Shown here: positions 1 through 64,000 of the stretch, piece by piece
Layout: every line of letters begins with the position of its first letter
Position numbering within the stretch: position 1 is the first letter of the stretch
Origin: Ruania alkalisoli
Lineage (GTDB): Bacteria; Actinomycetota; Actinomycetes; Actinomycetales; Beutenbergiaceae
Length of the DNA: 64,000 nucleotides
Assembly (NCBI RefSeq): GCF_014960965.1
Contig: NZ_CP063169.1
Location: 1,769,581-1,833,580, forward strand
Reading direction: 5' to 3'
Made by a program: the position numbers and the translations under genes
The notes under the pieces: model-generated
What the model was told of the DNA's origin: nothing
The model's input: only the letters and a program-made list of their open reading frames with translations
Databases searched by the model: none

Positions 1-275
1 ACATAGAGGACGCGGCATCGTCGTGCCCGATCCGGCGGCTGAGTGCCGGTCAGGAGCTGGTCCAGCGCCCACAGGAATGCAGCCAACGTCTTGCCTGAAC
101 CGGTCGGTGCGATCACGAGGGCGTGCTCTCCGGAGGCGATGGCGTCCCAGGCTCCGGCCTGAGCCTGCGTCGGCCGCTCGAACGCACCCGCGAACCACGT
201 GCGGGTCGGCTCGCTGAACTCGGCGAGCGGACTGCCCGCCTCAGTGGCGTCGGAGCTGTGGGGCACGGTCCTCAT
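1..275 (-). CDS. lhr: Lhr-type ATP-dependent helicase, N-terminal part (gene runs off the window)
   Basis: Reading the minus strand from the ATG at 273-275 gives 91 codons with no stop before the window edge. Around residues 22-60 there is a typical Lhr start: a FSEPTRTWF segment, a Q-motif-like PTQAQAGAWDAI, and a Walker A box APTGSGKT followed by LAAFLWALDQL. Lhr proteins are large superfamily 2 DNA helicases involved in DNA repair; the catalytic remainder lies outside the window, so completeness cannot be judged. No clear Shine-Dalgarno or promoter hexamer stands out upstream. Another DEAD/DEAH helicase is possible, but the spacing from the PTQ motif to Walker A and the sequence that follows fit Lhr best. 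Confidence 0.82.
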   Translation of the reverse strand, partial: MRTVPHSSDATEAGSPLAEFSEPTRTWFAGAFERPTQAQAGAWDAIASGEHALVIAPTGSGKTLAAFLWALDQLLTGTQPPDRARRCRVLY

Positions 276-589
276 TGTGCCGCCCCGCACCGACACCGAT
301 CGGTGGAGCCCTCCGGGGCTACGTTCACGGGCAGCGACTCCCTGGGTGATCTGTCGTCGGTTCTGTGTCGGCCGGCTCCTGTGATTCGCCCTCCTGTGTG
401 GTTTCGCGTCCTCGGTCGTTCATCTCCTCGCCGGAACCATTCAGTCCTGGTTGGTGTCAGGACATCGTGGTCCAGCCGGCCAGGGCACTCCTGGCGGTGC
501 ACTCCTGGCGGTCGACGGTGGGCGGCCGGCGGCACGGCACGGTGCGGTGCGGCGTGCTCGTGGTGCGGCGTGCTAGTGCGAGGTTCCGC
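276..589. other. Non-coding gap with short tandem repeats
   Basis: This 314-bp stretch between the 5' end of the helicase gene and the 3' end of the DUF222-HNH gene has no credible coding region. It contains a perfect 14-bp tandem duplication (GCACTCCTGGCGGT at 485-498 and 499-512) and an imperfect 16-bp tandem pair at 546-561 and 562-577 differing at one base. No recognisable RNA gene or strong promoter was seen. Confidence 0.6.
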
Positions 590-2305
590 TTAGAAGGGTG
601 GGTCCTCGTCATCCCCGGGTTGGGCTGGTGTGGGTCCTGGGGTGCGTGGCCCGCCGGGTGTGAGGTCGGTGGTGGTGCCGTCGCGTTCTCGTCGGTAGCG
701 GTGGCCGGTGGGGGTGGTCCATTCGAAGATGCCGGGTTCGGGTTGGGTGAGGGTGAAGTCGCCGTGGGTTTTGATCAGGTGGTCGCGGGTGCACAACGCG
801 CCGAGGTTGGCGTCGCTGGTGTGGCCGCCGTCGTTGTAAGCGGTGGTGTGGTCGAGTTGGGCCTCGCTGGCAGGGTGGGTGCAGCCGGGGCGCACGCAGG
901 TACGGTCACGGGCGCGGATCCGGTCAGCCATGGCCGCGGGTGGTGTGTAGCGGGTGGTGCCGATATCGACCGGGGAACCGGTCAAGGGGTCGGTGACCAG
1001 GCGTCGCCAGATCCCACCGGCCGCCAGGGCGCGGGCGGTAGCCGGGTTGATCGGACCGTACCCCTCGATCACGGGTACCTGACCGATCGGGATCGGCGCC
1101 CCGGGATCGGTGGCACCCTCGAGCGTGCGTCCGGTGGCGTCCTCGGGTGGGCGTCCGGTGGTGTGCTCGGGCCGGTGGCTGGCGCTGCTACGGCCCTGGT
1201 GGCCGGTAGCACCCTCGAGAGGTTCGGGCAGGAGCTGTTCCAGGCTCATCGTGACGTGAACACTGGGCCGGTGCCCGTTACGGGTCGCGACCGGCCACCC
1301 TGCATTCGACCCGCTCTGCCCGCTCTGCTCGGTGGGTGGTGTGGGTGCGGTGGGTGTATCGAGGACACCGGTGTCGAGGGTGCTGATGGCGAGGGTGCTG
1401 GTGGCGAGGGTGCTGGTGGCGAGGGCGTGGTGGCCGAGGCTGGTCAGGGCGTCGAAGCGTAGTTGGTCCAGGGTGCGGGTATCCCCGCTGGCCTTCGCAG
1501 CTCGGGCGGCGCCGTCCAGGGCAAGGTCGAGGGCGAGCACGTCCCCAACGGGGCCTTCCACCCGCAGCGAGGCGACGCCGTCGGGGTGGGCACGGGGGCG
1601 AGTGACGCGCCGCTCGTGGCGGCGCCGCTGGGCACGCGCGTGAGCCTCGTCCGGGTCGACCGCGATCAACGCGGCTGCGACGTCGGCACGTAGCTGCGCC
1701 GGGGTGCGGCCCGGGGCACGCTCGATCACCTCGTCCTCGACCGCGATAGCGACCTGCCAGGGCACGTGCTCCACCCCGTCGGCGATCACGACTGCCCGGG
1801 CCTGATCGATCACCCCGGCCGCGAGCGCCTCCTCGGTCCGGGTCAGGTAGGTCGACAACTGGTGCCCACGCCGGACCAGGTCATGCCCCTGACGCTTGCT
1901 GCACCGCAACCGCAGTGCCAGGCAGTCACCGGCCACCCCAGCCGGGCCCGTGGTGTGCTCGGCCAGCACCTGTGGATTCATCGGCTCACGGCTGGTGAGT
2001 GTCGCTGCAGCCCGCAGCTGGATCTGCTGGGCACGGGATGCCACCCGTTGCGCGGCAGCGGCGACCTCCACCAGGCCTGCTTCGTCCAGCTGTTCCAGGT
2101 CCAGGCCCTCCAGATCGGCCAGCAACCCCGCGCTACCAGCCTGGGCATGTAACCGGTCCTGCCACGGGGTCTCGTGAGCAACCAGGGTCGCCAGCATGCC
2201 CGCCTCGATACCCGAGAGCTCAGCCTCGGACCGTCCCAGCTCGCGCAGCAGGCGTTCCCGGGTCTCCTGCGACCCGGGAACTTCCTCCCACCATGCGTCG
2301 AACAT
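590..2305 (-). CDS. DUF222 / HNH endonuclease domain protein (13E12 repeat family type)
   Basis: 571 residues. The N-terminal two thirds resembles DUF222, with helical stretches such as LAADLEGLDLEQLDEAGL-like segments; the C-terminus has an HNH nuclease site: CVRPGCTHP, then QLDHTTAYNDGGHT, NLGALCTRDH and KTHGDF. This is the arrangement of actinobacterial 13E12-family proteins, which are often multicopy; their function is poorly known but the HNH part is a predicted metal-dependent nuclease. The ATG at 2305 was chosen because a TAGAGT hexamer ends 7 nt before it with TTGCAT 17 bp further up, giving a leaderless start. Low-complexity linkers lie in the middle: an (A/I)TSTL repeat from a 15-bp DNA tandem (1376-1435) and a TTGRPPEDATGRTLEGA-like stretch. 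No terminal inverted repeats or transposase were seen. Confidence 0.85.
   Translation of the reverse strand: MFDAWWEEVPGSQETRERLLRELGRSEAELSGIEAGMLATLVAHETPWQDRLHAQAGSAGLLADLEGLDLEQLDEAGLVEVAAAAQRVASRAQQIQLRAAATLTSREPMNPQVLAEHTTGPAGVAGDCLALRLRCSKRQGHDLVRRGHQLSTYLTRTEEALAAGVIDQARAVVIADGVEHVPWQVAIAVEDEVIERAPGRTPAQLRADVAAALIAVDPDEAHARAQRRRHERRVTRPRAHPDGVASLRVEGPVGDVLALDLALDGAARAAKASGDTRTLDQLRFDALTSLGHHALATSTLATSTLAISTLDTGVLDTPTAPTPPTEQSGQSGSNAGWPVATRNGHRPSVHVTMSLEQLLPEPLEGATGHQGRSSASHRPEHTTGRPPEDATGRTLEGATDPGAPIPIGQVPVIEGYGPINPATARALAAGGIWRRLVTDPLTGSPVDIGTTRYTPPAAMADRIRARDRTCVRPGCTHPASEAQLDHTTAYNDGGHTSDANLGALCTRDHLIKTHGDFTLTQPEPGIFEWTTPTGHRYRRERDGTTTDLTPGGPRTPGPTPAQPGDDEDPPF
1376..1435. repeat. 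15-bp tandem repeat inside the DUF222-HNH gene
   Basis: Units GAGGGTGCTG(A/G)TGGC at 1376-1390, 1391-1405 and 1406-1420, with a degenerate fourth copy. On the coding (minus) strand they encode TSTLA-type pentapeptides in the linker between the DUF222 and HNH parts. In-frame length change by slippage is likely. Confidence 0.85.
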
Positions 2306-2312
2306 GTGTTTC

Positions 2313-2341
2313 ACTCTAGGTGATGTGCCCACACCATGCAA
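2313..2341 (-). promoter_or_regulatory. Promoter of the DUF222-HNH gene
   Basis: On the minus strand TTGCAT (2336-2341), a 17-bp spacer and TAGAGT (2313-2318) form a good sigma-70-type promoter. The ATG follows only 7 nt after the -10 hexamer, so the transcript should be leaderless. Confidence 0.65.
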
Positions 2342-2545
2342 GACCACTCACAGCGCACCAACGACAGCACGACGCCAACGGTCCCCACCGCCCTCAGCAC
2401 GCCACCCGTGCCCACCCGCACACCCGATCTCAGCCATACCCGCACCCTCCCACCGGGGTCTGACATCGCTCGTGCTCACGGCGTCGAGCTGTGGAGGTGT
2501 GGGGCGGCGTGGGTTCGCGTGGACATGTGTCGTCGGGTCGCGACG

Positions 2546-2551
2546 TAGGCT
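2546..2551 (+). promoter_or_regulatory. -10 hexamer of the DUF3046 gene (leaderless start)
   Basis: TAGGCT is followed by GGAGAG and then the GTG start at 2558. The 6-nt distance suggests that transcription begins at or next to the start codon, although GGAGAG could also act as a Shine-Dalgarno for a longer transcript. Confidence 0.5.
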
Positions 2552-2557
2552 GGAGAG

Positions 2558-2779
2558 GTGAAGCACTCCGAGTTTCAGGTCGCGATGCGGGACACCTTCG
2601 GTGCCTATGCCTCATCGCTCGCTGAGGATCTGGTCCTTGCGCCCCTGGGGAGCCGAACGGCCAACCAGGCACTGGCCGAGGGGGTCCAGCCCCGGGCGGT
2701 GTGGGCGGCCATCTGCGAGGTCAACGAGCTGCCGGAGTCCGTGCGGTGGCACCATCGTCGGGCTGAACACACCCGCTGA
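2558..2779 (+). CDS. DUF3046 family small protein
   Basis: 73 residues, starting with a family-typical MKHSEF followed by FGAYASSLAEDLVLAPLGSRTANQALAEG, then VWAAICEVNELPESVRW. This matches the actinobacterial DUF3046 family in length (about 65-75 residues) and in location, since these genes usually sit just before recA. The function is unknown. The GTG start at 2558 gives the conserved N-terminus and is preceded by a -10-like TAGGCT. The protein is soluble, with no cysteines or membrane segments that would suggest a mechanism. Confidence 0.85.
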   Translation: MKHSEFQVAMRDTFGAYASSLAEDLVLAPLGSRTANQALAEGVQPRAVWAAICEVNELPESVRWHHRRAEHTR

Positions 2780-2840
2780 GGCCTGTTCCGGCCCTGGATA
2801 AGTGCTGGGCTCACGGGTGCCTGCGTGCCACGATCGGCCG

Positions 2841-3384
2841 GTGATGTCCGATCAGGTGACTATCCGAGGCGAGTGCGAGAAAGACACCGACGAGGTCTTC
2901 GAAGTGGTGCGAGCGGCGTTCACGGGCTGCGGCGGTGAGCCCGTGAACGCGGCTTGAGGCCGCACTGGCCGCCAGGATCGGCCATGCGCTCGCGGCAGAG
3001 ACCGAGGGGGCACTCATCGGACAAGTGCGACTGACCGAGGCCTGGGTCGACGCCGCGACTGCGCTGGTGCCGGCCTGGGTGCTCAGCCCGCTCTCCGTGC
3101 TGCCTGAGCACCAAGGGAACGGGATCGGTTCCGCGTTGGTGCGTGCAGTTCTCGACCTTGCCGCCGACACGACCCGACCGCTGGTGTTCTTGGAGGGGCA
3201 CCCGGACTTCTACCCGCGCTTCGGGTTCGGGCGTGCATCGGCTCTGGGCTTCCTCTCGCCGTCACTACGGATACCGGATTCGGAATTTCAGGTGGCGCGG
3301 CTACCTGGCCATGAACCATGGATGATAGGCACGCTCATCTACCCGGACACGTTCTGGCAGTACGACAGCGTGGGCCTGCGCTGA
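2841..3384 (+). pseudogene. GNAT-family N-acetyltransferase with a frameshift
   Basis: The gene reads in two frames. From GTG 2841 (or ATG 2844) 38 codons encode a GNAT N-terminus (DQVTIRGECEKDTDEVFEVV, then AAFTG) and stop at TGA 2955-2957. In the +1 frame, from CTT 2953, the reading continues LEAALAARIGHALAAETEG and on through the acetyl-CoA site LPEHQGNGIGSALVRA to GFGRASALGF and the stop at 3384. Joined, the two parts give an ordinary GNAT of about 180 residues of the YhbS type. A 13-bp perfect inverted repeat (2916-2928 / 2938-2950) ends 3 bp before the frame switch. This may be a true pseudogene, a sequencing error in a hairpin, or (unlikely) a programmed frameshift. The intact C-terminal frame could still be translated from GTG 3025 but would lack strand 1. 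Confidence 0.75.
2916..2950. repeat. Perfect inverted repeat at the GNAT frameshift
   Basis: GCGTTCACGGGCT (2916-2928) and AGCCCGTGAACGC (2938-2950) are exact reverse complements separated by a 9-nt loop. They lie inside the acetyltransferase reading frame and end immediately before the frame change. Confidence 0.9.
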
Positions 3385-3576
3385 ACCAGCCGTACTACCT
3401 GGGTGACGTCACCGACTGCCTGCGGACTATCGGGGGAGCGTCGAGCCGCTCGCTCCGGCATGAGTGATTCGATGCGGACGCCGGACGTGCGTGAAGACCG
3501 GCGGCGATGGCCCCTCCTGCCATCGCCGCCGGCGATATGGAGCCGACGCGAGAGATGGCTCGCACGGCACGTGTGG

Positions 3577-4815
3577 CTACTCGCTCTCCGCAGGCGAGGA
3601 ATCCTCGGGTGAAGAGTCGTCCGAGGACGGATCCTCGGACGAGGTCTCATCTGAGCGCGACTCCCCGGATGCCTCCGGCTCAGCCGTGTCGGCATCGGCC
3701 GACTCTTCGGGATCGGCCGACCCATCAGGATCGGCAACGGTCTCGGGCAGTGGGAACAGTGACGGCGCCGGCCACCGAGGTTCTCGTACCGCCTCAGGGT
3801 CCCAGGTCCAGCCGCCGTCCGGCTCGGGGATCAGGTCTGCGGGAGAGATAGTGGGGTAGGGGAATGCGTTGAGCGGAGCGGCACCCTCCAGCGCCGCGAG
3901 CGGCACACCCGATCCCGGAATGCCGACGCCATCGCTCTCCCACATCATCCAGTCACCGCCCTCAGGCTGCAGGATGAGTGGGTTGCCGTCCTGGTCGACA
4001 ATCTGCGCCCCTTCGATGGGCTGGCCATCGGGGCCGTAGACGAAGAGGTTGCCGGCGCGCGCGCCGTCAACGAAGACTCCATCTGTTGGAGTTCCGTCCA
4101 CGATGGTCGTGGGGCTTCCGTCCGCATGGCCTTGCCGATAGGCGTTATCTACGGCGCGAGAGGCCGCATTGTTTGCAAGGACCAGGATGGGCAGCGCGAG
4201 GGTGACAGCGAGCGCGCTTGCTGCGACCCCCAGTGCTCGCCTGCGGCGCGTGTCGTCGATGGCGCCCCGGCCCCACTGAACGCTCAGGATGACGAGAACG
4301 ACCAGCACGAGAAGGACAAGGGGGCGATCTGGAAGCGGGCGGAAGTTCTCCCCTACGAAGATGCCGAAAACTTGATAGAGGACCCAGGCTCGAAAGATCC
4401 ACCAGATCGGCCGAAGGTCGCGCACGACGGGTGCAACCGCCGTCAGCACCCTGTGCCGAGCAACGAAAGCGGACCACCGCTCGGCGATGCCGCGCCCGGT
4501 CTCGGAAAGTACGTGCCGGAGTGTGCGACGACCTGATGTGCCGCCGACCGCAGGTGCGATCCCCGCGGCGTCGCGCATCTCGGCGGCGTAGTCCCCGGGG
4601 TCGCCGAAGCGCCGCGCGAGGTCGGTGAGCGTGAGCCGGTCGAGCTCGTCCTGCGGCAGCCGGTCTGCGAGGGAATCGTTCAGATCCGCCTCGAGGCCAC
4701 CGGTGAGTTCGTCGAGCGTCTCAGGCTGGAGATCGTTCAGATGGTGCCGGACGGCGCCGGCGTAGGCGGCGACGGCGTGCGCGGCGCCGGTGGTTGTGTC
4801 GGTGGTGGTGGACAT
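3577..4815 (-). CDS. HAAS/DUF1700-type membrane protein with acidic tail
   Basis: 412 residues from ATG 4815, which overlaps the stop of the upstream padR gene (TGATG). Residues 10-75 form a HAAS-like helical domain (AYAGAVRHHLNDLQPETLDEL, ARRFGDPGDYAAEMRDAAG). Two or three membrane segments follow around residues 140-240 (IWWIFRAWVLYQVFGIF, PLVLLVLVVLVILSVQW, VAASALAVTLALPILVLA). After these comes a probably extracytoplasmic region with GTPTDGVFVDGARAGNLFVYG and a proline/tryptophan-rich stretch. The last 50 residues are almost only D, E, S, P and A. HAAS proteins are typically encoded with a PadR-like repressor that controls them, as here; the molecular function is unknown. The operon structure is well supported, the role is not. 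Confidence 0.75.
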   Translation of the reverse strand: MSTTTDTTTGAAHAVAAYAGAVRHHLNDLQPETLDELTGGLEADLNDSLADRLPQDELDRLTLTDLARRFGDPGDYAAEMRDAAGIAPAVGGTSGRRTLRHVLSETGRGIAERWSAFVARHRVLTAVAPVVRDLRPIWWIFRAWVLYQVFGIFVGENFRPLPDRPLVLLVLVVLVILSVQWGRGAIDDTRRRRALGVAASALAVTLALPILVLANNAASRAVDNAYRQGHADGSPTTIVDGTPTDGVFVDGARAGNLFVYGPDGQPIEGAQIVDQDGNPLILQPEGGDWMMWESDGVGIPGSGVPLAALEGAAPLNAFPYPTISPADLIPEPDGGWTWDPEAVREPRWPAPSLFPLPETVADPDGSADPEESADADTAEPEASGESRSDETSSEDPSSDDSSPEDSSPAESE

Positions 4816-5144
4816 CAGGACGCCTCCGCCAGGTCGAGCAGTTCGGTCATGGTGCGTTCGAACTCTCGCCACTGCTTGGCTTGGAGCTCGAGCGAGGCCC
4901 GCCCTTGGGCCGTGATCCCGTAGTACTTGCGGTGCGGCCCCTCCTCCGAGGGGACCACGTAGCTGGTGAGGGCACCAGCGGCGTAGAGCCGGCGGAGCGT
5001 GCCGTAGACGGAGGCGTCGCCGACGTCAGTGAGTCCGCTGGCCCGCAGGCGTCGCAGGACGTCGTAGCCGTAGCCGTCTTCGCGAGAGACGACGGCAAGG
5101 ACTGCGACATCGAGCACCCCCCGGAGTAGTTGAGTCGTGTCCAT
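4815..5144 (-). CDS. PadR-family transcriptional regulator
   Basis: 109 residues. Winged-helix PadR fold: MDTTQLLRGVLDVAVLAVV, then REDGYGYDVLRRL, the recognition-helix segment ASVYGTLRRLYAAGALTSY and the wing EGPHRKYYGITAQGRASLE. The start is ATG 5144 because GGGGAAGGG directly upstream makes a Shine-Dalgarno and family members begin at this point; an in-frame ATG 27 nt earlier would remove the ribosome site. It is the first gene of a two-gene operon with the HAAS membrane protein (1-nt overlap) and probably represses it. The upstream region has short palindromes that may be its operator. The ligand cannot be told from sequence. Confidence 0.88.
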   Translation of the reverse strand: MDTTQLLRGVLDVAVLAVVSREDGYGYDVLRRLRASGLTDVGDASVYGTLRRLYAAGALTSYVVPSEEGPHRKYYGITAQGRASLELQAKQWREFERTMTELLDLAEAS

Positions 5145-5160
5145 CCCTTCCCCTTTCGCG

Positions 5161-5234
5161 GTGGTACCCATGACGCCCGGGTGGGCCGGTACGTACCACG
5201 CACACTACCGCGGTTCACGTAGTACCGCACGTAG
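5161..5234. promoter_or_regulatory. Palindrome-rich region upstream of padR (possible operator)
   Basis: Contains the perfect 10-bp palindrome GGTACGTACC (5188-5197), an inverted pair GTGGTAC/GTACCAC (5161-5167 / 5193-5199) and a direct repeat CACGTAG at 5216-5222 and 5228-5234. PadR regulators bind dyads in their own promoters, so this is the likely autoregulatory site. No clean -35/-10 pair was found. Confidence 0.4.
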
Positions 5235-5300
5235 CGCAGATGGCGTGTCGACCATCCGGGCGAGGGGGATCTCCGGCGTGTCGGATGCGCCGTCCCATGA

Positions 5301-5321
5301 TCGAACAGCCGTTCGTATACT
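5301..5321 (+). promoter_or_regulatory. LexA (SOS) box overlapping the recA -10 element
   Basis: TCGAAC-AGCC-GTTCGT at 5301-5316 matches the Gram-positive/actinobacterial SOS box TCGAAC-N4-GTTCGA at 11 of 12 fixed positions. It overlaps by one base a strong -10 hexamer TATACT (5316-5321). The -35 is weak. The recA leader would then be about 180 nt; the remainder of the 5145-5507 gap shows no other structure I can name. Confidence 0.82.
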
Positions 5322-5507
5322 CTTGTTCACAGACGCATGGACGATGGTGCGCCGTCCACAACCAGTGGCCGGCCGGTATCGGATGTCAGTGGTCGGACAT
5401 AGCCTGCGTCCAGGTAGCCGTCCGGAGAGGGCGGGCCCTGACGAGACCAGTCCTAGCCGTAGACGAGGCGGGTTGCCCCGCCACCAGAGACACAAGAAGG
5501 TGAAGAG

Positions 5508-6560
5508 ATGGCTGCACCAGTCGCAGACCGCACTAAGGCTCTTGAAGCCGCCCTCGGACAGATCGACCGTGCCTTCGGTAAGGGCTCGGTGATGCGCCTC
5601 GGCGATGACTCACGTCCGCCGGTCGAGGTGATCCCCACCGGCTCGATCGCGCTCGACGTCGCCCTCGGTGTCGGCGGGCTGCCGCGCGGGCGGATCATCG
5701 AGATCTATGGCCCGGAGTCCTCCGGTAAGACGACCGTGGCCCTGCACGCGGTGGCGAACGCGCAGAAGAACGGCGGGATCGCTGCCTTCATCGATGCTGA
5801 GCACGCACTTGACCCCGAGTACGCCAAGAAGCTCGGCGTGGACACTGACGCGCTGCTCGTCTCCCAGCCGGATACGGGAGAGCAGGCGCTGGAGATCATG
5901 GACATGCTGATCCGCTCCGGTGCGCTGGACATCGTCGTGATCGACTCCGTCGCGGCGCTCGTGCCGAAGGCGGAGATCGAGGGCGAGATGGGCGACAGTC
6001 ACGTCGGCCTGCAGGCCCGGCTGATGTCGCAGGCCCTGCGCAAGATCACCGGTGCGTTGAGCGCCTCCGGCACCACGGCGATCTTCATCAATCAGCTCCG
6101 AGAGAAGATCGGCGTCTTCTTCGGATCGCCGGAAACCACCACCGGCGGTAAGGCGCTCAAGTTCTACTCCTCGGTGCGCATCGACGTGCGCCGGATCGAG
6201 ACCCTCAAGGAGGGCACCGACTCGGTCGGCAACCGTACCCGCGCCAAGGTCGTGAAGAACAAGATGGCGCCGCCGTTCAAGCAGGCTGAGTTCGACATCA
6301 TCTATGGCGTGGGGATCTCCCGCGAGGGCAGCCTCATCGACCTCGGTGTGGAGCACGGCATCGTTCGCAAGTCCGGCGCCTGGTACACCTACGAGGGCGA
6401 TCAGCTCGGGCAGGGCAAGGAGAACTCTCGCCGCTTCCTCAAGGACAACCCCGAGCTCGCAGTCGAGATCGAGCAGAAGATCAAGACCAAGCTCGGGATC
6501 GGGGTCAAGCTGGAGGCCGTCACGGAAGACGCAGACGCAGCTGAGGCCGTCGACTTCTGA
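5508..6560 (+). CDS. recA: Recombinase RecA
   Basis: 350 residues, full length. RecA forms ATP-dependent filaments on single-stranded DNA, catalyses strand exchange and stimulates LexA self-cleavage. Visible motifs: Walker A GPESSGKT (residues 68-75), [18 protein letters not shown], Walker B-type [21 protein letters not shown], the L2/[21 protein letters not shown] region and an acidic C-terminal tail ending [11 protein letters not shown] 5508 is preceded by AAGAAGGTGAAGAG. It is followed 164 bp later by recX, with a hairpin between them, and is preceded by an SOS box. The actinobacterial order DUF3046-recA-recX is kept, with a PadR operon inserted. Confidence 0.99.
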
Positions 6561-6587
6561 TCGAGGCACATGCTGACCGCATCAGGT

Positions 6588-6622
6588 CGCCGTCGGGATT
6601 CTGGTCGTGAACCCCGACGGCG
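6588..6622 (+). terminator. Hairpin between recA and recX
   Basis: CGCCGTCGGG (6588-6597) and CCCGACGGCG (6613-6622) form a perfect 10-bp stem with a 15-nt loop, 28 nt after the recA stop. There is no U tract, so it may be a partial terminator or processing site that lets a minority of transcripts read into recX. Confidence 0.55.
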
Positions 6623-6724
6623 GCCGGCGCCCTTCCCGGTTGTCCCGGTCGCGTGGGGTGTGGCAGTACGTAGGTCCGTCGTAGCAGCGTGGTCTGCGAG
6701 TTGAACCAGGGGAGTGGTCCCGAA

Positions 6725-7303
6725 GTGAGAGCCGCCCGACGGCGTCCGGTGCGCGGGCAGGAACCGCCCGACCAAGGCGCCGCCGCCCAGGATGCAGAAC
6801 CGGATCCCGAGGGTGTGGCGCGCACGATCGCGCTGCGCAAGTTGAACGCCGCACCTCAGTCGCGTGCGCAGCTGGCTGAGGCGATGGCAGCCAAGGACGT
6901 CCCCGACGCCGTCGCCGAGAAAGTGCTCGACCGCTTCACCGAGGTGGGCCTGATCGATGACGCAGCCTACGCCGAGATGCTGGTTCGCAGCCGCCACGGG
7001 GACCGCGGACTCGCCCGGCGGGCTCTCGCCCAGGAGCTCGAGCGCAAGGGCATCGACCGTGAGACTGCCCAGACGGCGCTGGAAGCGATCCAGCCCGAGG
7101 ACGAGCGCGATCGCGCTCGCGAACTGGTGCGGCGGAAGGCTCGCAGCACCGCCGGACTCGACCCGCAGAAGCGTCGGCGCCGGCTGGTCAGCATGCTGGC
7201 TCGGAAGGGGTATGGGCCTGGCGTTGCACTCGGGGTTGTGGACGAGGTGCTATGCCGTGACGATGAGCAATTCGGCGCACACCCGTTCCCGGAGACGCCC
7301 TGA
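6725..7303 (+). CDS. recX: Regulatory protein RecX
   Basis: 192 residues. RecX binds the RecA filament and inhibits its activity; it usually follows recA as here. The family helical repeats are visible: ARTIALRKLNAAPQSRAQLAEAM, VLDRFTEVGLIDDAAYAEMLV, RGLARRALAQELERKGID and RRRRLVSMLARKGYGPGVA. A basic/acidic N-terminal extension of about 45 residues precedes the conserved core. The GTG at 6725 is chosen because AGGGGAGTGG lies 7-8 nt upstream; an upstream GTG at 6689 lacks this. Expression probably depends on read-through from the SOS-regulated recA promoter past the intergenic hairpin. Confidence 0.9.
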   Translation: MRAARRRPVRGQEPPDQGAAAQDAEPDPEGVARTIALRKLNAAPQSRAQLAEAMAAKDVPDAVAEKVLDRFTEVGLIDDAAYAEMLVRSRHGDRGLARRALAQELERKGIDRETAQTALEAIQPEDERDRARELVRRKARSTAGLDPQKRRRRLVSMLARKGYGPGVALGVVDEVLCRDDEQFGAHPFPETP

Positions 7304-7411
7304 ACGACGATCCGCTGCCGCGTCGACGGTGCACGTCCGTCCTGACTGCTGCTGTTGCGAGCCGATGTAGCCGTGCGTAGCCATGTGTGTACGTGGCGCG
7401 CCTCGTTGGTG

Positions 7412-8317
7412 TTAGTTTCCTCCGGTCTCGTCCCGCGTGTCCGCGGTACCGGCCAAGCCGGTCGTGATCCCGACCCGAGGTGCTGGCTTCCCGGAGTCAC
7501 TAGAGCGGCCTCCGAACCGTCGAGCCAGCCGGCCCGCCGCCCACGAGAGCAGGAAATTGATCACGATGAACAGCACCGCCGCCACGGCCATGGCCTGCAG
7601 GATGGGGAACGGTGCGTCCGAACCGACCAGGCGCGCAGATCGCAGCAGTTCGGGATAGGTAATGATGTAGCCGAGCGCTGTGTCCTTGAGAATCACCACG
7701 AACTGGCTGATCAGCGAGGGCAACATGGCGATGAGCGCCTGGGGGAGCTCGACCGATCGCAATGATTGGCCTCGCGTCATCCCGATGGCGAGCGACGCCT
7801 CTCGCTGCCCCTTCGGCAGTCCATGGACGCCCGAACGCACGAGTTCGGCGATGACTGAGCCGTTGTAGAGAGTCAAACCCGCAACAACCCCGAACAGGGG
7901 TGCGTCCTCTGGCGGGATGTTCAATAGGAGAGCCGCGGAGAACCAGCCTGCGATCATCATGATGAGCACCGGCACGGCACGGAAGAACTCCACGACGAGT
8001 CCGCAGAATCCCCGGATTACGGAGTTGGACGCCAGTCGGCCCACACCGAAGAGGAGCCCGAACACCATAGCCAGCACGATCGCGTACGCTGCGGCTGTCA
8101 GGGTGTTCTGCAGCCCAGGGAGGAAGTAGAACTGCCACGTCTCCGGGTCGACCATCACTGCCCACTTGGCGGGGTCGAATTGCCCCTTCGAGCCCATCTG
8201 AACCAGGGCCCAGGCGAGCACACCGAGCACGATGACCGTGCCCACGACGTTGCCGATGGCAATGTTCCGGCGGCCTTTCGGCCCTGGGGTGTCGAAGAGA
8301 ACTGCCTGGGCGCTCAT
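7412..8317 (-). CDS. gluD: Glutamate/amino-acid ABC transporter permease (GluD type)
   Basis: 301 residues, polar amino-acid uptake permease of the HisMQ family. A cytoplasmic N-terminus (about 20 residues) is followed by about five to six membrane helices and the EAA loop RSGVHGLPKGQREASLAIGMTRGQSLRSVELPQAL, which contacts the ATPase. GluD-type proteins are longer than GluC because of an inserted segment near the N-terminus (here GSKGQFDPAKWAVMVDPETW). It is the last gene of gluABCD; its ATG overlaps the gluC stop (ATGA), so translation is probably coupled. The C-terminal 40 residues are hydrophilic and rich in G, S and T. Confidence 0.9.
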   Translation of the reverse strand: MSAQAVLFDTPGPKGRRNIAIGNVVGTVIVLGVLAWALVQMGSKGQFDPAKWAVMVDPETWQFYFLPGLQNTLTAAAYAIVLAMVFGLLFGVGRLASNSVIRGFCGLVVEFFRAVPVLIMMIAGWFSAALLLNIPPEDAPLFGVVAGLTLYNGSVIAELVRSGVHGLPKGQREASLAIGMTRGQSLRSVELPQALIAMLPSLISQFVVILKDTALGYIITYPELLRSARLVGSDAPFPILQAMAVAAVLFIVINFLLSWAAGRLARRFGGRSSDSGKPAPRVGITTGLAGTADTRDETGGN

Positions 8318-8988
8318 CGGGAGACCGCCAATCGTCGAGAGAGATAGGTCGTCAGCACGCCGACCGGCACGACGATGATCACGAACCCGACTGCGATGGT
8401 CAGGAAGATGGGAACCACGAAGTTGGCGTCGTTCTCGACCATCTCGCGCATGAGCACCGAGATCTCCGGAACCGAGGCTGCCGCTGCGACCGTGCTGTTC
8501 TTGATCAACGCAATCAACGTGTTCCCGAGCGGTGCGATCGCCCCGCGGAAGGCTTGTGGAAGGATCACCAGGCGTGCGGCGGGAAGAAATGCCAGGCCTA
8601 TCGCCCGGGCTGCTTCCGCCTGTCCGACCGGCACGGTGTTCACTCCGGAGCGAATCGACTCACACACGAACGACGCGTGATACACGGCCAGCGCGATCAC
8701 GGCCAGCCGAAAGAAGTTTGTGGCGAAGTCGTCTGCCAAAGTGAGGCCCAGTTGCGGCCAGAGCACCAGGATCATCGATGCCATGATGATGGTCAACGGC
8801 ATGTTCCGGACGACATTGACATAGGTCGTGCCGGCCCAGCGCAGCGACGTCACCGGTGAGATGCGCATCATCGCCAGTGTCGTCCCAAGCACCAGGGCAA
8901 GGACCGCCGCGAACGCGGTGAGCTTCAGATTCACCCAGTACGCACCGGCGATGTCATAGCCGCTCAACGTGTCGAGAAACTCACTCAC
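8314..8988 (-). CDS. gluC: Glutamate/amino-acid ABC transporter permease (GluC type)
   Basis: 224 residues. Begins VSEFLDTLSGYDIAGAYWVN and carries five hydrophobic segments plus the EAA loop SGVNTVPVGQAEAARAIGLAF. Start chosen at GTG 8988 because AGGAGAGG lies 8 nt upstream; the reading frame remains open further upstream but without a ribosome site. It pairs with GluD to form the membrane pore for substrate delivered by the lipoprotein GluB and driven by the ATPase GluA. A GC-rich hairpin separates it from gluB. Confidence 0.9.
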   Translation of the reverse strand: MSEFLDTLSGYDIAGAYWVNLKLTAFAAVLALVLGTTLAMMRISPVTSLRWAGTTYVNVVRNMPLTIIMASMILVLWPQLGLTLADDFATNFFRLAVIALAVYHASFVCESIRSGVNTVPVGQAEAARAIGLAFLPAARLVILPQAFRGAIAPLGNTLIALIKNSTVAAAASVPEISVLMREMVENDANFVVPIFLTIAVGFVIIVVPVGVLTTYLSRRLAVSR

Positions 8989-9041
8989 GAGCACCACCTC
9001 TCCTCTTGACCGGGCCGCGTGCTGTGCGCGGCAGAACAGGA

Positions 9042-9076
9042 CCGGGGGTGGGGCCTGTCGTAGGTCCCACCCCCGG
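9042..9076 (-). terminator. Hairpin between gluB and gluC
   Basis: CCGGGGGTGGG (9042-9052) and CCCACCCCCGG (9066-9076) make a perfect 11-bp stem with a 13-nt loop, 10 nt after the gluB stop on the minus strand. No T tract follows. It may stabilise the 3' end of gluA-gluB mRNA or partly terminate before the permease genes. Confidence 0.55.
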
Positions 9077-9086
9077 CTCACTCACG

Positions 9087-9992
9087 TCAGGATGCGCAGC
9101 CGCGCATCTCCGGTGGGTTCAGGTCGGCGTTCGGCGTGTAGCCGGTGCCATCGGTGTTCGCCGTCACCGCTGCCTCCCAGGCACCATCGTCGATCATGGC
9201 CTGAATGGCGGTGTTGATGTCCTCACAGAGGTCCGAGCCCTCGGGGAGCCCGACGCCGTAGTTCTCCTCCGAGAATGGCGCGCCGACGACCTGAAGGCTT
9301 CCGCTGCCCTCAGCAGCCGCCAGTCCCGCCAGGATGATGTCGTCGGTTGTCACGGCATCGACCTGGCCTCCGGTGAGGAACTGGATGCACTCGGAGTACC
9401 CCGGCTGCTCGATGAGGTTCGCGCCGGCCGCGTACTCGTCCTTGACGCGCTGGGCCGAGGTGGAGCCCGAGACAGAGCACAGGTTCAGGTCGTCCAACGC
9501 TTCCGGGCCGGTGATGGTCCCAGCGTCTTCGGACCGGATCAGCAGATCCTGCCCCGCGACGAAGTAGGGGCCGGCGAAGTCGACGGCTTCGTCCCGCTCA
9601 TCGGTGATCGAGTACGTGGCGAAGATCATGTCCACCTGGCCGTTCTGCAGCATCGTCTCGCGTTGGGCTGACGGCGCCTCGACGAATTCGATCTGATCGG
9701 CACTGTAGCCGAGCTGCTCGGTGACGTAGAGGGCGACATCGACGTCGAAGCCCGTGTAGTCGCCACCGTCTTGAAAGCCCAGGCCCGGCTGGTCGAACTT
9801 GATGCCGATCCTCAGGGTCTCCATGTCACCGGAGTCGCCACCCTCGTCGCCTGAGTCCTCGCCGTCGTCGGTCATCTCCTCACCGGCCTCGGTGTCGGTC
9901 TCCTCTGCGCCGGGCTCGGCTGTGCTACAGGCGGCGAGCGTCAATGCCCCTACGGCGGCGAATGCCGCCAGCGCTACGCGCGTGCTCTTCAT
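9087..9992 (-). CDS. gluB: Glutamate/amino-acid-binding lipoprotein (GluB type)
   Basis: 301 residues, solute-binding protein family 3. A lipoprotein signal (TRVALAAFAAVGALTLAAC) places the lipidated cysteine near residue 22. Next comes a 35-residue linker made almost entirely of D, E, G and S. The binding domain starts at LRIGIKFDQPGLGF and includes YTGFDVDVALYV, MIFATYSITDERDEAVDFAGPY and TTDDIILAGLAA, the family's ligand-pocket segments. ATG 9992 is preferred over ATG 9995 because AAGGAG is better spaced. The high abundance of binding protein versus permease expected for such systems fits the hairpin found directly downstream. Confidence 0.92.
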   Translation of the reverse strand: MKSTRVALAAFAAVGALTLAACSTAEPGAEETDTEAGEEMTDDGEDSGDEGGDSGDMETLRIGIKFDQPGLGFQDGGDYTGFDVDVALYVTEQLGYSADQIEFVEAPSAQRETMLQNGQVDMIFATYSITDERDEAVDFAGPYFVAGQDLLIRSEDAGTITGPEALDDLNLCSVSGSTSAQRVKDEYAAGANLIEQPGYSECIQFLTGGQVDAVTTDDIILAGLAAAEGSGSLQVVGAPFSEENYGVGLPEGSDLCEDINTAIQAMIDDGAWEAAVTANTDGTGYTPNADLNPPEMRGCAS

Positions 9993-10048
9993 CATGTCTC
10001 CTTCTGGTTGTGCGAGTTCTGCTCGGTCGAATAGTCCGGCGGGTCTGT

Positions 10049-10846
10049 TTAGTGGGAGAGGATCTTCCCGAGGAAGTCCTGGGCACGATGGCTCTGTGGA
10101 TCGGTGAAGAACTTCTCGGGTTCGGCCTCCTCGACGATCTGGCCGTCCGCCATGAACACCACGCGGTCGGCAGCCTTGCGGGCGAAGCCCATCTCATGCG
10201 TGACGACCACCATCGTCATGCCTTCCTTGGCGAGGGCGACCATGGTGTCGAGCACCTCGTTCACCATCTCCGGGTCGAGCGCCGAAGTCGGCTCGTCGAA
10301 CAGGAGCACCTTCGGCTGCATCGCCAGTGCCCGGGCGATCGCCACCCGCTGCTGCTGACCGCCGGAGAGCTGCGCCGGGAGCTTGTCGGCCTGGTTGGCC
10401 ACCCCCACGCGCTCCAGCAACTCCATCGCCCGCTGTTTCGCCGCAGCCGTCTTCATCCGCTTGACCTTGATCGGCCCGAGCGTCACGTTCTCCAGGATCG
10501 TCTTGTGCGCGAACAGGTTGAATGCCTGGAACACCATTCCCACGTCCGCCCGCAGGCGCGCCAGTGCCTTCCCCTCAGCGGGCAGCGGCTGTCCGTCGAG
10601 GGTGATCGTGCCCGAGTCGATCGGTTCCAGCCGGTTGATCGCCCGGCACAGGGTCGACTTTCCGGAGCCGGACGGCCCGATCACCACCACCACCTCGCCG
10701 CGATGCACGGTCAGGTTGATGTCCTGCAGCACGTGCAGTTCCCCGAAGTGTTTGTTGACGTCGGAGAGCACCACGAGCGGTTCGCCGGAGTGGCTCGGCA
10801 CGCGTTCGCCGTCGGGTGTGACGGAGTTCACGAAACTGTCAGTCAT
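10049..10846 (-). CDS. gluA: Glutamate/amino-acid ABC transporter ATPase (GluA type)
   Basis: 265 residues. Complete ABC ATPase: Walker [10 protein letters not shown]-loop [12 protein letters not shown], signature LSGGQQQR, Walker [14 protein letters not shown] and the switch histidine in [20 protein letters not shown]. The polar amino-acid (GlnQ/GluA) subfamily is clear. The first 25 residues are a short extension not seen in all homologues. It is the promoter-proximal gene of the four-gene operon; a TAGGTT hexamer 6 nt before the ATG suggests a leaderless transcript. Confidence 0.95.
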
Positions 10847-10852
10847 AGACGC

Positions 10853-10858
10853 AACCTA
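10853..10858 (-). promoter_or_regulatory. -10 hexamer of gluABCD
   Basis: TAGGTT on the minus strand ends 6 nt before the gluA ATG; there is no Shine-Dalgarno in between. The -35 region is weak. This predicts a leaderless gluABCD mRNA. Confidence 0.5.
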
Positions 10859-10996
10859 ACCCGTAAGTGTGACGCGGGCGAGGCACATCGGTCACAGAAC
10901 GGAAACGATCCGCGCGGCGGCGGTCAGCCTCGGCTGGGTTCCGGTCCGCTTCGTCTCGCTGCTGCGGGTAGCCGCGAACTCCTGAGGGCGAACCCG

Positions 10997-11002
10997 TAGA
11001 AT
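10997..11002 (+). promoter_or_regulatory. -10 hexamer of miaB
   Basis: TAGAAT (5 of 6 bases of TATAAT) lies 8 nt before the GTG start at 11011, with no Shine-Dalgarno between. Predicts a leaderless or near-leaderless mRNA. Confidence 0.6.
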
Positions 11003-11010
11003 CAGTACGC

Positions 11011-12567
11011 GTGAGTACCCTCGACCGCCCCCGCACCTACCTGGTGCGCACGCTCGGCTGCCAGATGAATGTGCACGACTCCGAGCGCATGGCCGGGCTG
11101 CTTGAGGATTCGGGTTACACCCCGGCGACCACGCGCGGCGCCGGTTCGCTGATGGCGGAGGCGGAAGGCGCCGACGTCGTCGTCATCAACACCTGCGCCG
11201 TCCGTGAGAACGCCTCCGACCGCCTGTACGGCAACCTGGGCCAGCTGGCGAGCCTGAAGAAGACCAACCCCGACCTGCAGATCGCCGTCGGTGGATGCCT
11301 CGCTCAGCAGGACCAAGGGGGCATCGTCGATCGCGCTCCGTGGGTGGACGTCGTCTTCGGGACCCACAACATCGACGTGCTGCCCGCCATGCTCGAACGT
11401 GCCCGGCACAATCAGACGGCGCAGGTCGAGCTGGAGGAGTCGCTGAAGACGTTTCCCTCCACCTTGCCCACCAAACGGGAGAGTTCGTACGCCGCCTGGG
11501 TGTCGATCTCCGTCGGCTGCAACAACACCTGCACCTTCTGCATCGTGCCGCACCTGCGGGGTAAGGAACGCGACCGCCGGCCCGGGGAGGTGCTCGCCGA
11601 AGTCGAGGCGGTCGTGGCACAGGGTGCCATCGAGGTCACCCTGCTGGGCCAGAACGTCAATTCCTACGGGGTGGGTTTCGGCGATCGGGGGGCGTTCGCC
11701 AAGTTGCTGCGAGCCACCGGCCGGATCGAGGGGCTGGAGCGGGTGCGGTTCACGTCTCCGCACCCTGCTGCGTTCACCGAGGATGTGATCGATGCCATGG
11801 CCGAGACGCCCTCGGTCATGCCGCAGTTGCACATGCCGCTGCAGTCCGGCTCGGACCGGGTGCTGCGTGCGATGCGCCGCTCTTACCGCAGTGCGAAATT
11901 CCTCGGCATCCTCGACCGGGTCCGCGAGCAGATCCCGCACGCCGCGATCACCACTGACATCATCGTCGGCTTCCCCGGGGAGACTGAGGAGGACTTCCAG
12001 GCCACGCTCGACGTCGTCGAGGCATCCCGTTTCTCCAGCGCTTTCACCTTCCAGTACTCCCCGCGCCCGGGTACCCCCGCCGCCGACCTGCCCGATCAGG
12101 TTCCCCCGGATGTCGTGGCCGAGCGGTACGCCCGCCTGGCAGCCCTGCAGGAACGCATCTCCGAGGAGGAGAACGCGGCCCAGATCGGCCGCACGCTCGA
12201 CGTGCTCATCGCCGAGAGCGAGGGCCGTAAGGACTCCGCCACACAGCGCCTGAGCGGCCGAGCCGAAGACAACCGGCTTGTGCATGTCGGTCTCCCCGAG
12301 CACATGGCCAACCTCCCCGAGATGGAGCGGCCGCGCCCCGGCGACATGGTCACCGCCACCATCACCCGCTCCGCGCCTCACCACCTGATCGCCGACTCCG
12401 GGCTGGCCGGGGGCACCTTCGAGGTTCGCCGCACCCGCGCCGGGGATGCGTGGCAGGCGCGGAAGGAAGGCGGGCACTCCCACGCCGCGCCCGGAACCCC
12501 CGACGGCGGAGCGCCGGCCGGCGGGCCCGTCACCCTGGGTATGCCCTCGCTGCGGCCCACCCAGTAG
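11011..12567 (+). CDS. miaB: tRNA-2-methylthio-N6-dimethylallyladenosine synthase MiaB
   Basis: 518 residues. Radical-SAM methylthiotransferase acting on i6A37 of tRNAs, downstream of MiaA, whose gene is 1.5 kb away. Domains in order: UPF0004 domain with cysteines in [22 protein letters not shown] and GGCLAQQD; the radical-SAM site [21 protein letters not shown]; the LHMPLQSGS and [12 protein letters not shown] segments; and a C-terminal TRAM domain. The last 45 residues (after [11 protein letters not shown]) are a G/P/A-rich extension beyond the usual MiaB end. The GTG at 11011 follows a TAGAAT hexamer and matches the family N-terminus ([13 protein letters not shown]). Confidence 0.97.
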
Positions 12568-12597
12568 CGCCGTCGAACCGAACCTCCTGGGCTCGCC

Positions 12598-13455
12598 ATG
12601 GCTGATCTTTCCCCACCGCTGACCCGCGGGGTCCTGCCGGACTCGGCCCGTCGCCCTGGCGTGCACGTCACGCGCTATGCCGCCGCCGACGACGTCACGG
12701 ACCTGGTCCGGCACGTCTGGGTGCCGCGGTGGGCGCTGCCACCGGGGGAGCGGGTGCGGCAGGAGATCCTGCAGTACCCCGGGGGAAACGTGGCCGTCCT
12801 GGCCGACGAGGCAGCCTTCTACGGCGTGGACGCAGGCCTTGGCACCCGCGAACTCACCGGCACCGGCTGGGCGGTCGGGGTGCTGTTGCGCCCAGCCGCA
12901 GCCTTCCTGATCCTGCGCCGGCCGCTGAACGAGATCGCCGACGCGACCGTCACCGACCTCCCGGGCGAGTTCGCCACCCTCTGCGCCCGGGTGCGTGCGC
13001 ACATGAGCCGCCCGACGCCGGAGGAGACCTCCGCAGCCCGGCATCTGCAGGAGTGGGTGCGGCAGGTGTGCGGGCCGGTCGATGACGAGGGGATTCTGGC
13101 GAACGCGATTGTCGACACCGTGGACCCACCAGATGACCCCGTGCCCGGTGGTCACAGGTTCGAGGTGCACACCGTCCGGGAGCTGGCGGACGCCGTCGGG
13201 ATCTCCGAACGGCACCTGCAGCGCGTTTGCCGCATCCGCATCGGCCTGACCCCGAAGTGGCTGCTGCAGCGCCGCCGCCTGCAGGAGGCGGCGGATCAGC
13301 TCTCCGGCGGGCAGGAGGAGCACGTCGAGCTGGCCGCCTTGGCCATCGAGCTCGGCTACGGCGATCAGGCGCACTTCACCCGGGACTTCACGCGCGTGGT
13401 CGGTCGACCACCCGGACGGTTCCGCGCGGACGTGGCGGATTCCGACAAGACCTGA
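12598..13455 (+). CDS. AraC-family transcriptional regulator
   Basis: 285 residues. The N-terminal part (WVPRWALPPGERVRQEILQ, NVAVLADEAAFYGVDAG, GWAVGVLLRPAAAFLIL) matches the DUF6597-like/AraC N-terminal region common in actinobacterial AraC regulators. The C-terminus has the two helix-turn-helix units: VRELADAVGISERHLQRVCR and LAALAIELGYGDQAHFTRDF, followed by GRPPGRFRA. The gene immediately downstream is a VOC-family protein 28 bp away on the same strand; this pairing is common and suggests joint expression. Inducer and targets are unknown. Confidence 0.88.
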   Translation: MADLSPPLTRGVLPDSARRPGVHVTRYAAADDVTDLVRHVWVPRWALPPGERVRQEILQYPGGNVAVLADEAAFYGVDAGLGTRELTGTGWAVGVLLRPAAAFLILRRPLNEIADATVTDLPGEFATLCARVRAHMSRPTPEETSAARHLQEWVRQVCGPVDDEGILANAIVDTVDPPDDPVPGGHRFEVHTVRELADAVGISERHLQRVCRIRIGLTPKWLLQRRRLQEAADQLSGGQEEHVELAALAIELGYGDQAHFTRDFTRVVGRPPGRFRADVADSDKT

Positions 13456-13483
13456 CACGCCGTTGCCAGGGATCGTGGCAACT

Positions 13484-13981
13484 ATGACGCATGTGAATCC
13501 CATCCCCGCCGGCTACACCTCCCTCACTCCGTTCATCGTCGTTTCCGACGGTGCCGGAGCGATCTCCTTCTACACCTCCGTCTTCGGTGCCGAGCTGGTC
13601 TCGCGCACGGACGCTCCCGACGGGAGCGTCGCGCACGCCGAGCTTGACTTTGGTCACGGGCGCCTGCAGCTCGGCGATGCCAATCCCGCGTTCGGGCTGG
13701 TGGCGCCGGGGACAGCCGACACAGCCGACACAGCCGACACGGCCGACACTGTGACCCACTCGATCTGCCTGTACTGCCCCAACGTGGACGACATCGTGGA
13801 CAGGGCCGTGGCTGCGGGTGCCACCCTGCGCGAGCCGGTGAGCACGTTCGTGACCGGGGACCGGTATGGCTCGGTGCTGGACCCATTCGGCCAGCGGTGG
13901 GCGATCATGACGCGCGTCGAGGACGTCTCCGACGAGGAAGCACAGCGCCGGGTGGCCGAATGGATGGCAACGCAGGGGTGA
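13484..13981 (+). CDS. VOC-family (glyoxalase/PhnB-like) protein
   Basis: 165 residues. Two VOC half-modules: YTSLTPFIVVSDGAGAISFY, then VFGAELVSRTDAP with HAELDFGHGRLQLGD, and a second with VDDIVDRAVAAGATLREP, DRYGSVLDPFGQRWAI and the acidic residue region of the metal site. PhnB-like VOC proteins include antibiotic-binding and unidentified metal enzymes; the substrate cannot be predicted. A (TAD)4 stretch from four 9-bp tandem units (13712-13747) sits in the loop between the modules. The start at ATG 13484 gives the usual N-terminus. Confidence 0.85.
   Translation: MTHVNPIPAGYTSLTPFIVVSDGAGAISFYTSVFGAELVSRTDAPDGSVAHAELDFGHGRLQLGDANPAFGLVAPGTADTADTADTADTVTHSICLYCPNVDDIVDRAVAAGATLREPVSTFVTGDRYGSVLDPFGQRWAIMTRVEDVSDEEAQRRVAEWMATQG
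13712..13747. repeat. 9-bp tandem repeat (x4) in the VOC gene
   Basis: ACAGCCGAC three times, then ACGGCCGAC, encoding Thr-Ala-Asp repeats in an inter-module loop. In-frame, hence length-variable without loss of function. Confidence 0.9.
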
Positions 13982-14012
13982 GGAGCACTCGGGTCCCCGT
14001 GCCCGGTATCGG

Positions 14013-14018
14013 TAGGCT
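14013..14018 (+). promoter_or_regulatory. -10 hexamer of miaA
   Basis: TAGGCT lies 8 nt before the miaA ATG at 14027 and there is no Shine-Dalgarno, so a leaderless mRNA is likely. Confidence 0.5.
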
Positions 14019-14026
14019 CGTGCCCC

Positions 14027-14947
14027 ATGGTCGAACGCGTATATCCCCCGGTGATCGCCGTGATCGGGCCCACCGCCACCGGCAAGTCGGATCTCGCGCT
14101 CGATCTCGCCGAGTGGCTTGGCGGCACATCCGGGGCAGAGATCGTGAACGCCGACGCGATGCAGCTCTACCGCGGGATGGATATCGGTACCGCCAAACTG
14201 GGTCCGCACGAGCGCCGCGGTATCACTCACCACCAGCTCGACGTGCTGGAGGTGACCGAGGAGGCCAGTGTCGCCCGCTACCAACAGCAGGCACGGGCCG
14301 ATGTGGCAGCCATCCATGGACGCGGCCGGGCAGCGATCGTGGTGGGCGGATCCGGGCTCTACGTGCGAGCGCTGCTGGATCGGATCGAGTTCCCCGGCAC
14401 CGATCCGGCCGTCCGCGCCGCCTGGGAGCGTCGCGCAGCTGAGGAGGGCCCTGGGGTGCTGCACGGCGAGCTCACCCGGCAGGACCCGGAGGCCGGACGC
14501 AGGATCGACCGCGCCAACACCCGCCGCATCGTGCGCGCCCTGGAGGTCATCGAGATCACCGGCCGCCCATTCTCGGCGAACCTGCCCGATCACACCTACG
14601 AGATCCCCGCCGTCCAGATCGGCATCGACCTGCCCACCGGCGAGCTCGACCGGCGCATCGATACCCGCGCCCGGCGGATGTTCGCCGAGGGGCTCGCGGC
14701 CGAGACCGAGCTGCTGCTCGCCGAGGGGCTCGAGGACGGCCGCACCGCCTCCCGTGCCGTCGGCTATGCCCAGGCGATCGCGTGGATCCGGGGGGAGTGC
14801 GACGAGGCCGAGGCGATCGAAAGCACGGCGCTGACCACCCGGCAGCTCGCCCGCCGGCAGCGCAAGTGGTTCCGCCGTGACCCACGGGTGACCTGGCTCA
14901 CCCCAGGGGACGATCTGCTGGACCGGGCACGTACGCTGATCGGGTGA
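14027..14947 (+). CDS. miaA: tRNA dimethylallyltransferase MiaA
   Basis: 306 residues. Adds dimethylallyl to A37 of tRNAs reading UNN codons; MiaB then methylthiolates the product. Motifs: P-loop GPTATGKS, NADAMQLYRGMDIGTAKL, ITHHQLDVL, VVGGSGLYVRALLD, RIVRALEVIEITGRPFS and the C-terminal SRAVGYAQAIAWIRGE and RRQRKWFRRDP. Length is normal. The stop overlaps the dapF start (GTGA), so the two are co-translated. Confidence 0.97.
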   Translation: MVERVYPPVIAVIGPTATGKSDLALDLAEWLGGTSGAEIVNADAMQLYRGMDIGTAKLGPHERRGITHHQLDVLEVTEEASVARYQQQARADVAAIHGRGRAAIVVGGSGLYVRALLDRIEFPGTDPAVRAAWERRAAEEGPGVLHGELTRQDPEAGRRIDRANTRRIVRALEVIEITGRPFSANLPDHTYEIPAVQIGIDLPTGELDRRIDTRARRMFAEGLAAETELLLAEGLEDGRTASRAVGYAQAIAWIRGECDEAEAIESTALTTRQLARRQRKWFRRDPRVTWLTPGDDLLDRARTLIG

Positions 14948-15879
14948 ACGCAGCGGATCTGCCCACTTTCGTCAAGGGCCACGGTACGGGCAACGACTTC
15001 CTCCTCTACGCCGATCCCGACGGCGTGGCGGAGCTGACCGCCGAGACCATCGCCGCCGTGGCCGACCGGCACACCGGCTTCGGCGCCGATGGTGTCATCC
15101 GCGCCGTGCGCACCAGCGCCCCCGGCGTCCCGGCGGGAGTGGTGGGCGCCGACAGTGTTGACAGTGAGTGGTTCATGGACTACCGCAACGCCGACGGCTC
15201 CGTCGCGGAGATGTGCGGCAACGGCATCCGCGTGTTCACCGCCTTCCTGCGCCACGAGAACCTGCTCGACCTGCCCGACGGCGGATCCACCGCGATCGCG
15301 ACCCGTGCGGGCGTGCTGCAGGTTCGGCGAGAAGGTGAGGAATACGCCGTCGACATGGGGGTCTGGTCGGCCCCCGGCGGACCGGATGCACTCGCCGAGG
15401 GTTTCGACGTCAGTGTGGTGGTCCCGGGCCTGACCGAGCAACGCCCTGGCCTTCGGCTCGACCTGCCCAACCCTCACACGGTCGTGGCGGTGGAATCGGC
15501 GGACGAGCTCGACGAACTGGACCTGCACCGGGCGCCGGGCGTGGACCCCTCGCCCGAGCACGGCACGAATGTGGAGTTCGTCCTCCCGCTGGGGGAGCAG
15601 GAGGTCGACGAGGTGGATCGTGACGGTCAGGTGACCGGCACGGTCACCATGGGCGTGGTCCGGATGCGGGTGCACGAACGTGGCGTAGGGGAGACGCTTT
15701 CGTGTGGCACCGGCGCCTGCGCTGCGGCGCTCGCGGTGCGCACCTGGTTCGGGGACGGCGCACCTGATGAGTGGCAGGTACAGGTTCCTGGTGGCACGCT
15801 GCGAGTGCGAGCCTTGGCAGAGCAGCATGTCGAGCTCGCCGGGCCGGCGCAGCTGGTGGGCCGCGTCACGCCGCTGTAG
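14944..15879 (+). CDS. dapF: Diaminopimelate epimerase DapF
   Basis: 311 residues. Converts LL- to meso-diaminopimelate for lysine (and, in DAP-type walls, peptidoglycan). Both catalytic cysteine motifs are present: MCGNGIRVF and ETLSCGTGACAAALA. Also FVKGHGTGNDFLLYAD at the N-terminus, FMDYRNADGS and GTNVEFVLP. It starts at GTG 14944, overlapping miaA by 4 nt. Because MurE in this window has a non-DAP-type specificity loop, DapF may here serve mainly lysine synthesis (inference). Confidence 0.97.
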   Translation: MNAADLPTFVKGHGTGNDFLLYADPDGVAELTAETIAAVADRHTGFGADGVIRAVRTSAPGVPAGVVGADSVDSEWFMDYRNADGSVAEMCGNGIRVFTAFLRHENLLDLPDGGSTAIATRAGVLQVRREGEEYAVDMGVWSAPGGPDALAEGFDVSVVVPGLTEQRPGLRLDLPNPHTVVAVESADELDELDLHRAPGVDPSPEHGTNVEFVLPLGEQEVDEVDRDGQVTGTVTMGVVRMRVHERGVGETLSCGTGACAAALAVRTWFGDGAPDEWQVQVPGGTLRVRALAEQHVELAGPAQLVGRVTPL

Positions 15880-15927
15880 TCGATCCCGGGAGCAGTCTGG
15901 CGCGCAGGTACACAGACGTGCGCGGGC

Positions 15928-16524
15928 TCAGGCGCCCTGCACCTGCAGCACCCGGAATCCCTTGGAGCTGGCGACCCGTTCGACCGGCAGCCCCAGCTCG
16001 GCACCGATCCACCGCTGCAGCGAGTCCGAGCCGAGGTTCTTGGCCACCACCAGGTGCGCCAGCGCTCCCGGCCGCAACCGGGGCAGCCAGGTGCGTAGCA
16101 GCTGGTGGAGGGCCGGCTTTCCGATCCGGATCGGTGGATTCGACCACAACGCATCCAGCCGAAGGTCGGGCTCGACCGCCAGCAGCTCCTCCGGCCGCCA
16201 GGCCTCGATGTGGTGGCCGGCCCCGTTGAGTCGGGTGAGCTCCAGGGCCCGGTCGTTGACGTCGACGGCGAGCACGCGGGCGGCCGGGCTGGCCCGGGCC
16301 AGCGCGAGCGCGATCGGTCCCCAGCCGCATCCCAGGTCCAGCAGTGTCCCCGACGGCGGAGGGTCGCCGACCGTCTCCAGCAGCACCGTGGTACCGGGGT
16401 CGAGCCGGTCGGCCGAGAACACGCCGGAGTCCACCTGTACCTGCACCTGGGTGCCTCGGAGCGTGATGGTGAGTGTGCGCCGTCGGCCCGGGCCCTCGGG
16501 TGAGGTGAAGTAGTGGCTGTTCAC
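15928..16524 (-). CDS. RsmC-like class I SAM methyltransferase
   Basis: 198 residues. N-terminus HYFTSPEGPGRRRTLTITLRG, GVFSADRLDPGTTVLLE, then SAM motif LLDLGCGWGPIALALA, VLAVDVNDRALELTRLN and the N6/N2-methyltransferase motif WSNPPIRIGKPALHQLL. This is the single-domain actinobacterial form of the RsmC family (16S rRNA G1207 methyltransferase in E. coli, which has an additional N-terminal domain). The target here is unproven. GTG 16524 is chosen because a TAGGGT hexamer lies 8 nt upstream and the family begins at this point. Convergent with dapF; a 6-bp hairpin (15901-15906 / 15919-15924) lies between. Confidence 0.88.
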   Translation of the reverse strand: MNSHYFTSPEGPGRRRTLTITLRGTQVQVQVDSGVFSADRLDPGTTVLLETVGDPPPSGTLLDLGCGWGPIALALARASPAARVLAVDVNDRALELTRLNGAGHHIEAWRPEELLAVEPDLRLDALWSNPPIRIGKPALHQLLRTWLPRLRPGALAHLVVAKNLGSDSLQRWIGAELGLPVERVASSKGFRVLQVQGA

Positions 16525-16532
16525 GAGCGTCC

Positions 16533-16538
16533 ACCCTA
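16533..16538 (-). promoter_or_regulatory. -10 hexamer of the RsmC-like gene
   Basis: TAGGGT on the minus strand, 8 nt before the GTG start at 16524, with no ribosome site between: a leaderless promoter candidate. Confidence 0.45.
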
Positions 16539-16647
16539 CCCATCGGCCCGCGGCTGGGTGGCGTGCGTGTGCTCTGGGTGAAATCCCTTGGATCAGGCGG
16601 CAGCAGGTGGGATCGTAGAGCATCACATTGCCGCTCGAGAGGACACC

Positions 16648-18156
16648 ATGACCGCACCTTCCGCCCGTACGACGCCGCACCCGGACGCCTCCACCGAGGA
16701 CCGCGCGCAGGATGTCGTCGCCCGGATCCTGGCGAGGGCGGGAACGGCCATCCAGGCCTCCGGCGATCAGCACAGCGCCCACGACGGTGACCAGCTCGAC
16801 CTCGACGAGCGTGCTGCGCTGCGACGTGTTGCCGGGCTCTCCACCGAACTCGAGGACGTCACCGAGGTCGAGTACCGGCAACTGCGTCTGGAGCGGGTCG
16901 TGCTCGTGGGCCTGTGGACGCGCGGGAGCGCCGAGAATGCGGAAGTCTCGCTCCGGGAGTTGGCAGCACTGGCCGAGACCGCCGGTTCGGAGGTCCTCGA
17001 CGGTCTGCTGCAGCGCCGCTCCGCGCCCGATCCCGGGACCTACATCGGCTCCGGTAAGGCAGCCGAACTGGCCGACGTGGTCAAGAGTACGGGTGCCGAT
17101 ACCGTGATCGTCGACTCCGAGCTCGCGCCTTCGCAGCGCCGCGCACTCGAGGACGTGATCAAGGTCAAGGTGATCGACCGGACGGCTCTGATCCTCGACA
17201 TCTTCGCCCAGCACGCCAAGTCCCGCGAAGGTAAAGCGCAGGTGGAGCTCGCCCAGCTCGAGTACCTGCTGCCCCGCCTGCGTGGCTGGGGTGAGTCGAT
17301 GTCACGGCAAGCCGGTGGCCGGGCTGCCGGTGGTGAGGGCATCGGCTCGCGCGGACCCGGTGAGACCAAGATCGAGCTGGACCGGCGTCGCATCCGGACC
17401 CGGATGGCGAAGCTGCGACGGCAGATCGCGGGGATGGCACCAGGGCGAGCCGCACGCCGCAGTTCGCGCCGCACCGGCGCGGTGCCGTCGGTGGCGATCG
17501 CCGGGTACACCAACGCCGGGAAGTCGTCGCTGCTGAACCGGCTCACAGGGGCCGGAGTGCTGGTGCAGAACGCGCTCTTCGCGACCCTGGACCCCACGGT
17601 CCGTCGCGCCGAGACTGCCGACGGACGCCTCTACACGCTGGCCGATACGGTCGGATTCGTCCGCAATCTGCCGACGCAGCTGGTCGAGGCATTCCGTTCC
17701 ACCCTGGAGGAGGTGGGGGAGTCCGACGTCATCCTGCACGTCGTGGACGCCTCTCACCCCGGTCCGGAGGGGCAGCTCACCGCAGTCCGGGACGTGCTCC
17801 GCGACATCGAGGGCGTCAAGGACATCCCCGAGATCATCGCCCTGAACAAGGCCGATCTCGCCGAACCGGAGACCCTCGCGCGCTTGCGCACCCGCGAGCC
17901 CGGTGCCATCGCTGTCTCAGCCAAGACCGGCGCGGGAGTGGCCGAGCTGCAGGCGAAGATCGCCGAACTGCTTCCTCGCCCGGCCGCGGAGGTCGACCTC
18001 GTGGTGCCCTACTCCCGAGGTGACTTGCTCCACCGCGCCCACACCGCGGGCGAAGTGATCTCCACCGAGCACCTCGCCGAGGGAACACGCCTCGTTGCCC
18101 GTGTGGACCAGGCGCTGGCGGTCGAGCTCGATGCGGCCGCCCGCGCCGCCTCCTGA
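16648..18156 (+). CDS. hflX: GTPase HflX
   Basis: 502 residues. Ribosome-associated GTPase that splits or rescues stalled ribosomes in other bacteria. The N-terminal HflX domain has LRLERVVLVGLWTRGSAE, GTYIGSGKAAEL and VIDRTALILDIFAQHAKSREG; a glycine-rich linker (RQAGGRAAGGEGIGSRGPGE) follows; then the G domain with G1 GYTNAGKSSLL, G3 DTVGFVRNLP and G4 NKAD. The ATG at 16648 follows GAGAGGACACC; homologues begin near here with a variable acidic N-terminus. The downstream DinG-type gene has its own promoter. Confidence 0.96.
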   Translation: MTAPSARTTPHPDASTEDRAQDVVARILARAGTAIQASGDQHSAHDGDQLDLDERAALRRVAGLSTELEDVTEVEYRQLRLERVVLVGLWTRGSAENAEVSLRELAALAETAGSEVLDGLLQRRSAPDPGTYIGSGKAAELADVVKSTGADTVIVDSELAPSQRRALEDVIKVKVIDRTALILDIFAQHAKSREGKAQVELAQLEYLLPRLRGWGESMSRQAGGRAAGGEGIGSRGPGETKIELDRRRIRTRMAKLRRQIAGMAPGRAARRSSRRTGAVPSVAIAGYTNAGKSSLLNRLTGAGVLVQNALFATLDPTVRRAETADGRLYTLADTVGFVRNLPTQLVEAFRSTLEEVGESDVILHVVDASHPGPEGQLTAVRDVLRDIEGVKDIPEIIALNKADLAEPETLARLRTREPGAIAVSAKTGAGVAELQAKIAELLPRPAAEVDLVVPYSRGDLLHRAHTAGEVISTEHLAEGTRLVARVDQALAVELDAAARAAS

Positions 18157-18208
18157 GGCGTTTCCATACCTCGGCCCGTCGTTGTCGGCGGACCGCGGCG
18201 GTCCACGC

Positions 18209-18214
18209 TACCGT
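18209..18214 (+). promoter_or_regulatory. -10 hexamer of the DinG-type helicase gene
   Basis: TACCGT lies 6 nt before GTG 18221, without a Shine-Dalgarno. This supports both the start codon and a leaderless transcript. Confidence 0.4.
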
Positions 18215-18220
18215 CGTCTG

Positions 18221-20248
18221 GTGCCCGCTGACGCTCGTCCCACCACCACGGCCGATAGGCCGACCGGCACCGCCGACGAGCACCCGATCGATCCGGTGCT
18301 CGATGCGGTCGTGGCGGCGATGGGCGGCGCCCGCCGGGAGGGCCAGCACGCCATGGCCCGGGCCGTGGCGGACACGCTCGACGACGGCAGCCACCTGCTC
18401 GTGCAGGCCGGAACCGGGACGGGGAAGTCGCTCGCGTACCTGGTCCCCACCCTCATGCACGCCGTCACGTCTGGTCAGCGCGCGATCGTCTCCACCGCCA
18501 CCCTGGCGCTGCAGCGCCAGGTCATCGGGCACGACCTCCCCCTGGTGGCCGACGCGCTCGCCGACCGTCTGCCGCGGCAACCCGAGGTCGCCCTGCTCAA
18601 GGGATGGCACAACTACGTGTGCAAGCACAAGCTTGCCGGCGGCTACCCGGACGACGACGAAGGTGCGCTCTTCTCCGCGAGCGAGGCTGCGCCGTCGGCG
18701 GCCGAGGAGCACCCGGGAGAGGAGGCCGCAGAGGACAGCCTGGGCGGCCAGGTGGTGCGGCTGCGTGAGTGGGCGACCGAGACCGAGACCGGCGACCGGG
18801 ACGACCTCGTCCCCGGAGTGAGTGAGCGAGCCTGGCGTCAGGTCTCGATCACCTCGATGGAGTGCCTGGGACAGAAGTGCCCATTGCTGGAGGAGTGCTT
18901 CCCTGAGCGGGCTCGTGCAGCCGCGCGGGAAGCCGATCTGGTCGTGACCAATCACGCCATGCTCGGAATCGCCGCCTCCGGATCCCCCAAGGTGCTGCCC
19001 GAGCACGAGATCCTCCTCGTGGATGAGGCACACGAACTCTCCGACCGGGTGACCGCTCAGGCCACGGTTGAGCTCTCGGCCGCGGTCGTCGAACGCACCG
19101 CCCGGACTGCCCGGCGTCATGGCGGGGTGGCTCTGCCGGAGATGGACGCTGCCGCGGCCGAGCTGCGCACACTGCTGATGCAGGTACCCGAAGGCAGACT
19201 GCAGACGGGCCTGCCCACCGAGCTGACCGCCGTCGTTCGTTCCATCGCCGACGCCGCACGTGAGGGCATGGCGACCATGAAGGGGGAGGGCAAGGGCGAC
19301 GCGGCCGGCGGGATGAGCATGGCCAAGAGCGCACTGCTGGTGCTCTTCGAGGTTGCTGACCGATTGCTCTCGGACCGGGTGGCCGACAAGGTCGACGTGC
19401 TCTGGTGCGAGCGTGGGCGGCGCCCAGGTGAAGGATCGCGACTCATGGTCGCCCCGCTGAATGTGGCCGGTCCTATCGCCGGGGAACTCCTGTCGGGCCG
19501 GTCCGCCGTCCTCACCTCAGCCACGCTGAGCCTCGGCGGAAGCTTCGATGCCACCGGCGGTGCACTCGGACTGGCGCCCGGCACCTATCGCGGTGAAGTG
19601 GTCGAGTCTCCCTTCGACTACGGCAAGCAGGGCATTCTCTATATTGCCAAGCACCTGCCGCCGCCGGGCCGCGACGGCACGGACGAGAAGGTGCTGGACG
19701 AGATCGCGGAGCTGATCACGGCCGCAGGAGGCGGCACGCTCGGGCTGTTCTCGTCCCGCCGCGGCGCCCAGCTCGCCGCCGAGGCCATGCGCGAGCGGCT
19801 CGACACTCCCGTACTGCTGCAGGGCGATGACGTGCTGCCGACCCTGGTGCGGGAGTTCGCTGCCGATCCGGCAGCCTCGTTGTTCGGCACCCTGTCGCTG
19901 TGGCAGGGCGTGGACGTCCCGGGTTCGTCCAACCGTCTCGTCCTCATCGATCGCATTCCCTTCCCTCGCCCGGACGATCCGGTCAAGGCCGCGCGCACTG
20001 AGGTTGTGGCAGCAGGTGGTGGTAACGGGTTCATGGCGGTCTCGGCCACGCACGCCGCACTGCTCCTCGCGCAGGGGGCAGGACGATTGATCCGGTCAAC
20101 GAGCGACAGGGGTGTCGTGGCCGTGCTCGACCCTCGACTTCGGACCGCGCGATACGGCAGCTTCCTGGCGGCGAGCCTGCCGCCCCTGTGGCCGACCACC
20201 GATCCTGCGGTGGTGCGAGCCGCGCTTCGCCGGCTCGCGGCGTCGTAA
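18221..20248 (+). CDS. DinG/XPD-like ATP-dependent DNA helicase
   Basis: 675 residues. Superfamily 2 helicase with Walker A QAGTGTGKSLAYL, VSTATLALQRQV, the iron-sulphur region (NYVCKHKL and CLGQKCPLLEECF give four cysteines), VTNHAMLGI, the DEAH box LLVDEAHEL, and the C-terminal motifs TSATLSLGG, GLFSSRRGAQLAAE, LWQGVDVPG, LIDRIPFPRP and QGAGRLIRS. DinG-type enzymes unwind DNA forks, R-loops and G-quadruplexes. It is not preceded by an SOS box here, unlike E. coli dinG. GTG 18221 is chosen on the -10 spacing; the frame is open upstream but overlaps hflX. Confidence 0.93.
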   Translation: MPADARPTTTADRPTGTADEHPIDPVLDAVVAAMGGARREGQHAMARAVADTLDDGSHLLVQAGTGTGKSLAYLVPTLMHAVTSGQRAIVSTATLALQRQVIGHDLPLVADALADRLPRQPEVALLKGWHNYVCKHKLAGGYPDDDEGALFSASEAAPSAAEEHPGEEAAEDSLGGQVVRLREWATETETGDRDDLVPGVSERAWRQVSITSMECLGQKCPLLEECFPERARAAAREADLVVTNHAMLGIAASGSPKVLPEHEILLVDEAHELSDRVTAQATVELSAAVVERTARTARRHGGVALPEMDAAAAELRTLLMQVPEGRLQTGLPTELTAVVRSIADAAREGMATMKGEGKGDAAGGMSMAKSALLVLFEVADRLLSDRVADKVDVLWCERGRRPGEGSRLMVAPLNVAGPIAGELLSGRSAVLTSATLSLGGSFDATGGALGLAPGTYRGEVVESPFDYGKQGILYIAKHLPPPGRDGTDEKVLDEIAELITAAGGGTLGLFSSRRGAQLAAEAMRERLDTPVLLQGDDVLPTLVREFAADPAASLFGTLSLWQGVDVPGSSNRLVLIDRIPFPRPDDPVKAARTEVVAAGGGNGFMAVSATHAALLLAQGAGRLIRSTSDRGVVAVLDPRLRTARYGSFLAASLPPLWPTTDPAVVRAALRRLAAS

Positions 20249-20306
20249 CGGTCGAGATGTCGTGACGGTAGTGATCCGCGGCTGCCGCTGCAACGGCGTC
20301 ACTCGC

Positions 20307-20312
20307 TATTCT
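20307..20312 (+). promoter_or_regulatory. -10 hexamer upstream of ldh
   Basis: TATTCT lies 20 nt before the ATG, and GGAGGTGC between them provides a strong Shine-Dalgarno: a conventional leadered start, unlike several neighbours. Confidence 0.5.
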
Positions 20313-20332
20313 CACGGTGTGGAGGTGCGCAG

Positions 20333-21289
20333 ATGAACAACGCAACCGCGTCGGCAGGCACCGGGTTGAGCACGATCGCCGTCGTCGGGGCCGGGTCGGT
20401 CGGCGCCACATACGCTTACGCGGCCCTGATCAATGGTGTGGCGCGCCGGGTGGTGCTCTACGACGTCAACGGCGCCAAGGTCCGTGCGGAGGCGCTTGAT
20501 CTGGCCCATGGGATCGAGTACATGCCCATGGGCAGTGTCGATGGCTCTGACGAGGTCGGCATCTGCGCAGGAGCGGATCTGGTCGTGGTGACCGCTGGGG
20601 CGAAGCAACGACCGGGGCAGAGCCGGATGGAGCTTGCCGAACGGACCGTGGGGCTGATGCGGACGTTGCTGCCGGATCTGGTCGAGGTCGCCCCGGATGC
20701 CATCTATCTCATGGTCACCAACCCCGTGGACGTCGTGACCTATGCCGCCCAGCAGATCTCCGGACTGCCGGCTCGGCGGGTGCTCGGCTCCGGGACCGTG
20801 CTGGACTCGTCTAGGCTGCGCTATCTGGTTGCCGGTGCGTGTGGTGTCGCCGTGCGCAACGTCCATGCCTATGTGCTCGGCGAGCACGGGGACTCAGAGG
20901 TGCCGATCTGGAGCTCGGCGACGATCGGGGGAGTGCCGGTGCGGGAGTTCAGCGAACTCGGCGCAACGGTGCGCGATGGGATTGCGCGTGAGGTCGTCGA
21001 GTCGGCATACCGGATCATCGAGGGCAAGGGCGCGACGAACTATGCCATCGGGCTGGCGGCGACGAGGATCAGCCAAGCCATTCTCCGAGGTGAGGGTGCC
21101 GTGCTCCCGGTCTCGAGCAGGCTCCGGGACTACCGCGGAATCTCTGACGTGTGCCTGTCCGTACCGTCGGTCGTCGATCGTACGGGCGTCGCCCGCCAGC
21201 TGGAGATCCCGCTGGACGCGGCCGAGGTGGCGGCGTTGCAAGCAAGCGCTGCCTCTGTGCGTGCCACTGCCCGGCGATGCGGATTCTGA
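20333..21289 (+). CDS. ldh: L-lactate dehydrogenase
   Basis: 318 residues, cytoplasmic NAD-dependent enzyme converting pyruvate to L-lactate. Rossmann motif VVGAGSVGATYAYA, LYDVNGAKVRAEALDL, VVVTAGAKQRPGQSR (substrate-loop region with Gln rather than Arg at the specificity position, typical of LDH), VTNPVDVVTY, the GSGTVLDSSRLR segment and catalytic histidine motif GEHGDSEVP. The downstream hairpin is a likely terminator. A malate dehydrogenase is excluded by the Q-R-P-G-Q-S-R loop. Confidence 0.95.
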   Translation: MNNATASAGTGLSTIAVVGAGSVGATYAYAALINGVARRVVLYDVNGAKVRAEALDLAHGIEYMPMGSVDGSDEVGICAGADLVVVTAGAKQRPGQSRMELAERTVGLMRTLLPDLVEVAPDAIYLMVTNPVDVVTYAAQQISGLPARRVLGSGTVLDSSRLRYLVAGACGVAVRNVHAYVLGEHGDSEVPIWSSATIGGVPVREFSELGATVRDGIAREVVESAYRIIEGKGATNYAIGLAATRISQAILRGEGAVLPVSSRLRDYRGISDVCLSVPSVVDRTGVARQLEIPLDAAEVAALQASAASVRATARRCGF

Positions 21290-21296
21290 TGGGTCC

Positions 21297-21342
21297 TGAT
21301 CTGCCCAGGTCATGTCCGGTCGGAGCGGCCTGGGGCAGATCA
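21297..21342. terminator. Hairpin between convergent ldh and lexA
   Basis: TGATCTGCCC (21297-21306) pairs with GGGCAGATCA (21333-21342), with a further AGG/CCT pairing inside. It begins 8 nt after the ldh stop and could serve both convergent genes. Confidence 0.6.
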
Positions 21343-21352
21343 GAGTGACATC

Positions 21353-21385
21353 TGTCGGCTCAGAGAGCTGTGTCGGCTCAGAGAG
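21353..21385. repeat. 15-bp direct repeat overlapping the lexA 3' end
   Basis: TGTCGGCTCAGAGAG occurs at 21353-21367 and 21371-21385. The second copy contains the lexA stop codon and last residues, so the first looks like a small duplication of the end of the gene. Confidence 0.85.
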
Positions 21386-22145
21386 AACGGAGCACGCTCA
21401 CCACACGACCGAGGATCTCGGCGTCGGTGCCGTCGATCGGGTGGTAGGCCTCGTTCGCGGGTAGCAGCCACAGAGCGTCCGGAGTACGCTTCAGCGTCTT
21501 CACGGTGGCCTCCCCATCGATCATTGCTGCGACGATCTCACCGTTCTCGGCTACCTTCTGTTGTCGGACGACCACCCAGTCGCCGTCGCAGATGGCGGCA
21601 TCGATCATCGAGTCGCCGACCACCTTCAGCAGGAATAGTTCTCCCTCGCCCACGAGTTGCCGAGGAAGCGGGAAGACGTCCTCGACGGCCTGCTCGGCCA
21701 GGATCGGGCCACCCGCGGCGATCCGCCCGACGACCGGGACGTAGGTGGCGCGCACGCCGGACTCCTCGCCGTCGTGCATGGCGAAGGTGGCTGGATCCGC
21801 ACTGACCTCCTGAGCATCGTCAGGGTGAATGATCTCGATGGCCCGCGTGGAGACGGGGTCGCGTCGTAGATACCCCTTCTTCTCCAGCAGATGGAGCTGG
21901 TACTTCACCGACGACGGGCTCGCCAGGCCGACGGCCTGGCCGATCTCGCGCATCGTGGGTGGGTACCCCTTCTTCTCCAGGCTGATGCGGATCGAGTCCA
22001 TGATCTTCCGCTGACGCGGGCTGAGCCCGTCCGGTCCGGGACGGTCCTTCGGGTCGGCTGGCTTCGCGGGGCTCACGGCTTCCTCCAAGGTGCCTCGGGC
22101 GTCGACGGTGGCGTCGATGTCAGTGGTCGGTGGTGTGCTCTGCAT
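21378..22145 (-). CDS. lexA: LexA repressor (SOS response)
   Basis: 255 residues. Represses SOS genes and cleaves itself when RecA is activated. A 40-residue N-terminal extension precedes the winged helix [20 protein letters not shown] with recognition helix [19 protein letters not shown]. The self-cleavage site A144-G145 lies in GRIAAGGP; the catalytic serine is S179 (VVGDSMIDA) and lysine K216 (ATVKTLKR). All catalytic parts are intact. A LexA-like half-dyad sits in its own promoter, and the divergent LysM gene shares the control region. Confidence 0.98.
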
Positions 22146-22182
22146 GTGTCGGTATTCACCCTACGGCGAGCACCGACACTTC

Positions 22183-22198
22183 GGAAACATCTGTTCGA
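22183..22198 (-). promoter_or_regulatory. LexA box in the lexA promoter
   Basis: On the minus strand TCGAAC-AGAT-GTTTCC: one perfect half-site and a degraded second half (3 mismatches). It overlaps the probable -35 of lexA; a -10 TAGGGT lies at 22158-22163, close to the ATG at 22145. A weak operator fits autoregulation. Confidence 0.6.
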
Positions 22199-22206
22199 TT
22201 GGCGTG

Positions 22207-22236
22207 TCGACAACTCTCGCACATGCGTGCTACTGT
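22207..22236 (+). promoter_or_regulatory. Promoter of the LysM-protein gene
   Basis: TCGACA (22207-22212), an 18-bp spacer and TACTGT (22231-22236). A LexA box lies just downstream, at the expected transcription start. Confidence 0.5.
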
Positions 22237-22251
22237 CGCAACAGATGTTCG

Positions 22252-22267
22252 ACGAACGAGTGTTCGA
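22252..22267 (+). promoter_or_regulatory. LexA box upstream of the LysM-protein gene
   Basis: ACGAAC-GAGT-GTTCGA matches TCGAAC-N4-GTTCGA at 11 of 12 fixed positions. It lies 50 bp before the LysM ATG and also downstream of the divergent lexA promoter region. Confidence 0.8.
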
Positions 22268-22317
22268 GTCGCTAGATGTGAACACTCGCCGAGAGCACTA
22301 GTGAGAGGAGAGCGCAG

Positions 22318-22809
22318 ATGAGCGCCCTGGCCCTTCCCGTCCCGGAGATCGCCCCCGTATCGGCCCGACGTCGTCATCTCGTGGCCGTGCCCGCTTTCGC
22401 TCCCGGAGCGCCGTCCATACCCTCTGTACTGCCAGCGGAGCGACCGCGCTCGGTGCCGGCTGTGTCACCGGACAGTGATCGCCAGGTGAGTTCGCATCCG
22501 GCCCGGTCGGCCGAGGGGCGCCTGCGGCTCACGGTTCGTGGGCAGATCGTTCTCAGCGTCCTGGCGCTCGTGGTCGCTGCCGGGATCGGCTCTCTGCTCG
22601 GTCTCGCGCTGCCCGCGGATGAGGCTCTGCCGTCCGAGGTGGCCACGGTCACGGTCGGCCCGGGGGAGAGCCTGTGGGGAATCGCCCAGCAGGCGGCGGG
22701 TCCGGGCGAGGACGTGCGTGTGGTGATCGATCAGATCATGACGTTGAACAGTCTGGCGGACTCCACGGTGCATGCCGGGCAGCAGTTGAGCATTCCAGTG
22801 GAGGGCTGA
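22318..22809 (+). CDS. LysM-domain membrane protein, probable SOS-induced division inhibitor
   Basis: 163 residues. A variable 70-residue cytoplasmic N-terminus, one membrane segment (IVLSVLALVVAAGIGSLLGL, about residues 76-96) and an extracytoplasmic LysM domain (VTVGPGESLWGIAQQ, VVIDQIMTLNSLADSTVHAG, QQLSIPV). ATG 22318 has GAGAGGAGAGCGC upstream. Proteins in the same place, divergent from lexA, are YneA of Bacillus and ChiZ/Rv2719c of Mycobacterium (both with LysM) and DivS of Corynebacterium; they delay division after DNA damage. The location, topology, LysM domain and LexA box support that role here, but sequence similarity is limited to the LysM part. Confidence 0.8.
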   Translation: MSALALPVPEIAPVSARRRHLVAVPAFAPGAPSIPSVLPAERPRSVPAVSPDSDRQVSSHPARSAEGRLRLTVRGQIVLSVLALVVAAGIGSLLGLALPADEALPSEVATVTVGPGESLWGIAQQAAGPGEDVRVVIDQIMTLNSLADSTVHAGQQLSIPVEG

Positions 22810-22898
22810 GCGGCCGCGATCGCCCGTGCCTCGGCAGTCTTGGCATCGCCCTCGTGACGACTACTTGCGTTGGGGCCTGCTTGATGTCTACGGTTTCC

Positions 22899-22911
22899 CT
22901 ACATCTAGTAG
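22899..22911 (+). promoter_or_regulatory. Possible NrdR box and promoter upstream of nrdR
   Basis: CTACATCTAGTAG has outer CTAC/GTAG symmetry and resembles the NrdR box (ACACWATATATWGTGT-like; actinobacterial examples contain TACATCTAGT). A -10-like TACACT follows at 22913-22918. Autoregulation of nrdR is inferred. Only one box is evident, whereas NrdR operators usually have two. Confidence 0.45.
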
Positions 22912-22979
22912 TTACACTGATGTGATTGCCGCAGATATGGTAGGTGCGGCCACTCGTTCGAGGAGAGGGATCCCGACCG

Positions 22980-23438
22980 GTGCATTGTCCGTTCTGTCGT
23001 CACAGCGACTCCCGTGTGGTGGATTCACGCACGGCTGACGACGGAGCCTCCATCCGTCGACGTAGGCAGTGTCCCGAGTGCGGGCGGCGTTTCACGACCG
23101 TCGAGAGCACCAGCTTGAGCGTGGCCAAGCGGTCAGGCGCTGTGGAACCGTTCAGCCGCGACAAGATCATCGCGGGCGTACGTAAGGCCTGTCAGGGTCG
23201 TCCTGTCTCCGATGATGACCTGGCGCTGCTGGCTCAGCAGGTCGAAGAGGCCGTCCGCTCCACGGGTGTGGCGGAGGTCGATGCACATGAGGTCGGTCTG
23301 ACGATCCTGGGACCTCTGCGGGCCCTGGACGAGGTCGCCTACCTTCGCTTCGCTAGCGTCTATCAGTCCTTCTGCTCGTTGGAGGATTTCGAGGCGGCGA
23401 TCACCGCCCTCCGAGTGGATCGCGACGCCGCGCGGTAG
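22980..23438 (+). CDS. nrdR: Transcriptional repressor NrdR
   Basis: 152 residues. Represses ribonucleotide reductase genes in response to dATP/ATP. An N-terminal zinc ribbon (HCPFC and CPECGRRF: four cysteines at about residues 3, 6, 31 and 34) is followed by an ATP-cone domain ([48 protein letters not shown]). The GTG at 22980 gives the universal MHCPFC start and has GAGGAGAGGG upstream. No reductase gene follows, in contrast to Streptomyces where nrdJ does; the targets must be elsewhere. Confidence 0.97.
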
Positions 23439-23452
23439 CTCCCCTAGACAGT

Positions 23453-23490
23453 CGGTGGTGGCCTGGGAGGGGAAGCCTGGGCCATCACCG
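23453..23490. terminator. Hairpin after nrdR
   Basis: CGGTGGTGGCC (23453-23463) pairs with GGCCATCACCG (23480-23490), 11 bp with one G-U pair and a 16-nt loop, between the convergent nrdR and aldo/keto reductase genes. Likely bidirectional. Confidence 0.6.
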
Positions 23491-23515
23491 GCGAGGACCG
23501 ACGCATGTGGGCCTG

Positions 23516-24568
23516 TCAGAGGTTGCTCGACCGGTGTGCCCAGATGTTGATATCGCCGTCCTGGGCGTGCCGGTCGATGGCACGCAACTCATCGCGAGTG
23601 AAGTGCAGGTTCTCCAGCGCTCCGAGGGTGTCGTCGAGCTGAGCCACGCTGGAGGCGCCGACGAGGGCGGTGGTGATCCGGGGGTCGCGGAGTACCCAGG
23701 CAATCGCCAGTTGTGCCAGCGTCTGGTGGCGACGGCCCGCGATCGCGTTCAGGGCTTGGATACGCGAGAGGTTCTCCTGGCTGAGGAAGGACGTGTGGAG
23801 CGGTCCCCCTGCCGCGGCTCGGGAACCTTCAGGCACTCCGTGCAGGTACTTGCGCGTGAGCATCCCCTGTGCAAGCGGTGAGAAGACAGCGGCTCCCAGG
23901 CCTGTCTCGCCCAGGACGTCAAGTACGCTCTCGCCGGATGAGTCCGGTCGCTCGATCCAGCGGTTGATCATCGAGTACGAGGGCTGATGCACGAGGAGAT
24001 CCAGGCCGATCCGGTCGGCGACAGCCATCGCCTCTCGCGTTCGCGTGGCTGAGTATGAGGAGATCCCCGCGTAGAGAGCCTTACCGGAATCGACTGCGGT
24101 CTTCAGCGCTCCGAGCGTCTCGTGCAGTGGAGTGGTCGGATCGAACCGGTGGCTGTAGAAGATGTCGACGTAGTCGACACCGAGACGTCGCAGCGACGCC
24201 TCCAGCGAGGCGAGCAGGTACTTGCGTGAGCCGCCCTCCCCATAGGGGCCCGGCCACATCCGGTACCCGGCCTTGGTCGCGATCACCAGCTCGTGTCGGT
24301 AGGGCGCGAGATCGGTGGCGAGGATCCGCCCGAACATCTCCTCGGCAGCGCCGCGGGGCGGACCATAGTTGTTCGCGAGGTCGAACTGGGTGATGCCGCG
24401 GTCGAAGGCGTGCAGCACGATCTCCCGTTGCGTCTCCGGCGAGCGATCGGTCCCGAAGTTCTGCCAGAGGCCGAGGGAGATGGCTGGCAGGTCGAGTCCG
24501 GAGCGTCCGCACCGGCGCATGGGCATCGAGTCGTAACGGGTCGGGGCGGCGTGAAACGGCGTGCTCAT
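23516..24568 (-). CDS. Aldo/keto reductase (YghZ / L-glyceraldehyde 3-phosphate reductase type)
   Basis: 350 residues, NADPH-dependent TIM-barrel oxidoreductase. The catalytic tetrad is visible: D and Y in FDLANNYGPP, K in VIATKAGY, H in IFYSHRFDPT. The C-terminal cofactor region LAIAWVLRDPRITTALVGASS is present. The extended NNYGPPRGAAEE and RMWPGPYGEGGSRKYL segments are typical of the YghZ/Mgr subgroup, which detoxifies L-glyceraldehyde 3-phosphate and methylglyoxal. Monocistronic; the substrate is assigned by subgroup only. Confidence 0.92.
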   Translation of the reverse strand: MSTPFHAAPTRYDSMPMRRCGRSGLDLPAISLGLWQNFGTDRSPETQREIVLHAFDRGITQFDLANNYGPPRGAAEEMFGRILATDLAPYRHELVIATKAGYRMWPGPYGEGGSRKYLLASLEASLRRLGVDYVDIFYSHRFDPTTPLHETLGALKTAVDSGKALYAGISSYSATRTREAMAVADRIGLDLLVHQPSYSMINRWIERPDSSGESVLDVLGETGLGAAVFSPLAQGMLTRKYLHGVPEGSRAAAGGPLHTSFLSQENLSRIQALNAIAGRRHQTLAQLAIAWVLRDPRITTALVGASSVAQLDDTLGALENLHFTRDELRAIDRHAQDGDINIWAHRSSNL

Positions 24569-24687
24569 GCCTCGATGCTATTTCTCTGGTGCTCGTGCGG
24601 CATCCGGGGCACTCTTGGGGGTGGGCCGAGTAGTGCCGCCCGGGCCCGGACCGCCAGGTCATCCAGGACGGCACCTGAGGAGGCACT

Positions 24688-24915
24688 GTGGCACAGCAGT
24701 CGGAAGTACCGAGTCCAGCGGTGGACGTCGCAGCATCACCGTCTGAGCAACCGGACCCCATGGCGTCGGCGAAGGCAAGGATGCGCGAAGCGCTGGAACG
24801 CAAGGCCGAGCGCGATCATCCGAGTGCGCGTGGTGCCCGGAACACGGGAGCCGTGCACGGACCGGAGGTCGAAGGTGCGGGAGGCCGACGCGTCTTCCGC
24901 CGCAAGTCGGGCTGA
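24688..24915 (+). CDS. DUF5302 family small protein
   Basis: 75 residues, starting at GTG 24688 after a perfect AGGAGG. Charged helix MASAKARMREALERKAER, then VHGPEVEGAGGRRVFRRKSG: the C-terminal RVFRRKSG is the signature of this actinobacterial family. The function is unknown; the protein is small, soluble, and highly charged. It lies between a divergent aldo/keto reductase and convergent serA. Confidence 0.82.
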   Translation: MAQQSEVPSPAVDVAASPSEQPDPMASAKARMREALERKAERDHPSARGARNTGAVHGPEVEGAGGRRVFRRKSG

Positions 24916-24942
24916 GCGTCGGATGTGGACCGGCGCCGGGTG

Positions 24943-26160
24943 CTAGTCGTCGGTGCCGGGCCGCAGGGCGCGTACGCGAATAGTGGCCTCCATGGCCTCG
25001 ATCTGCGCGATCGTGTCCTCCGGAAGGTCACCACCGACGTCAGTCACCACATAGCCCACCGAGCCGGAGGTACTCAGAACCTGGCTCTCGATGTTGGCGC
25101 CGGCGTTCGAGAGAGTCTGGTTCACGGCGGCGAGCACCCCGGGCACGTTGTGATGAAGATGCGCGATCCGATGAGTCTCCTGCGCAGGGCGGTCCAGGAT
25201 CAGGGAGGGGAGGTTGACACTCAGGGCGGTCGCCCCGTTCTCCAGGTAGTCACGCAACTTGGCTGCCACGAACACCCCGATGTCCTGCTGTGCCTCTTCG
25301 GTGGAGCCGCCGACGTGCGGGGTGAGGATCACGTTCGGCAAGTCGCGTAGTTCGGAGTCGAACGGGTCCCCCTGCCGCTTCGGCTCGTGGGGGAACACAT
25401 CGACAGCTGCTCCGGCGATCCGTCCGTCGAGCACTTCCTGCCGGAGCCTCGCGTAGTCGACCAGGAACCCCCGGGAGAGGTTCAGGAAGATCGCGCCGTC
25501 CTTCATGCGCGCGAACTGACGTGCTCCGAACATCCCGGCGTTGCCGGATCGGCCGTCCACGTGCAGCGTCACGATGTCGGCCTCGTCCAGGAGCGCGTCC
25601 AGACTGGGCATCCGGCGCGCGTTGCCGAGGGCGAGCTTTTCCGCAGTGTCGTAAAAGATGACCCGCATTCCCAGGGCCTCGGCAACGACCGAGAGCTGGG
25701 TTCCGATATTGCCGTAGCCGACGATTCCGAGCGTGCGCCCGCGGACCTCGTGCGCTCCGCTCGCCGACTTGTCCCACACGCCGGAGTGCAGGGACTTGTC
25801 CTTCTCGGTCAGTCGCCGCGTGAGGGCGATGATCTCCGCCAGCGCGAGCTCGACCACAGAGCGAGTGTTGGAGAACGGGGCGTTGAAGGCGGCGACACCG
25901 GAATGCGCTGCAGCGCGCAGATCGATCTGGTTGGTTCCGATGCAGAACGCCCCGACGGCCAGCAGGTCAGGAGCATTGTCGATCACCCGCTGAGTGAGGT
26001 TCGTCTTGGAACGCAGCCCGAGCACCTGCACTCCCTGCAGAGCCTCGATGAGCTCGTCCTCGTCGAGAGCCCCGGTGCGGGTGCTCACGTCGATGCCGGC
26101 CCCGTGCAGCAGCTCGCTGCCGAGATGATGGATGTTCTCGAGGAGAAGTGCCTTGACCAC
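24943..26160 (-). CDS. serA: D-3-phosphoglycerate dehydrogenase SerA
   Basis: 405 residues, close to the 410 of E. coli SerA. First step of phosphorylated serine synthesis. Substrate-binding domain (RSKTNLTQRVIDNAPDLLAV), NAD domain (GIVGYGNIGTQLSVVAEALG), catalytic Arg in LNLSRGFLVD, Glu in VFPHEP and His in LTPHVGGSTEEAQ; a C-terminal ACT domain (NVPGVLAAVNQTLSNAGANI) for serine feedback. It is the short, E. coli-like form, not the long mycobacterial form with an extra regulatory domain. The GTG at 26160 lies 5 nt after the helicase stop; an ATG at 26196 would overlap that gene. Confidence 0.93.
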   Translation of the reverse strand: MVKALLLENIHHLGSELLHGAGIDVSTRTGALDEDELIEALQGVQVLGLRSKTNLTQRVIDNAPDLLAVGAFCIGTNQIDLRAAAHSGVAAFNAPFSNTRSVVELALAEIIALTRRLTEKDKSLHSGVWDKSASGAHEVRGRTLGIVGYGNIGTQLSVVAEALGMRVIFYDTAEKLALGNARRMPSLDALLDEADIVTLHVDGRSGNAGMFGARQFARMKDGAIFLNLSRGFLVDYARLRQEVLDGRIAGAAVDVFPHEPKRQGDPFDSELRDLPNVILTPHVGGSTEEAQQDIGVFVAAKLRDYLENGATALSVNLPSLILDRPAQETHRIAHLHHNVPGVLAAVNQTLSNAGANIESQVLSTSGSVGYVVTDVGGDLPEDTIAQIEAMEATIRVRALRPGTDD

Positions 26161-26164
26161 GGGC

Positions 26165-28441
26165 CTATCGTGCTCCTGACGCTGCCGAAGTCCCAATCGT
26201 TCTCAGGTGCTGGACGTCCTCCAGGCCCGCAGGCAGCGGTTCGGTGTGTACCAGGTGCAGTCGGCGGGTCGGCCGCGTCATCGCAACATACAGGTCACCG
26301 GGGCGGCCGGCCTCGGCGAGCATGCGCGCGGGCTCGACCAGCACGACCACGTCGAACTCGAGCCCCTTGCTGCCCGTCGGGTCCAGCACCACCACCTCCC
26401 GGGTGAGGTCCACACGGCCCTCGCTGCCGAGGGCCTGGGCGATCTGCGCTCGCAGGCTCGGCGGGACCAGGACGGCCATCCGGCCACCGTCGAGATGTGC
26501 GCGTTCGCGGTCCACCACACCGGCGACACCTTGCAGCAGTTCGGGCACGGCCGACGTCACGACGGCGTCCGGTACGTCCCGGGCCGAGGTCACCGGGGTC
26601 GGGGGGTGCTCAGGGTCCGCCGCGATCATCATGGCGCGTGCAGCGTCCATCACGCGTGCCGGAGTGCGGTAGTTCACTGTGAGCGTCGACGTCCGGTACC
26701 GGCCGCGGAGTGGACGCTCGAGCATCTGCGACCAGCTCCGAGCACCCGACCGGCTCGACGTCTGCGAGACATCGCCGACGACGGTCATCGACCGGGTCGG
26801 GTTCCGCCGCAGCAGGGCGTGCCACGCCATCGGCGAGAGCTCTTGCGCCTCATCGACGACGACGTGCCCGTACGTCCAGGAGCGGTCGGCCATGGCACGT
26901 TCTGCCGTGGTCATCCGAGGACCGGTGGCGGCGAACCGGCCGGCGACCGTCTCGGCGTCGACGAGGCCGTCGCCAGCCCCCGACTGCTGCAGCATCTCGC
27001 GGGCGTAGGCAATCTCGGCCTCACGCTGGGTCTGGTCTGCGCGCGTACGGGCCTGGTCGGCCTCGTCGTCCTCGCCGATCCGTTCGGCGGCCTCGTCCAG
27101 CAGCGGTACGTCGGCAGGGGTCCACGGTGTGCCACGGTCACGGTAGAGCGCACGCCGTTCACGGGCCGAGAGCCGGGGAGCGGCCTCGGCGAGCCGGTGC
27201 GGCTTGGCGTACAGATCCTCCAGCAGTCCGGTGGCCGAGAGCGGCATCCAGCAGAGGTTCAGTGCGACCCGCACGTCTCGGGAGCTGCGCAACTCATCGA
27301 TGATGTCCGCACGGTCGTCCTCACCCACGCCGGGTACCTTCTCGGCGTACTGCTCCGCGAGCGAATTGAGCATGTGGCGTACGAATGTCACCCGTGCCAC
27401 GTTGTGCGGGGCGCGGCTGCGCCGTGCACGCTCCTGGGCCTGCCGTACGTCTCGCTCGAGCAGGCGCAACCGGACCGACCCGACCACGAGGTCCTGTTCG
27501 GGAAGGACACGCTGGCGTGCGCGGACCGCGGCGGCGAGGATCGTCGTCCATTGCCGACGGCCCTTGATCTCGGCGACCTCGTCGTTCTCAGTACCGGTGG
27601 CCTCGACGCCCGGGAGTAGATCAGCGATGGTGGTGGCCACCACGCCGGTCTCACCCAGGGCGGGAAGCACCTTCTCGATGTAGCGCAGGAACACCCGGCT
27701 CGGCCCCACCAGGAGCACACCGGAGCGTTCAATCCGCTCCCGGTGCGCATACAGCAGAAATGCGGCGCGGTGCAGTGCCACTGCGGTCTTGCCCGTACCG
27801 GGCCCTCCCTCGACGATCAGCACGCCGTCCAGTTCGGACCGAATCACCGCATCCTGCTCAGCCTGGATCGTGGCGACGATGTCTCCCATCCGACCCGTAC
27901 GCTGGGCGTTGAGCGCAGCCAGTAGCGCACCCTCACCGGAGAGGTTGACGTCGGCCTCCTGCACCGCGTCCAGATCGAGCACATCGTCCTCGATGCCGAC
28001 GACGCTGCGGTGCCTGGTCTGCAGGTGCCGCCGCAGGACCACATCACCCGGCTGGGCGGCAGTCGCCTGATAGAACGCGCGCGCCGCTGGAGCGCGCCAG
28101 TCGGTCAGCATCGGGACCTGCTCGGCATCCGAGAGCCCGATCCGGCCCACATAGCGACGTTCGCCATCGGTCAAGTCGAGGCGTCCGAAGACGAGGCGCT
28201 CCTCGACGGCATCCAGCTGGGCGAGCCGGTCCTCGTACAACGTGGCGAAGGCGTCTCGCTCCGAGCGATTCTGATGGCTGCCCGTGGCCCCGCTCCTGCG
28301 CACGGCCGTCAACCGGCTACGGGTGTGCTCGCGTAGGTCGTCGAGCCGCTCGTAGACGCGATCCAGGTGATCCTGTTCGACCCGGTGGGCCACCGACGAG
28401 CCCGACGAGGACTGGTCGGGCATCGCATCGTGAGAGGCCAC
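26165..28441 (-). CDS. helD: HelD-type UvrD-like helicase (RNA polymerase recycling factor)
   Basis: 758 residues. Motifs: N-terminal coiled coil (RVEQDHLDRVYERLDDLREHT), TDWRAPAARAFYQAT, Walker A GGPGTGKTAVALHRAAFLLY, VGPSRVFLRYIEKVLP, the DEAQ box VVDEAQELSPMAW, VVGDVSQTSS, NYRTPARVMD, GLEFDVVVLVEP and YVAMTRPTRRLHLV. This is the HelD family, which in Bacillus and Mycobacterium removes stalled RNA polymerase from DNA, and in Streptomyces (HelR) can protect against rifamycins. GTG 28441 is preferred because AAGGAG lies 9 nt upstream; an ATG at 28501 is an alternative. serA follows directly and may share its transcript. Confidence 0.88.
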   Translation of the reverse strand: MASHDAMPDQSSSGSSVAHRVEQDHLDRVYERLDDLREHTRSRLTAVRRSGATGSHQNRSERDAFATLYEDRLAQLDAVEERLVFGRLDLTDGERRYVGRIGLSDAEQVPMLTDWRAPAARAFYQATAAQPGDVVLRRHLQTRHRSVVGIEDDVLDLDAVQEADVNLSGEGALLAALNAQRTGRMGDIVATIQAEQDAVIRSELDGVLIVEGGPGTGKTAVALHRAAFLLYAHRERIERSGVLLVGPSRVFLRYIEKVLPALGETGVVATTIADLLPGVEATGTENDEVAEIKGRRQWTTILAAAVRARQRVLPEQDLVVGSVRLRLLERDVRQAQERARRSRAPHNVARVTFVRHMLNSLAEQYAEKVPGVGEDDRADIIDELRSSRDVRVALNLCWMPLSATGLLEDLYAKPHRLAEAAPRLSARERRALYRDRGTPWTPADVPLLDEAAERIGEDDEADQARTRADQTQREAEIAYAREMLQQSGAGDGLVDAETVAGRFAATGPRMTTAERAMADRSWTYGHVVVDEAQELSPMAWHALLRRNPTRSMTVVGDVSQTSSRSGARSWSQMLERPLRGRYRTSTLTVNYRTPARVMDAARAMMIAADPEHPPTPVTSARDVPDAVVTSAVPELLQGVAGVVDRERAHLDGGRMAVLVPPSLRAQIAQALGSEGRVDLTREVVVLDPTGSKGLEFDVVVLVEPARMLAEAGRPGDLYVAMTRPTRRLHLVHTEPLPAGLEDVQHLRTIGTSAASGAR

Positions 28442-28635
28442 GTATCGGCGCTCCTTTTCGTGCTCGGCGTCGTGAGACGAACATCCATTATCCACGACCA
28501 TCTATGATCCAAGGCGCACCCTGCTCCTCGCCGCCGACGCCGGCTTTCGCTGCTGGTGAACGCTGGAATGGTGGCTCCACTGCCCATGTTGGCGCAGGCG
28601 GTAGGAAGTAACGTGGTCCGACGCGAAGGATGAGG

Positions 28636-29565
28636 ATGAACGATCCCCGGGAGCTGTACCGCGTGGTCGACGACCCGCCGGAGTTGTACGAGGACGAAGC
28701 ACCGGTCCTGCTGCATGCGATGCAGGGCTCGATCGACGCCGGGCACGCCGGCAGCCTGGTCGCCAGGCATCTGGTCGACAAGTTGCCCTCGCGTCGACTC
28801 CTCGAGTTCGACGTCGATGCGCTGATCGACTACCGGGCGCGTCGCCCGGCCATGACCTTCGACGAGGGAACGTGGACCGAGTACGACCAGCCCGCGCTCG
28901 TGGTGGATCTGGTCCGCGACGATGACGGTGCGCCGCTGCTCCTGCTCCACGGACTGGAGCCCGACGTGCAGTGGGAGAGGTTCGTACGCGCAGTCCGGAC
29001 AGTGGTGGAGGACTATCGGGTGGGCCTGACGATCGGCGTTCACGGGATCCCCATGGGAGTGCCCCACACGCGGCCGCTGACGGTGACGGCACATGCGACG
29101 CGGGGTGAGCTGATCGAGGCGTACCCGAACTACTTCTCCCGGGTCCAGGTGCCGGGGAGCGCTGCAGCGCTGCTCGAGTTGCGGCTCGGTCAGGAGGGGC
29201 GCGACGCGATGGGGTTCGCGGTGAACGTGCCGCACTACCTCGCTCAGTCGGAGTATCCGCAGGCTGCCGCCGAACTCGTCCGCCACATCACCCGAGTTTC
29301 CGGTAGGAGTCTTCCCGTCGGTGACCTGGAGGCGAGCGGGGCGCAGGTGCGCTCCGAGGTCGACCGCCAGGTGGCCGAATCCGAGGAGGTGACGGCCGTC
29401 GTCCATGCGCTGGAAGGCCAGTACGACTCCTTCGTCGAGGCCTCCGACGATGAGACACGGCAGGCGTTGGGGCCGGCGATGGAGGAACTGCCGAGTGCCG
29501 ATGAGCTGGCAGCCCAGTTCGAGGCGTTCCTTGCCGGACGTGAGGAACCCGACGGCGGTCCGTGA
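28636..29565 (+). CDS. PAC2-family protein
   Basis: 309 residues. PAC2 (proteasome assembly chaperone-like) fold: VLLHAMQGSIDAGHAGSLVA, LLEFDVDALIDYRARRP, LLLLHGLEPDVQWERFV, GLTIGVHGIPMGVPHTRPL and GFAVNVPHYLAQSEYPQAA. Actinobacterial members of this family occur near proteasome or cell-envelope genes but have no proven role. ATG 28636 has GAAGGATGAGG upstream (ATG 28630 also in frame). The C-terminal 60 residues are acidic. A strong hairpin follows. Confidence 0.85.
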   Translation: MNDPRELYRVVDDPPELYEDEAPVLLHAMQGSIDAGHAGSLVARHLVDKLPSRRLLEFDVDALIDYRARRPAMTFDEGTWTEYDQPALVVDLVRDDDGAPLLLLHGLEPDVQWERFVRAVRTVVEDYRVGLTIGVHGIPMGVPHTRPLTVTAHATRGELIEAYPNYFSRVQVPGSAAALLELRLGQEGRDAMGFAVNVPHYLAQSEYPQAAAELVRHITRVSGRSLPVGDLEASGAQVRSEVDRQVAESEEVTAVVHALEGQYDSFVEASDDETRQALGPAMEELPSADELAAQFEAFLAGREEPDGGP

Positions 29566-29579
29566 GGTCACCGAGGGAG

Positions 29580-29607
29580 GCGGACACCGGCGTCCGCCGG
29601 TGTCCGC
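29580..29607 (+). terminator. Hairpin after the PAC2 gene
   Basis: GCGGACACCGG (29580-29590) and CCGGTGTCCGC (29597-29607): a perfect 11-bp stem with a 6-nt loop, starting 14 nt after the stop. No T tract, as usual in this GC-rich sequence. The remaining region up to the cold-shock gene (29608-29844) is a probable long leader with no recognised motif. Confidence 0.7.
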
Positions 29608-29844
29608 TGCTCAAGACGATCGTGCGCAGATGGTGGCGGCCGAGCGAGGTCGCATGCCAGAATTGTCGCCGTTGCAGGCGTTTCACTGACGTACGACCCG
29701 GGGCACGCACCTCGTGGTGCAGGTCTCACGGACGGCTGGCGGCTTCCGTCGGCCGACCGCACTGACGTGGGGCGAAGCATTGCGGCACCACCAGCGACGG
29801 GCACAGGGCTCGTCGACCCAAGTCCCCGGAAGGACATGCACGAC

Positions 29845-30048
29845 ATGGCACAAGGAACCGTCAAGTGGTTCAACGCGGAGAAGGGCTACGGCTTCATCGC
29901 CCAGGACGGCGGCGGCGACGACGTCTTCGTTCACTACTCCGCCATCCAGTCGGACGGCTACCGCACCCTCGACGAGGCGCAGCGGGTGGAGTTCGAGATC
30001 ACGCAGGGTCCCAAGGGCCCGCAGGCGGAGAGCGTCCGCGCGGTCTGA
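29845..30048 (+). CDS. Cold-shock protein (CspA family)
   Basis: 67 residues, single cold-shock domain. RNP1 is KGYGFI and RNP2 VFVHYS; the usual start [20 protein letters not shown] fixes ATG 29845. Binds single-stranded RNA/DNA and melts mRNA structure. GGAAGGA lies upstream. The long upstream leader would fit the post-transcriptional control typical of cold-shock mRNAs, but no conserved element was recognised. Confidence 0.97.
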
Positions 30049-30157
30049 GTGGATCGACGCTGGTGGCCCGTATCTCCTGTGGGTGCGGGCCACCGGTGTG
30101 TTTCAGGGCCTGATGTGTTCAGGACCTCCTGGAGACGGAGGCGGCTGCTCGCAGTGG

Positions 30158-31015
30158 TCAGTCCCGCAGCGCCGGGAACGTCCCCACGAACTCGGCGACC
30201 TGCCTGCCGCTGAGAAATGAGGCGGGGACCGGGAGAGTGCGCATCCGGCGATCGAGTGCGGAGACGGGAAGTGGCCGCGCGGAGCCGAGTGCGACGACAT
30301 TCCCGTACCGTCTGCCTTTGAGCACCGCCGGCTCGGCGATGACGCCGACGTGCTCGAACACCTCGCGCACCGTGGCTACCTCGCGACGGGCCCGGTCCAG
30401 CGGTGGGCGGTCGGCCGTATTGAGCAGGTAGATGCCTCCTGGGTCCAGGGCGGCAGCGACGGCCTGGGTGAACTCCACCGTGCAGACGTGAGGCGGCGGA
30501 CGGCGATCGGCGAACACGTCCCGTACCACCACGTCTTTGCTGCCCGGGTGCAGGCCCTCGACAGCCTCGCGCGCATCGGCCACACGGATGCGCAGTGCCG
30601 GTGAACGGGGCAGATCAAACCATTGCCGGACGTACTCGGCAAGACGTGCATCGATCTCGACCGCGATCTGCCGGGAACCGGGCCACGTGGCATCGACGGC
30701 CCTCGGGAGCGCGCAGCCCGCCGCACCCAGATGTACGGCGCGCGGCCGAGCCTCGTCGTCGAGCACCTCCTCCAGGACGGCCAGCATCTGCTGCATGTAC
30801 TCGAACAGCAGCCGACGCGGATCGACGAGGTCCAGGTGCGAACTCTCCGCACCATCGAGGAGCACCATCACACCGTGGGGATCGGCAGTGTCGGTGGTCA
30901 GTTCTACTGTGGCGTATGTGGTTGAGAGAGGCCCGGTCGGCAGTATCCGTCCGGCCGGCGAACGTCCCGAGGTCGCAGGGCCCCGGCGGCGAGAGGAGCG
31001 GCTCGGCATGAGCAC
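30158..31015 (-). CDS. Spermidine-synthase-like protein
   Basis: 285 residues. Class I SAM-like fold related to spermidine synthase: SSHLDLVDPRRLLFEYMQQML, a nucleotide motif with VHLGAAGCALPRAV, AVEIDARLAEYVRQWF, the acidic RVADAREAVEG and VVVRDVFADRRPPPHVCT. The gate-keeping tyrosine/aspartate residues of true aminopropyltransferases are not evident, so polyamine synthesis is doubtful; many actinobacteria have such paralogues of unknown role. The first 40 residues are basic and likely disordered. ATG at 31015 or 31009; neither has a clear ribosome site. Confidence 0.78.
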   Translation of the reverse strand: MLMPSRSSRRRGPATSGRSPAGRILPTGPLSTTYATVELTTDTADPHGVMVLLDGAESSHLDLVDPRRLLFEYMQQMLAVLEEVLDDEARPRAVHLGAAGCALPRAVDATWPGSRQIAVEIDARLAEYVRQWFDLPRSPALRIRVADAREAVEGLHPGSKDVVVRDVFADRRPPPHVCTVEFTQAVAAALDPGGIYLLNTADRPPLDRARREVATVREVFEHVGVIAEPAVLKGRRYGNVVALGSARPLPVSALDRRMRTLPVPASFLSGRQVAEFVGTFPALRD

Positions 31016-31052
31016 GACGGTACCGCCCGCATCATCAGGACGAGCGGCACTC

Positions 31053-31081
31053 TTGACGACATAGAACTGATGTTCGATACT
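31053..31081 (+). promoter_or_regulatory. SOS promoter of the HEPN-dinB operon
   Basis: TTGACG (31053-31058), a 17-bp spacer and GATACT (31076-31081) form a promoter. Its spacer holds TAGAAC-TGAT-GTTCGA (31062-31077), an 11 of 12 match to the LexA box. LexA binding here would block RNA polymerase directly. Confidence 0.78.
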
Positions 31082-31135
31082 GGGATGGACGGAATCGGTC
31101 GACGCCCGCAGGCGAGCGGCAGGAGGTCACACGTG

Positions 31136-31552
31136 ATGGTCGGAACGACAGCAGCGCAACTACTGCGCCGGGCGCAGCGCGAGCTCGGGCAGATCCAGTC
31201 CGATGGCGATCTGCACACCACGTTCCTGCACGCCCACATGGCGGCCCTTCGCGCGGGCGCGGCGGTGCTCGCGCTCCATCCTGCGGGGAGTGCGCCCAGG
31301 TCCCGGCGGCGTCAGGTGCGCAGCGTGTGGGAGCAACTCGGCGAATGCGGACCGGAATGGATGCCGTGGGCTGCGTACTTCGCGCAAGGGGCCGCGGTGC
31401 GGGCAGCGATCGAGACCGGCCGTCAGGTGGAACTCACCCGGCAGCAGGCCGATGAGGTGGTGGCCACGGCGACGGATTTCCTGGCGCGGGTGAGTGAGGC
31501 TGTCCGTGAGAGCCAGCCCGCGATGCCCGTGATGCCGGCGCTGGCGTCGTGA
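31136..31552 (+). CDS. SAV_6107 family HEPN-domain protein
   Basis: 138 residues. TAAQLLRRAQRELGQIQSD, LHTTFLHAHMAALRAGAAVL and VWEQLGECGPEWMPWAAYFAQ match the actinobacterial SAV_6107 family, annotated as HEPN-like four-helix proteins. No classical RX4-6H ribonuclease motif stands out, so nuclease activity should not be assumed. GTG 31133 or ATG 31136, after a perfect AGGAGG. It lies 13 bp before dinB on the same strand and behind a LexA-box promoter, so it should be co-induced with the error-prone polymerase. Confidence 0.82.
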   Translation: MVGTTAAQLLRRAQRELGQIQSDGDLHTTFLHAHMAALRAGAAVLALHPAGSAPRSRRRQVRSVWEQLGECGPEWMPWAAYFAQGAAVRAAIETGRQVELTRQQADEVVATATDFLARVSEAVRESQPAMPVMPALAS

Positions 31553-31565
31553 CAGGCGAGCGACC

Positions 31566-32816
31566 GTGAGTCGAGCACCGCGTAGCGCTGGGGCGCGACG
31601 CGACTGGGGTAGTGACGACTCCCAGACGCCGATCCTGCATGTCGACATGGATGCCTTCTTCGCGTCGGTAGAATTGTTGAGCCGGCCTGAACTACGCGGA
31701 CGTCCGGTGATTGTCGGAGGCAGGCATCGCGGGGTGGTGCTCGCAGCTACGTACGAGGCACGAGCCAGCGGTGTGCATTCGGCGATGCCGATGACCAGGG
31801 CGCGGGTGCTTTGCCCGCAAGCGATCGTCATCGCCCCGGATCACAGCAGATACCGGGAGATGTCACGGGGTGTGATGCGCATCCTCGGTGACATCACCCC
31901 GGTGATCGAACCGCTGAGCATTGACGAGGCCTTCTTGGATGTCTCCGGTGCGCGGCGTCGTCTCGGGCCGCCCGCGATGATTGCGGGGCGACTGCGAACT
32001 CGCATCGCCGAGGAACTCGGCCTTCCTGCCTCCGTGGGTATCGCCTCGACGAAGTTCGTGGCGAAGCTCGCCTCGAGCCATGCCAAACCGGACGGGATGC
32101 TGCTCGTCCCGCGAGACGCCACGGTGGCGTTCCTGCACTCGCTGCCCGTCGGTGCCCTGTGGGGCGTGGGCGAGCGCACGGAAGCGACACTCGCCCGGCT
32201 GGCGATCCGCACGGTGGCCGACCTTGCGCACACTCCGCCCGACACGCTGCGGGCTGCGCTTGGAGAGTCCGGTGGGCGCCGTCTGCTCGACCTGGCGTGG
32301 GGGCGAGATCCTCGCGCCGTTGAACCAGTGCGACGCGAGAAGTCGATCGGTCACGAGCAGACGTTTGCCGAGAATCTCCGGGATCGGGCCGATCTCGCGG
32401 CAGTCCTGCTCGACCAGGCTCATCGATGCGCCGCCCGGCTGCGCTCAGGCGGGTTGTTCGCTGCCGGCGTTGCGATCAAGGTGCGCGGTGCGGACTTCAC
32501 GACGCTCACGCGGTCGCGGGCGCTAGAGGCGCCGACGGATGTCGCGCACGACCTGTACCAGGTGGCGCGTGAGCTGCTCGCCGCTGTTGCGGTCCCGCCC
32601 GGCGGGGTGCGCCTTCTCGGCCTGCGGTGCGAGTCCTTGAGCGAGGCAGCGAGCACTGCGGTGCAGGTGAGGCTCGACGACTCTGGCCCCGAACGACGTG
32701 ATGCGGAGCTCGCGATGGACCAGATTCGCAGGCGGTATGGTAGGTCATCGTTGACGGCCGGATCTCTTCTACCGGTCCCAACTACCGAGAACGCCCGCGG
32801 CGACTTATCCTGTTAG
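31566..32816 (+). CDS. dinB: DNA polymerase IV (DinB, Y family)
   Basis: 416 residues. Translesion polymerase. Catalytic acids in HVDMDAFFASVE and PLSIDEAFLDV; VVLAATYEARASGVHSAMPM in the fingers; helix-hairpin-helix region LPVGALWGVGERTEATLARL; little-finger domain from KSIGHEQTF onward. No clear beta-clamp motif (QLxLF-type) is seen at the C-terminus, which ends in a divergent tail, so clamp binding may use an internal site. GTG 31566. Second gene of an operon with the HEPN gene under SOS control. Confidence 0.94.
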   Translation: MSRAPRSAGARRDWGSDDSQTPILHVDMDAFFASVELLSRPELRGRPVIVGGRHRGVVLAATYEARASGVHSAMPMTRARVLCPQAIVIAPDHSRYREMSRGVMRILGDITPVIEPLSIDEAFLDVSGARRRLGPPAMIAGRLRTRIAEELGLPASVGIASTKFVAKLASSHAKPDGMLLVPRDATVAFLHSLPVGALWGVGERTEATLARLAIRTVADLAHTPPDTLRAALGESGGRRLLDLAWGRDPRAVEPVRREKSIGHEQTFAENLRDRADLAAVLLDQAHRCAARLRSGGLFAAGVAIKVRGADFTTLTRSRALEAPTDVAHDLYQVARELLAAVAVPPGGVRLLGLRCESLSEAASTAVQVRLDDSGPERRDAELAMDQIRRRYGRSSLTAGSLLPVPTTENARGDLSC

Positions 32817-32822
32817 GAAGAA

Positions 32823-32840
32823 GCCCCCGCAGGTGGGGGT
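32823..32840 (+). terminator. Short GC hairpin after dinB
   Basis: GCCCCC (32823-32828) pairs with GGGGGT (32835-32840) around a 6-nt loop, 7 nt after the dinB stop and before the DUF3040 gene. Short, so possibly only an attenuator. Confidence 0.4.
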
Positions 32841-32864
32841 ACCTGGAACCGATCGGGAGGTGCG

Positions 32865-33239
32865 ATGCCTCTCTCCGAGTACGAGCAGCGCGTGCTGGAG
32901 CAGATGGAGCAGCAGTTGCGCTCCGACGACCCCAAATTGGCGAACGCGATCTCTGGTGGGGCCGTGCGACGTCCTCGCAACGTCGTGCTCGGCACCCTTC
33001 TCGGTCTAGCGGGCGTCGGACTGCTGGTCGCGGGCGTGGCCACGTCCTATGTCGTGTTGGGCATCGTCGGATTCTTGGCGATGTTCGCCGGTGTGATGCT
33101 CGCCATCTCGCGGCCACGAGCGGCAGTGGCGAACGAGGCTCACGAGAGCAACGTACGCCCGTTGAAGCAGAAGTCGAACGGCTCGTTCATGTCGCGGCTC
33201 GAGGAGCGCTGGGATCGGCGTCGCGACGAGAACCGGTAG
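32865..33239 (+). CDS. DUF3040 family membrane protein
   Basis: 124 residues. MPLSEYEQRVLEQMEQQL is the family signature; two membrane helices follow (NVVLGTLLGLAGVGLLVAGVA and VLGIVGFLAMFAGVMLAI, residues 46-85), then a basic cytoplasmic tail. Function unknown. Usually encoded between dinB and mraZ in actinobacteria, as here. ATG 32865 has GGGAGGTGCG upstream. Confidence 0.92.
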   Translation: MPLSEYEQRVLEQMEQQLRSDDPKLANAISGGAVRRPRNVVLGTLLGLAGVGLLVAGVATSYVVLGIVGFLAMFAGVMLAISRPRAAVANEAHESNVRPLKQKSNGSFMSRLEERWDRRRDENR

Positions 33240-33330
33240 GGGTTCATGGCCGATGGCGCCGACTGGCGCCATCTGCGCGCATCTGACCACCGAACGATCG
33301 GGTGGCTTGGAGGTGTAGTCCTTCCGAACG

Positions 33331-33397
33331 CACCGTGCCGTGCCGATCACACCGTGCCGTCCCGATCACACCCGTCCCGATCAGACCGTGCCGTCGG
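33331..33397. repeat. Degenerate 19-bp tandem repeat in a convergent intergenic region
   Basis: CACCGTGCCGTGCCGATCA (33331-33349), CACCGTGCCGTCCCGATCA (33350-33368), a 15-bp shortened copy (33369-33383) and a partial fourth (33384-33397). It fills most of the 199-bp gap between the DUF3040 gene and the end of the transglutaminase gene. Confidence 0.8.
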
Positions 33398-33438
33398 TTG
33401 GTATCGACACCACGCGTGTCCGATCCGCTGGTATCGGA

Positions 33439-35583
33439 TCACCTCCTTTCGGCGAGGCTCGTGTTGATCGTCCGTACCCACCTGCTGATGGCACCCGTGT
33501 CGGCGGCAGTTGGGCGCGGGCCGTAGCGTTCGTCCTGCACCGCCGCAGCGAACTCCTCGAGCGCCCGCGCCCCGTCCTCGTCCAGTACTTCGCGACCAGT
33601 CTCAGCGATGGTGCGCGGGGTACTGTGCGCTGTCACCTCGACACCCGCGCGTTCCAGTCGATCCACCGTTCGGTTCCATGCTGGTTCGATCCCCGTGCGT
33701 CCGAGCGCCGCACGTCGCCGTAGCCAGAGGCTGGCCAGACCGGCTCCGGCACCGAGTACGAGCGCAAGCACCAGCGCCCACCATTGCCTCTCGCCCGCCG
33801 ACCTCGCGGCACTGTCGGGAGTGTCGGCGCCGGTCGCGGCCTCGGCGTCCTCGGTCGGCTCCTCCGACGCCACCTCCGGGGACGGTTCGTCGGCCTGGGA
33901 CTCGCTCTCGGTCGGTGCCGGTGTCGCTGCGGCATCATCCGGCTCCGGTGCCCACACGGGTGCGGACCCGGTCTGCTGCGACGGTGTCGGTTCAAACCGT
34001 ACCCAACCTTCGCCAGGGAAGTAGACCTGGGGCCAGGCGTGGGCGGAGTGTGATCCGATCGTGCCACCGTCACCGGTCTCGGCTCCGGGCAGGTAGCCGA
34101 TGGCCAGCCTGCTCGGCAGTCCAAGACTGCGCGCCAGCATCACCATCGTGGTGGCGAACTGTACGCAGTATCCTCGCCGGTCGTTGAGGAAGTCCCAGAC
34201 GGCATCGGTGGTCCGGACTCCGGTCACAGACTCGGTATAGGTGAACTCACCCGGGTCGCGGAGGTAGTTCTGCAACGCCAGCGCCTCGTCGTAGGCGGTC
34301 TCGGCTCCGGCATCCTCGACGATCTGCCGTGCCACGCCCTCGATGTCGTCGGCGTAGCCGGTGTTCGGTAGCTCGAGGAGTACGGGATCCGTCTCAGCTT
34401 CCCGGGGGTCGGACTCGCGCAACGTCTGCGGATCGAGGTCACGGCGAAAGACTGTCACCTCGTACGTGAGGGCGTTGCCTGGTCGGGCCCGATCTACCTG
34501 CAGCTCATCGGAGACCGGGTCATAGCTTGTACCGTCCGGTACCGCGACGCTACGTGGCTCACCAGGAAGGAGAAGCCGGTCCTGGCGCAGGTCGTGCACA
34601 GTGATCGTGACGGTGCTGCGTGTGGTCCGGCTGGCGGCCTCCGGCCAAAGCAGCTGGTCCTCGGAAGTGACTGCTACCGCATCGCTCGTGCCTTCGCGGC
34701 GGCGATCCCAGGTGGACCCGTCGAACTCGGTCATCGTGTAGGCGTGCAGCGGTCCCAGATCCTGAGGGGGTGCGCCCGTGTAGCTGACGACCTCCTCCTC
34801 AGAGCGCCGTACCAGATCGTCGCGGAGGTCGAGGCCGAGCTCGAGACGGGTGAACCGAGCCTGACCGATCTCGGCCGGTGTGTGGATCCGCACCGGGTTG
34901 GGCAGGGCCACCACCGACGGGGCCACCACCATGGCGAGCACCAGGCTGACTGCGACGCTCGCTGCGAGGGCGAGGGCCGGTTCGCGACGAGATCGCTGTG
35001 ACCTCGACTCAGGTGCGGCACGCGGCTCCGGCGCCGCAGCCGTGGCGAGCACGGCCAGGAAAGCCACCCCGCACCACACCAGGACAGCGGGTGTCACCGG
35101 TGCGTCCAGCAGCACGGGTACGCACCACAGTGCCAGCACCGGCACCATCGACCAGACCGGTGCCCGGCACCCGACCGCGACGAGCTCGGCGAGCAGGAAC
35201 GACAGGAGGGCACCCGCAACGACGAGCAGGCCTACACCGGCCTGGTCCGTGATCGGGGGAAGGACGACTTGCGTGTGTGCCACCGCCGAGGTGATCAGGT
35301 GCTCGAGGTAAAGGATGCTCTCCCGGTCCGGAAGGCCAGGGATTGCCGCGACCCCCCGGGTGTACCAGCCGTGGACGATCAGTGCGCCGATCGCGGTCGT
35401 GATGAGCGTGGGCACCAGCACCGGCCGGATCTTGCGGCGCAGGAGCACGAGCAGCGCGCCGCACAGAGCCAGCGTGAGCGTCAGTTCGGGAAGCCATAGC
35501 GAAGCCGCCACGAGGCCGGCCATCGCTCCGGTACTCGCCAGGACGAGGGCAGCCACGGCGGCGGTGCGCGCGGCGGCGATCAC
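33439..35583 (-). CDS. TgpA-type transglutaminase-like membrane protein
   Basis: 714 residues. About six or seven N-terminal membrane helices with the TgpA_N domain, then an extracytoplasmic transglutaminase core with Cys473 (GYCVQFATTMVMLARSLGL), His515 (HSAHAWPQVYFPGEGW) and a following Asp/Glu, then an acidic D/E/A/T-rich linker, a membrane helix (WWALVLALVLGAGAGLASL) and a cytoplasmic DUF4129-like tail. The start is GTG 35583, overlapping the DUF58 stop (GTGA). Third gene of moxR-DUF58-tgpA, a set found beside mraZ in many actinobacteria; related systems affect envelope or stress functions, but the substrate is unknown. Confidence 0.88.
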   Translation of the reverse strand: MIAAARTAAVAALVLASTGAMAGLVAASLWLPELTLTLALCGALLVLLRRKIRPVLVPTLITTAIGALIVHGWYTRGVAAIPGLPDRESILYLEHLITSAVAHTQVVLPPITDQAGVGLLVVAGALLSFLLAELVAVGCRAPVWSMVPVLALWCVPVLLDAPVTPAVLVWCGVAFLAVLATAAAPEPRAAPESRSQRSRREPALALAASVAVSLVLAMVVAPSVVALPNPVRIHTPAEIGQARFTRLELGLDLRDDLVRRSEEEVVSYTGAPPQDLGPLHAYTMTEFDGSTWDRRREGTSDAVAVTSEDQLLWPEAASRTTRSTVTITVHDLRQDRLLLPGEPRSVAVPDGTSYDPVSDELQVDRARPGNALTYEVTVFRRDLDPQTLRESDPREAETDPVLLELPNTGYADDIEGVARQIVEDAGAETAYDEALALQNYLRDPGEFTYTESVTGVRTTDAVWDFLNDRRGYCVQFATTMVMLARSLGLPSRLAIGYLPGAETGDGGTIGSHSAHAWPQVYFPGEGWVRFEPTPSQQTGSAPVWAPEPDDAAATPAPTESESQADEPSPEVASEEPTEDAEAATGADTPDSAARSAGERQWWALVLALVLGAGAGLASLWLRRRAALGRTGIEPAWNRTVDRLERAGVEVTAHSTPRTIAETGREVLDEDGARALEEFAAAVQDERYGPRPTAADTGAISRWVRTINTSLAERR

Positions 35584-36707
35584 CCCTGGCTCCCCAGCAG
35601 CTCGGCCCAGACATCGTCGACCGGAGTGTCGGGTCCACCGACCCGCACGGCCCACCCTGCGTCGGCGAGCGTCCCAGCTGTGCCGTGCCGGTCGTCGGTC
35701 AGCAGCGCCACGCGCCGGCCCGGCCACGCGGAGAGGGCGGAGGCGGTCTGCGCCGTAGGGGCGCGGAGTGCGACCAAGCAGAAGGCCGCGCCGGGCTCGG
35801 CAGGCACGACAGGGGAGGTCGAGTGACGGGCGCGCGCGTACAGGTCCAATGCCGTCGCGGTGTCCGCGAGAGTGGTCGATCCCATGCCATGAGAGCGCTC
35901 CGTGCGGGACCAGGTCGCGCTGATGTGTACCCGGAAGCCGTAGTCGATCAACGCCACCGTGATCGAGGCCGTGGCCGCGACGAGCCACTCGGTGCTGGTT
36001 CCCGGATGGGCGGGTTCGGGCGGACCGAGGTCCAGCAGCAGGTGGGCCAGGTGGTCCTGAGTGGGCTCGTCCTGCCGCGTGAGAAGCTCACCGTGGCGAG
36101 CCGAGGCACGCCAGTGGACGCGGCGAAGGTCATCACCAGGCCGGTACTCGCGCAGGGTGAGGTCGTCCGGCGTGCGGTCGGGGCGTCCAGCTCGCGCGTG
36201 CGTGGACACACGGTCGGCCCACGCCCGCACGAGCGGTCCGAGGTCGGTCAGCGGGGGCCAGACGATCAGATCGTCCTGCCCATGAGCTGAGTAACGGCTC
36301 CGTGCCAGGCGCAGGGGATCGGTCTGCACCACGACTGCTGGCCCGACTCGATATATCCCACGCAGTGTCGGGCGCACCATGTACCCGGTGGAGTCGGTCT
36401 GCTCGCGGTTCAGCCCCGTCGGGATGCGCTCGCGCAGCGAGGTCCACGCATCCGTACCGGCACCGCCAGTGCTCAGCCGCACTTGTACTGGCTCACCGGC
36501 GTGCGGACGGCGTGGCTCGAACGTGCGGGTGAGGCCGGGGACATGTCCGATGATTCTGAGCACCATCAGCCACAGCAGGCTCACCACGGGGGCCGCGAGG
36601 GCCAGCGCGGCGAGCGTGGCGATCTCCGGTGATCTCATGGCGGAGGCGAGGAACGCCAGACCGGCGCCTGCGAGCAGCAGGCCCGCGCCCCGTGCCGTCG
36701 GTCGCAT
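35580..36707 (-). CDS. DUF58 domain-containing protein
   Basis: 375 residues. Two N-terminal membrane helices (GAGLLLAGAGLAFLASAM and IATLAALALAAPVVSLLWLMVL), then the DUF58 domain with the signature LREYRPGDDLRRVHWRASARHGELLTRQ and a von Willebrand-like C-terminal region. DUF58 proteins accompany MoxR ATPases and are thought to be their partners at the membrane. Six bp separate it from moxR and its stop overlaps the transglutaminase start. Confidence 0.92.
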   Translation of the reverse strand: MRPTARGAGLLLAGAGLAFLASAMRSPEIATLAALALAAPVVSLLWLMVLRIIGHVPGLTRTFEPRRPHAGEPVQVRLSTGGAGTDAWTSLRERIPTGLNREQTDSTGYMVRPTLRGIYRVGPAVVVQTDPLRLARSRYSAHGQDDLIVWPPLTDLGPLVRAWADRVSTHARAGRPDRTPDDLTLREYRPGDDLRRVHWRASARHGELLTRQDEPTQDHLAHLLLDLGPPEPAHPGTSTEWLVAATASITVALIDYGFRVHISATWSRTERSHGMGSTTLADTATALDLYARARHSTSPVVPAEPGAAFCLVALRAPTAQTASALSAWPGRRVALLTDDRHGTAGTLADAGWAVRVGGPDTPVDDVWAELLGSQG

Positions 36708-36713
36708 GGAGCC

Positions 36714-37667
36714 TTACCGGTGGACCGGGACGGATGCGGTGATCTCAGCCAGGACTGCGTCGACTCCCGTGTGCGCAAGCCGTGCCGACCGGGTGAGCAT
36801 CACCCGGTGTCCCAGGACGGGGTGGATGAGCGCCTGGACATCGTCGGGGATCACATAGTCGCGCCCGGCCATGAGGGCCACCGCGCGAGCAAGCGCAACC
36901 AGGTGGAGTCCGGCCCGCGGAGATGCCCCCAGTGACAGGTCGGCGTGCTCGCGGGTGGCGTGGACGAGGTCCAGGACGTAGCGCAGCACGTTCTCCGACG
37001 CATGCACCTGCCGGACGGCGAGCGCCATGTCCCGGACGTCGTCGAGAGAGATCACGGGCCGGAGCGTTGCCAGCGGATCGTGCTCCCCACCGGCACTGAG
37101 CAGTCCGAGCTCATCGGCGGCAGGCGGGTAGCCGATCGAGATCTGGGCCATGAACCGGTCTCGCTGTGCCTCCGGCAACGCGTACGTGCCCTCCATTTCC
37201 ACCGGGTTCTGGGTGGCGATCACCATGAAGGGGCGGGGCAGATCGTGCGTGGCACCGTCGATGGTGACCTGTCGCTCGGCCATGCACTCCAGCAGGGCCG
37301 ATTGCGTCTTCGGGGAGGCCCGGTTGATCTCGTCACCGATTACCACGGTGGCGAAGACAGGCCCGGGATGGAAGTCGAAGGAGGCCGTCTCCTGGCGGTA
37401 CACCGTCACGCCCGTCAGGTCGCCAGGGAGCAGGTCGGGAGTGAACTGGATCCGGCCCACGGTCCCGGCCACCGATGCGGCCAGTGCCTTGGCGAGTGTC
37501 GTCTTGCCGACCCCGGGCACGTCCTCGAGCAGCAGGTGCCCTTCGGCCAGGAAGGTCGCGATCGCTGTGCGGACAGCCTCTGGTCGCCCCCGCACCACGG
37601 TCTCCAGATTGTCCTGGAGGCGGGCGATCGAGAGGGCAGTTGGCGTCATCGTTCCCTGCTCGGTCAT
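36714..37667 (-). CDS. MoxR-family AAA+ ATPase
   Basis: 317 residues. AAA_3 ATPase with Walker A EDVPGVGKTTLAKALA, Walker B TVVIGDEINRASPKTQSALLE, sensor IATQNPVEMEGTYALPEAQRDRF and a C-terminal lid (SPRAGLHLVALARAVALMAGRDYVIPDDV). MoxR proteins are chaperone-like ATPases acting on their DUF58/VWA partners. First gene of the minus-strand operon divergent from mraZ. Two MraZ-type GTGGAG boxes directly precede a TATATC hexamer about 90 bp upstream of the start, suggesting MraZ control. Confidence 0.94.
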   Translation of the reverse strand: MTEQGTMTPTALSIARLQDNLETVVRGRPEAVRTAIATFLAEGHLLLEDVPGVGKTTLAKALAASVAGTVGRIQFTPDLLPGDLTGVTVYRQETASFDFHPGPVFATVVIGDEINRASPKTQSALLECMAERQVTIDGATHDLPRPFMVIATQNPVEMEGTYALPEAQRDRFMAQISIGYPPAADELGLLSAGGEHDPLATLRPVISLDDVRDMALAVRQVHASENVLRYVLDLVHATREHADLSLGASPRAGLHLVALARAVALMAGRDYVIPDDVQALIHPVLGHRVMLTRSARLAHTGVDAVLAEITASVPVHR

Positions 37668-37767
37668 GTCCCGAGCCTACGTCGATGGTGGCGGATGCGA
37701 TGCACAACCTCTCTCGCGTCAAGACCGTCGACGCGGGATCACCCACCGGGTCGACTATCGCAGCGGG

Positions 37768-37789
37768 ATATACCTCCACTTTCCTCCAC
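37768..37789 (-). promoter_or_regulatory. Inverted MraZ-type boxes and -10 upstream of moxR
   Basis: On the minus strand GTGGAG-GAAA-GTGGAG (37774-37789) is followed after one base by TATATC (37768-37773), a -10 candidate. The two boxes occupy exactly the spacer position they have in the mraZ promoter. The -35 sequence itself is poor. Confidence 0.55.
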
Positions 37790-37844
37790 CTGCGCTGGCC
37801 TGCGGTTTCACGCTGTCGACACGCTAATTGGGTGGCAAAGATCC

Positions 37845-37876
37845 TTGCTTGTGGAGGGAAGTGGAGTAATGTGGGG
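37845..37876 (+). promoter_or_regulatory. mraZ promoter with three MraZ boxes
   Basis: TTGCTT (37845-37850), a 16-bp spacer and TAATGT (37867-37872). GTGGAG at 37851 and 37861 and GTGGGG at 37871 are spaced 10 bp apart and cover the spacer and -10. Repeats of this type with 10-bp phasing are the known MraZ operator, so MraZ should repress its own promoter. Confidence 0.8.
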
Positions 37877-37908
37877 GTCACCGGAGAGGAGTGGGAAGGA
37901 GGTGGACC

Positions 37909-38337
37909 TTGTTCCTGGGGACGTACGAACCGCGACTGGACGACAAGGGCCGCCTGATCCTGCCCTCGAAGTTCCGGGAGCCGATGTCGGCGGGGATCGT
38001 GATCACCCGCGGGCAGGACCGGTGTCTGTACGCCTATCCGCGTGTGGAGTTCGAGCGGATCCTGGCCCGGATGCAGGACGCGTCCACCACGTCCAAGCGC
38101 AATCGCGACTACATGCGGGTCTTCCTCTCCGGGGCGTCGGACGAGATCCCCGACAAGCAGGGCCGCGTGACGATCACGTCGAATCTGCGCAACTACGCCG
38201 GACTGGGCCGCGACCTGGCCGTGATCGGCGCCGGCACCAAGGTCGAGATCTGGGACCTGCAGGCCTGGACCACCTATCTCGAAGAGAACGAACAGGCATT
38301 CGCCGACATCAGTGAGGAGGTGCTCCCGGGACTGTGA
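37909..38337 (+). CDS. mraZ: Transcriptional regulator MraZ
   Basis: 142 residues. DNA-binding AbrB-like ring protein that controls the dcw cluster. Two MraZ repeats with DxxxR motifs: [15 protein letters not shown] and [20 protein letters not shown]. The start is a TTG at 37909: it gives the family N-terminus ([14 protein letters not shown]) and has AAGGAGG 6 nt upstream; an in-frame ATG-type start at 37891 would lie before the ribosome site. Its operator boxes overlap its promoter. Confidence 0.95.
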
Positions 38338-38481
38338 CGTGCTGCACGCAACGGCCCCGGCGTTCATCCCGCTTGGTCTCTCACCGCGACTCTGACGCAC
38401 TTCCCCGGCGCCAGAGCAGGCGGGGGGAGTCCTGGCCGGGTGAGCGGAGGGCCACCCGGCCACCTCTGTCAGATCCCCGCA

Positions 38482-38507
38482 CCACACGTCCCTCCATTTC
38501 CCTCCAC
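38482..38507 (-). promoter_or_regulatory. Third MraZ-like box cluster between mraZ and rsmH
   Basis: Minus strand: GTGGAG (38502-38507), ATGGAG (38492-38497) and a degenerate GTGTGG (38482-38487), again at 10-bp spacing. It lies in the 241-bp gap before rsmH. No matching -10 is obvious; the rest of the gap (38338-38578) shows no gene. Confidence 0.45.
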
Positions 38508-38578
38508 CCCAGACGGCGGAGCGCAACCCACTCCGTGTATCCATCCGCTCCTATCCACCACCAACGAGAGGTCAGATC

Positions 38579-39547
38579 GTGACGACATCGCCCGACCGGC
38601 ACATCCCCGTGCTGGCGCAGCGGTGCCTCGACCTGCTTGAGCCCGCGGTGGGCGACCCTGGTGCGGTACTCATCGATGCGACCCTCGGCCTCGGCGGACA
38701 CGCCGAGGCCGCGTTGCGTCGCTTCCCGCACCTGCGGGTGGTCGGGATCGATCGGGACCCGGAGGCGATCACCTCGGCGAGCGAACGGCTCGCAGACTTC
38801 GCCGACCGGTTCATCGCGGTGCATGCGGTCTACGACGAGATCGGTGCGATCGCCGCTGAGCATGGACCGGGCGGCCGGGTGCGGGGCATCCTGTTCGACC
38901 TCGGTGTCTCCTCGATGCAGCTGGACGAGGCCGAGCGCGGCTTCTCCTATGCCAAGGACGCGCCGCTGGACATGCGGATGGATCAGAGCACCGGACGGAC
39001 AGCCGCAGATCTCCTGGCTGAGGCGCCCGAGGCGGAGCTGCGACGGATCCTCTTCACCTACGGAGAAGAGAAATTCGCCCCGAGGATCGCCCGTGCGCTG
39101 GTGCGGGCGCGCGCTGAGCAGCCGCTGTCCCGGTCCGGTGAACTGGTGGAGCTGGTGCGGGCCAACATCCCGCATGCGGCGCGCCGCACCGGCGGCAATC
39201 CGGCCAAGCGCACGTTCCAGGCGCTGCGGATCGCTGTCAATGCGGAGCTCGAGGTATTGGAACGAGCGCTACCGGCGGCGATCGATGCGCTCGCCGTCCG
39301 CGGGCGGATCGTCGTCGAGTCGTATCAGTCGCTCGAGGACCGGATCGTCAAGCGTGCACTTGCCGCTGGCGCCCGATCGAGTGCCCCCGACGATCTTCCG
39401 GTACCGCTGCCCGAGCACGCACCGTCTCTGCGGTTGCTCACGCGCGGTGCGGAGCAGGCCGATGAGGACGAGCGAGAGCGCAACCCGCGCTCGGCGTCGG
39501 TGCGGGTCCGGGCCGCTGAACGGATCCGGGAAGGGAGTCCACGATGA
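38579..39547 (+). CDS. rsmH: 16S rRNA (cytosine-1402-N4) methyltransferase RsmH (MraW)
   Basis: 322 residues. [20 protein letters not shown] motif [76 protein letters not shown] and [14 protein letters not shown] are all family hallmarks. GTG 38579 preceded by GAGAGGTCAGATC. The stop overlaps ftsL (ATGA). The gap to mraZ is unusually long for this pair and holds a box cluster. Confidence 0.97.
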
Positions 39548-39951
39548 GTGCAGTGCCCATCCGGCCGCTTCGCGGGCGCCCGGCACCGGCCACAGGCGCC
39601 GGCTGGCGGCCACGGCTGCGCATCGTGCGGGCTCCCCAGCCCGGCCGCAGCCGTGTGCCGTTCATCCTGCTCTGCCTGAGCATCCTCGGAACTGCGCTGC
39701 TGAGCGTGCTGCTCCTCAACACCTCCATGGCGGCCACGTCGTATGAAATCCACGAGCAGCGGATCGCGCTGGCCCGATTGTCGGAGCAGCAGCAGGCGTT
39801 GTCACAGGAGGCGGACCGCCTCGCCTCTCCGGCCGAGCTGGAGCGGGCGGCACTGGCGATCGGAATGGAGCCGGCGGGCCAGATCCGGTACCTGGTGCTC
39901 TCCGAGGGGACGATCCTCGGTGAGGACGAGGCTCTGGTCGGCGAGGGCTGA
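39544..39951 (+). CDS. ftsL: FtsL-like cell division protein
   Basis: 135 residues. Basic cytoplasmic N-terminus (35 residues), one membrane helix ([26 protein letters not shown], residues 38-62) and an extracytoplasmic coiled coil ([26 protein letters not shown]). Topology, size and position between rsmH and ftsI identify it as the actinobacterial FtsL; sequence conservation in the family is low. Partner of FtsQ and DivIC/FtsB and activator of FtsWI in other bacteria. Confidence 0.85.
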
Positions 39952-39984
39952 CGGAAAGATCGCAGGAGAACGAAAGGACGCGCG

Positions 39985-41769
39985 ATGGCACAGTCAAGAC
40001 GGGTGAACCCGGTCACGGCCGTCGGTACGCCGGAACGCCGCCAGGCGGTGCTGCTGGCGATGCTGCTGGTCGTTCTGCTCGCGTTCGCTGCCCGCTTGGT
40101 GTGGGTGCAGATCATCGCGGGTCCTGCGTTGGCGGACGACGCCCTCGACGCGCGCAGCTACACCTACACCGATCACGCGGCTCGCGGTTCGATCGTGGAC
40201 AGCAACGGCACGGTGCTCGCCACCTCGGTACAGACCTACCGGGTGGTCGCCGACCTGATGTCGATCCCCGCCTATGCGCCCCAGGACTCCGAGGGTGAGG
40301 TCACGGGCTACGGTGCGGCAGCCGCGGCTCGTGACCTGGCCCCGATCCTTGGCCTCGACCGCAACCGCTTGGGTGCCGAACTCGTGGGGGAAGATCGCTA
40401 CCACATCCTCGCGCGCGAGGTAACTCCGGAGGTCTGGCAGGAGGTTGCCGCGCTCAACGTCCCGGGAATCTCCGCCGAGGAGACCGCCGAACGGGCCTAT
40501 CCGAACGGCAGCACGGCGGGGCAGATCGTCGGCTGGGTCAACGATGAGGGTGACGGTGCGGCGGGTCTGGAGTCCAGCCTGAACTCGCGGCTGCTCGGCA
40601 CGGACGGCGAGTTCACCGTCGAGATCGGCGCCACGGGTCAGGTCATCCCCACCGGACAGAACGTCTCCACGCCCGCCGTGCCTGGCTGTGATGTGCACCT
40701 GACGATCGACGCCGATCTGAACTGGTACGCCCAGCGCACCATCGACGAGACCGTCGACACCTACGGAGCCGACTGGGGCGCCGTCGTGGTGATCGACACC
40801 CGGACCGGACAGATCCTCGCGTTGGCGGACTCCGACGCGGTCGACCCCAACGACCCGGGGGCCTCGCGCTACGCCGGCTCCCACGCCGTGCAGGATGTGT
40901 ATGACCCCGGGTCGACCGGCAAGGTGCTCACTGTTCTCTCCGCCTTGGAGGAGGGTGTGGTCACCCCGACAACGCCGATCGAGGACCCGTACCGCCTCAC
41001 CACCGCGAACGGCCAGACCTTCCACGACCACACCGAGCACCCGGACCAGATGCTCACCGTGACCGGAGTGCTGGCCGAGTCGGCGAACACGGGCACCGTC
41101 AACATCGGCTCCCGGATGAGCGATGAGACCCGGTACGAGTACATGCAGCGCCTCGGGTGGGGGACCCAGACCGGAGTCGGACTTCCTGGCGAGACCGCCG
41201 GCTTGCTGCACCACTACGAGGACTGGGACGGCGCGATGCGCTACACCACGATGTTCGGACAGGGTGTTTCGGTCAACCTGCTGCAGAACACCGGCGTCTT
41301 CTCCACCATCGCCAATGACGGGGTGCGGATGCCGCTGAGCATCGTCGACGGATACGACTGCGCCGACGGGTACGAGGAGGTCGATCCCGGCGAGCCGGTC
41401 CAGGTTGTCTCGGCCGAGTCGAGTGAGCAGATGATCCGGATGCTGGAGAGCGTCATCAGTGACGCCGGCACCGGTGAGCGGGCCGCGATCGATGGCTACC
41501 GCATCGCCGGCAAGACCGGGACGGCGCAGATCCCTGACGGCAACGGTGGCATCAGTGACGTCGCGGCCTCCTTCGTGGGGATCGCCCCGGCGGAGGATCC
41601 GCAGATCGCCGTCGGTGTGGTCGTCTACCGCCCGGACAGTGGCTTCTTCGGTGGCAGGATCGCGGCACCCGTCTTCCATGACGTCGCCTCCTTCGCGCTG
41701 CAGTCCCTCGGCGTCCCGCCGAGCAGCGAGCCCGCCGACCCGTATCCGCTCCGGCCCGACGGTCAGTGA
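39985..41769 (+). CDS. ftsI: Septal peptidoglycan transpeptidase FtsI (PBP3)
   Basis: 594 residues. One N-terminal membrane helix (VLLAMLLVVLLAFAARLVWVQII), PBP dimerisation domain (ARGSIVDSNGTVLATSV), then a transpeptidase domain with S310-T-G-K313, S366-A-N368 and K510-T-G512, the full active-site triad. Class B PBP making septal cross-links with FtsW. Start ATG 39985 after AGGAGAACGAAAGGA. It lacks a C-terminal PASTA domain. The gap to murE contains that gene's own -10. Confidence 0.97.
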   Translation: MAQSRRVNPVTAVGTPERRQAVLLAMLLVVLLAFAARLVWVQIIAGPALADDALDARSYTYTDHAARGSIVDSNGTVLATSVQTYRVVADLMSIPAYAPQDSEGEVTGYGAAAAARDLAPILGLDRNRLGAELVGEDRYHILAREVTPEVWQEVAALNVPGISAEETAERAYPNGSTAGQIVGWVNDEGDGAAGLESSLNSRLLGTDGEFTVEIGATGQVIPTGQNVSTPAVPGCDVHLTIDADLNWYAQRTIDETVDTYGADWGAVVVIDTRTGQILALADSDAVDPNDPGASRYAGSHAVQDVYDPGSTGKVLTVLSALEEGVVTPTTPIEDPYRLTTANGQTFHDHTEHPDQMLTVTGVLAESANTGTVNIGSRMSDETRYEYMQRLGWGTQTGVGLPGETAGLLHHYEDWDGAMRYTTMFGQGVSVNLLQNTGVFSTIANDGVRMPLSIVDGYDCADGYEEVDPGEPVQVVSAESSEQMIRMLESVISDAGTGERAAIDGYRIAGKTGTAQIPDGNGGISDVAASFVGIAPAEDPQIAVGVVVYRPDSGFFGGRIAAPVFHDVASFALQSLGVPPSSEPADPYPLRPDGQ

Positions 41770-41790
41770 CCGATCAGAGACGACGGGCGG

Positions 41791-41796
41791 TAGATT
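41791..41796 (+). promoter_or_regulatory. -10 hexamer of murE inside the dcw cluster
   Basis: TAGATT lies 8 nt before the murE ATG at 41805 and no Shine-Dalgarno is present, suggesting an internal leaderless promoter for murE and the coupled downstream genes. Confidence 0.45.
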
Positions 41797-41804
41797 TCTC
41801 ACCC

Positions 41805-43400
41805 ATGAACACCATTCCCGCGGCCCGGACGACGGCGGACCTCGCCGCCGCTTTTGGGCTCGATCTGCGAGCCGGTGGCGGTGCTGCCGGCGCCCCCGGT
41901 GCCGCTGCTGCCGAGAGCGTCGTCGTCACCGGTGTCAGCCTGGACAACCGCCAGACGGCACACGGCGACCTGTTCGCAGCGCTTCCCGGTGCGCACACCC
42001 ACGGGGCCGAGCATGCACGCGCCGCCGTCGATGCCGGTGCGGTCGCGATCCTCACCGATCCCGACGGCGCAGCTCGCCTCGAGCGTGCCGGCGTGGCTGG
42101 CGTGCCGGTTCTGGTGGCCGGGGACGTGCGCGGGGTGCTCGGGGCCGTCAGCGCGGAGGTGTACCACCGCCCGGCCGAGCAGATGCGAACCTTCGGGGTC
42201 ACCGGGACGAACGGTAAGACCACGACGACCTATCTGCTCGAGGAGATCCTCCATGGTCTGGGGCGCAGCACCGGACTGATCGGGACCGTGGAGATCAAGG
42301 TCGGCGAGGAACGTACACCTGCCAGGCTGACCACGCCGGAGTCGCCGCAGGTCCAGGCTCTGCTCGCCCGGATGGTCGACGCCGGGGTGGAGGATCTGGT
42401 GATGGAGGTCTCCTCCCACGCCCTCGCGCTGCACCGCGTCGACGCCGTCGTCTACGACATGGTCTCGTTCACGAACCTGACTGCCGACCACCTCGACTTC
42501 CACGGCGATATGGAGTCCTACTTCCGCACCAAGGCCGAGTTGTTCACACCCGCGCGGGCGCGTCGCGGTGTGGTGCTCGCCGACGATGAGTGGGGCGCCC
42601 GGCTGGCAGCTGAGGCGACGATCCCGGTAGTGACGGTGGGATCGCAGACCCCGCCCACGCAACCGGATCCGGACACCGACTGGCTGATCACGCTCACGCA
42701 CGGCCGGCCTGACCACACCGAGTTCACCCTCACCCACCGGGACGGGCGCAGCCTGTCCACCGCCGTCTGGATGCCCGGTCGGTTCAACGTGCTCAACGCT
42801 GCCGTGGCCCTGGTGATGGTGATCGAGGCCGGCGTATCCATCTCGGAGTTGCACGACCACCTGCGTACTGGGCTGCGACCGGCCGTGCCGGGCCGAATGG
42901 AGCGTGTGGCGGACCACCCGCGCTGCATCGTTGACTTCGCACACAACGCCGATGCGCTCGAACTGGTCCTGCGCGCCTTGCGTCCGACGACGAAGGGTCG
43001 TCTGTTCGTGGTGTTCGGCGCCACCGGTGAGCGGGACACTGCCAAACGTCCCCGGATGGGTGAGGTGGCAGTGCGCGGGGCCGATGTGGTGGTCGTCACC
43101 GACGACGACCCGCACGACGAGGACCCGGCGACGATCCGCTCGGACGTCATGGCCGGGGCACTGCGCGCGGTTGCGGCGCACCAGCGTGGCGGCCGCACGG
43201 TCGATCTGTTCGAGGTCGCGCCCCGTGCCACGGCGATCCGCCGCGCCGTAAACTTCGCCGGCCCTGCGGACACGGTGCTGATTGCGGGCAGGGGCCACGA
43301 GACGATCCAGGAGATCGCCGGGGTCGAGCACCAGCTGGATGATCGCGACGAAGTGCGTGCCGCACTCGCCGATCGTCCGCTTCATCCCGGAGCCTCATGA
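41805..43400 (+). CDS. murE: UDP-N-acetylmuramoyl-tripeptide synthetase MurE
   Basis: 531 residues. Adds the third amino acid to UDP-MurNAc-L-Ala-D-Glu. Mur ligase motifs: TGVSLDNRQTAHGDLFAALPG, P-loop [76 protein letters not shown] and FGATGERDTAKRPRMGEVA. The specificity loop is VTDDDPHDEDPATIR, where DAP-adding enzymes have DNPR; this suggests a residue other than meso-DAP, probably L-lysine. Stop overlaps murF (ATGA). Confidence 0.95.
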   Translation: MNTIPAARTTADLAAAFGLDLRAGGGAAGAPGAAAAESVVVTGVSLDNRQTAHGDLFAALPGAHTHGAEHARAAVDAGAVAILTDPDGAARLERAGVAGVPVLVAGDVRGVLGAVSAEVYHRPAEQMRTFGVTGTNGKTTTTYLLEEILHGLGRSTGLIGTVEIKVGEERTPARLTTPESPQVQALLARMVDAGVEDLVMEVSSHALALHRVDAVVYDMVSFTNLTADHLDFHGDMESYFRTKAELFTPARARRGVVLADDEWGARLAAEATIPVVTVGSQTPPTQPDPDTDWLITLTHGRPDHTEFTLTHRDGRSLSTAVWMPGRFNVLNAAVALVMVIEAGVSISELHDHLRTGLRPAVPGRMERVADHPRCIVDFAHNADALELVLRALRPTTKGRLFVVFGATGERDTAKRPRMGEVAVRGADVVVVTDDDPHDEDPATIRSDVMAGALRAVAAHQRGGRTVDLFEVAPRATAIRRAVNFAGPADTVLIAGRGHETIQEIAGVEHQLDDRDEVRAALADRPLHPGAS

Positions 43401-44845
43401 TCACCCTCACCCTGGCCGAGATCGCGGCCGCCACCTCTGGCCGTGTCCATGACCCGGGGCCGTCCACTGGCCGGCCTGCTGAACCGTCGGAGCTCGTGCA
43501 GGTCACCGCCGAGGTGGTGATCGACTCCCGGCTCGCGGCCCCCGGTGGTCTGTTCGTGGCCGTCGCGGGTGAGCGGGTGGATGGTCATGACTACCTGACT
43601 ACGGCGGCCGAGCGAGGAGCCGTTGCAGCCCTGGTCTCTCGACCGGTGCCGGACAGTCCCATCCCGTACGTCCTCGTGCCCGACGTCCCGCTCGCACTCG
43701 GCGCCCTGGCCCGGGAAGCGCTGGTACGCCTCCGCGCCGCCGGCCAGATCACGGTCGTGGCGATCACCGGATCGGTGGGCAAGACCAGCACCAAGGACCT
43801 CCTCGCACAGGTGCTGGCGCCGGTGGGTGACCTGATCGCCCCGGCGGGATCGTTCAACAATGAGTTCGGCCTGCCGTTGACCGTGCTGCGGGCCAACGAG
43901 AGAACCCGGGTGCTGGTGCTCGAGATGGGAGCGGACCGGGTCGGCAACCTCACCTACCTGACAGCGATCGCCCCGCCGGACATCGCCGTGGTGCTCGCGG
44001 TCGGAACGGCCCACCTCGGCGGCTTCGGCAGCGTCGAGGCCATCGCGCTGGCAAAGTCGGAGCTGGTGCAGGGCCTGCGCCCGGACGGGATCGCGGTGCT
44101 GAACGCCGATGACCCGCGGGTGGTCACGATGGCCGAGGTATCGGCCGGCTCTGAGGTGCGCAGTTTCGCCCAGATCGCCGATGCGCACGTGCGCGCCACT
44201 GACGTCTCGGTGGACGCTGACGGGCACGCCACATTCACGTTGAGTGCCGGGCCGGTTCACGTCCCCGCCCGGCTCGCTCTGGTGGGCCGCCACCACGTCA
44301 CAAACGCATTGGCCGCCGCCACCGTTGCCCTCGCGCTCGGGCTGACCCTTGAGCAGGTGGCGGACGGGCTCGGAACGGCCACAGCGCTGAGCCCGCACCG
44401 GATGCATGTCCGGTCCTGGGGTCGGCGTACGCTCATCGACGATGCCTACAACGCGAACCCGGACTCGATGAGGGCGGCGCTGGATGCTCTCGGGTCCATC
44501 GCCGGCACCCGGCGCCGGGTCGCGGTGCTGGGCGAGATGCGTGAGCTCGGTGAGATCGCTGTTCAGGCGCACGAGGAGATCGGCCGGTATGCCGCTGACC
44601 GGGGCGCCGACCTGGTCGTGACCGTGGGCGATGGCGCCGAGCCGATCGCTGGCGGTGCGAGAGTCGCCGGGGTGCCGGTGGTGAGGTCGGTGGCCGACGT
44701 GGACGAGGCGGAGGAACTGCTGGTGAGTGAGCTCGGCGACGACGACGTGGTGCTGGTCAAGTCCTCGAACTCGGCCGGTCTGGCAGTGCTCGCCGACCGG
44801 CTGGCGGCCGCGGCAGGACCGACCGGGGCGGGGGAGTCCGCATGA
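43397..44845 (+). CDS. murF: UDP-N-acetylmuramoyl-tripeptide-D-alanyl-D-alanine ligase MurF
   Basis: 482 residues. Adds D-Ala-D-Ala to the UDP-MurNAc-tripeptide. [21 protein letters not shown]-loop [78 protein letters not shown] and [10 protein letters not shown]. Length and motifs are normal. ATG overlaps the murE stop and the stop overlaps mraY, giving tight translational coupling. Confidence 0.97.
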
Positions 44846-45924
44846 TCGCCATTCTCGTCGCCGGAGCGGTGGCGCTCGTCGTCTCCTTGCTCGGCACCCC
44901 CCTCTTCATCCGGTTCCTGGTGCACCGCAACTATGGGCAGTTCATCCGCCAGGACGGCCCGACCGCTCACTTCACCAAGCGTGGGACCCCCACCATGGGC
45001 GGCGTGGTCATCATCGTGGCCACGCTGGTGGCCTACGCCTTCTCGAATGTGGTGACCGGCAACCTGCCCAGCGCTTCCGGTCTGCTGCTGCTGTTCCTCA
45101 TGGTCGGGCTCGGCATCGTCGGTTTCCTGGACGATTTCATCAAGATCAGCCGACAGCGCTCCCTGGGGCTGAGCCCCGCCTGGAAGATCGTCGGCCAGGG
45201 TGTGATCGGCGTGGTCTTCTCTGTCTTGGTGCTGCAGTTCCCGAATGAACGGTTCCGCACACCGGCGAGCACGGAGATCTCCTTCTCCCGAGATCTCGGG
45301 ATCGATCTGGCGTTCGCCGGCGCGACTGTGGGGCTGCTGCTGTTCGTCATCTGGGCGAACTTCCTGATCACCGCCTGGTCGAATGCGGTCAACCTGACCG
45401 ACGGGCTCGACGGCCTCGCGACCGGGGCGTCGATGTTCGTCTTCGGTGCCTACACCTTGGTGACGATCTGGCAGATGAACCAGAACTGTCAGTTGCTCTC
45501 CAGCGTGGGCCCGAGCTGCTATGAGGTCCGGGACCCACGCGACCTGTCGATCGTGGCCGCCGCGATCGTCGGAGCCTGCTTCGGGTTCCTGTGGTGGAAT
45601 GCCTCCCCAGCGAAGATCTTCATGGGTGACACGGGGGCGCTCGCGCTTGGCGGTGCGCTCGCCGGGATGACGATCCTGACCCGCACCGAGATCCTGGGGG
45701 CGATCATCGGGGGTCTGTTCGTGCTGATCATCCTCTCGGACGTCATCCAGATCGGCTTCTTCAAGGCGACCGGCCGTCGGGTGTTCAAGATGGCCCCGTT
45801 GCATCATCATTTCGAGCTGATGGGCTGGGGCGAGGTGACGATCGTCATCCGGTTCTGGATCATCGCGGCACTGTGCGCGAGCCTCGGGTTGGGCATCTTC
45901 TACGCCGAGTGGATCGCTGGATGA
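44842..45924 (+). CDS. mraY: Phospho-MurNAc-pentapeptide transferase MraY
   Basis: 360 residues, ten-helix membrane enzyme forming lipid I. Conserved loops: [32 protein letters not shown] (Asp-Asp), [17 protein letters not shown] (catalytic Asp), [16 protein letters not shown] and [13 protein letters not shown]. The gene ends at TGA 45922-45924, inside an ATGA that begins the frame continuing into murD, and the stop itself is the first base of an inverted-repeat-bounded duplicated segment. Confidence 0.97.
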
Positions 45925-47594
45925 TCCCGAGGAGCCCCGGCGGAGGTGGCCCGACGGAGGAGGGGCGGTGGAGCCAGGCACCGCAGGGATCAGACCAACA
46001 GAACTGGATGATCCCGAGGAGCCCCGGCGGAGGTGGCCCGACGGAGGAGGGGCGGTGGAGCCAGGCACCGCAGGGATCAAACCAAGGGCACAGGATGATC
46101 GACGCCCTCCGCGGCCGCGAGGTGCTCGTCGCCGGACTTGGGATCTCGGGACGCGCGTGCGTAGAGGCACTTGTCGAGGTGGGTGCGCGGGTCTGCGCTG
46201 TGGATTCGCGGCCGGAACAAGCCGAGGGGCTGCCTTCCAGTGTGCGTGTGTTCACGGGGGAGGAGCCGACGGCGCTGGCTCGGCATGCGTGGGAGCGTCC
46301 GCCGAGCCTGGTGGTCGCCTCGCCGGGGTGGCGACCAGCGTCTCCGGTGCTGCAGCGTGCGGCAGAACGTGGCGTACCGGTCTGGAGCGAGGTCGAGCTG
46401 GCCTGGCAGGTCTGCTCACCGCAGGTGCGTTGGCTGACCCTCACCGGCACGAACGGGAAGACGACCACCGTCGGCATGCTCGAGAAGATGCTCACCGCGC
46501 ACGGGTGGCGGGCACCGGCCGTGGGCAACGTCGGCACCCCGATCGTGACCACGGTGCTGCAGGCTCGGGCCGGCGGGGAGAGACTCGACGCTCTCGCGGT
46601 GGAGCTGTCCTCATTCCAGCTGCACTACACCCATTCGGTCTCCCCGGTGGCCTCCGCCTGCCTGAACGTCGATGCCGACCACCTCGACTGGCATGGGTCC
46701 ATGGACGCCTACGCGGCTGCGAAGGCCCGGGTCTATGAACGCACGCAGGCGGCTTGCGTCTACAACGTGGCCGATCCGCGAACGCGGCGCATGGTGGAGG
46801 AGGCCGACGTGATCGATGGTGCTCGCGCCGTCGGTTTCACTCTGGGAATGCCAGGACTGGGCCAGGTCGGTGTGGTCGAAGACGTCCTCGCAGACCGGGC
46901 GTTCATACCCAACCGGCACACGCACGCGGCCGAGCTGGGAACCCTCGCTGACTTGCGCCATCTCGGCGGTAGCGCAGCTTCCGCGACGTCGTCCTCCGAT
47001 GATGCGTCGCCCGATGATGCGGACGGGCTGTCCATTGCGCCGCATGTGGTGGCGAACGCCCTCGCGGCTGCGGCGCTCGCACGCGCCGCTGGGGTGGAAC
47101 CCGGCGACATCGCGTCGGGCCTGCGTTCCTATCGCCCGGGGGCGCACCGCATGCAGGTCGTCGCCGACGTGGACGGTGTGCGCTTCATCGACGATTCGAA
47201 AGCCACGAACGCCCATGCAGCATCGGCTGCATTGGCGGCGATGGAGCCTGGGGCGACGGTGTGGATCGCCGGCGGATTGGCCAAGGGCGCCCGGTTTGAC
47301 GATCTGGTGGAGCGGCATGCGGGGAAGCTGCGCGCCGTGGTGGTGATCGGCGTCGATCCGGAGCCGATCGTCAGCGCGCTACAGCGACACGCGCCCGACA
47401 TCCCACGCCTGGTGGTACCCGCTGGCGACACTGAGGTCATGAGACAGGCCGTGGCTGCAGCCCGCGCGCAGGCGCGCCCGGGTGATGCGGTGCTGCTCGC
47501 TCCGGCGTGCGCCTCGATGGATCAGTTCGAATCCTACGCAGCCCGCGGTGAGGCGTTCACGGCATCGGTCCGTTCGCTCATGGAGCGCTCATGA
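45921..47594 (+). CDS. murD: UDP-N-acetylmuramoylalanine-D-glutamate ligase MurD with a 58-residue repeated N-terminal extension
   Basis: 557 residues from ATG 45921; the family core starts at residue 59 ([21 protein letters not shown]). Core motifs: P-loop [84 protein letters not shown] and [20 protein letters not shown]. The extension is two 29-residue units beginning [17 protein letters not shown] and differing only in their last residues. It comes from two 87-bp tandem DNA units. ATG 45921 keeps the ATGA overlap seen at neighbouring junctions and the frame is open throughout, so this start is annotated. The alternative is ATG 46095 (499 residues), which matches homologues but has only a weak AAGGGCACAGG ribosome site. 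Confidence 0.9.
45922..46079. repeat. Two tandem copies of a 71-bp core bounded by TGATCCC/GGGATCA (87-bp period)
   Basis: Copy 1 is 45922-45992 and copy 2 is 46009-46079; the 71-bp cores are identical. Each begins TGATCCC and ends GGGATCA, its reverse complement. The 16-nt spacers after them differ (GACCAACAGAACTGGA and AACCAAGGGCACAGGA). GGATGATC precedes copy 1, precedes copy 2 and occurs at the MurD core start, as if the units had been inserted into an ancestral ATGATC overlap. I found no other copy in the window. Confidence 0.92.
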
Positions 47595-48982
47595 CGACCA
47601 CCACGCCGGCCCGCCGGCGATCCGCCACGCGGACCGCATCGGCGAAGAAGTCGCCTTCGACGCGCACGACAGCGAAGAAGACAGCCAAGACGACACAGCC
47701 TCAGCGTTCGCCTGCTCGGAAACCTCCACAGGCGCGTCAGCCGCGGTCCGCACAGCCCTCACGCACACGCCGGGCGCCATGGGCTCAGAGCGCGGCCTGG
47801 CAGTCCCCGGTGACCAGCTACTACCTGATCGGTGGCGCGACGCTCCTGCTGCTGGCTCTCGGCCTCATCATGGTGCTCTCGGCGTCCTCGATCCCCTCCC
47901 TGCACGATGGTGACTCCATCACCGGTGGCTTCCGTAATCAGGCGATCTACGCCGCAGTCGCGGTGGTCGGTGCCGTGATCATCACCCGGCTCCCAGTGCG
48001 GTGGATCCGCCTGCTCGCGTGGCCGGCGATGCTCGGCACCCTGGCGCTGCAGGCCCTACTCTTCACACCGTTCGCTGTGGCCGCCGGAGGCAACGCTGCG
48101 TGGGTGTACTTCGCTCCTGGCGTGGGGCTCCAACCCTCGGAGTTCGGCAAGTTCGGCCTCGCGATCTGGTTGGGTGCGGTCCTGGCGACCAAAGGGCGGC
48201 TCTTGCAGCACTGGGGGCACGTGCTCTTCCCAGCGGTGCTGGTCGCCGGCATGTTCCTCGGTACCGTGATCTACAGCCATGATGTGGGTACGGGCCTGAT
48301 CCTGATCATGCTCGTCGCCGGCGCCCTCTGGGTCGCAGGTGTACCCATCTCGAAGTTCGTGGTAGCGGGATCGGCCGTGGTGGCGGGCTTGGCGTTCCTC
48401 GTCATCTCCTCCGGCAACCGCACGAGGCGTGTGATGCAGTTCCTCGGCATGGGCGGTGACGACGACCCGCTGGGCGCGAGCATGCAGCCCCTACGCGCCC
48501 TCGAGGGCCTGGGCACCGGTGGAATCTCCGGCGTGGGCCTGGGGGCATCACGCGAGAAGTGGCTCTGGCTGCCGGCAGCCGAGGACGATTACATCTTCGC
48601 CATCATCGGTGAGGAGCTCGGCCTGCTGGGGTGCCTGCTGGTGCTCGCGCTCTTCGCGGCCCTCGCCGTGGGTTTCTCTCGCGTGATCCGGCGCCATCGG
48701 GACCCGTTCGTGAAGATCACCACGGCCGCTATCGGGTGCTGGATCCTCGGGCAGGCGATGGTGAACATCGCTGTGGTCATTGGTCTGCTCCCGGTGATCG
48801 GTGTACCGCTGCCGCTGCTGTCCAAGGGAGGGTCGGCGCTGGTGACGACGATCGCGGCGCTGGCCGTGGTGCTGGCCTTCGCGCGCGACGAGCCCGGCGC
48901 GAAGGAGGCGATGGCCGCCCGCCGCGGCTCGATGCGACGTTCCCTGGCCGTGATCGCAGCCGGGGGCAGCGGGCGTGGCTGA
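47591..48982 (+). CDS. ftsW: Lipid II polymerase FtsW (SEDS family)
   Basis: 463 residues. Septal glycosyltransferase acting with FtsI. About ten membrane helices; SEDS motifs YFAPGVGLQPSEFGKFGLAIW, LLIIMLVAG-type segment at LILIMLVAGALWVAG, AAEDDYIFAIIGEELGLLG and GLLPVIGVPLPLLSKGGSALV. The first 70 residues are a lysine/arginine/serine/threonine-rich cytoplasmic tail (KKSPSTRTTAKKTAKTTQPQ and on), resembling histone H1 tails. ATG overlaps the murD stop; the last 8 nt overlap murG. Confidence 0.95.
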   Translation: MTTTTPARRRSATRTASAKKSPSTRTTAKKTAKTTQPQRSPARKPPQARQPRSAQPSRTRRAPWAQSAAWQSPVTSYYLIGGATLLLLALGLIMVLSASSIPSLHDGDSITGGFRNQAIYAAVAVVGAVIITRLPVRWIRLLAWPAMLGTLALQALLFTPFAVAAGGNAAWVYFAPGVGLQPSEFGKFGLAIWLGAVLATKGRLLQHWGHVLFPAVLVAGMFLGTVIYSHDVGTGLILIMLVAGALWVAGVPISKFVVAGSAVVAGLAFLVISSGNRTRRVMQFLGMGGDDDPLGASMQPLRALEGLGTGGISGVGLGASREKWLWLPAAEDDYIFAIIGEELGLLGCLLVLALFAALAVGFSRVIRRHRDPFVKITTAAIGCWILGQAMVNIAVVIGLLPVIGVPLPLLSKGGSALVTTIAALAVVLAFARDEPGAKEAMAARRGSMRRSLAVIAAGGSGRG

Positions 48983-50102
48983 TCACATCGTGCTGGCCGG
49001 CGGCGGATCGGCCGGCCATGTCAACCCGCTGCTGGCTACCGCCGCCGAACTGCAGGCTCGTGAACCCGGCGTGGCTCTGACTGTGCTCGGTACGGCCGAA
49101 GGGCTGGAGGCGGACCTGGTTCCGGCCGCCGGTCTCGAGCTGACAGTGATCGAGAAAGTGCCGATGCCCCGGCGGCCCAACCTCGACGCGCTCCGGTTCC
49201 CCAGACGATGGCGACGGGCGATACGGACGGCGAGGGACGCCGTCGGCGGGGCCCGTGCGGTGGTGGGCTTCGGCGGCTACGTGGCCACCCCGGCCTACCT
49301 GGCGGCTCGTCGGCTGGGCGTACCGATCGTGATCCATGAGCAGAATGCGCTCCCAGGCCTCGCGAACCGTCTCGGAGCGAGGTGGGCTGAGGCCGTGGGG
49401 GTGACCTTCGCCGGTACCCCACTGCCGAAGGCGCGCTGGGTGGGTCTGCCGCTGCGGCGCCCGATCGCGGATCTGGTGGCCGCGCGTGCGACCGACGCGT
49501 GGGGACGGGCCAGGGACGGTGCACGCGCATGTGGACTCGACCCTGATCGTAGGACCGTCCTAGTGACAGGCGGCTCACTCGGGGCCCTGCGGTTGAACGA
49601 GCAGATCCCGACGATCGCAGCTGAGCTCGTGGCCGCCGGTGCGCAAGTGCTGCACGCGACCGGCCGTGGCAAGCTCGAGCCGGTGCTCGCTGCACGCTCG
49701 GCGATGCCCCCGGACGTCGCAGCTCACTACCACGCCGTGGAGTACCTCACCGAGATGCACGAGGCATTGGCGTGTGCCGATCTGATGATCGGCCGTGCCG
49801 GGGCCGGGACGGTCAGTGAGCTCGCCGCGCTCGGGATCGCTGCTGTGTACGTGCCGTTGCCGGTCGGAAACGGCGAGCAACGCCGCAACGCCACCGGCGT
49901 CGTCGAGGCCGGCGGGGGACTGCTGGTCGAGGACCAGGAACTCACCACCGACTGGCTGCGGGAGCGCGTCCTGCCGTTGATCGCCGACAGTGAGCGATTG
50001 CGAGCGATGGGTCAGGCGGCCTCGTCCGCCGGTGTCCGTGACGGCGCTGCGCGCTTGGCCGACCTGGTCCGTGAGGCGGCGGAGGGAAGGAGGACGCGAT
50101 GA
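48975..50102 (+). CDS. murG: Lipid II synthase MurG (GlcNAc transferase)
   Basis: 375 residues. Converts lipid I to lipid II at the membrane's inner face. VLAGGGSAGHVNPLLATAAEL, VVGFGGYVATPAYLAAR, IVIHEQNALPGLANR, VTGGSLGALRLNEQIP, YLTEMHEALACADLMIGRAGAGTVSELAALG and PLPVGNGEQRRNA are the family motifs. GTG 48975 lies inside the ftsW end; the stop overlaps murC (ATGA). Confidence 0.97.
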   Translation: MADHIVLAGGGSAGHVNPLLATAAELQAREPGVALTVLGTAEGLEADLVPAAGLELTVIEKVPMPRRPNLDALRFPRRWRRAIRTARDAVGGARAVVGFGGYVATPAYLAARRLGVPIVIHEQNALPGLANRLGARWAEAVGVTFAGTPLPKARWVGLPLRRPIADLVAARATDAWGRARDGARACGLDPDRRTVLVTGGSLGALRLNEQIPTIAAELVAAGAQVLHATGRGKLEPVLAARSAMPPDVAAHYHAVEYLTEMHEALACADLMIGRAGAGTVSELAALGIAAVYVPLPVGNGEQRRNATGVVEAGGGLLVEDQELTTDWLRERVLPLIADSERLRAMGQAASSAGVRDGAARLADLVREAAEGRRTR

Positions 50103-51454
50103 AGGTCCATCTCATCGCGATCGGTGGTGCCGGTATGTCGGTGATCGCCGAGCTCCTGCTCGCAGGCGGGGCCCAGGTCTCGGGATCGGACCGGCAGGAC
50201 TCGGCCGTGCTGCGACGCCTGGCGGAACTCGGTGCGACGGTCCATGTGGGCCACGCCGCCGAGCACGTGCTGGGTGCCGATCTGGTGGTCGTCTCGTCGG
50301 CGATCGGCTCCGACAACGTCGAGCTACGCGCCGCACGAGAGGCCGGGATCGAGATCGTGCACCGGTCGGTCGCCCTCGCGCAGGCCTCCGCCGGGAAGGA
50401 CTTCGTGGCCGTCGCCGGGGCCCACGGCAAGACCACGACCTCGGCGATGCTGGCGGTCGCGTTGCGGGACGCGGGAGGCGATCCCTCGTTCGCGATCGGC
50501 GGAGCGGTGCTTGCGCTGGGCTCCGGAGCCCGTGCCGGGCAGGGCCAGGTCTTCGTGGCCGAGGCGGACGAGTCCGACGGGTCCTTCCTCAACTACACCC
50601 CACGGGTCGCGATCGTGACGAACATCGAACCCGACCATCTCGACCACTATGGCACTCCCGCAGCGTTCGAGGCCGCTTTCGACGACTTCGCCCGGCGCGT
50701 GGTGCCCGGCGGACTGGTGATCACCTGTGCCGACGACCAGGGCGCCGCACGGTTAGCCGACCGGGTGCGGGCCAGTGGAACGCGTGTGCGCACCTACGGC
50801 TCGCACCCTGCGGCCGACGTGCGGCTGGACCGCATTGCTCTCGAACCGTCGTCGGCGAGCGCGCGGCTGCTGGCGCCGGAGGGTGAGGTCGGGCTCAGAC
50901 TCGCGGTCCCGGGTGAGCACAACCTGCGCAACGCCGCGGCGGCGTGGAGCGCCGGGGTCGAGTTGGGCGTGGACGCCGAGACGATGGCGGTGGGACTCGG
51001 CACGTTCACCGGCACTGCCCGGCGGTTCGAAGACCGGGGCACGGTCGCGGGTGTGCGGGTGGTCGACGACTACGCCCACAACCCGACGAAGGTGGCAGCG
51101 GCCGTTCGGACCGGACGAGGGGCGGTCGGTGCAGGTCGCCTGCTCGTCCTCTTCCAGCCCCATCTGTTCTCACGCACCCAGACCTTCGCAGCGGAGTTCG
51201 CCGATGCTCTGGCGGGCGCAGACGAGGTCATCCTCACGGCGATCTATCCCGCGCGGGAGGAACCGCGGCCCGGAGTGACCTCGGCGCTCATCACCGACCG
51301 GTTGCCTGGGGCCCGGTACGTGCCCGACCATCGCCAGGCCGCGCACACGGTCGCCGACCTCGCCCAGGAGGGTGACCTCGTGATGACCATCGGTGCCGGC
51401 GACGTGACCGTCCTCGGCGAGGTGGTCCTCGACCGGCTCCGGGAGCGCGGATGA
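50099..51454 (+). CDS. murC: UDP-N-acetylmuramate-L-alanine ligase MurC
   Basis: 451 residues. First amino-acid ligase of the cytoplasmic peptidoglycan pathway. MKVHLIAIGGAGMSVIAELLL, P-loop AVAGAHGKTTTSAMLAVAL, VFVAEADESDGSFLNYTPR, TNIEPDHLDHYG, GEHNLRNAAAAWSAG, VDDYAHNPTKVAAAV and LFQPHLFSRTQTFAAEFADAL. Normal length. The stop overlaps ftsQ (ATGA). Confidence 0.97.
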   Translation: MKVHLIAIGGAGMSVIAELLLAGGAQVSGSDRQDSAVLRRLAELGATVHVGHAAEHVLGADLVVVSSAIGSDNVELRAAREAGIEIVHRSVALAQASAGKDFVAVAGAHGKTTTSAMLAVALRDAGGDPSFAIGGAVLALGSGARAGQGQVFVAEADESDGSFLNYTPRVAIVTNIEPDHLDHYGTPAAFEAAFDDFARRVVPGGLVITCADDQGAARLADRVRASGTRVRTYGSHPAADVRLDRIALEPSSASARLLAPEGEVGLRLAVPGEHNLRNAAAAWSAGVELGVDAETMAVGLGTFTGTARRFEDRGTVAGVRVVDDYAHNPTKVAAAVRTGRGAVGAGRLLVLFQPHLFSRTQTFAAEFADALAGADEVILTAIYPAREEPRPGVTSALITDRLPGARYVPDHRQAAHTVADLAQEGDLVMTIGAGDVTVLGEVVLDRLRERG

Positions 51455-52467
51455 GGGCCCCGGCACAACCGCGTCCGCGCGCGACGGGCCCGGGCGAGGA
51501 CCGCGGACCGGTGTCCACGCGTGCCGAGCGCTCCCGCCCGGCCGCGCAGAGTGCGGACCGTAGAGTTGCCACGAAGTCAGACCGGAAAGCGACCGACCAG
51601 ACGACAACAGACCGGAAAGCCGATCGGTCGAAACAGAGCCCCGCGCAGCGACGGTCCCGGTCCGGAGCCGACCGGCCGGCGACCACTGGTCGATCCCGGG
51701 GCGAGTTGCAGCGTGCCGCTGACCCAGGCGCTGCTGGAGTGGGCCAGCTGGCGGAGCGGCTTCGCGAGCGCCGGGCGGTGGTGCGCCGGCTGCGGTGGCG
51801 GATGGTGCTCGCGGTGGTGGGTTCGGTGCTGACTGTGGGGGTGCTCGGCTGGGTCGTGCTCGCCTCACCGGTGCTGACCGTTCACCCGGAGGACGTGCAG
51901 GTGAGCGGGACCTCGTCGTTCGTGTCGGAGGAAGAGGTACTCGAGCTGGCACAGGTCGCGCATGGTGAGCCCCTCGCCCGCGTGGATACCGGGGCGCTCG
52001 CGGAGCAGATCACCGCTCTGACTGCCGTCCGGGATGTTCAGGTGCGGCGCGCGTGGCCCAACGGCCTGACCATCGCGATCGAGCCGCGCGTACCCGTCGC
52101 CGTGGTCGCTGACGGTGACCGATACGCCGTGCTGGACGCCGACGCCGTCGTGGTGGCGCGCCGCGACGAACCGGTCGAAGGCCTCGCCGCGGTCACCGTC
52201 CCACTGGGGGAGGAGGCGGCGGCCGACTCCCTCGACGCTGTCTTGACGGTCCTGGCGGCACTTCCGGGCGAGTTGCGTACGGATGTGATCAGCGCCGGTG
52301 CCCAGACGCCGTACCAGGTGGTGCTCACGCTGGCCGGCGGTGCGGAGGTGATGTGGGGCAGTGCGGCGGAGAACGACCTCAAGGTCGAGGTGCTACGCAC
52401 GTTGCTTCAGGTGGAGGCCGGCCGGTACGACGTTTCCGCGCCCCGTTCACCGATCACCTCCGGATGA
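51451..52467 (+). CDS. ftsQ: Cell division protein FtsQ
   Basis: 338 residues. Long hydrophilic cytoplasmic N-terminus (about 115 residues, rich in R, S, T and A, with a repeated TDRKA segment encoded by a duplicated CAGACCGGAAAGC at about 51580 and 51608), one membrane helix (MVLAVVGSVLTVGVLGWVVLA), a POTRA domain (VHPEDVQVSGTSSFVSEEEV and PLARVDTGALAEQITAL, VRDVQVRRAWPNGLTIAIEPR) and the FtsQ beta domain. Bridges FtsL and other divisome parts. ATG overlaps the murC stop. Confidence 0.93.
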   Translation: MRAPAQPRPRATGPGEDRGPVSTRAERSRPAAQSADRRVATKSDRKATDQTTTDRKADRSKQSPAQRRSRSGADRPATTGRSRGELQRAADPGAAGVGQLAERLRERRAVVRRLRWRMVLAVVGSVLTVGVLGWVVLASPVLTVHPEDVQVSGTSSFVSEEEVLELAQVAHGEPLARVDTGALAEQITALTAVRDVQVRRAWPNGLTIAIEPRVPVAVVADGDRYAVLDADAVVVARRDEPVEGLAAVTVPLGEEAAADSLDAVLTVLAALPGELRTDVISAGAQTPYQVVLTLAGGAEVMWGSAAENDLKVEVLRTLLQVEAGRYDVSAPRSPITSG

Positions 52468-52514
52468 GCCCTGGGCACAAGGCACATGCTTGTGCGACAC
52501 ACCCGCCGATGTCG

Positions 52515-52543
52515 TTGCCCTGCAGGGGCGGGAGACCTAGCGT
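52515..52543 (+). promoter_or_regulatory. Candidate ftsZ promoter
   Basis: TTGCCC (52515-52520), a 17-bp spacer and TAGCGT (52538-52543) lie in the 182-bp gap before ftsZ. This would give a leader of about 100 nt. Confidence 0.45.
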
Positions 52544-52575
52544 CATAGGTGCCAGAGAATGACATAACTCTTACT

Positions 52576-52586
52576 CTCAAGTTGAG
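52576..52586 (+). promoter_or_regulatory. CTCAA-G-TTGAG dyad in the ftsZ leader
   Basis: An 11-bp dyad followed by GGTTAGGGTTTGAAA, in the predicted untranslated leader. Similar sequences precede ftsZ in other actinobacteria as far as I recall; the role is unknown. Confidence 0.35.
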
Positions 52587-52649
52587 GGTTAGGGTTTGAA
52601 ACGTGGGTCAGCAGAACCCGAGCACGAGCACCGGACGAGAGGGATCGAC

Positions 52650-53867
52650 GTGGCGGCACCGCAGAACTATTTGGCGGTCATCAAGGTGGTCGGGATCGGT
52701 GGCGGCGGCGTCAACGCCGTCAACCGCATGATCGAGGTCGGGTTGAAGGGCGTGGAGTTCATCGCCGTCAACACGGACGCCCAGGCCTTGCTGATGAGCG
52801 ACGCCGACGTCAAGCTCGACGTCGGACGAGAACTGACCCGCGGATTGGGCGCTGGCGCCGATCCTGAGGTCGGCAAGAAGGCGGCCGAAGACCACACCGA
52901 GGAGATCGAAGAGGTCCTGCGCGGCGCCGACATGGTGTTCGTCACCGCCGGCGAGGGGGGCGGGACCGGCACCGGTGGTGCGCCGGTCGTTGCCAAGATC
53001 GCCCGGTCGCTCGGCGCTCTGACGATCGGGGTGGTCACACGCCCGTTCACCTTCGAGGGGCGCCGTCGGGGGGTTCAGGCCGATTCCGGGATCGAATCCC
53101 TCCGCTCGGAGGTCGACACCCTCATCGTCATCCCGAACGATCGTCTGCTCTCGATCAGTGACCGGAACGTCTCCGTGCTGGATGCGTTCAAGTCGGCCGA
53201 CCAGGTGCTGCTCTCCGGTGTGCAGGGCATCACCGACCTGATCACCACCCCGGGTCTGATCAACCTCGACTTCGCCGACGTCAAATCCGTGATGCAGGGT
53301 GCCGGGACCGCGTTGATGGGCATCGGCTCGGCCCGCGGTGAGGACCGTGCCGTCCAAGCTTCGGAACTGGCGATCTCGTCGCCGCTGCTGGAGGCGAGCA
53401 TTGACGGCGCCCATGGGGTGCTCCTCTCGATCCAGGGTGGCAGCGACCTGGGTCTGTTCGAGATCCATGAGGCGGCCCGCCTGGTGCAGGAGGCCGCTCA
53501 CCCGGAAGCCAACATCATCTTCGGGGCGGTCATCGACGACGCGCTCGGAGACGAGGTGCGGGTGACGGTGATCGCTGCCGGATTCGACAGCGGTGCTCCC
53601 GGCCGGGCCGGTGTGGCACCCGCCGCACGTGCCGCTGCCGCACCTGCGGCCGCGCCGGCCAACGAGGTGCGTGAGGCGCCGGCTGTCCCCGCCCGGGCGG
53701 AGGAGCCCGAGGACGAGGCGGAGACGACTCCTGTCGTCCCGGCCCCCGCCCCCGAGCGAGCCGCCGAACCGCAGCCTGTGGCGAACCCGCTCGAGGTGCC
53801 GCGCGTCTTCGACGAGGACTCCCGCCGACGAGATGACGACCTCGACGTGCCTGACTTCCTCAAGTGA
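52650..53867 (+). CDS. ftsZ: Cell division GTPase FtsZ
   Basis: 405 residues. Tubulin homologue forming the Z ring. [37 protein letters not shown], the tubulin signature [50 protein letters not shown] and [24 protein letters not shown]-rich linker of about 80 residues leads to the conserved C-terminal peptide [11 protein letters not shown], which binds SepF. GTG 52650 follows GAGAGGGATCGAC and gives the family N-terminus ([14 protein letters not shown]). Confidence 0.98.
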
Positions 53868-53868
53868 G

Positions 53869-54627
53869 GTGCTGACCGCCGATCTGGGCCCCGGCGTGTG
53901 GGCTGCGTTCACCACCCGGGCCGGCGGTCGCAGCAGCGCCCCCTACGACACGTTCAACCTGGGTGCGGCGGTGGGAGACGATCCAGTAGCCGTCGAAGCG
54001 AACCGCCAGCTGCTGAGCGATCGTGCTGGGGCTCCTGTCGTCTTCCTGACCCAGGTCCACGCCTGCGACGTCGTGCTCGATCCGCGGCCCGGGCAGCCCG
54101 TGGGCGAGGAGTCTGTGGCCGACGCCGTCGTGCTGACCGATCCCTGCGCTGCGGCCGCAGTTCTCGTGGCCGACTGCCTCCCGGTGCTGCTGGCCGGTGT
54201 GAACGACCGAGGAGTGCCGGGGGCGGTGGCTGCGGTGCATGCTGGGCGCCGCGGGGTCCTTGCCGGGATCGTTGGGCAGGCAGTCGCGCGGATGCGCGGC
54301 GCCGGGTTCGAGGTGCGGCGTGCGGCAGTCGGGCCGGCCATCTGCGGGCGCTGCTACGAGGTTCCCGAGCAGATGCAGCGCGAGTGCCTCGATCTGCTCC
54401 CGTCACTGGCCGCGCGCACCTGGCAGGGGAGCCCGGCGCTGGACCTGCGTGCCGGAGTCCAGACTCAGTTGCGCGCGGCAGGAGTGACCGAGGTGGACGA
54501 CCATGCCGTGTGCACACGCGAGGACCCGCGGTTCTACTCCTACCGGCGCGATGGCCAGACCGGGAGGTTCGCCGGCGTCGTGCGTCTCGAACGACACGCC
54601 GAGGCTCTTGGCGCTGGTGGGCCGTGA
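53869..54627 (+). CDS. pgeF: Polyphenol oxidase / peptidoglycan editing factor PgeF
   Basis: 252 residues. YfiH/DUF152 family: FTTRAGGRSSAPYDTFNLG, VVFLTQVHACDVV, LVADCLPVLLAG, AAVHAGRRGVLAGIVGQAV, VGPAICGRCYEVPEQM, DHAVCTREDPRFYSYRRDGQTGRFAGVV. The family His-Cys-His zinc residues are present in these segments. E. coli YfiH removes mis-incorporated residues from UDP-MurNAc. The start is GTG 53869, one base after the ftsZ stop. Confidence 0.93.
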   Translation: MLTADLGPGVWAAFTTRAGGRSSAPYDTFNLGAAVGDDPVAVEANRQLLSDRAGAPVVFLTQVHACDVVLDPRPGQPVGEESVADAVVLTDPCAAAAVLVADCLPVLLAGVNDRGVPGAVAAVHAGRRGVLAGIVGQAVARMRGAGFEVRRAAVGPAICGRCYEVPEQMQRECLDLLPSLAARTWQGSPALDLRAGVQTQLRAAGVTEVDDHAVCTREDPRFYSYRRDGQTGRFAGVVRLERHAEALGAGGP

Positions 54628-54690
54628 CCCTGGTCTAGCGTCTAGACAGACGCCGATCGTCCGGTTGGCCCGATCAGAAGAGGAGCAGGC

Positions 54691-55170
54691 ATGGGAGCGC
54701 TGCGCAAGACGATGCTGTACCTCGGCCTCTCCGAGGCTGAGGCCGAGCGTGAGGAACGATACGCCGAGGAGTCCTACGTCGACGGGTACGAGCAGGTCGA
54801 CCACGACCACGAGGACGACGACTACGTCGGCGCGGTACAGGAGGCTCAGGTGACCCCGATCAGTCAGGCCGCCTCCCACAGCGGCCGCAACCTGCGTCGG
54901 ATCACCACGGTGCATCCGCGCACCTACACGGATGCGAAGTCCATCGGTGAGGCGTTCCGCGCGGGGACTCCCGTGATCATGAACTTGACGGACATGACCG
55001 ACGCCGAGGCCAAACGTCTCGTCGACTTCTCCGCCGGCCTGATCTTCGGCCTGCATGGAAGCATCGAGCGGGTCACCAACAAGGTGTTCCTGCTCTCACC
55101 GGCCACGGTCGAGGTCGCCAGCGAGCGTCACGAGCCCGAGACCACGACCCGATTCTTCAACCAGAGCTGA
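54691..55170 (+). CDS. sepF: Cell division protein SepF
   Basis: 159 residues. N-terminal membrane-binding amphipathic helix (GALRKTMLYLGLSE), an acidic linker (DHDHEDDD) and the SepF domain (VHPRTYTDAKSIGEAFRAGTPVIMNLTDMTDAEAKRLVDFSAGLIFGLHGSIERVTNKVFLLSP). Anchors FtsZ to the membrane in organisms lacking FtsA. GAAGAGGAGC precedes ATG 54691. Follows pgeF by 63 bp. Confidence 0.97.
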   Translation: MGALRKTMLYLGLSEAEAEREERYAEESYVDGYEQVDHDHEDDDYVGAVQEAQVTPISQAASHSGRNLRRITTVHPRTYTDAKSIGEAFRAGTPVIMNLTDMTDAEAKRLVDFSAGLIFGLHGSIERVTNKVFLLSPATVEVASERHEPETTTRFFNQS

Positions 55171-55171
55171 C

Positions 55172-55465
55172 GTGGGCTGGCTCTTCGGGATCCTTTATCT
55201 CCTGGTCCTGCTCTTCCTGGTTGCCATGCTGGTCCGGATGGGCTTCGACTGGGTGAGCCACTTCGCCAGGGACTGGAAGCCGCGGGGCCTTGCCCTCATC
55301 GTCGCAGAGATCGTCTACACTCCGACCGACCCGCCGTTGCGCGCCCTGCGTCGCTTGATCCCGCCGCTGCGGATCGGTGGCATCGCGCTCGACGTCGGCT
55401 TTCTGATCCTGCTCTTCGCATGCTGGATCCTGCTTGCGCTCCTGGCAGGCCTGGCGTCAATGTGA
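55172..55465 (+). CDS. yggT: YggT-family membrane protein
   Basis: 97 residues. Two membrane helices (GILYLLVLLFLVAMLVRMGFDWV and LDVGFLILLFACWILLALLAGL) flanking the conserved loop YTPTDPPLRALRRLIPPLRIGGIALD. Member of the YggT/YlmG family, usually between sepF and divIVA. Role in osmotic or division functions is not settled. GTG 55172 begins 1 bp after the sepF stop. Confidence 0.93.
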   Translation: MGWLFGILYLLVLLFLVAMLVRMGFDWVSHFARDWKPRGLALIVAEIVYTPTDPPLRALRRLIPPLRIGGIALDVGFLILLFACWILLALLAGLASM

Positions 55466-55567
55466 CGCGTACGATGTCATCATCCGCTACGGTGATCTCG
55501 CCGAACCCCCCAAAACTTCGTGTCAGCACCATCGCTGAACCGACCGACACAGACCGAGGTGACGAGA

Positions 55568-56278
55568 ATGGCTCTGCTCACGGCAGACGACGTCCTCAAC
55601 AAGAAGTTCCAACCCACCAAGTTCCGTGAGGGGTACGACCAGGACGAGGTGGACGACTTCCTCGACGAGGTCGTCAACACCCTCCGGGTCGTGGGTGGCG
55701 AGAACGAGGAGTTGAAGGCCAAGCTCGAGGCTGCCGAGCGGCGTATCGCCGAGTTGTCGAGCGGCGCTCCGGCTCCGGCCGAGGCCGCTGCCGAGCAGAC
55801 CACGCAGTTCTCTCCGGTGGCCGCCGAGGAGCCCGCCGAGCAGGCCGCACCGGCTGAACAGCCCGCGCATGACGCACCGGCGGAGCCGGCAGCGCCCGAT
55901 GCCGAGGCAGCCGCTGCCGAGATGGCTGCCAGTGGTACGGAACCGGAGTCGGCGACGGGCATGCTGCAACTCGCCCAGCGCCTGCACGATGAGTACGTCA
56001 ACAACGGCAAGGCCGAGGCGGAGCGTCTGCTGTCCGAAGCCCGCCTGGAGGGTGAGCGACTCACCCGGGAGGCCGACGAGCAGCGCAACCGCACGCTCAG
56101 CCAGCTCGAGAGCGAGCGTTCGCTCCTGGAGCGCAAGATCGACGAGTTGCGCGTCTTCGAGCGCGACTACCGGACTCGTCTCAAGAGTTACCTGGAAGGC
56201 CTGCTGAGCGACGTCGAGGGTCGTGGCAGTATCGCCGCCCAGTACAGCGGCGACGAGAGCGAGTCGCGTCGCCCGTAG
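55568..56278 (+). CDS. divIVA: Polar growth / division site protein DivIVA (Wag31)
   Basis: 236 residues. Conserved N-terminus ALLTADDVLNKKFQPTKFREGYDQDEVDDFLDEVV, a first coiled coil to residue 65, a low-complexity A/E/P linker (about 65-135) and a second long coiled coil (MLQLAQRLHDEYVNNGKAEAERL through ERKIDELRVFERDYRTRLKSYLEGLL). Marks curved membrane and directs polar growth in actinobacteria. ATG 55568 after GAGGTGACGAGA. No clear promoter in the 102-bp gap before it. Confidence 0.97.
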   Translation: MALLTADDVLNKKFQPTKFREGYDQDEVDDFLDEVVNTLRVVGGENEELKAKLEAAERRIAELSSGAPAPAEAAAEQTTQFSPVAAEEPAEQAAPAEQPAHDAPAEPAAPDAEAAAAEMAASGTEPESATGMLQLAQRLHDEYVNNGKAEAERLLSEARLEGERLTREADEQRNRTLSQLESERSLLERKIDELRVFERDYRTRLKSYLEGLLSDVEGRGSIAAQYSGDESESRRP

Positions 56279-56299
56279 GCGAAGCCAGAGCATTGTTGA

Positions 56300-56333
56300 G
56301 ACGGCGGGTCCCCGCAGCCGGGGGCCCGCCGTC
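56300..56333 (+). terminator. Strong hairpin after divIVA
   Basis: GACGGCGGGTCCCC (56300-56313) pairs with GGGGGCCCGCCGTC (56320-56333): 14 bp with one G-U pair and a 6-nt loop, 22 nt after the stop. It likely ends the dcw-sepF-divIVA transcript. Confidence 0.8.
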
Positions 56334-56358
56334 GTCATGACCGAGGAGACCGACCGCC

Positions 56359-57060
56359 ATGGCTGGCGCATCACGCACGCACGACGACGGGCCCGACGAC
56401 CGCGCTGCGGACCTGGCTGCCGATACCTCCCCCGTGCGCCATCGCGCCCGCGGCCTTCTGATGGCGCTCGCTCTGGTGATCCTCGTTGTGGACCAGGTGT
56501 CCAAGCAGTTGGTCCTGGGTCGGTTGGAGGAGGGCGGCTACCAACCGCTTCTCGGTGATCTCCTGGGCCTCAGCCTGGTTTTCAATCCTGGCGCGGCATT
56601 CTCTTTCGCCGAGGGCTCCACATGGATCTTCACCATCGCGGCCGTTGTGGTGACCGTGGTGATTCTCGTTCTCGCCCGACGGCTCGGCTCCCGATCCTGG
56701 GCGCTGGTGCTGGGTGGACTGCTCGGCGGCAACCTCGGCAACCTGGTCGACCGCCTGTTCCGCGAGCCCGGCTTCGGAGTGGGGCACGTCGTCGACTTCA
56801 TCAACTACGCGGGCTTCTTCGTCGGCAACATTGCCGATATCGCGATCGTGGTCTGTGCCATCGGCATCGCGCTGCTGAGCTTCCGGGGGGTTCCGGTCAG
56901 CGGACGTCCGGCCAACGCGCCGGAGCAACCCGGTCAGGACGTGGGCCGTGACGAGGCGGACGTTGCGACCCATGATGCCTCCGAGGATGCATCGCCGGCA
57001 CCGTCCGAGGACGATTCGCAGGACGCATCGACGCATCGCGATGGGGACCGCGATGACTGA
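56359..57060 (+). CDS. lspA: Lipoprotein signal peptidase LspA
   Basis: 233 residues. Aspartic peptidase with four membrane helices. [33 protein letters not shown], the first catalytic Asp in [25 protein letters not shown] and the second in [17 protein letters not shown]. It is longer than the usual 160-200 residues because of a hydrophilic N-terminus and a 55-residue acidic C-terminal tail ([18 protein letters not shown] and onwards). Its end overlaps rluD by 8 nt. GluB in this window is one expected substrate. Confidence 0.96.
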
Positions 57061-57979
57061 CGTGCGGTCGATGCCGGTCCCGGATGGCCTGGCCGGTGAG
57101 CGCGTCGACGCGGCGCTGGCCCGCCTCCTCGGACTGAGCCGGACCAAAGCCGCCGAGCTGGCCGCTACCGGTGCAGTGGTGCTCGACGGGCGCGAGCTCG
57201 GCAAGTCCGACCGCCTGATCGCCGGTGGGTGGCTGGAAATAACGATCCCGGACCTCTCACCCGAGCCGGCCACGCCACCCGAGCCGGTGCCCGGAATGGC
57301 CATCCGTCTCGATGACGACGACATCGTGGTCGTCGACAAGCCGGTCGGCGTGGCGGCCCACCCCAGCCCGGGATGGAACGGACCCACGGTCGTCGGGGGA
57401 CTGGCGGCCGCTGGATACCGCATCGCGACCTCAGGGGCAGCCGAGCGGCAGGGAGTCGTGCACCGGCTCGACGTCGGTACGTCCGGGCTCATGGTCGTGG
57501 CCAAGAGCGAGCGCGCCTACAGCACGCTGAAGCGCGCCTTCAAGGAACGCACCGTCGAGAAGGTCTACCACGCCCTCGTGCAGGGACACCCGGACCCGAC
57601 GGCCGGCACTGTCGATGCACCGATCGGACGCCATCCCAAGCATGACTACAAGTGGGCCGTGGTCGCCGACGGACGCCCCAGCATCACCCACTACGACACC
57701 CTCGAGGCGATGGCACGAGCGACGTTGCTCGAGATCCATCTCGAGACCGGGCGCACCCACCAGATCCGGGTGCACATGTCCGCGATCGGCCACCCCTGCG
57801 CTGGAGACCTGACGTATGGCGCCGACCCGGTGCTCGCCCGGCGCCTGGGGCTGCAGCGGCAGTGGTTGCACGCGATGCGGCTGGGTTTCACCCATCCCGG
57901 ATCCGGCAGCTGGGTCGAGGTGAGCAGCACCTATCCCGAGGACCTGCAGCACGCCCTCGACGGTCTGCGCGATGCCTGA
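57053..57979 (+). CDS. rluD: Ribosomal large-subunit pseudouridine synthase, RluD type
   Basis: 308 residues. N-terminal S4 domain ([31 protein letters not shown]), then the RluA/RluD catalytic domain: [36 protein letters not shown] (catalytic Asp), [13 protein letters not shown] and [28 protein letters not shown]. Probably modifies helix 69 of 23S rRNA by family; the exact site is unproven. ATG 57053 lies inside the lspA end, so the genes are coupled. Confidence 0.94.
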
Positions 57980-58475
57980 CGTGCACGTCGTGACCGTCGA
58001 TGCCGCCGACCCGCAGGCAGTGGCACGCGTCCACGCCATCCGGTTCGAGGTGTTCGTCGATGAGCAGGGCGTGGCACCCTCGGACGAGCTCGATGATCGA
58101 GACTATGAGCCTGGCACCAGGCACCTGCTGGCGGTCCGGGAGACGGGATCGAGCAATGGTGTGCAGGATCTCGGCACGGCCAGGCTGCTCGATGACGGCC
58201 CGGGTATGGCACACGCCTCCCGCGTCGCCGTGCGCTCGCTCGCACGCGGGCTCGGCGTCGGACGGGTGCTGATGACCGCGCTGGAGCGGGAGGCGCTCGC
58301 CGCACATGCTGATCGCTGCGATCCTGCTGACGAGATCCGGATGGTGCTCTCCGCGCAGGAGTCCGCCCTGGGCTTCTACGCCGCACTCGGCTACGCGGTC
58401 AGTACCAAGCGCTACCAGGAGGCCGGGATCTGGCACCGCGACGCTGTGAAGATGCTTCGGCCCGGTGGGTCCTGA
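57972..58475 (+). CDS. GNAT-family acetyltransferase (ElaA-like)
   Basis: 167 residues. [60 protein letters not shown] and [19 protein letters not shown]: the ElaA/YjcF-like GNAT pattern with the acetyl-CoA loop and C-terminal FYxxxGY. Substrate unknown. The start overlaps the rluD stop by 8 nt, which places it in the lspA-rluD operon. Confidence 0.9.
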
Positions 58476-58478
58476 GGA

Positions 58479-58958
58479 GTGGGCGCCGACTGGTGGTCGC
58501 TGGCCGCTGCCTTCGGCTACTGCTTCTTGTCGGCGGTCCTCATGGTGCTACCGGCCGAGGCCTATCTCGTGGGGGCGGTCCTGGTCACCGACGTCCCGCC
58601 GCTCTGGTTGGCCCTCGCGGGTGCGATCGGTCAGGTTGCCGGGAAGATGCTCTCCTACCTGGTCGGCCGCGGCGTCCTGGATGTGGCACGGTGGCGCTCC
58701 CGCCCGAATGAACGCTGGCGGGAGCGGATGCGCAGGATCGAGGAGTGGTGCACCACCCATGCCTGGGGACCGCTGGCCGTCACCGGTGTCAGTGCCTTCG
58801 CCGGTGTTCCGCCCTACGCACTGGTGGCAGTGCTTGCCGGGTCGGTGAGGATGAGGTGGTGGTCCTTCGCTGCGATCTCGATCGTGGGTCGGTTCGGTCG
58901 ATTCTGGGCAGTCGTGAGCATCCCGCACCTGCTCCCGGACGCGCTCTTCGGTCTGTGA
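58479..58958 (+). CDS. Small membrane protein, YqaA/DedA-like
   Basis: 159 residues. Three or four membrane segments: LAAAFGYCFLSAVLMVLPAEAYLVGAVLV, LWLALAGAIGQVAGKMLSYLVGRG, and two near the C-terminus (VTGVSAFAGVPPYALVAVLAG and FAAISIVGRFGRFWAVVSIP). The P-E-A-Y, G-x-x-x-G-K-x-x-x-Y and G-R-x-x-R-F pattern recalls the VTT/DedA (YqaA) group of membrane proteins, but the protein is short and similarity is weak. GTG 58479, 3 bp after the GNAT stop, so the same operon. Function not known. Confidence 0.7.
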   Translation: MGADWWSLAAAFGYCFLSAVLMVLPAEAYLVGAVLVTDVPPLWLALAGAIGQVAGKMLSYLVGRGVLDVARWRSRPNERWRERMRRIEEWCTTHAWGPLAVTGVSAFAGVPPYALVAVLAGSVRMRWWSFAAISIVGRFGRFWAVVSIPHLLPDALFGL

Positions 58959-60224
58959 TCAGGGTGCTGCGTTCTTGAGTCTCGTCAGCCGCTGCATCGC
59001 CTCAGCGATCGTTGCCTCGGACTTGACGAAGGTGAATCGCACCCATCGGCGCAGAGACTCTGTCACCGGGGAGCCGGCGGTCGTGAAGGCGGTCGCCGGG
59101 ACGGCCACTACCCCGCACAGTTCCGGCAGCCGGCGACACAGCTCGGCACCGGTGCTGATGCCGGTGCCGGCAAGGGGTCCGGTGAGGAGTGCGGTGGCGT
59201 CGGCCATCACGAAGTAGGTCCCCGCCGCGGGAACGGGAGGCAGGCCGGCCGCGCGCAACCCCTCGCTCAACTGGTCGCGGCGGCGTGCCAGAGAGGCGCG
59301 CAGCCCGCGCAGCCAGTGGGCGTCCGGGCCGTCGGTGGTCTCCAGGTCGAGAGCGAGAGCCACCGCGGGCTGGAACGGGGCACCGCTGGTGTACGTGAGG
59401 AACTGCTTGACGGCGCGCACCGCATCCACCAGCGGTGCCGGCCCGCTGACCCAGCCGATCTTCCATCCGGTCACCGAGAACGACTTCCCGGCCGAGGAAA
59501 TCGTCAGGGTGCGATCGGCCATCCCGGCTCGTGTGGCGATCGGGATGTGAGTGACGCCGTCGTAGGTCAGATGCTCGTACACCTCGTCGGTCACCACGAT
59601 CGCATCGTGGGCCCGCGCCAGCCGGGCCACCTCCGACAGCTCGGCCGCAGTGAGCACCGCTCCGGTCGGGTTGTGGGGGCTGTTCAGCAGGATCACGCGG
59701 GTGCGATCGCCGACGGCGGAGCGCAGGCTCTCGAGGTCGAGCCGCCATCCGTCGGGGCCGGGTCGAAGCGCTGCCCGCGTGTGGCGCGCACCGGCGAGGG
59801 CGATCGTGGCCGCATAGGAGTCGTAGTAGGGCTCCAGCGTGAGGACCTCGTCCCCGGGGCCGGCCAGGGCGAGCACGGCGGCGGCGATCGCCTCGGTTGC
59901 CCCGGTGGTGACCAGCACCTCGCGGTCAGGGTCCGGTCGCAGTCCGTAGTGTCGCAGCTGGTGGTCGGCGATCGCCTGCCGGAGCCGGGGAGTTCCGGGG
60001 CCGGGCGGATACTGGTTGACGCCGTCGAGGATGGCCTTGCTTGCCTCGGCGGTCACAGCTGGGGGACCGGGTTCATCCGGGAAGCCCTGACCGAGGTTCA
60101 CGGCCCCGGAACGGGTGGCCAGCGCCGTCATCTCGGCGAAGATCGTCGGCCGGGTGGCGCCGTCTGAGGTGAGCAGGCCGGCGGCTGCGGCCACCTGCTG
60201 CCACGGGCGGGAGGGGAAGCTCAT
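58959..60224 (-). CDS. dapC: Class I/II PLP-dependent aminotransferase (probable N-succinyldiaminopimelate aminotransferase)
   Basis: 421 residues. FAEMTALATRSGAVNLGQGFPDE, VNQYPPGPGTPRLRQAIADHQ, VLVTTGATEAIAAAVLAL, LLNSPHNPTGAVL, VVTDEVYEHLTYDG, the PLP lysine in ISSAGKSFSVTGWKIGWVSG and a C-terminal substrate Arg in WVRFTFVKSE. These segments closely follow what I recall of mycobacterial DapC (Rv0858c); KAT/YbdL-type methionine or kynurenine aminotransferases are the alternative. ATG 60224 follows AGAGAGGCCCC. Convergent and directly adjacent to the membrane protein gene. With dapF in this window it would serve the lysine/DAP pathway. Confidence 0.82.
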   Translation of the reverse strand: MSFPSRPWQQVAAAAGLLTSDGATRPTIFAEMTALATRSGAVNLGQGFPDEPGPPAVTAEASKAILDGVNQYPPGPGTPRLRQAIADHQLRHYGLRPDPDREVLVTTGATEAIAAAVLALAGPGDEVLTLEPYYDSYAATIALAGARHTRAALRPGPDGWRLDLESLRSAVGDRTRVILLNSPHNPTGAVLTAAELSEVARLARAHDAIVVTDEVYEHLTYDGVTHIPIATRAGMADRTLTISSAGKSFSVTGWKIGWVSGPAPLVDAVRAVKQFLTYTSGAPFQPAVALALDLETTDGPDAHWLRGLRASLARRRDQLSEGLRAAGLPPVPAAGTYFVMADATALLTGPLAGTGISTGAELCRRLPELCGVVAVPATAFTTAGSPVTESLRRWVRFTFVKSEATIAEAMQRLTRLKNAAP

Positions 60225-60322
60225 GGGGCCTCTCTGGGGGCGGGACAGTTCCTGCGATGGTAGGTCCACCTCAGGTCTGGACCGACCCGTGCGGGCACCG
60301 GCTGATCGTGGGTGGCACCTCG

Positions 60323-60328
60323 TAGACT
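60323..60328 (+). promoter_or_regulatory. -10 hexamer of dnaE
   Basis: TAGACT lies 7 nt before the dnaE ATG at 60336 with no ribosome site between them: a leaderless promoter candidate. Confidence 0.5.
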
Positions 60329-60335
60329 GGCACGC

Positions 60336-63300
60336 ATGGCAGCCGATTTCGTCCACCTGCACGTGCACACCGAGTATTCGATGCTGGACGGAGCGGCCCG
60401 CCTGGACGATCTGTTCTCCGAAGCCCAGCGCCTGGGGCAGAGCGCGGTGGCGATCACCGACCACGGCTACCTGTTCGGGGCCTACGACTTCTGGTCCAAG
60501 GCACGCAAGTACGGAATCAAGCCGATCATCGGCGTCGAGGCCTACGTGACCCCGGGGACGAGCCGGTTCGACAAGACCCGCGTGCGATGGGGTGAGGCCG
60601 ATCAGGCCGGCGACGACGTGTCCGCCCGGGGTGCGTACACGCACATGACGATCCTCGCCAAGGACACCCCGGGGATGCACAACCTGTTCCGGATGAGCTC
60701 TCTGGCTTCGCTGGAGGGGCAGCTGGGCAAGTGGCCGCGGATGGACCGCGAGCTGCTGGAGACCTACAGCAAGGGGCTGATTGCCACCACAGGATGTCCC
60801 TCGGGTGAGGTGCAGGTCCGCCTGCGCCTGGGCCAGTACGAGGAAGCGGTCCGGGCGGCGGGCGAGCTGCAGGACATCTTCGGCAAGGAGAACTACTACG
60901 TCGAGCTGATGGATCACGGGCTCGACATCGAGCGCCGGGTCACTCAGGATTTGCTGCGGCTGGCCAAAGAGATCAACGCCCCACTGCTGGCCACGAACGA
61001 CCTGCACTACACCAAGCACGAGGACGCCCACGCCCACGAGGCCCTGCTGTGCGTGCAGTCAGGGTCGACGCTGGAGGAGCCGACCTACGATCAGGGCGGG
61101 AAGCGGTTCGCTTTCGGCGGCAGCGGCTACTACCTGAAGTCCGCCGAGGAGATGCGCGAGCTGTTCGCCGAGTTCCCCGAGGCCTGCGACAACACCCTGC
61201 GGGTGGCCGAGCAGTGTGAGGTGGCCTTCACGGAGGAGGTGGGCCGGTACATGCCCCACTACCCGGTGCCGGAGGGGGAGGATGAGGTCTCCACCTTCGT
61301 CAAGGCAGTCGAGGTGGGGCTGCAGGAGCGGTACGGCGGCGTCGTGCCGGAGGCCTCGCGCAAGCAGGCCGAGTACGAGATCGAGGTGATCACCGGTAAG
61401 GGATACGCCGGGTACTACCTCGTGGTCGCCGACTTCATCAACTGGGCCAAGGAGAACGGTATCCGGGTGGGTCCGGGCCGTGGGTCCGGGGCCGGGTCGA
61501 TCGCCGCCTACGCGATGAGCATCACCGAGCTGGACCCGCTCGAGCACGGCCTGATCTTCGAGCGCTTCCTCAACCCCGAACGCGAGTCGATGCCGGACTT
61601 CGATATCGACTTCGACGAGCGCCGGCGCGGTGAGGTGATCAAGTACGTCAGCGACAAGTACGGCGAGGACAAGGTCACCTACATCGTCACCTACGGCACG
61701 ATCAAGGCCAAGCAGGCCCTCAAGGATGCCTCCCGTGTGCTGGGGTACCCGTTCGCGATGGGAGAGAAGCTCACCAAGGCGATGCCGGCTGCGGTGATGG
61801 GCAAGGACGTCTCCCTGGCAGGCATGTTCGATCCGGAGGACAAGCGATATGCCGAGGCGGATGAGTTCCGATCGGTGGTCAACTCCGACCCTGAGGCACA
61901 GCGGGTGCTGGAGACGGCGCGCGGCCTGGAGAACCTCAAGCGCCAGTGGGGCGTCCACGCGGCGGGTGTGGTGATCGCGAGCGAACCGCTCCTGGACATC
62001 ATCCCGATCATGCGCCGCGAACAGGACGGCGCCGTGATCACCCAGGTGGACTTCCCCGCCGGCGAGGATCTCGGCCTGGTGAAGATGGACTTCCTCGGGC
62101 TGCGCAACCTCACCATCCTCGATGACGCCCTCGACAACATCGTGGTCAACGGCAAGGAACCGGTGCGGGTGGAGGAGCTCACCCTGGACGACCGGGCCAC
62201 CTATGAGCTGCTCGGACGGGGGGAGACGCTCGGTCTCTTCCAGCTCGACGGCGGAGGCATGCGCTCGCTGCTGCGGATGATGAAGCCGGACAACTTCGAG
62301 GACATCTCCGCCGTCGGTGCCCTGTACCGGCCAGGTCCGATGGGTGCGAACTCCCACACCAACTACGCGTTGCGCAAGAACGGCCAGCAGCCGATCACCC
62401 CGATTCACCCTGAGCTTGCCGAACCTCTGGAGTCGATCCTTGGCACCACCTACGGCCTGATCGTCTATCAGGAGCAGGTGATGGAGATCGCGCAGAAGCT
62501 GGCTGGCTACTCGCTCGGCCAAGCCGACCTGCTCCGGCGCGCGATGGGCAAGAAGAAGAAGTCGGTGCTCGATGCCGAGTACACCAACTTCGAGGCCGGG
62601 ATGAAGGCGAACGGCTACTCCGCCAAGGCGGTGAAGACGTTGTGGGAGATCCTGCTGCCGTTCTCCGACTATGCCTTCAACAAGGCCCACTCGGCTGCCT
62701 ATGGTGTCGTCTCCTACTGGACCGCCTTCCTCAAGGCGCACTACCCGGCCGAGTACATGGCCGCCCTGCTGACATCCACGCGCGATGACAAGGACAAGTC
62801 CGCTCTCTACCTGGGTGAGTGCCGGCGGATGCGGATCACGGTGCTGCCGCCGGACGTGAACGATTCGGCCGCGCAGTTCACCCCGGTCGGGGCGGACATC
62901 CGCTTCGGGCTCGCTGCCGTGCGCAACGTGGGTCAGAACGTGGTGGCAGCGATCGCCAAGGCGCGGGAGGAGAAGGGAGCGTTCACCTCCTTCACCGATT
63001 TCCTCGACAAAGTTCCAGCGGTGGTGTGCAACAAGCGCACCATCGAGTCCCTCATCAAGGCAGGAGCGTTCGACTCGCTCGGGCACACCCGCCGTTCACT
63101 GCTGATGATCCACGAGCAGGCGGTCGACGCCGTCATCGGGGTCAAGCGCAAGGAGGCCGAGGGGCAGTTCGATCTGTTCGCCGGGCTCGGTGGTGACGAC
63201 GACGGCGACGGGGCGGGTTCCTCAGGTTTCGCCGTGGAGGTACCGGACCTGCCGGAGTGGGACAAGAAGCAGAAGCTTGCCTTCGAGCGGGAGATGCTCG

Positions 63301-63893
63301 GCCTGTACGTCTCCGATCACCCCCTCTCGGGTATCGAACACGTGCTCACTCAGGCGGCCGACGTCTCCCTCGCCACCCTCACCACCGATGAGACCAGGGC
63401 GGACGGGTCGACGGTCACGATCGCCGGTCTCATCACCTCCCTCCAGCGGAAGATGTCCAAACAGGGCAACCCCTGGGCCGCCGTCACGATCGAGGACATG
63501 GAGGGCTCGGTCGAGGTGATGTTCTTCGGTGAGACCTACCTGGCCTACTCCACGGCGCTCGCTCAGGATCAGGTGGTGGTGGTCAAGGGCCGGATCCGGC
63601 GCAGGGACGAGACGCTCTCGCTCCAGGCGATGGAGGTGACCCTGCCGGACGTGACTGCGGGGGAGTCGGCCCCGGTGACGGTGCGGATCCCCGAGGCTCG
63701 ATGCAGCGAACCCGTGCTCCTGCAGTTGCGGGACGTGCTCTCCACCCACCCCGGGGTCACCGAGGTGCACGTGCGGCTCACATCGCCTGGCCGGGCGACG
63801 GTGATGCGGCTCGAGGACGCGCTCCGCGTGGAACGCACCCCAGCGCTGTTCGGAGATCTGAAGGCGCTTCTGGGGCCGAACTGCCTGGTGTGA
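60336..63893 (+). CDS. dnaE: DNA polymerase III alpha subunit DnaE (DnaE1)
   Basis: 1185 residues, complete. Replicative polymerase. N-terminal PHP domain (FVHLHVHTEYSMLDGAARLDDL, AITDHGYLFGAYDFW), then the PolIII catalytic core with GPGRGSGAGSIAAYA, the palm acids in PDFDIDFDERRRGEVI, VHAAGVVIAS, KMDFLGLRNLTILDD, GLIVYQEQVMEIAQKLAGYS and NKAHSAAYGVVSYWTAF, followed by the helix-hairpin-helix, an internal clamp-binding region (QFDLFAGL) and an OB domain (VTIAGLITSLQRKMSKQGNPWAAVTIEDM). The full PHP histidines suggest that this is the proofreading DnaE1 type. ATG 60336 is set by the -10 spacing and the family start. Confidence 0.98.
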   Translation: MAADFVHLHVHTEYSMLDGAARLDDLFSEAQRLGQSAVAITDHGYLFGAYDFWSKARKYGIKPIIGVEAYVTPGTSRFDKTRVRWGEADQAGDDVSARGAYTHMTILAKDTPGMHNLFRMSSLASLEGQLGKWPRMDRELLETYSKGLIATTGCPSGEVQVRLRLGQYEEAVRAAGELQDIFGKENYYVELMDHGLDIERRVTQDLLRLAKEINAPLLATNDLHYTKHEDAHAHEALLCVQSGSTLEEPTYDQGGKRFAFGGSGYYLKSAEEMRELFAEFPEACDNTLRVAEQCEVAFTEEVGRYMPHYPVPEGEDEVSTFVKAVEVGLQERYGGVVPEASRKQAEYEIEVITGKGYAGYYLVVADFINWAKENGIRVGPGRGSGAGSIAAYAMSITELDPLEHGLIFERFLNPERESMPDFDIDFDERRRGEVIKYVSDKYGEDKVTYIVTYGTIKAKQALKDASRVLGYPFAMGEKLTKAMPAAVMGKDVSLAGMFDPEDKRYAEADEFRSVVNSDPEAQRVLETARGLENLKRQWGVHAAGVVIASEPLLDIIPIMRREQDGAVITQVDFPAGEDLGLVKMDFLGLRNLTILDDALDNIVVNGKEPVRVEELTLDDRATYELLGRGETLGLFQLDGGGMRSLLRMMKPDNFEDISAVGALYRPGPMGANSHTNYALRKNGQQPITPIHPELAEPLESILGTTYGLIVYQEQVMEIAQKLAGYSLGQADLLRRAMGKKKKSVLDAEYTNFEAGMKANGYSAKAVKTLWEILLPFSDYAFNKAHSAAYGVVSYWTAFLKAHYPAEYMAALLTSTRDDKDKSALYLGECRRMRITVLPPDVNDSAAQFTPVGADIRFGLAAVRNVGQNVVAAIAKAREEKGAFTSFTDFLDKVPAVVCNKRTIESLIKAGAFDSLGHTRRSLLMIHEQAVDAVIGVKRKEAEGQFDLFAGLGGDDDGDGAGSSGFAVEVPDLPEWDKKQKLAFEREMLGLYVSDHPLSGIEHVLTQAADVSLATLTTDETRADGSTVTIAGLITSLQRKMSKQGNPWAAVTIEDMEGSVEVMFFGETYLAYSTALAQDQVVVVKGRIRRRDETLSLQAMEVTLPDVTAGESAPVTVRIPEARCSEPVLLQLRDVLSTHPGVTEVHVRLTSPGRATVMRLEDALRVERTPALFGDLKALLGPNCLV

Positions 63894-63896
63894 GCT

Positions 63897-64000
63897 TCAG
63901 GCAGTGACCCGCAGCCTCCGGACGCCGGTGGGAAGGTCGATCTCGATCTCGTCACCGGACACGAGCTGACGGCCCCGGCGGGTCTCCACCTGCCCGTTGA
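63897..64000 (-). CDS. S4-domain RNA-binding protein, C-terminal part (cut by the window edge)
   Basis: The last 33 codons on the minus strand end at TGA (63897-63899) and read NGQVETRRGRQLVSGDEIEI then DLPTGVRRLRVTA. The N-G-x-V-E-x-R-R-G-R-x-L-x-x-G-D pattern is the second half of an S4 RNA-binding domain of the small YbcJ/YaaA type. The start lies beyond the window. Convergent with dnaE, 3 bp apart. Confidence 0.75.
   Translation of the reverse strand, partial: NGQVETRRGRQLVSGDEIEIDLPTGVRRLRVTA

Follow-up and report, generated by a model that had tools for sequence, protein, structure and literature searches.

The DNA analysed here, which we call the window, is a stretch of 64,000 nucleotides from Ruania alkalisoli that carries a cluster of cell-wall genes, including two that we take to be mraY and murD on the strength of background knowledge and of an earlier note on this sequence. 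At the ATGA overlap of these two genes, and in frame with MurD, lies an insert made of two copies of an 87-bp unit (Table 1).

A duplicated insert between mraY and murD

Repeat finders report the two units at 95% identity over 87 nt (TRF score 333) in the register 45917-46003 and 46004-46090, and the units agree completely across the first 72 nt of each (identity 1.0). The earlier note had described two identical 71-bp cores, each reading TGATCCC...GGGATCA, at an 87-bp spacing, 16-nt spacers that differ from one another, and a frame without a stop for 58 codons that runs into MurD; the sequence, the repeat finders and the reading frame from 45921 bear out each of these points. It had also listed 4-nt overlaps at murE/murF, murF/mraY, murD/ftsW, murG/murC and murC/ftsQ, which the ORF ends confirm, and had proposed that deleting 174 bp would restore the same ATGA overlap at mraY/murD. 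In the relative G006 this junction is empty and reads ...GCCGG followed directly by ATGATCGACGCG, and the insert therefore measures exactly 174 bp, as proposed.

Table 1. Positions of the insert, its parts and the flanking genes, numbered from the first letter of the window.
Feature	Position	Strand	Basis and remarks
Element unit 1	45921..46007	+	87 bp, 29 sense codons; its first bases are the ATGA that ends mraY
Element unit 2	46008..46094	+	87 bp, 29 sense codons, in the MurD frame
Unit 1 hairpin, TGATCCC...GGGATCA	45922..45992	+	RNA MFE of a 77-nt stretch -34.6 kcal/mol, z -1.64; family covariation
Unit 2 hairpin	46009..46079	+	MFE -34.6 kcal/mol, z -1.73; family covariation
Probable target duplication, left flank, TGG-ATGA-T	45918..45925	+	Sequence; 8-bp extent inferred from flank tests
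Inter-unit 8 bases, TGG-ATGA-T, same as left flank	46005..46012	+	Sequence
Probable target duplication, right flank, AGG-ATGA-T, with native MurD start	46092..46099	+	Sequence; 8-bp extent inferred
AAGGG, weak Shine-Dalgarno-like motif	46084..46088	+	Sequence; 6 nt upstream of the native MurD ATG
mraY	44842..45924	+	ORF; its TGA lies inside the unit 1 ATGA
murD from conserved start	46095..47594	+	ORF extends upstream through both units

At the Rfam gathering score, the sole match in the window is the mraW RNA motif (RF01746, 38358-38453), some 125 nt ahead of a 322-aa ORF listed as starting at 38579, where the cell-wall gene cluster begins; the hairpin element itself matches no curated family. 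The interior of murD contains a short 15-bp tandem repeat (46990-47021) that encodes a Ser/Asp-rich stretch.

Dispersed copies, their sites and their reading frames

Used as a query against its own genome (a single contig of 4.45 Mb), the insert found 11 matches. With a sequence-only covariance model (R1) made from an alignment (A1) of 14 copies, the same genome yielded 20 copies at 14 sites, all at E <= 1.3e-11, the next match lying at E = 0.006, and a chance origin is rejected on this distribution; a search of the genome with the core was among the checks that the earlier note had suggested. All 8 genomes of the genus contain matches to R1, 2 to 25 apiece (E <= 1e-4). In the order, taking the best 24 candidates per genome and stricter filters, matches were found in at least 11 of 198 genomes and at least 2 of 72 genera, made up of six genomes of the insert's own genus and five of one genus in another family; across 396 genomes of the phylum, with the best 12 candidates per genome, the own genome alone was matched (12 of its 20 copies). 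Scanned with a strict pattern, which would miss divergent copies, a species-level genome collection gave 27 stretches, all of them in Ruania, Isoptericola, Krasilnikoviella and Nocardioides. A 16-mer of the family 5' end, in a form absent from the window's own copies, had 45 matches in 7 of the 8 genus genomes, and its reversed control had 0. Searches of plasmids, phages and viral contigs with the hairpin element gave no match, and a 51-nt match to a phage record in the window falls in mraY, outside the element. Among the titles and abstract openings returned by searches of an open-licence literature collection, none was seen to describe the hairpin family.

The sites were compiled in a table of 123 arrays with 154 copies, drawn from 13 genomes and 8 named records. 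These 8 are the part kept from the 27 stretches of the pattern scan, the remaining 19 being apparent duplicates of genomes already used, and four further genomic loci contribute no separate array (L028 and L136 are repeats of neighbouring loci, and the weak model matches at L152 and L183 were missed by nhmmer at E 1e-3). Frame counts over the 123 arrays include orthologous sites, the independent sites numbering 76.

An array starts with ATGA or GTGA in 118 of 123 cases. When arrays are classed by the frame of their last unit, 78 fall in what we call relay mode, in which an ORF, of 30 codons in most, finds its TGA stop in the NTGA that starts the next gene, and another 9 relay in the same way into a short next ORF. 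A further 27 arrays are in fusion mode, in frame with the next gene and typically with 29 codons per unit, as is the case for MurD in the window, and 9 arrays fit neither mode. In the own genome, the NTGA start is present at 14/14 sites, of which 8 are relay, 5 fusion and 1 other. A second frame test ignores the element ORF and asks instead for the frame of the longest downstream ORF. On the strand of the element, 113 of the 123 arrays are followed by an ORF of 70 codons or more (10 have none), and this ORF is in the relay frame in 75, in the fusion frame in 27 and in the third frame in 11, so that the permitted frames hold 102/113 against a two-thirds expectation of about 75. Upstream, on that same strand, the array's NTGA closes an ORF of this minimum length at 97/123 arrays; at 18 such an ORF ends elsewhere, and at 8 there is none.

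Spacings between tandem units are 87 (14 cases), 89 (11), 90 (4), 91 (1) and 96 (1), or 0 in 19, 2 in 11 and 1 in 1 when taken modulo 3, which means that the relay or fusion frame is kept in 30/31. One array (L032, G000 4294647-4294812) has two units, a 1-nt insertion, a 91-bp spacing and then a partial copy; it follows neither mode and is perhaps a decayed array. Just upstream of the next gene, a Shine-Dalgarno match of 4 nt or more is present in 57 of 63 relay units of standard length, compared with 8/17 fusion units and 76/118 original starts; one of the 63 (L166) ends in CTGA.

Filled and empty sites, flanks and the covarying hairpin

A comparison of the mraY/murD junction among relatives, another check suggested in the earlier note, found it occupied in 4/8 Ruania genomes, in three distinct versions, and empty in the other four (G001, G002, G003 and G006). 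Two fused units are present in G000, a full unit plus one shortened by a 39-bp in-frame deletion in its nearest relative G005, two relay units in G004, and one unit in G007. Copies from G000/G005, G004 and G007 have a mutual identity of 0.61-0.75 (G000 vs G005, 0.99). Since copies at other sites are at least as similar (~0.79), the element seems to have entered this junction on separate occasions; a single ancestral insertion for all of the occupied Ruania junctions is rejected on these identities, with G000 and G005 sharing one. Two other genes, named from a reading of their translations, have filled and empty counterparts as well. The transketolase gene, found in 4/8 genus genomes, has three units in G000 and one in G001 and is empty in G005 and G007, and the oxidoreductase gene, found in 5/8, has one unit each in G000 and G001, is empty in G005 and G004, and in G006 has at its start only the 5' piece of a unit. 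The occupation of many other junctions by the family, together with the four empty mraY/murD junctions, leaves the earlier note's suggestion of a regulator of coupling in the cell-wall operon unsupported as a dedicated role, although the insert may still have an effect on MurD expression.

The last full unit of some arrays is followed by part of the 5' end of another. Fragments of the 5' end with no full unit behind them (ATGAGCGCGAGGAGCC...) also stand at gene starts at L212 (G006, ~1498-1515), G004:C1:1900231 and G001:C2:1736270, and such solo or terminal fragments may be deletion scars.

Tandem neighbours are much alike: 25 pairs (two loci and all copies with indels excluded) have a mean identity of 98%, the lowest being 0.85 (G004 mraY/murD). 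With the identical cores of the window, this points to local duplication, and two separate insertions at the window's mraY/murD junction are rejected on the same grounds. Copies at different sites within one genome are about 79% identical, and most insertions thus show no sign of being recent.

If the element arrived by insertion at a start codon, the bases around its first and last NTGA might retain a target duplication. The TGA is invariant at these sites, and duplication was judged from the surrounding positions. In 82 relay arrays, agreement between first and last NTGA is above permutation at -3, -2, -1, N and +4. The same positions stand out at 54 independent relay sites (N at p 0.04), as does -6 (p 0.01); at 13 fusion sites, -3 to N and also +7 (p 0.005) exceed permutation, while +4 is not significant (p 0.15). 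These 67 sites are the usable ones among the 76 independent sites, and across them the five positions from -3 to N and +4 agree in 242/335 cases vs 178.7 +/- 7.1 when permuted within genus group and mode (0/5000); control positions (-8 to -4 and +5 to +7) are slightly above permutation (z 2.4, 52/5000). As read from the flanking bases, a target duplication of about 8 bp, NNN-NTGA-N, is probable. The right flank in the window is mismatched at -3 (AGG vs TGG). An 8-bp duplication would account for the unusual ATGATC of the window copies, their T coming from MurD's own ATGATC.

For 14 copies, RNAalifold predicts a hairpin spanning the whole unit. Structure and codon tests started from the 154 copies, of which 144 are near full length, 128 of these are without indels, and 82 are nonredundant (from 13 genomes and 7 named records). 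In the 82, cells at paired positions can pair in 90.0% vs 82.1% after shuffling, and double-sided changes occupy 140 cells vs 45.8 +/- 5.4 in shuffled and 20-45 in slid controls; shuffles leave relatedness in, and the slid controls also fall short of 140. The weak pairs are 27-47 (unpaired in 40/82), 5-69 (24) and 31-43 (23), and the RNAalifold consensus of the 82 copies reduces stem 1 to its inner two pairs, with pair counts supporting the rest. Single copies fold little better than their shuffles (12 copies, z -0.42 to -2.40), so covariation carries the case for the hairpin. There are 212 G-U cells and 18 A-C cells, compared with 219 and 62 after shuffling, and this retention of G-U with depletion of A-C suggests that the RNA of the coding strand (or single-stranded DNA) is the conserved form; a symmetric double-stranded palindrome is rejected on the A-C depletion.

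An immobile, conserved cis-regulatory RNA hairpin, kept at start junctions to regulate the downstream gene, would also be expected to covary with tolerance of G-U, to hold a strict start-codon position and to recur at a few sites common to different genera, all of which we see. However, close relatives have orthologous junctions without the element, copies at mraY/murD in different species (G000/G005 excepted) are no more alike, at 0.61-0.75, than copies at other sites are, and the flanks appear duplicated, and we regard such a fixed regulator as very improbable. What the evidence favours is an element that moves, and here the earlier note's proposal of a small mobile palindromic element tolerant of insertion in coding frames is well supported in its main part, given the dispersed copies, the empty and filled orthologous sites, the duplication-like flanks and the covarying hairpin. 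It needs amending as to the sites, which are start codons (NTGA) where the element mostly forms a separate ORF and only in a minority of arrays a fusion.

The frame of the element is open throughout the family. No in-frame stop occurs in the first 25 codons of any of the 144 near-full-length copies; for the 82 nonredundant copies, 8.5 +/- 2.8 would be expected from column resampling and 20 +/- 3.7 from random substitution, and frame +2 of the same copies has 28 (21 expected at random). Diversity at codon positions 1-3 is nearly equal (0.23, 0.20 and 0.215), and the synonymous share of frame 0 (0.31) falls inside the 0.26-0.37 of the other five frames. Selection at the level of the peptide is rejected on these two measures, and an open frame that is not protected at the amino-acid level makes the peptide look like a by-product of ribosome passage. 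The same measures, which give no sign of amino-acid selection, and the limited share of fusions (27/123 arrays) argue against an N-terminal peptide module whose Gly/Pro/Ser-rich tails were selected for altering MurD and other enzymes; the in-frame fusion to MurD, found also in G005 where the 39-bp internal deletion preserves the frame, and the complete lack of stops in the 144 copies would suit such a module, which we nevertheless hold to be very improbable.

Proposed mechanism, known repeat families and possible traces of spread

We think it likely that the family is a non-autonomous mobile element that targets start codons, with ribosome relay or fusion at the host gene, and from the patterns described above we infer its translation, re-initiation behind it and its transposition. 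Such an interspersed element would insert at an NTGA start codon and duplicate about 8 bp (NNN-NTGA-N). The first NTGA, together with the original ribosome-binding site of the target gene, would then start the ORF within the element, and ribosomes would traverse the element, whose coding strand could form an RNA hairpin, to reach the second, duplicated NTGA. At most sites they would stop there and re-initiate on the target gene, usually aided by the Shine-Dalgarno sequence at the element's 3' end; at others, such as MurD, they would continue in frame and append a tail. Relay and fusion would both limit the damage of insertion, and the gene behind the element is probably still translatable. After insertion, units would multiply locally in tandem. 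For E. coli and Haloferax, PMC6728339 reports the validation of termination-reinitiation where a stop and a start codon overlap.

With 123 arrays at 76 independent sites, the target, the flank duplication, the frame, the carried ribosome-binding site and the RNA fold can be read from the sequences and put to the test, and three junctions have element-free counterparts. Some N-termini in these genera, that of MurD here among them, and some of their 30-codon ORFs may derive from the element.

The closest functional parallel is the MIRU (mycobacterial interspersed repetitive unit), which PMC12548453, citing Supply et al. 1997, describes as a short, apparently mobile repeat that inserts at start codons, with an internal ORF coupled to the gene at a -4 nt (NTGA) spacing. 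The ORF of the hairpin element similarly overlaps the upstream stop and the downstream start by NTGA (118/123 starts; 78 + 9 ends). MIRUs are oriented like their adjacent genes, and the hairpin element is co-oriented with its upstream (97/123) and downstream (113/123) ORFs. Supply and colleagues, in 1997, are said to have found MIRUs without obvious dyad symmetry, whereas the hairpin element forms an imperfect, strongly covarying hairpin along almost the entire unit; it also carries a Shine-Dalgarno sequence close to its 3' end and is probably flanked by an 8-bp duplication, the MIRU being compared with it by description only. The 27 matches of the strict pattern scan lie in four non-mycobacterial genera. 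By analogy, the hairpin element appears to work like a MIRU; kinship by sequence is unproven, and for this reason and for its covarying hairpin we do not file it as one. From its occurrence, the strategy of riding on translational coupling seems not to be limited to mycobacteria. It is possible, and we put this forward tentatively, that the family represents a class of selfish RNA hairpins distinct from MIRU, aimed at start codons, crossing actinobacterial orders, possibly mobilised in a way linked to RNA, and equipped with a built-in cassette for termination and reinitiation whose parts would be a borrowed start codon, an open ORF without amino-acid selection, a Shine-Dalgarno sequence of its own and a duplicated start codon.

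Rickettsia palindromic elements (RPE) are characterised in the review PMC10969869 as palindromic, ORF-encoding sequences of ~150 bp that enter genomic ORFs, many of them in frame in genes. On that account, the hairpin element resembles RPE in being palindromic, in encoding an ORF and in being able to lie in frame, and differs in its size (~87-89 bp), its position at start codons and its mostly separate short ORF. MITE, ERIC and REP sequences are small, non-autonomous, hairpin-forming and dispersed. All of this applies equally to the hairpin element, which is set apart from them by its start-codon placement and reading-frame rule. No classical terminal inverted repeat was seen outside the duplicated 8 bp; the inverted repeat takes in the TGA of the target and does not have clean ends beyond it.

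How the element is mobilised is a separate matter, and a REP/RAYT or MITE-type arrangement, in which a Y1 or DDE transposase recognises the hairpin or its ends, would be compatible with the start-codon-targeting element proposed above. The hairpin, the small size with no space for a transposase gene and the ~8-bp duplication, a length typical of several DDE families, are what such a mobiliser would lead us to expect. Against it, the Y1 transposase (PF01797), the TnpA-REP enzyme cognate to REP, was found in 0/8 genus genomes (5/14 control genomes were positive), the IS256-type transposase, the DDE family searched, in 1/8, and no terminal inverted repeat was seen outside the duplication, and we consider this arrangement rather unlikely. 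Reverse transcriptase is present in 3/8 genus genomes, and it, the Y1 and the IS256-type enzymes are all rejected as a general mobiliser in the genus.

Three observations concern the spread of individual copies. In the Isoptericola genome G079, copies from separate sites (L194, L195, L197 and L198, L200) share 97% identity, which hints at recent spread. The flanks of one site in G000 (L023) and G001 (L129) are 98.3-98.6% identical, far above the 76% identity of MurD between the two species, which suggests a recent transfer of that operon. Finally, one site is common to two Ruania genomes (L020 in G000 and L127 in G001) and to four Isoptericola records (L080, whose genus is inferred, L192, L203 and L089), the flanks in the Isoptericola records being 73-77% similar to those of the own genome; to judge by these flanks, it would represent either an old shared insertion or the same junction hit repeatedly.
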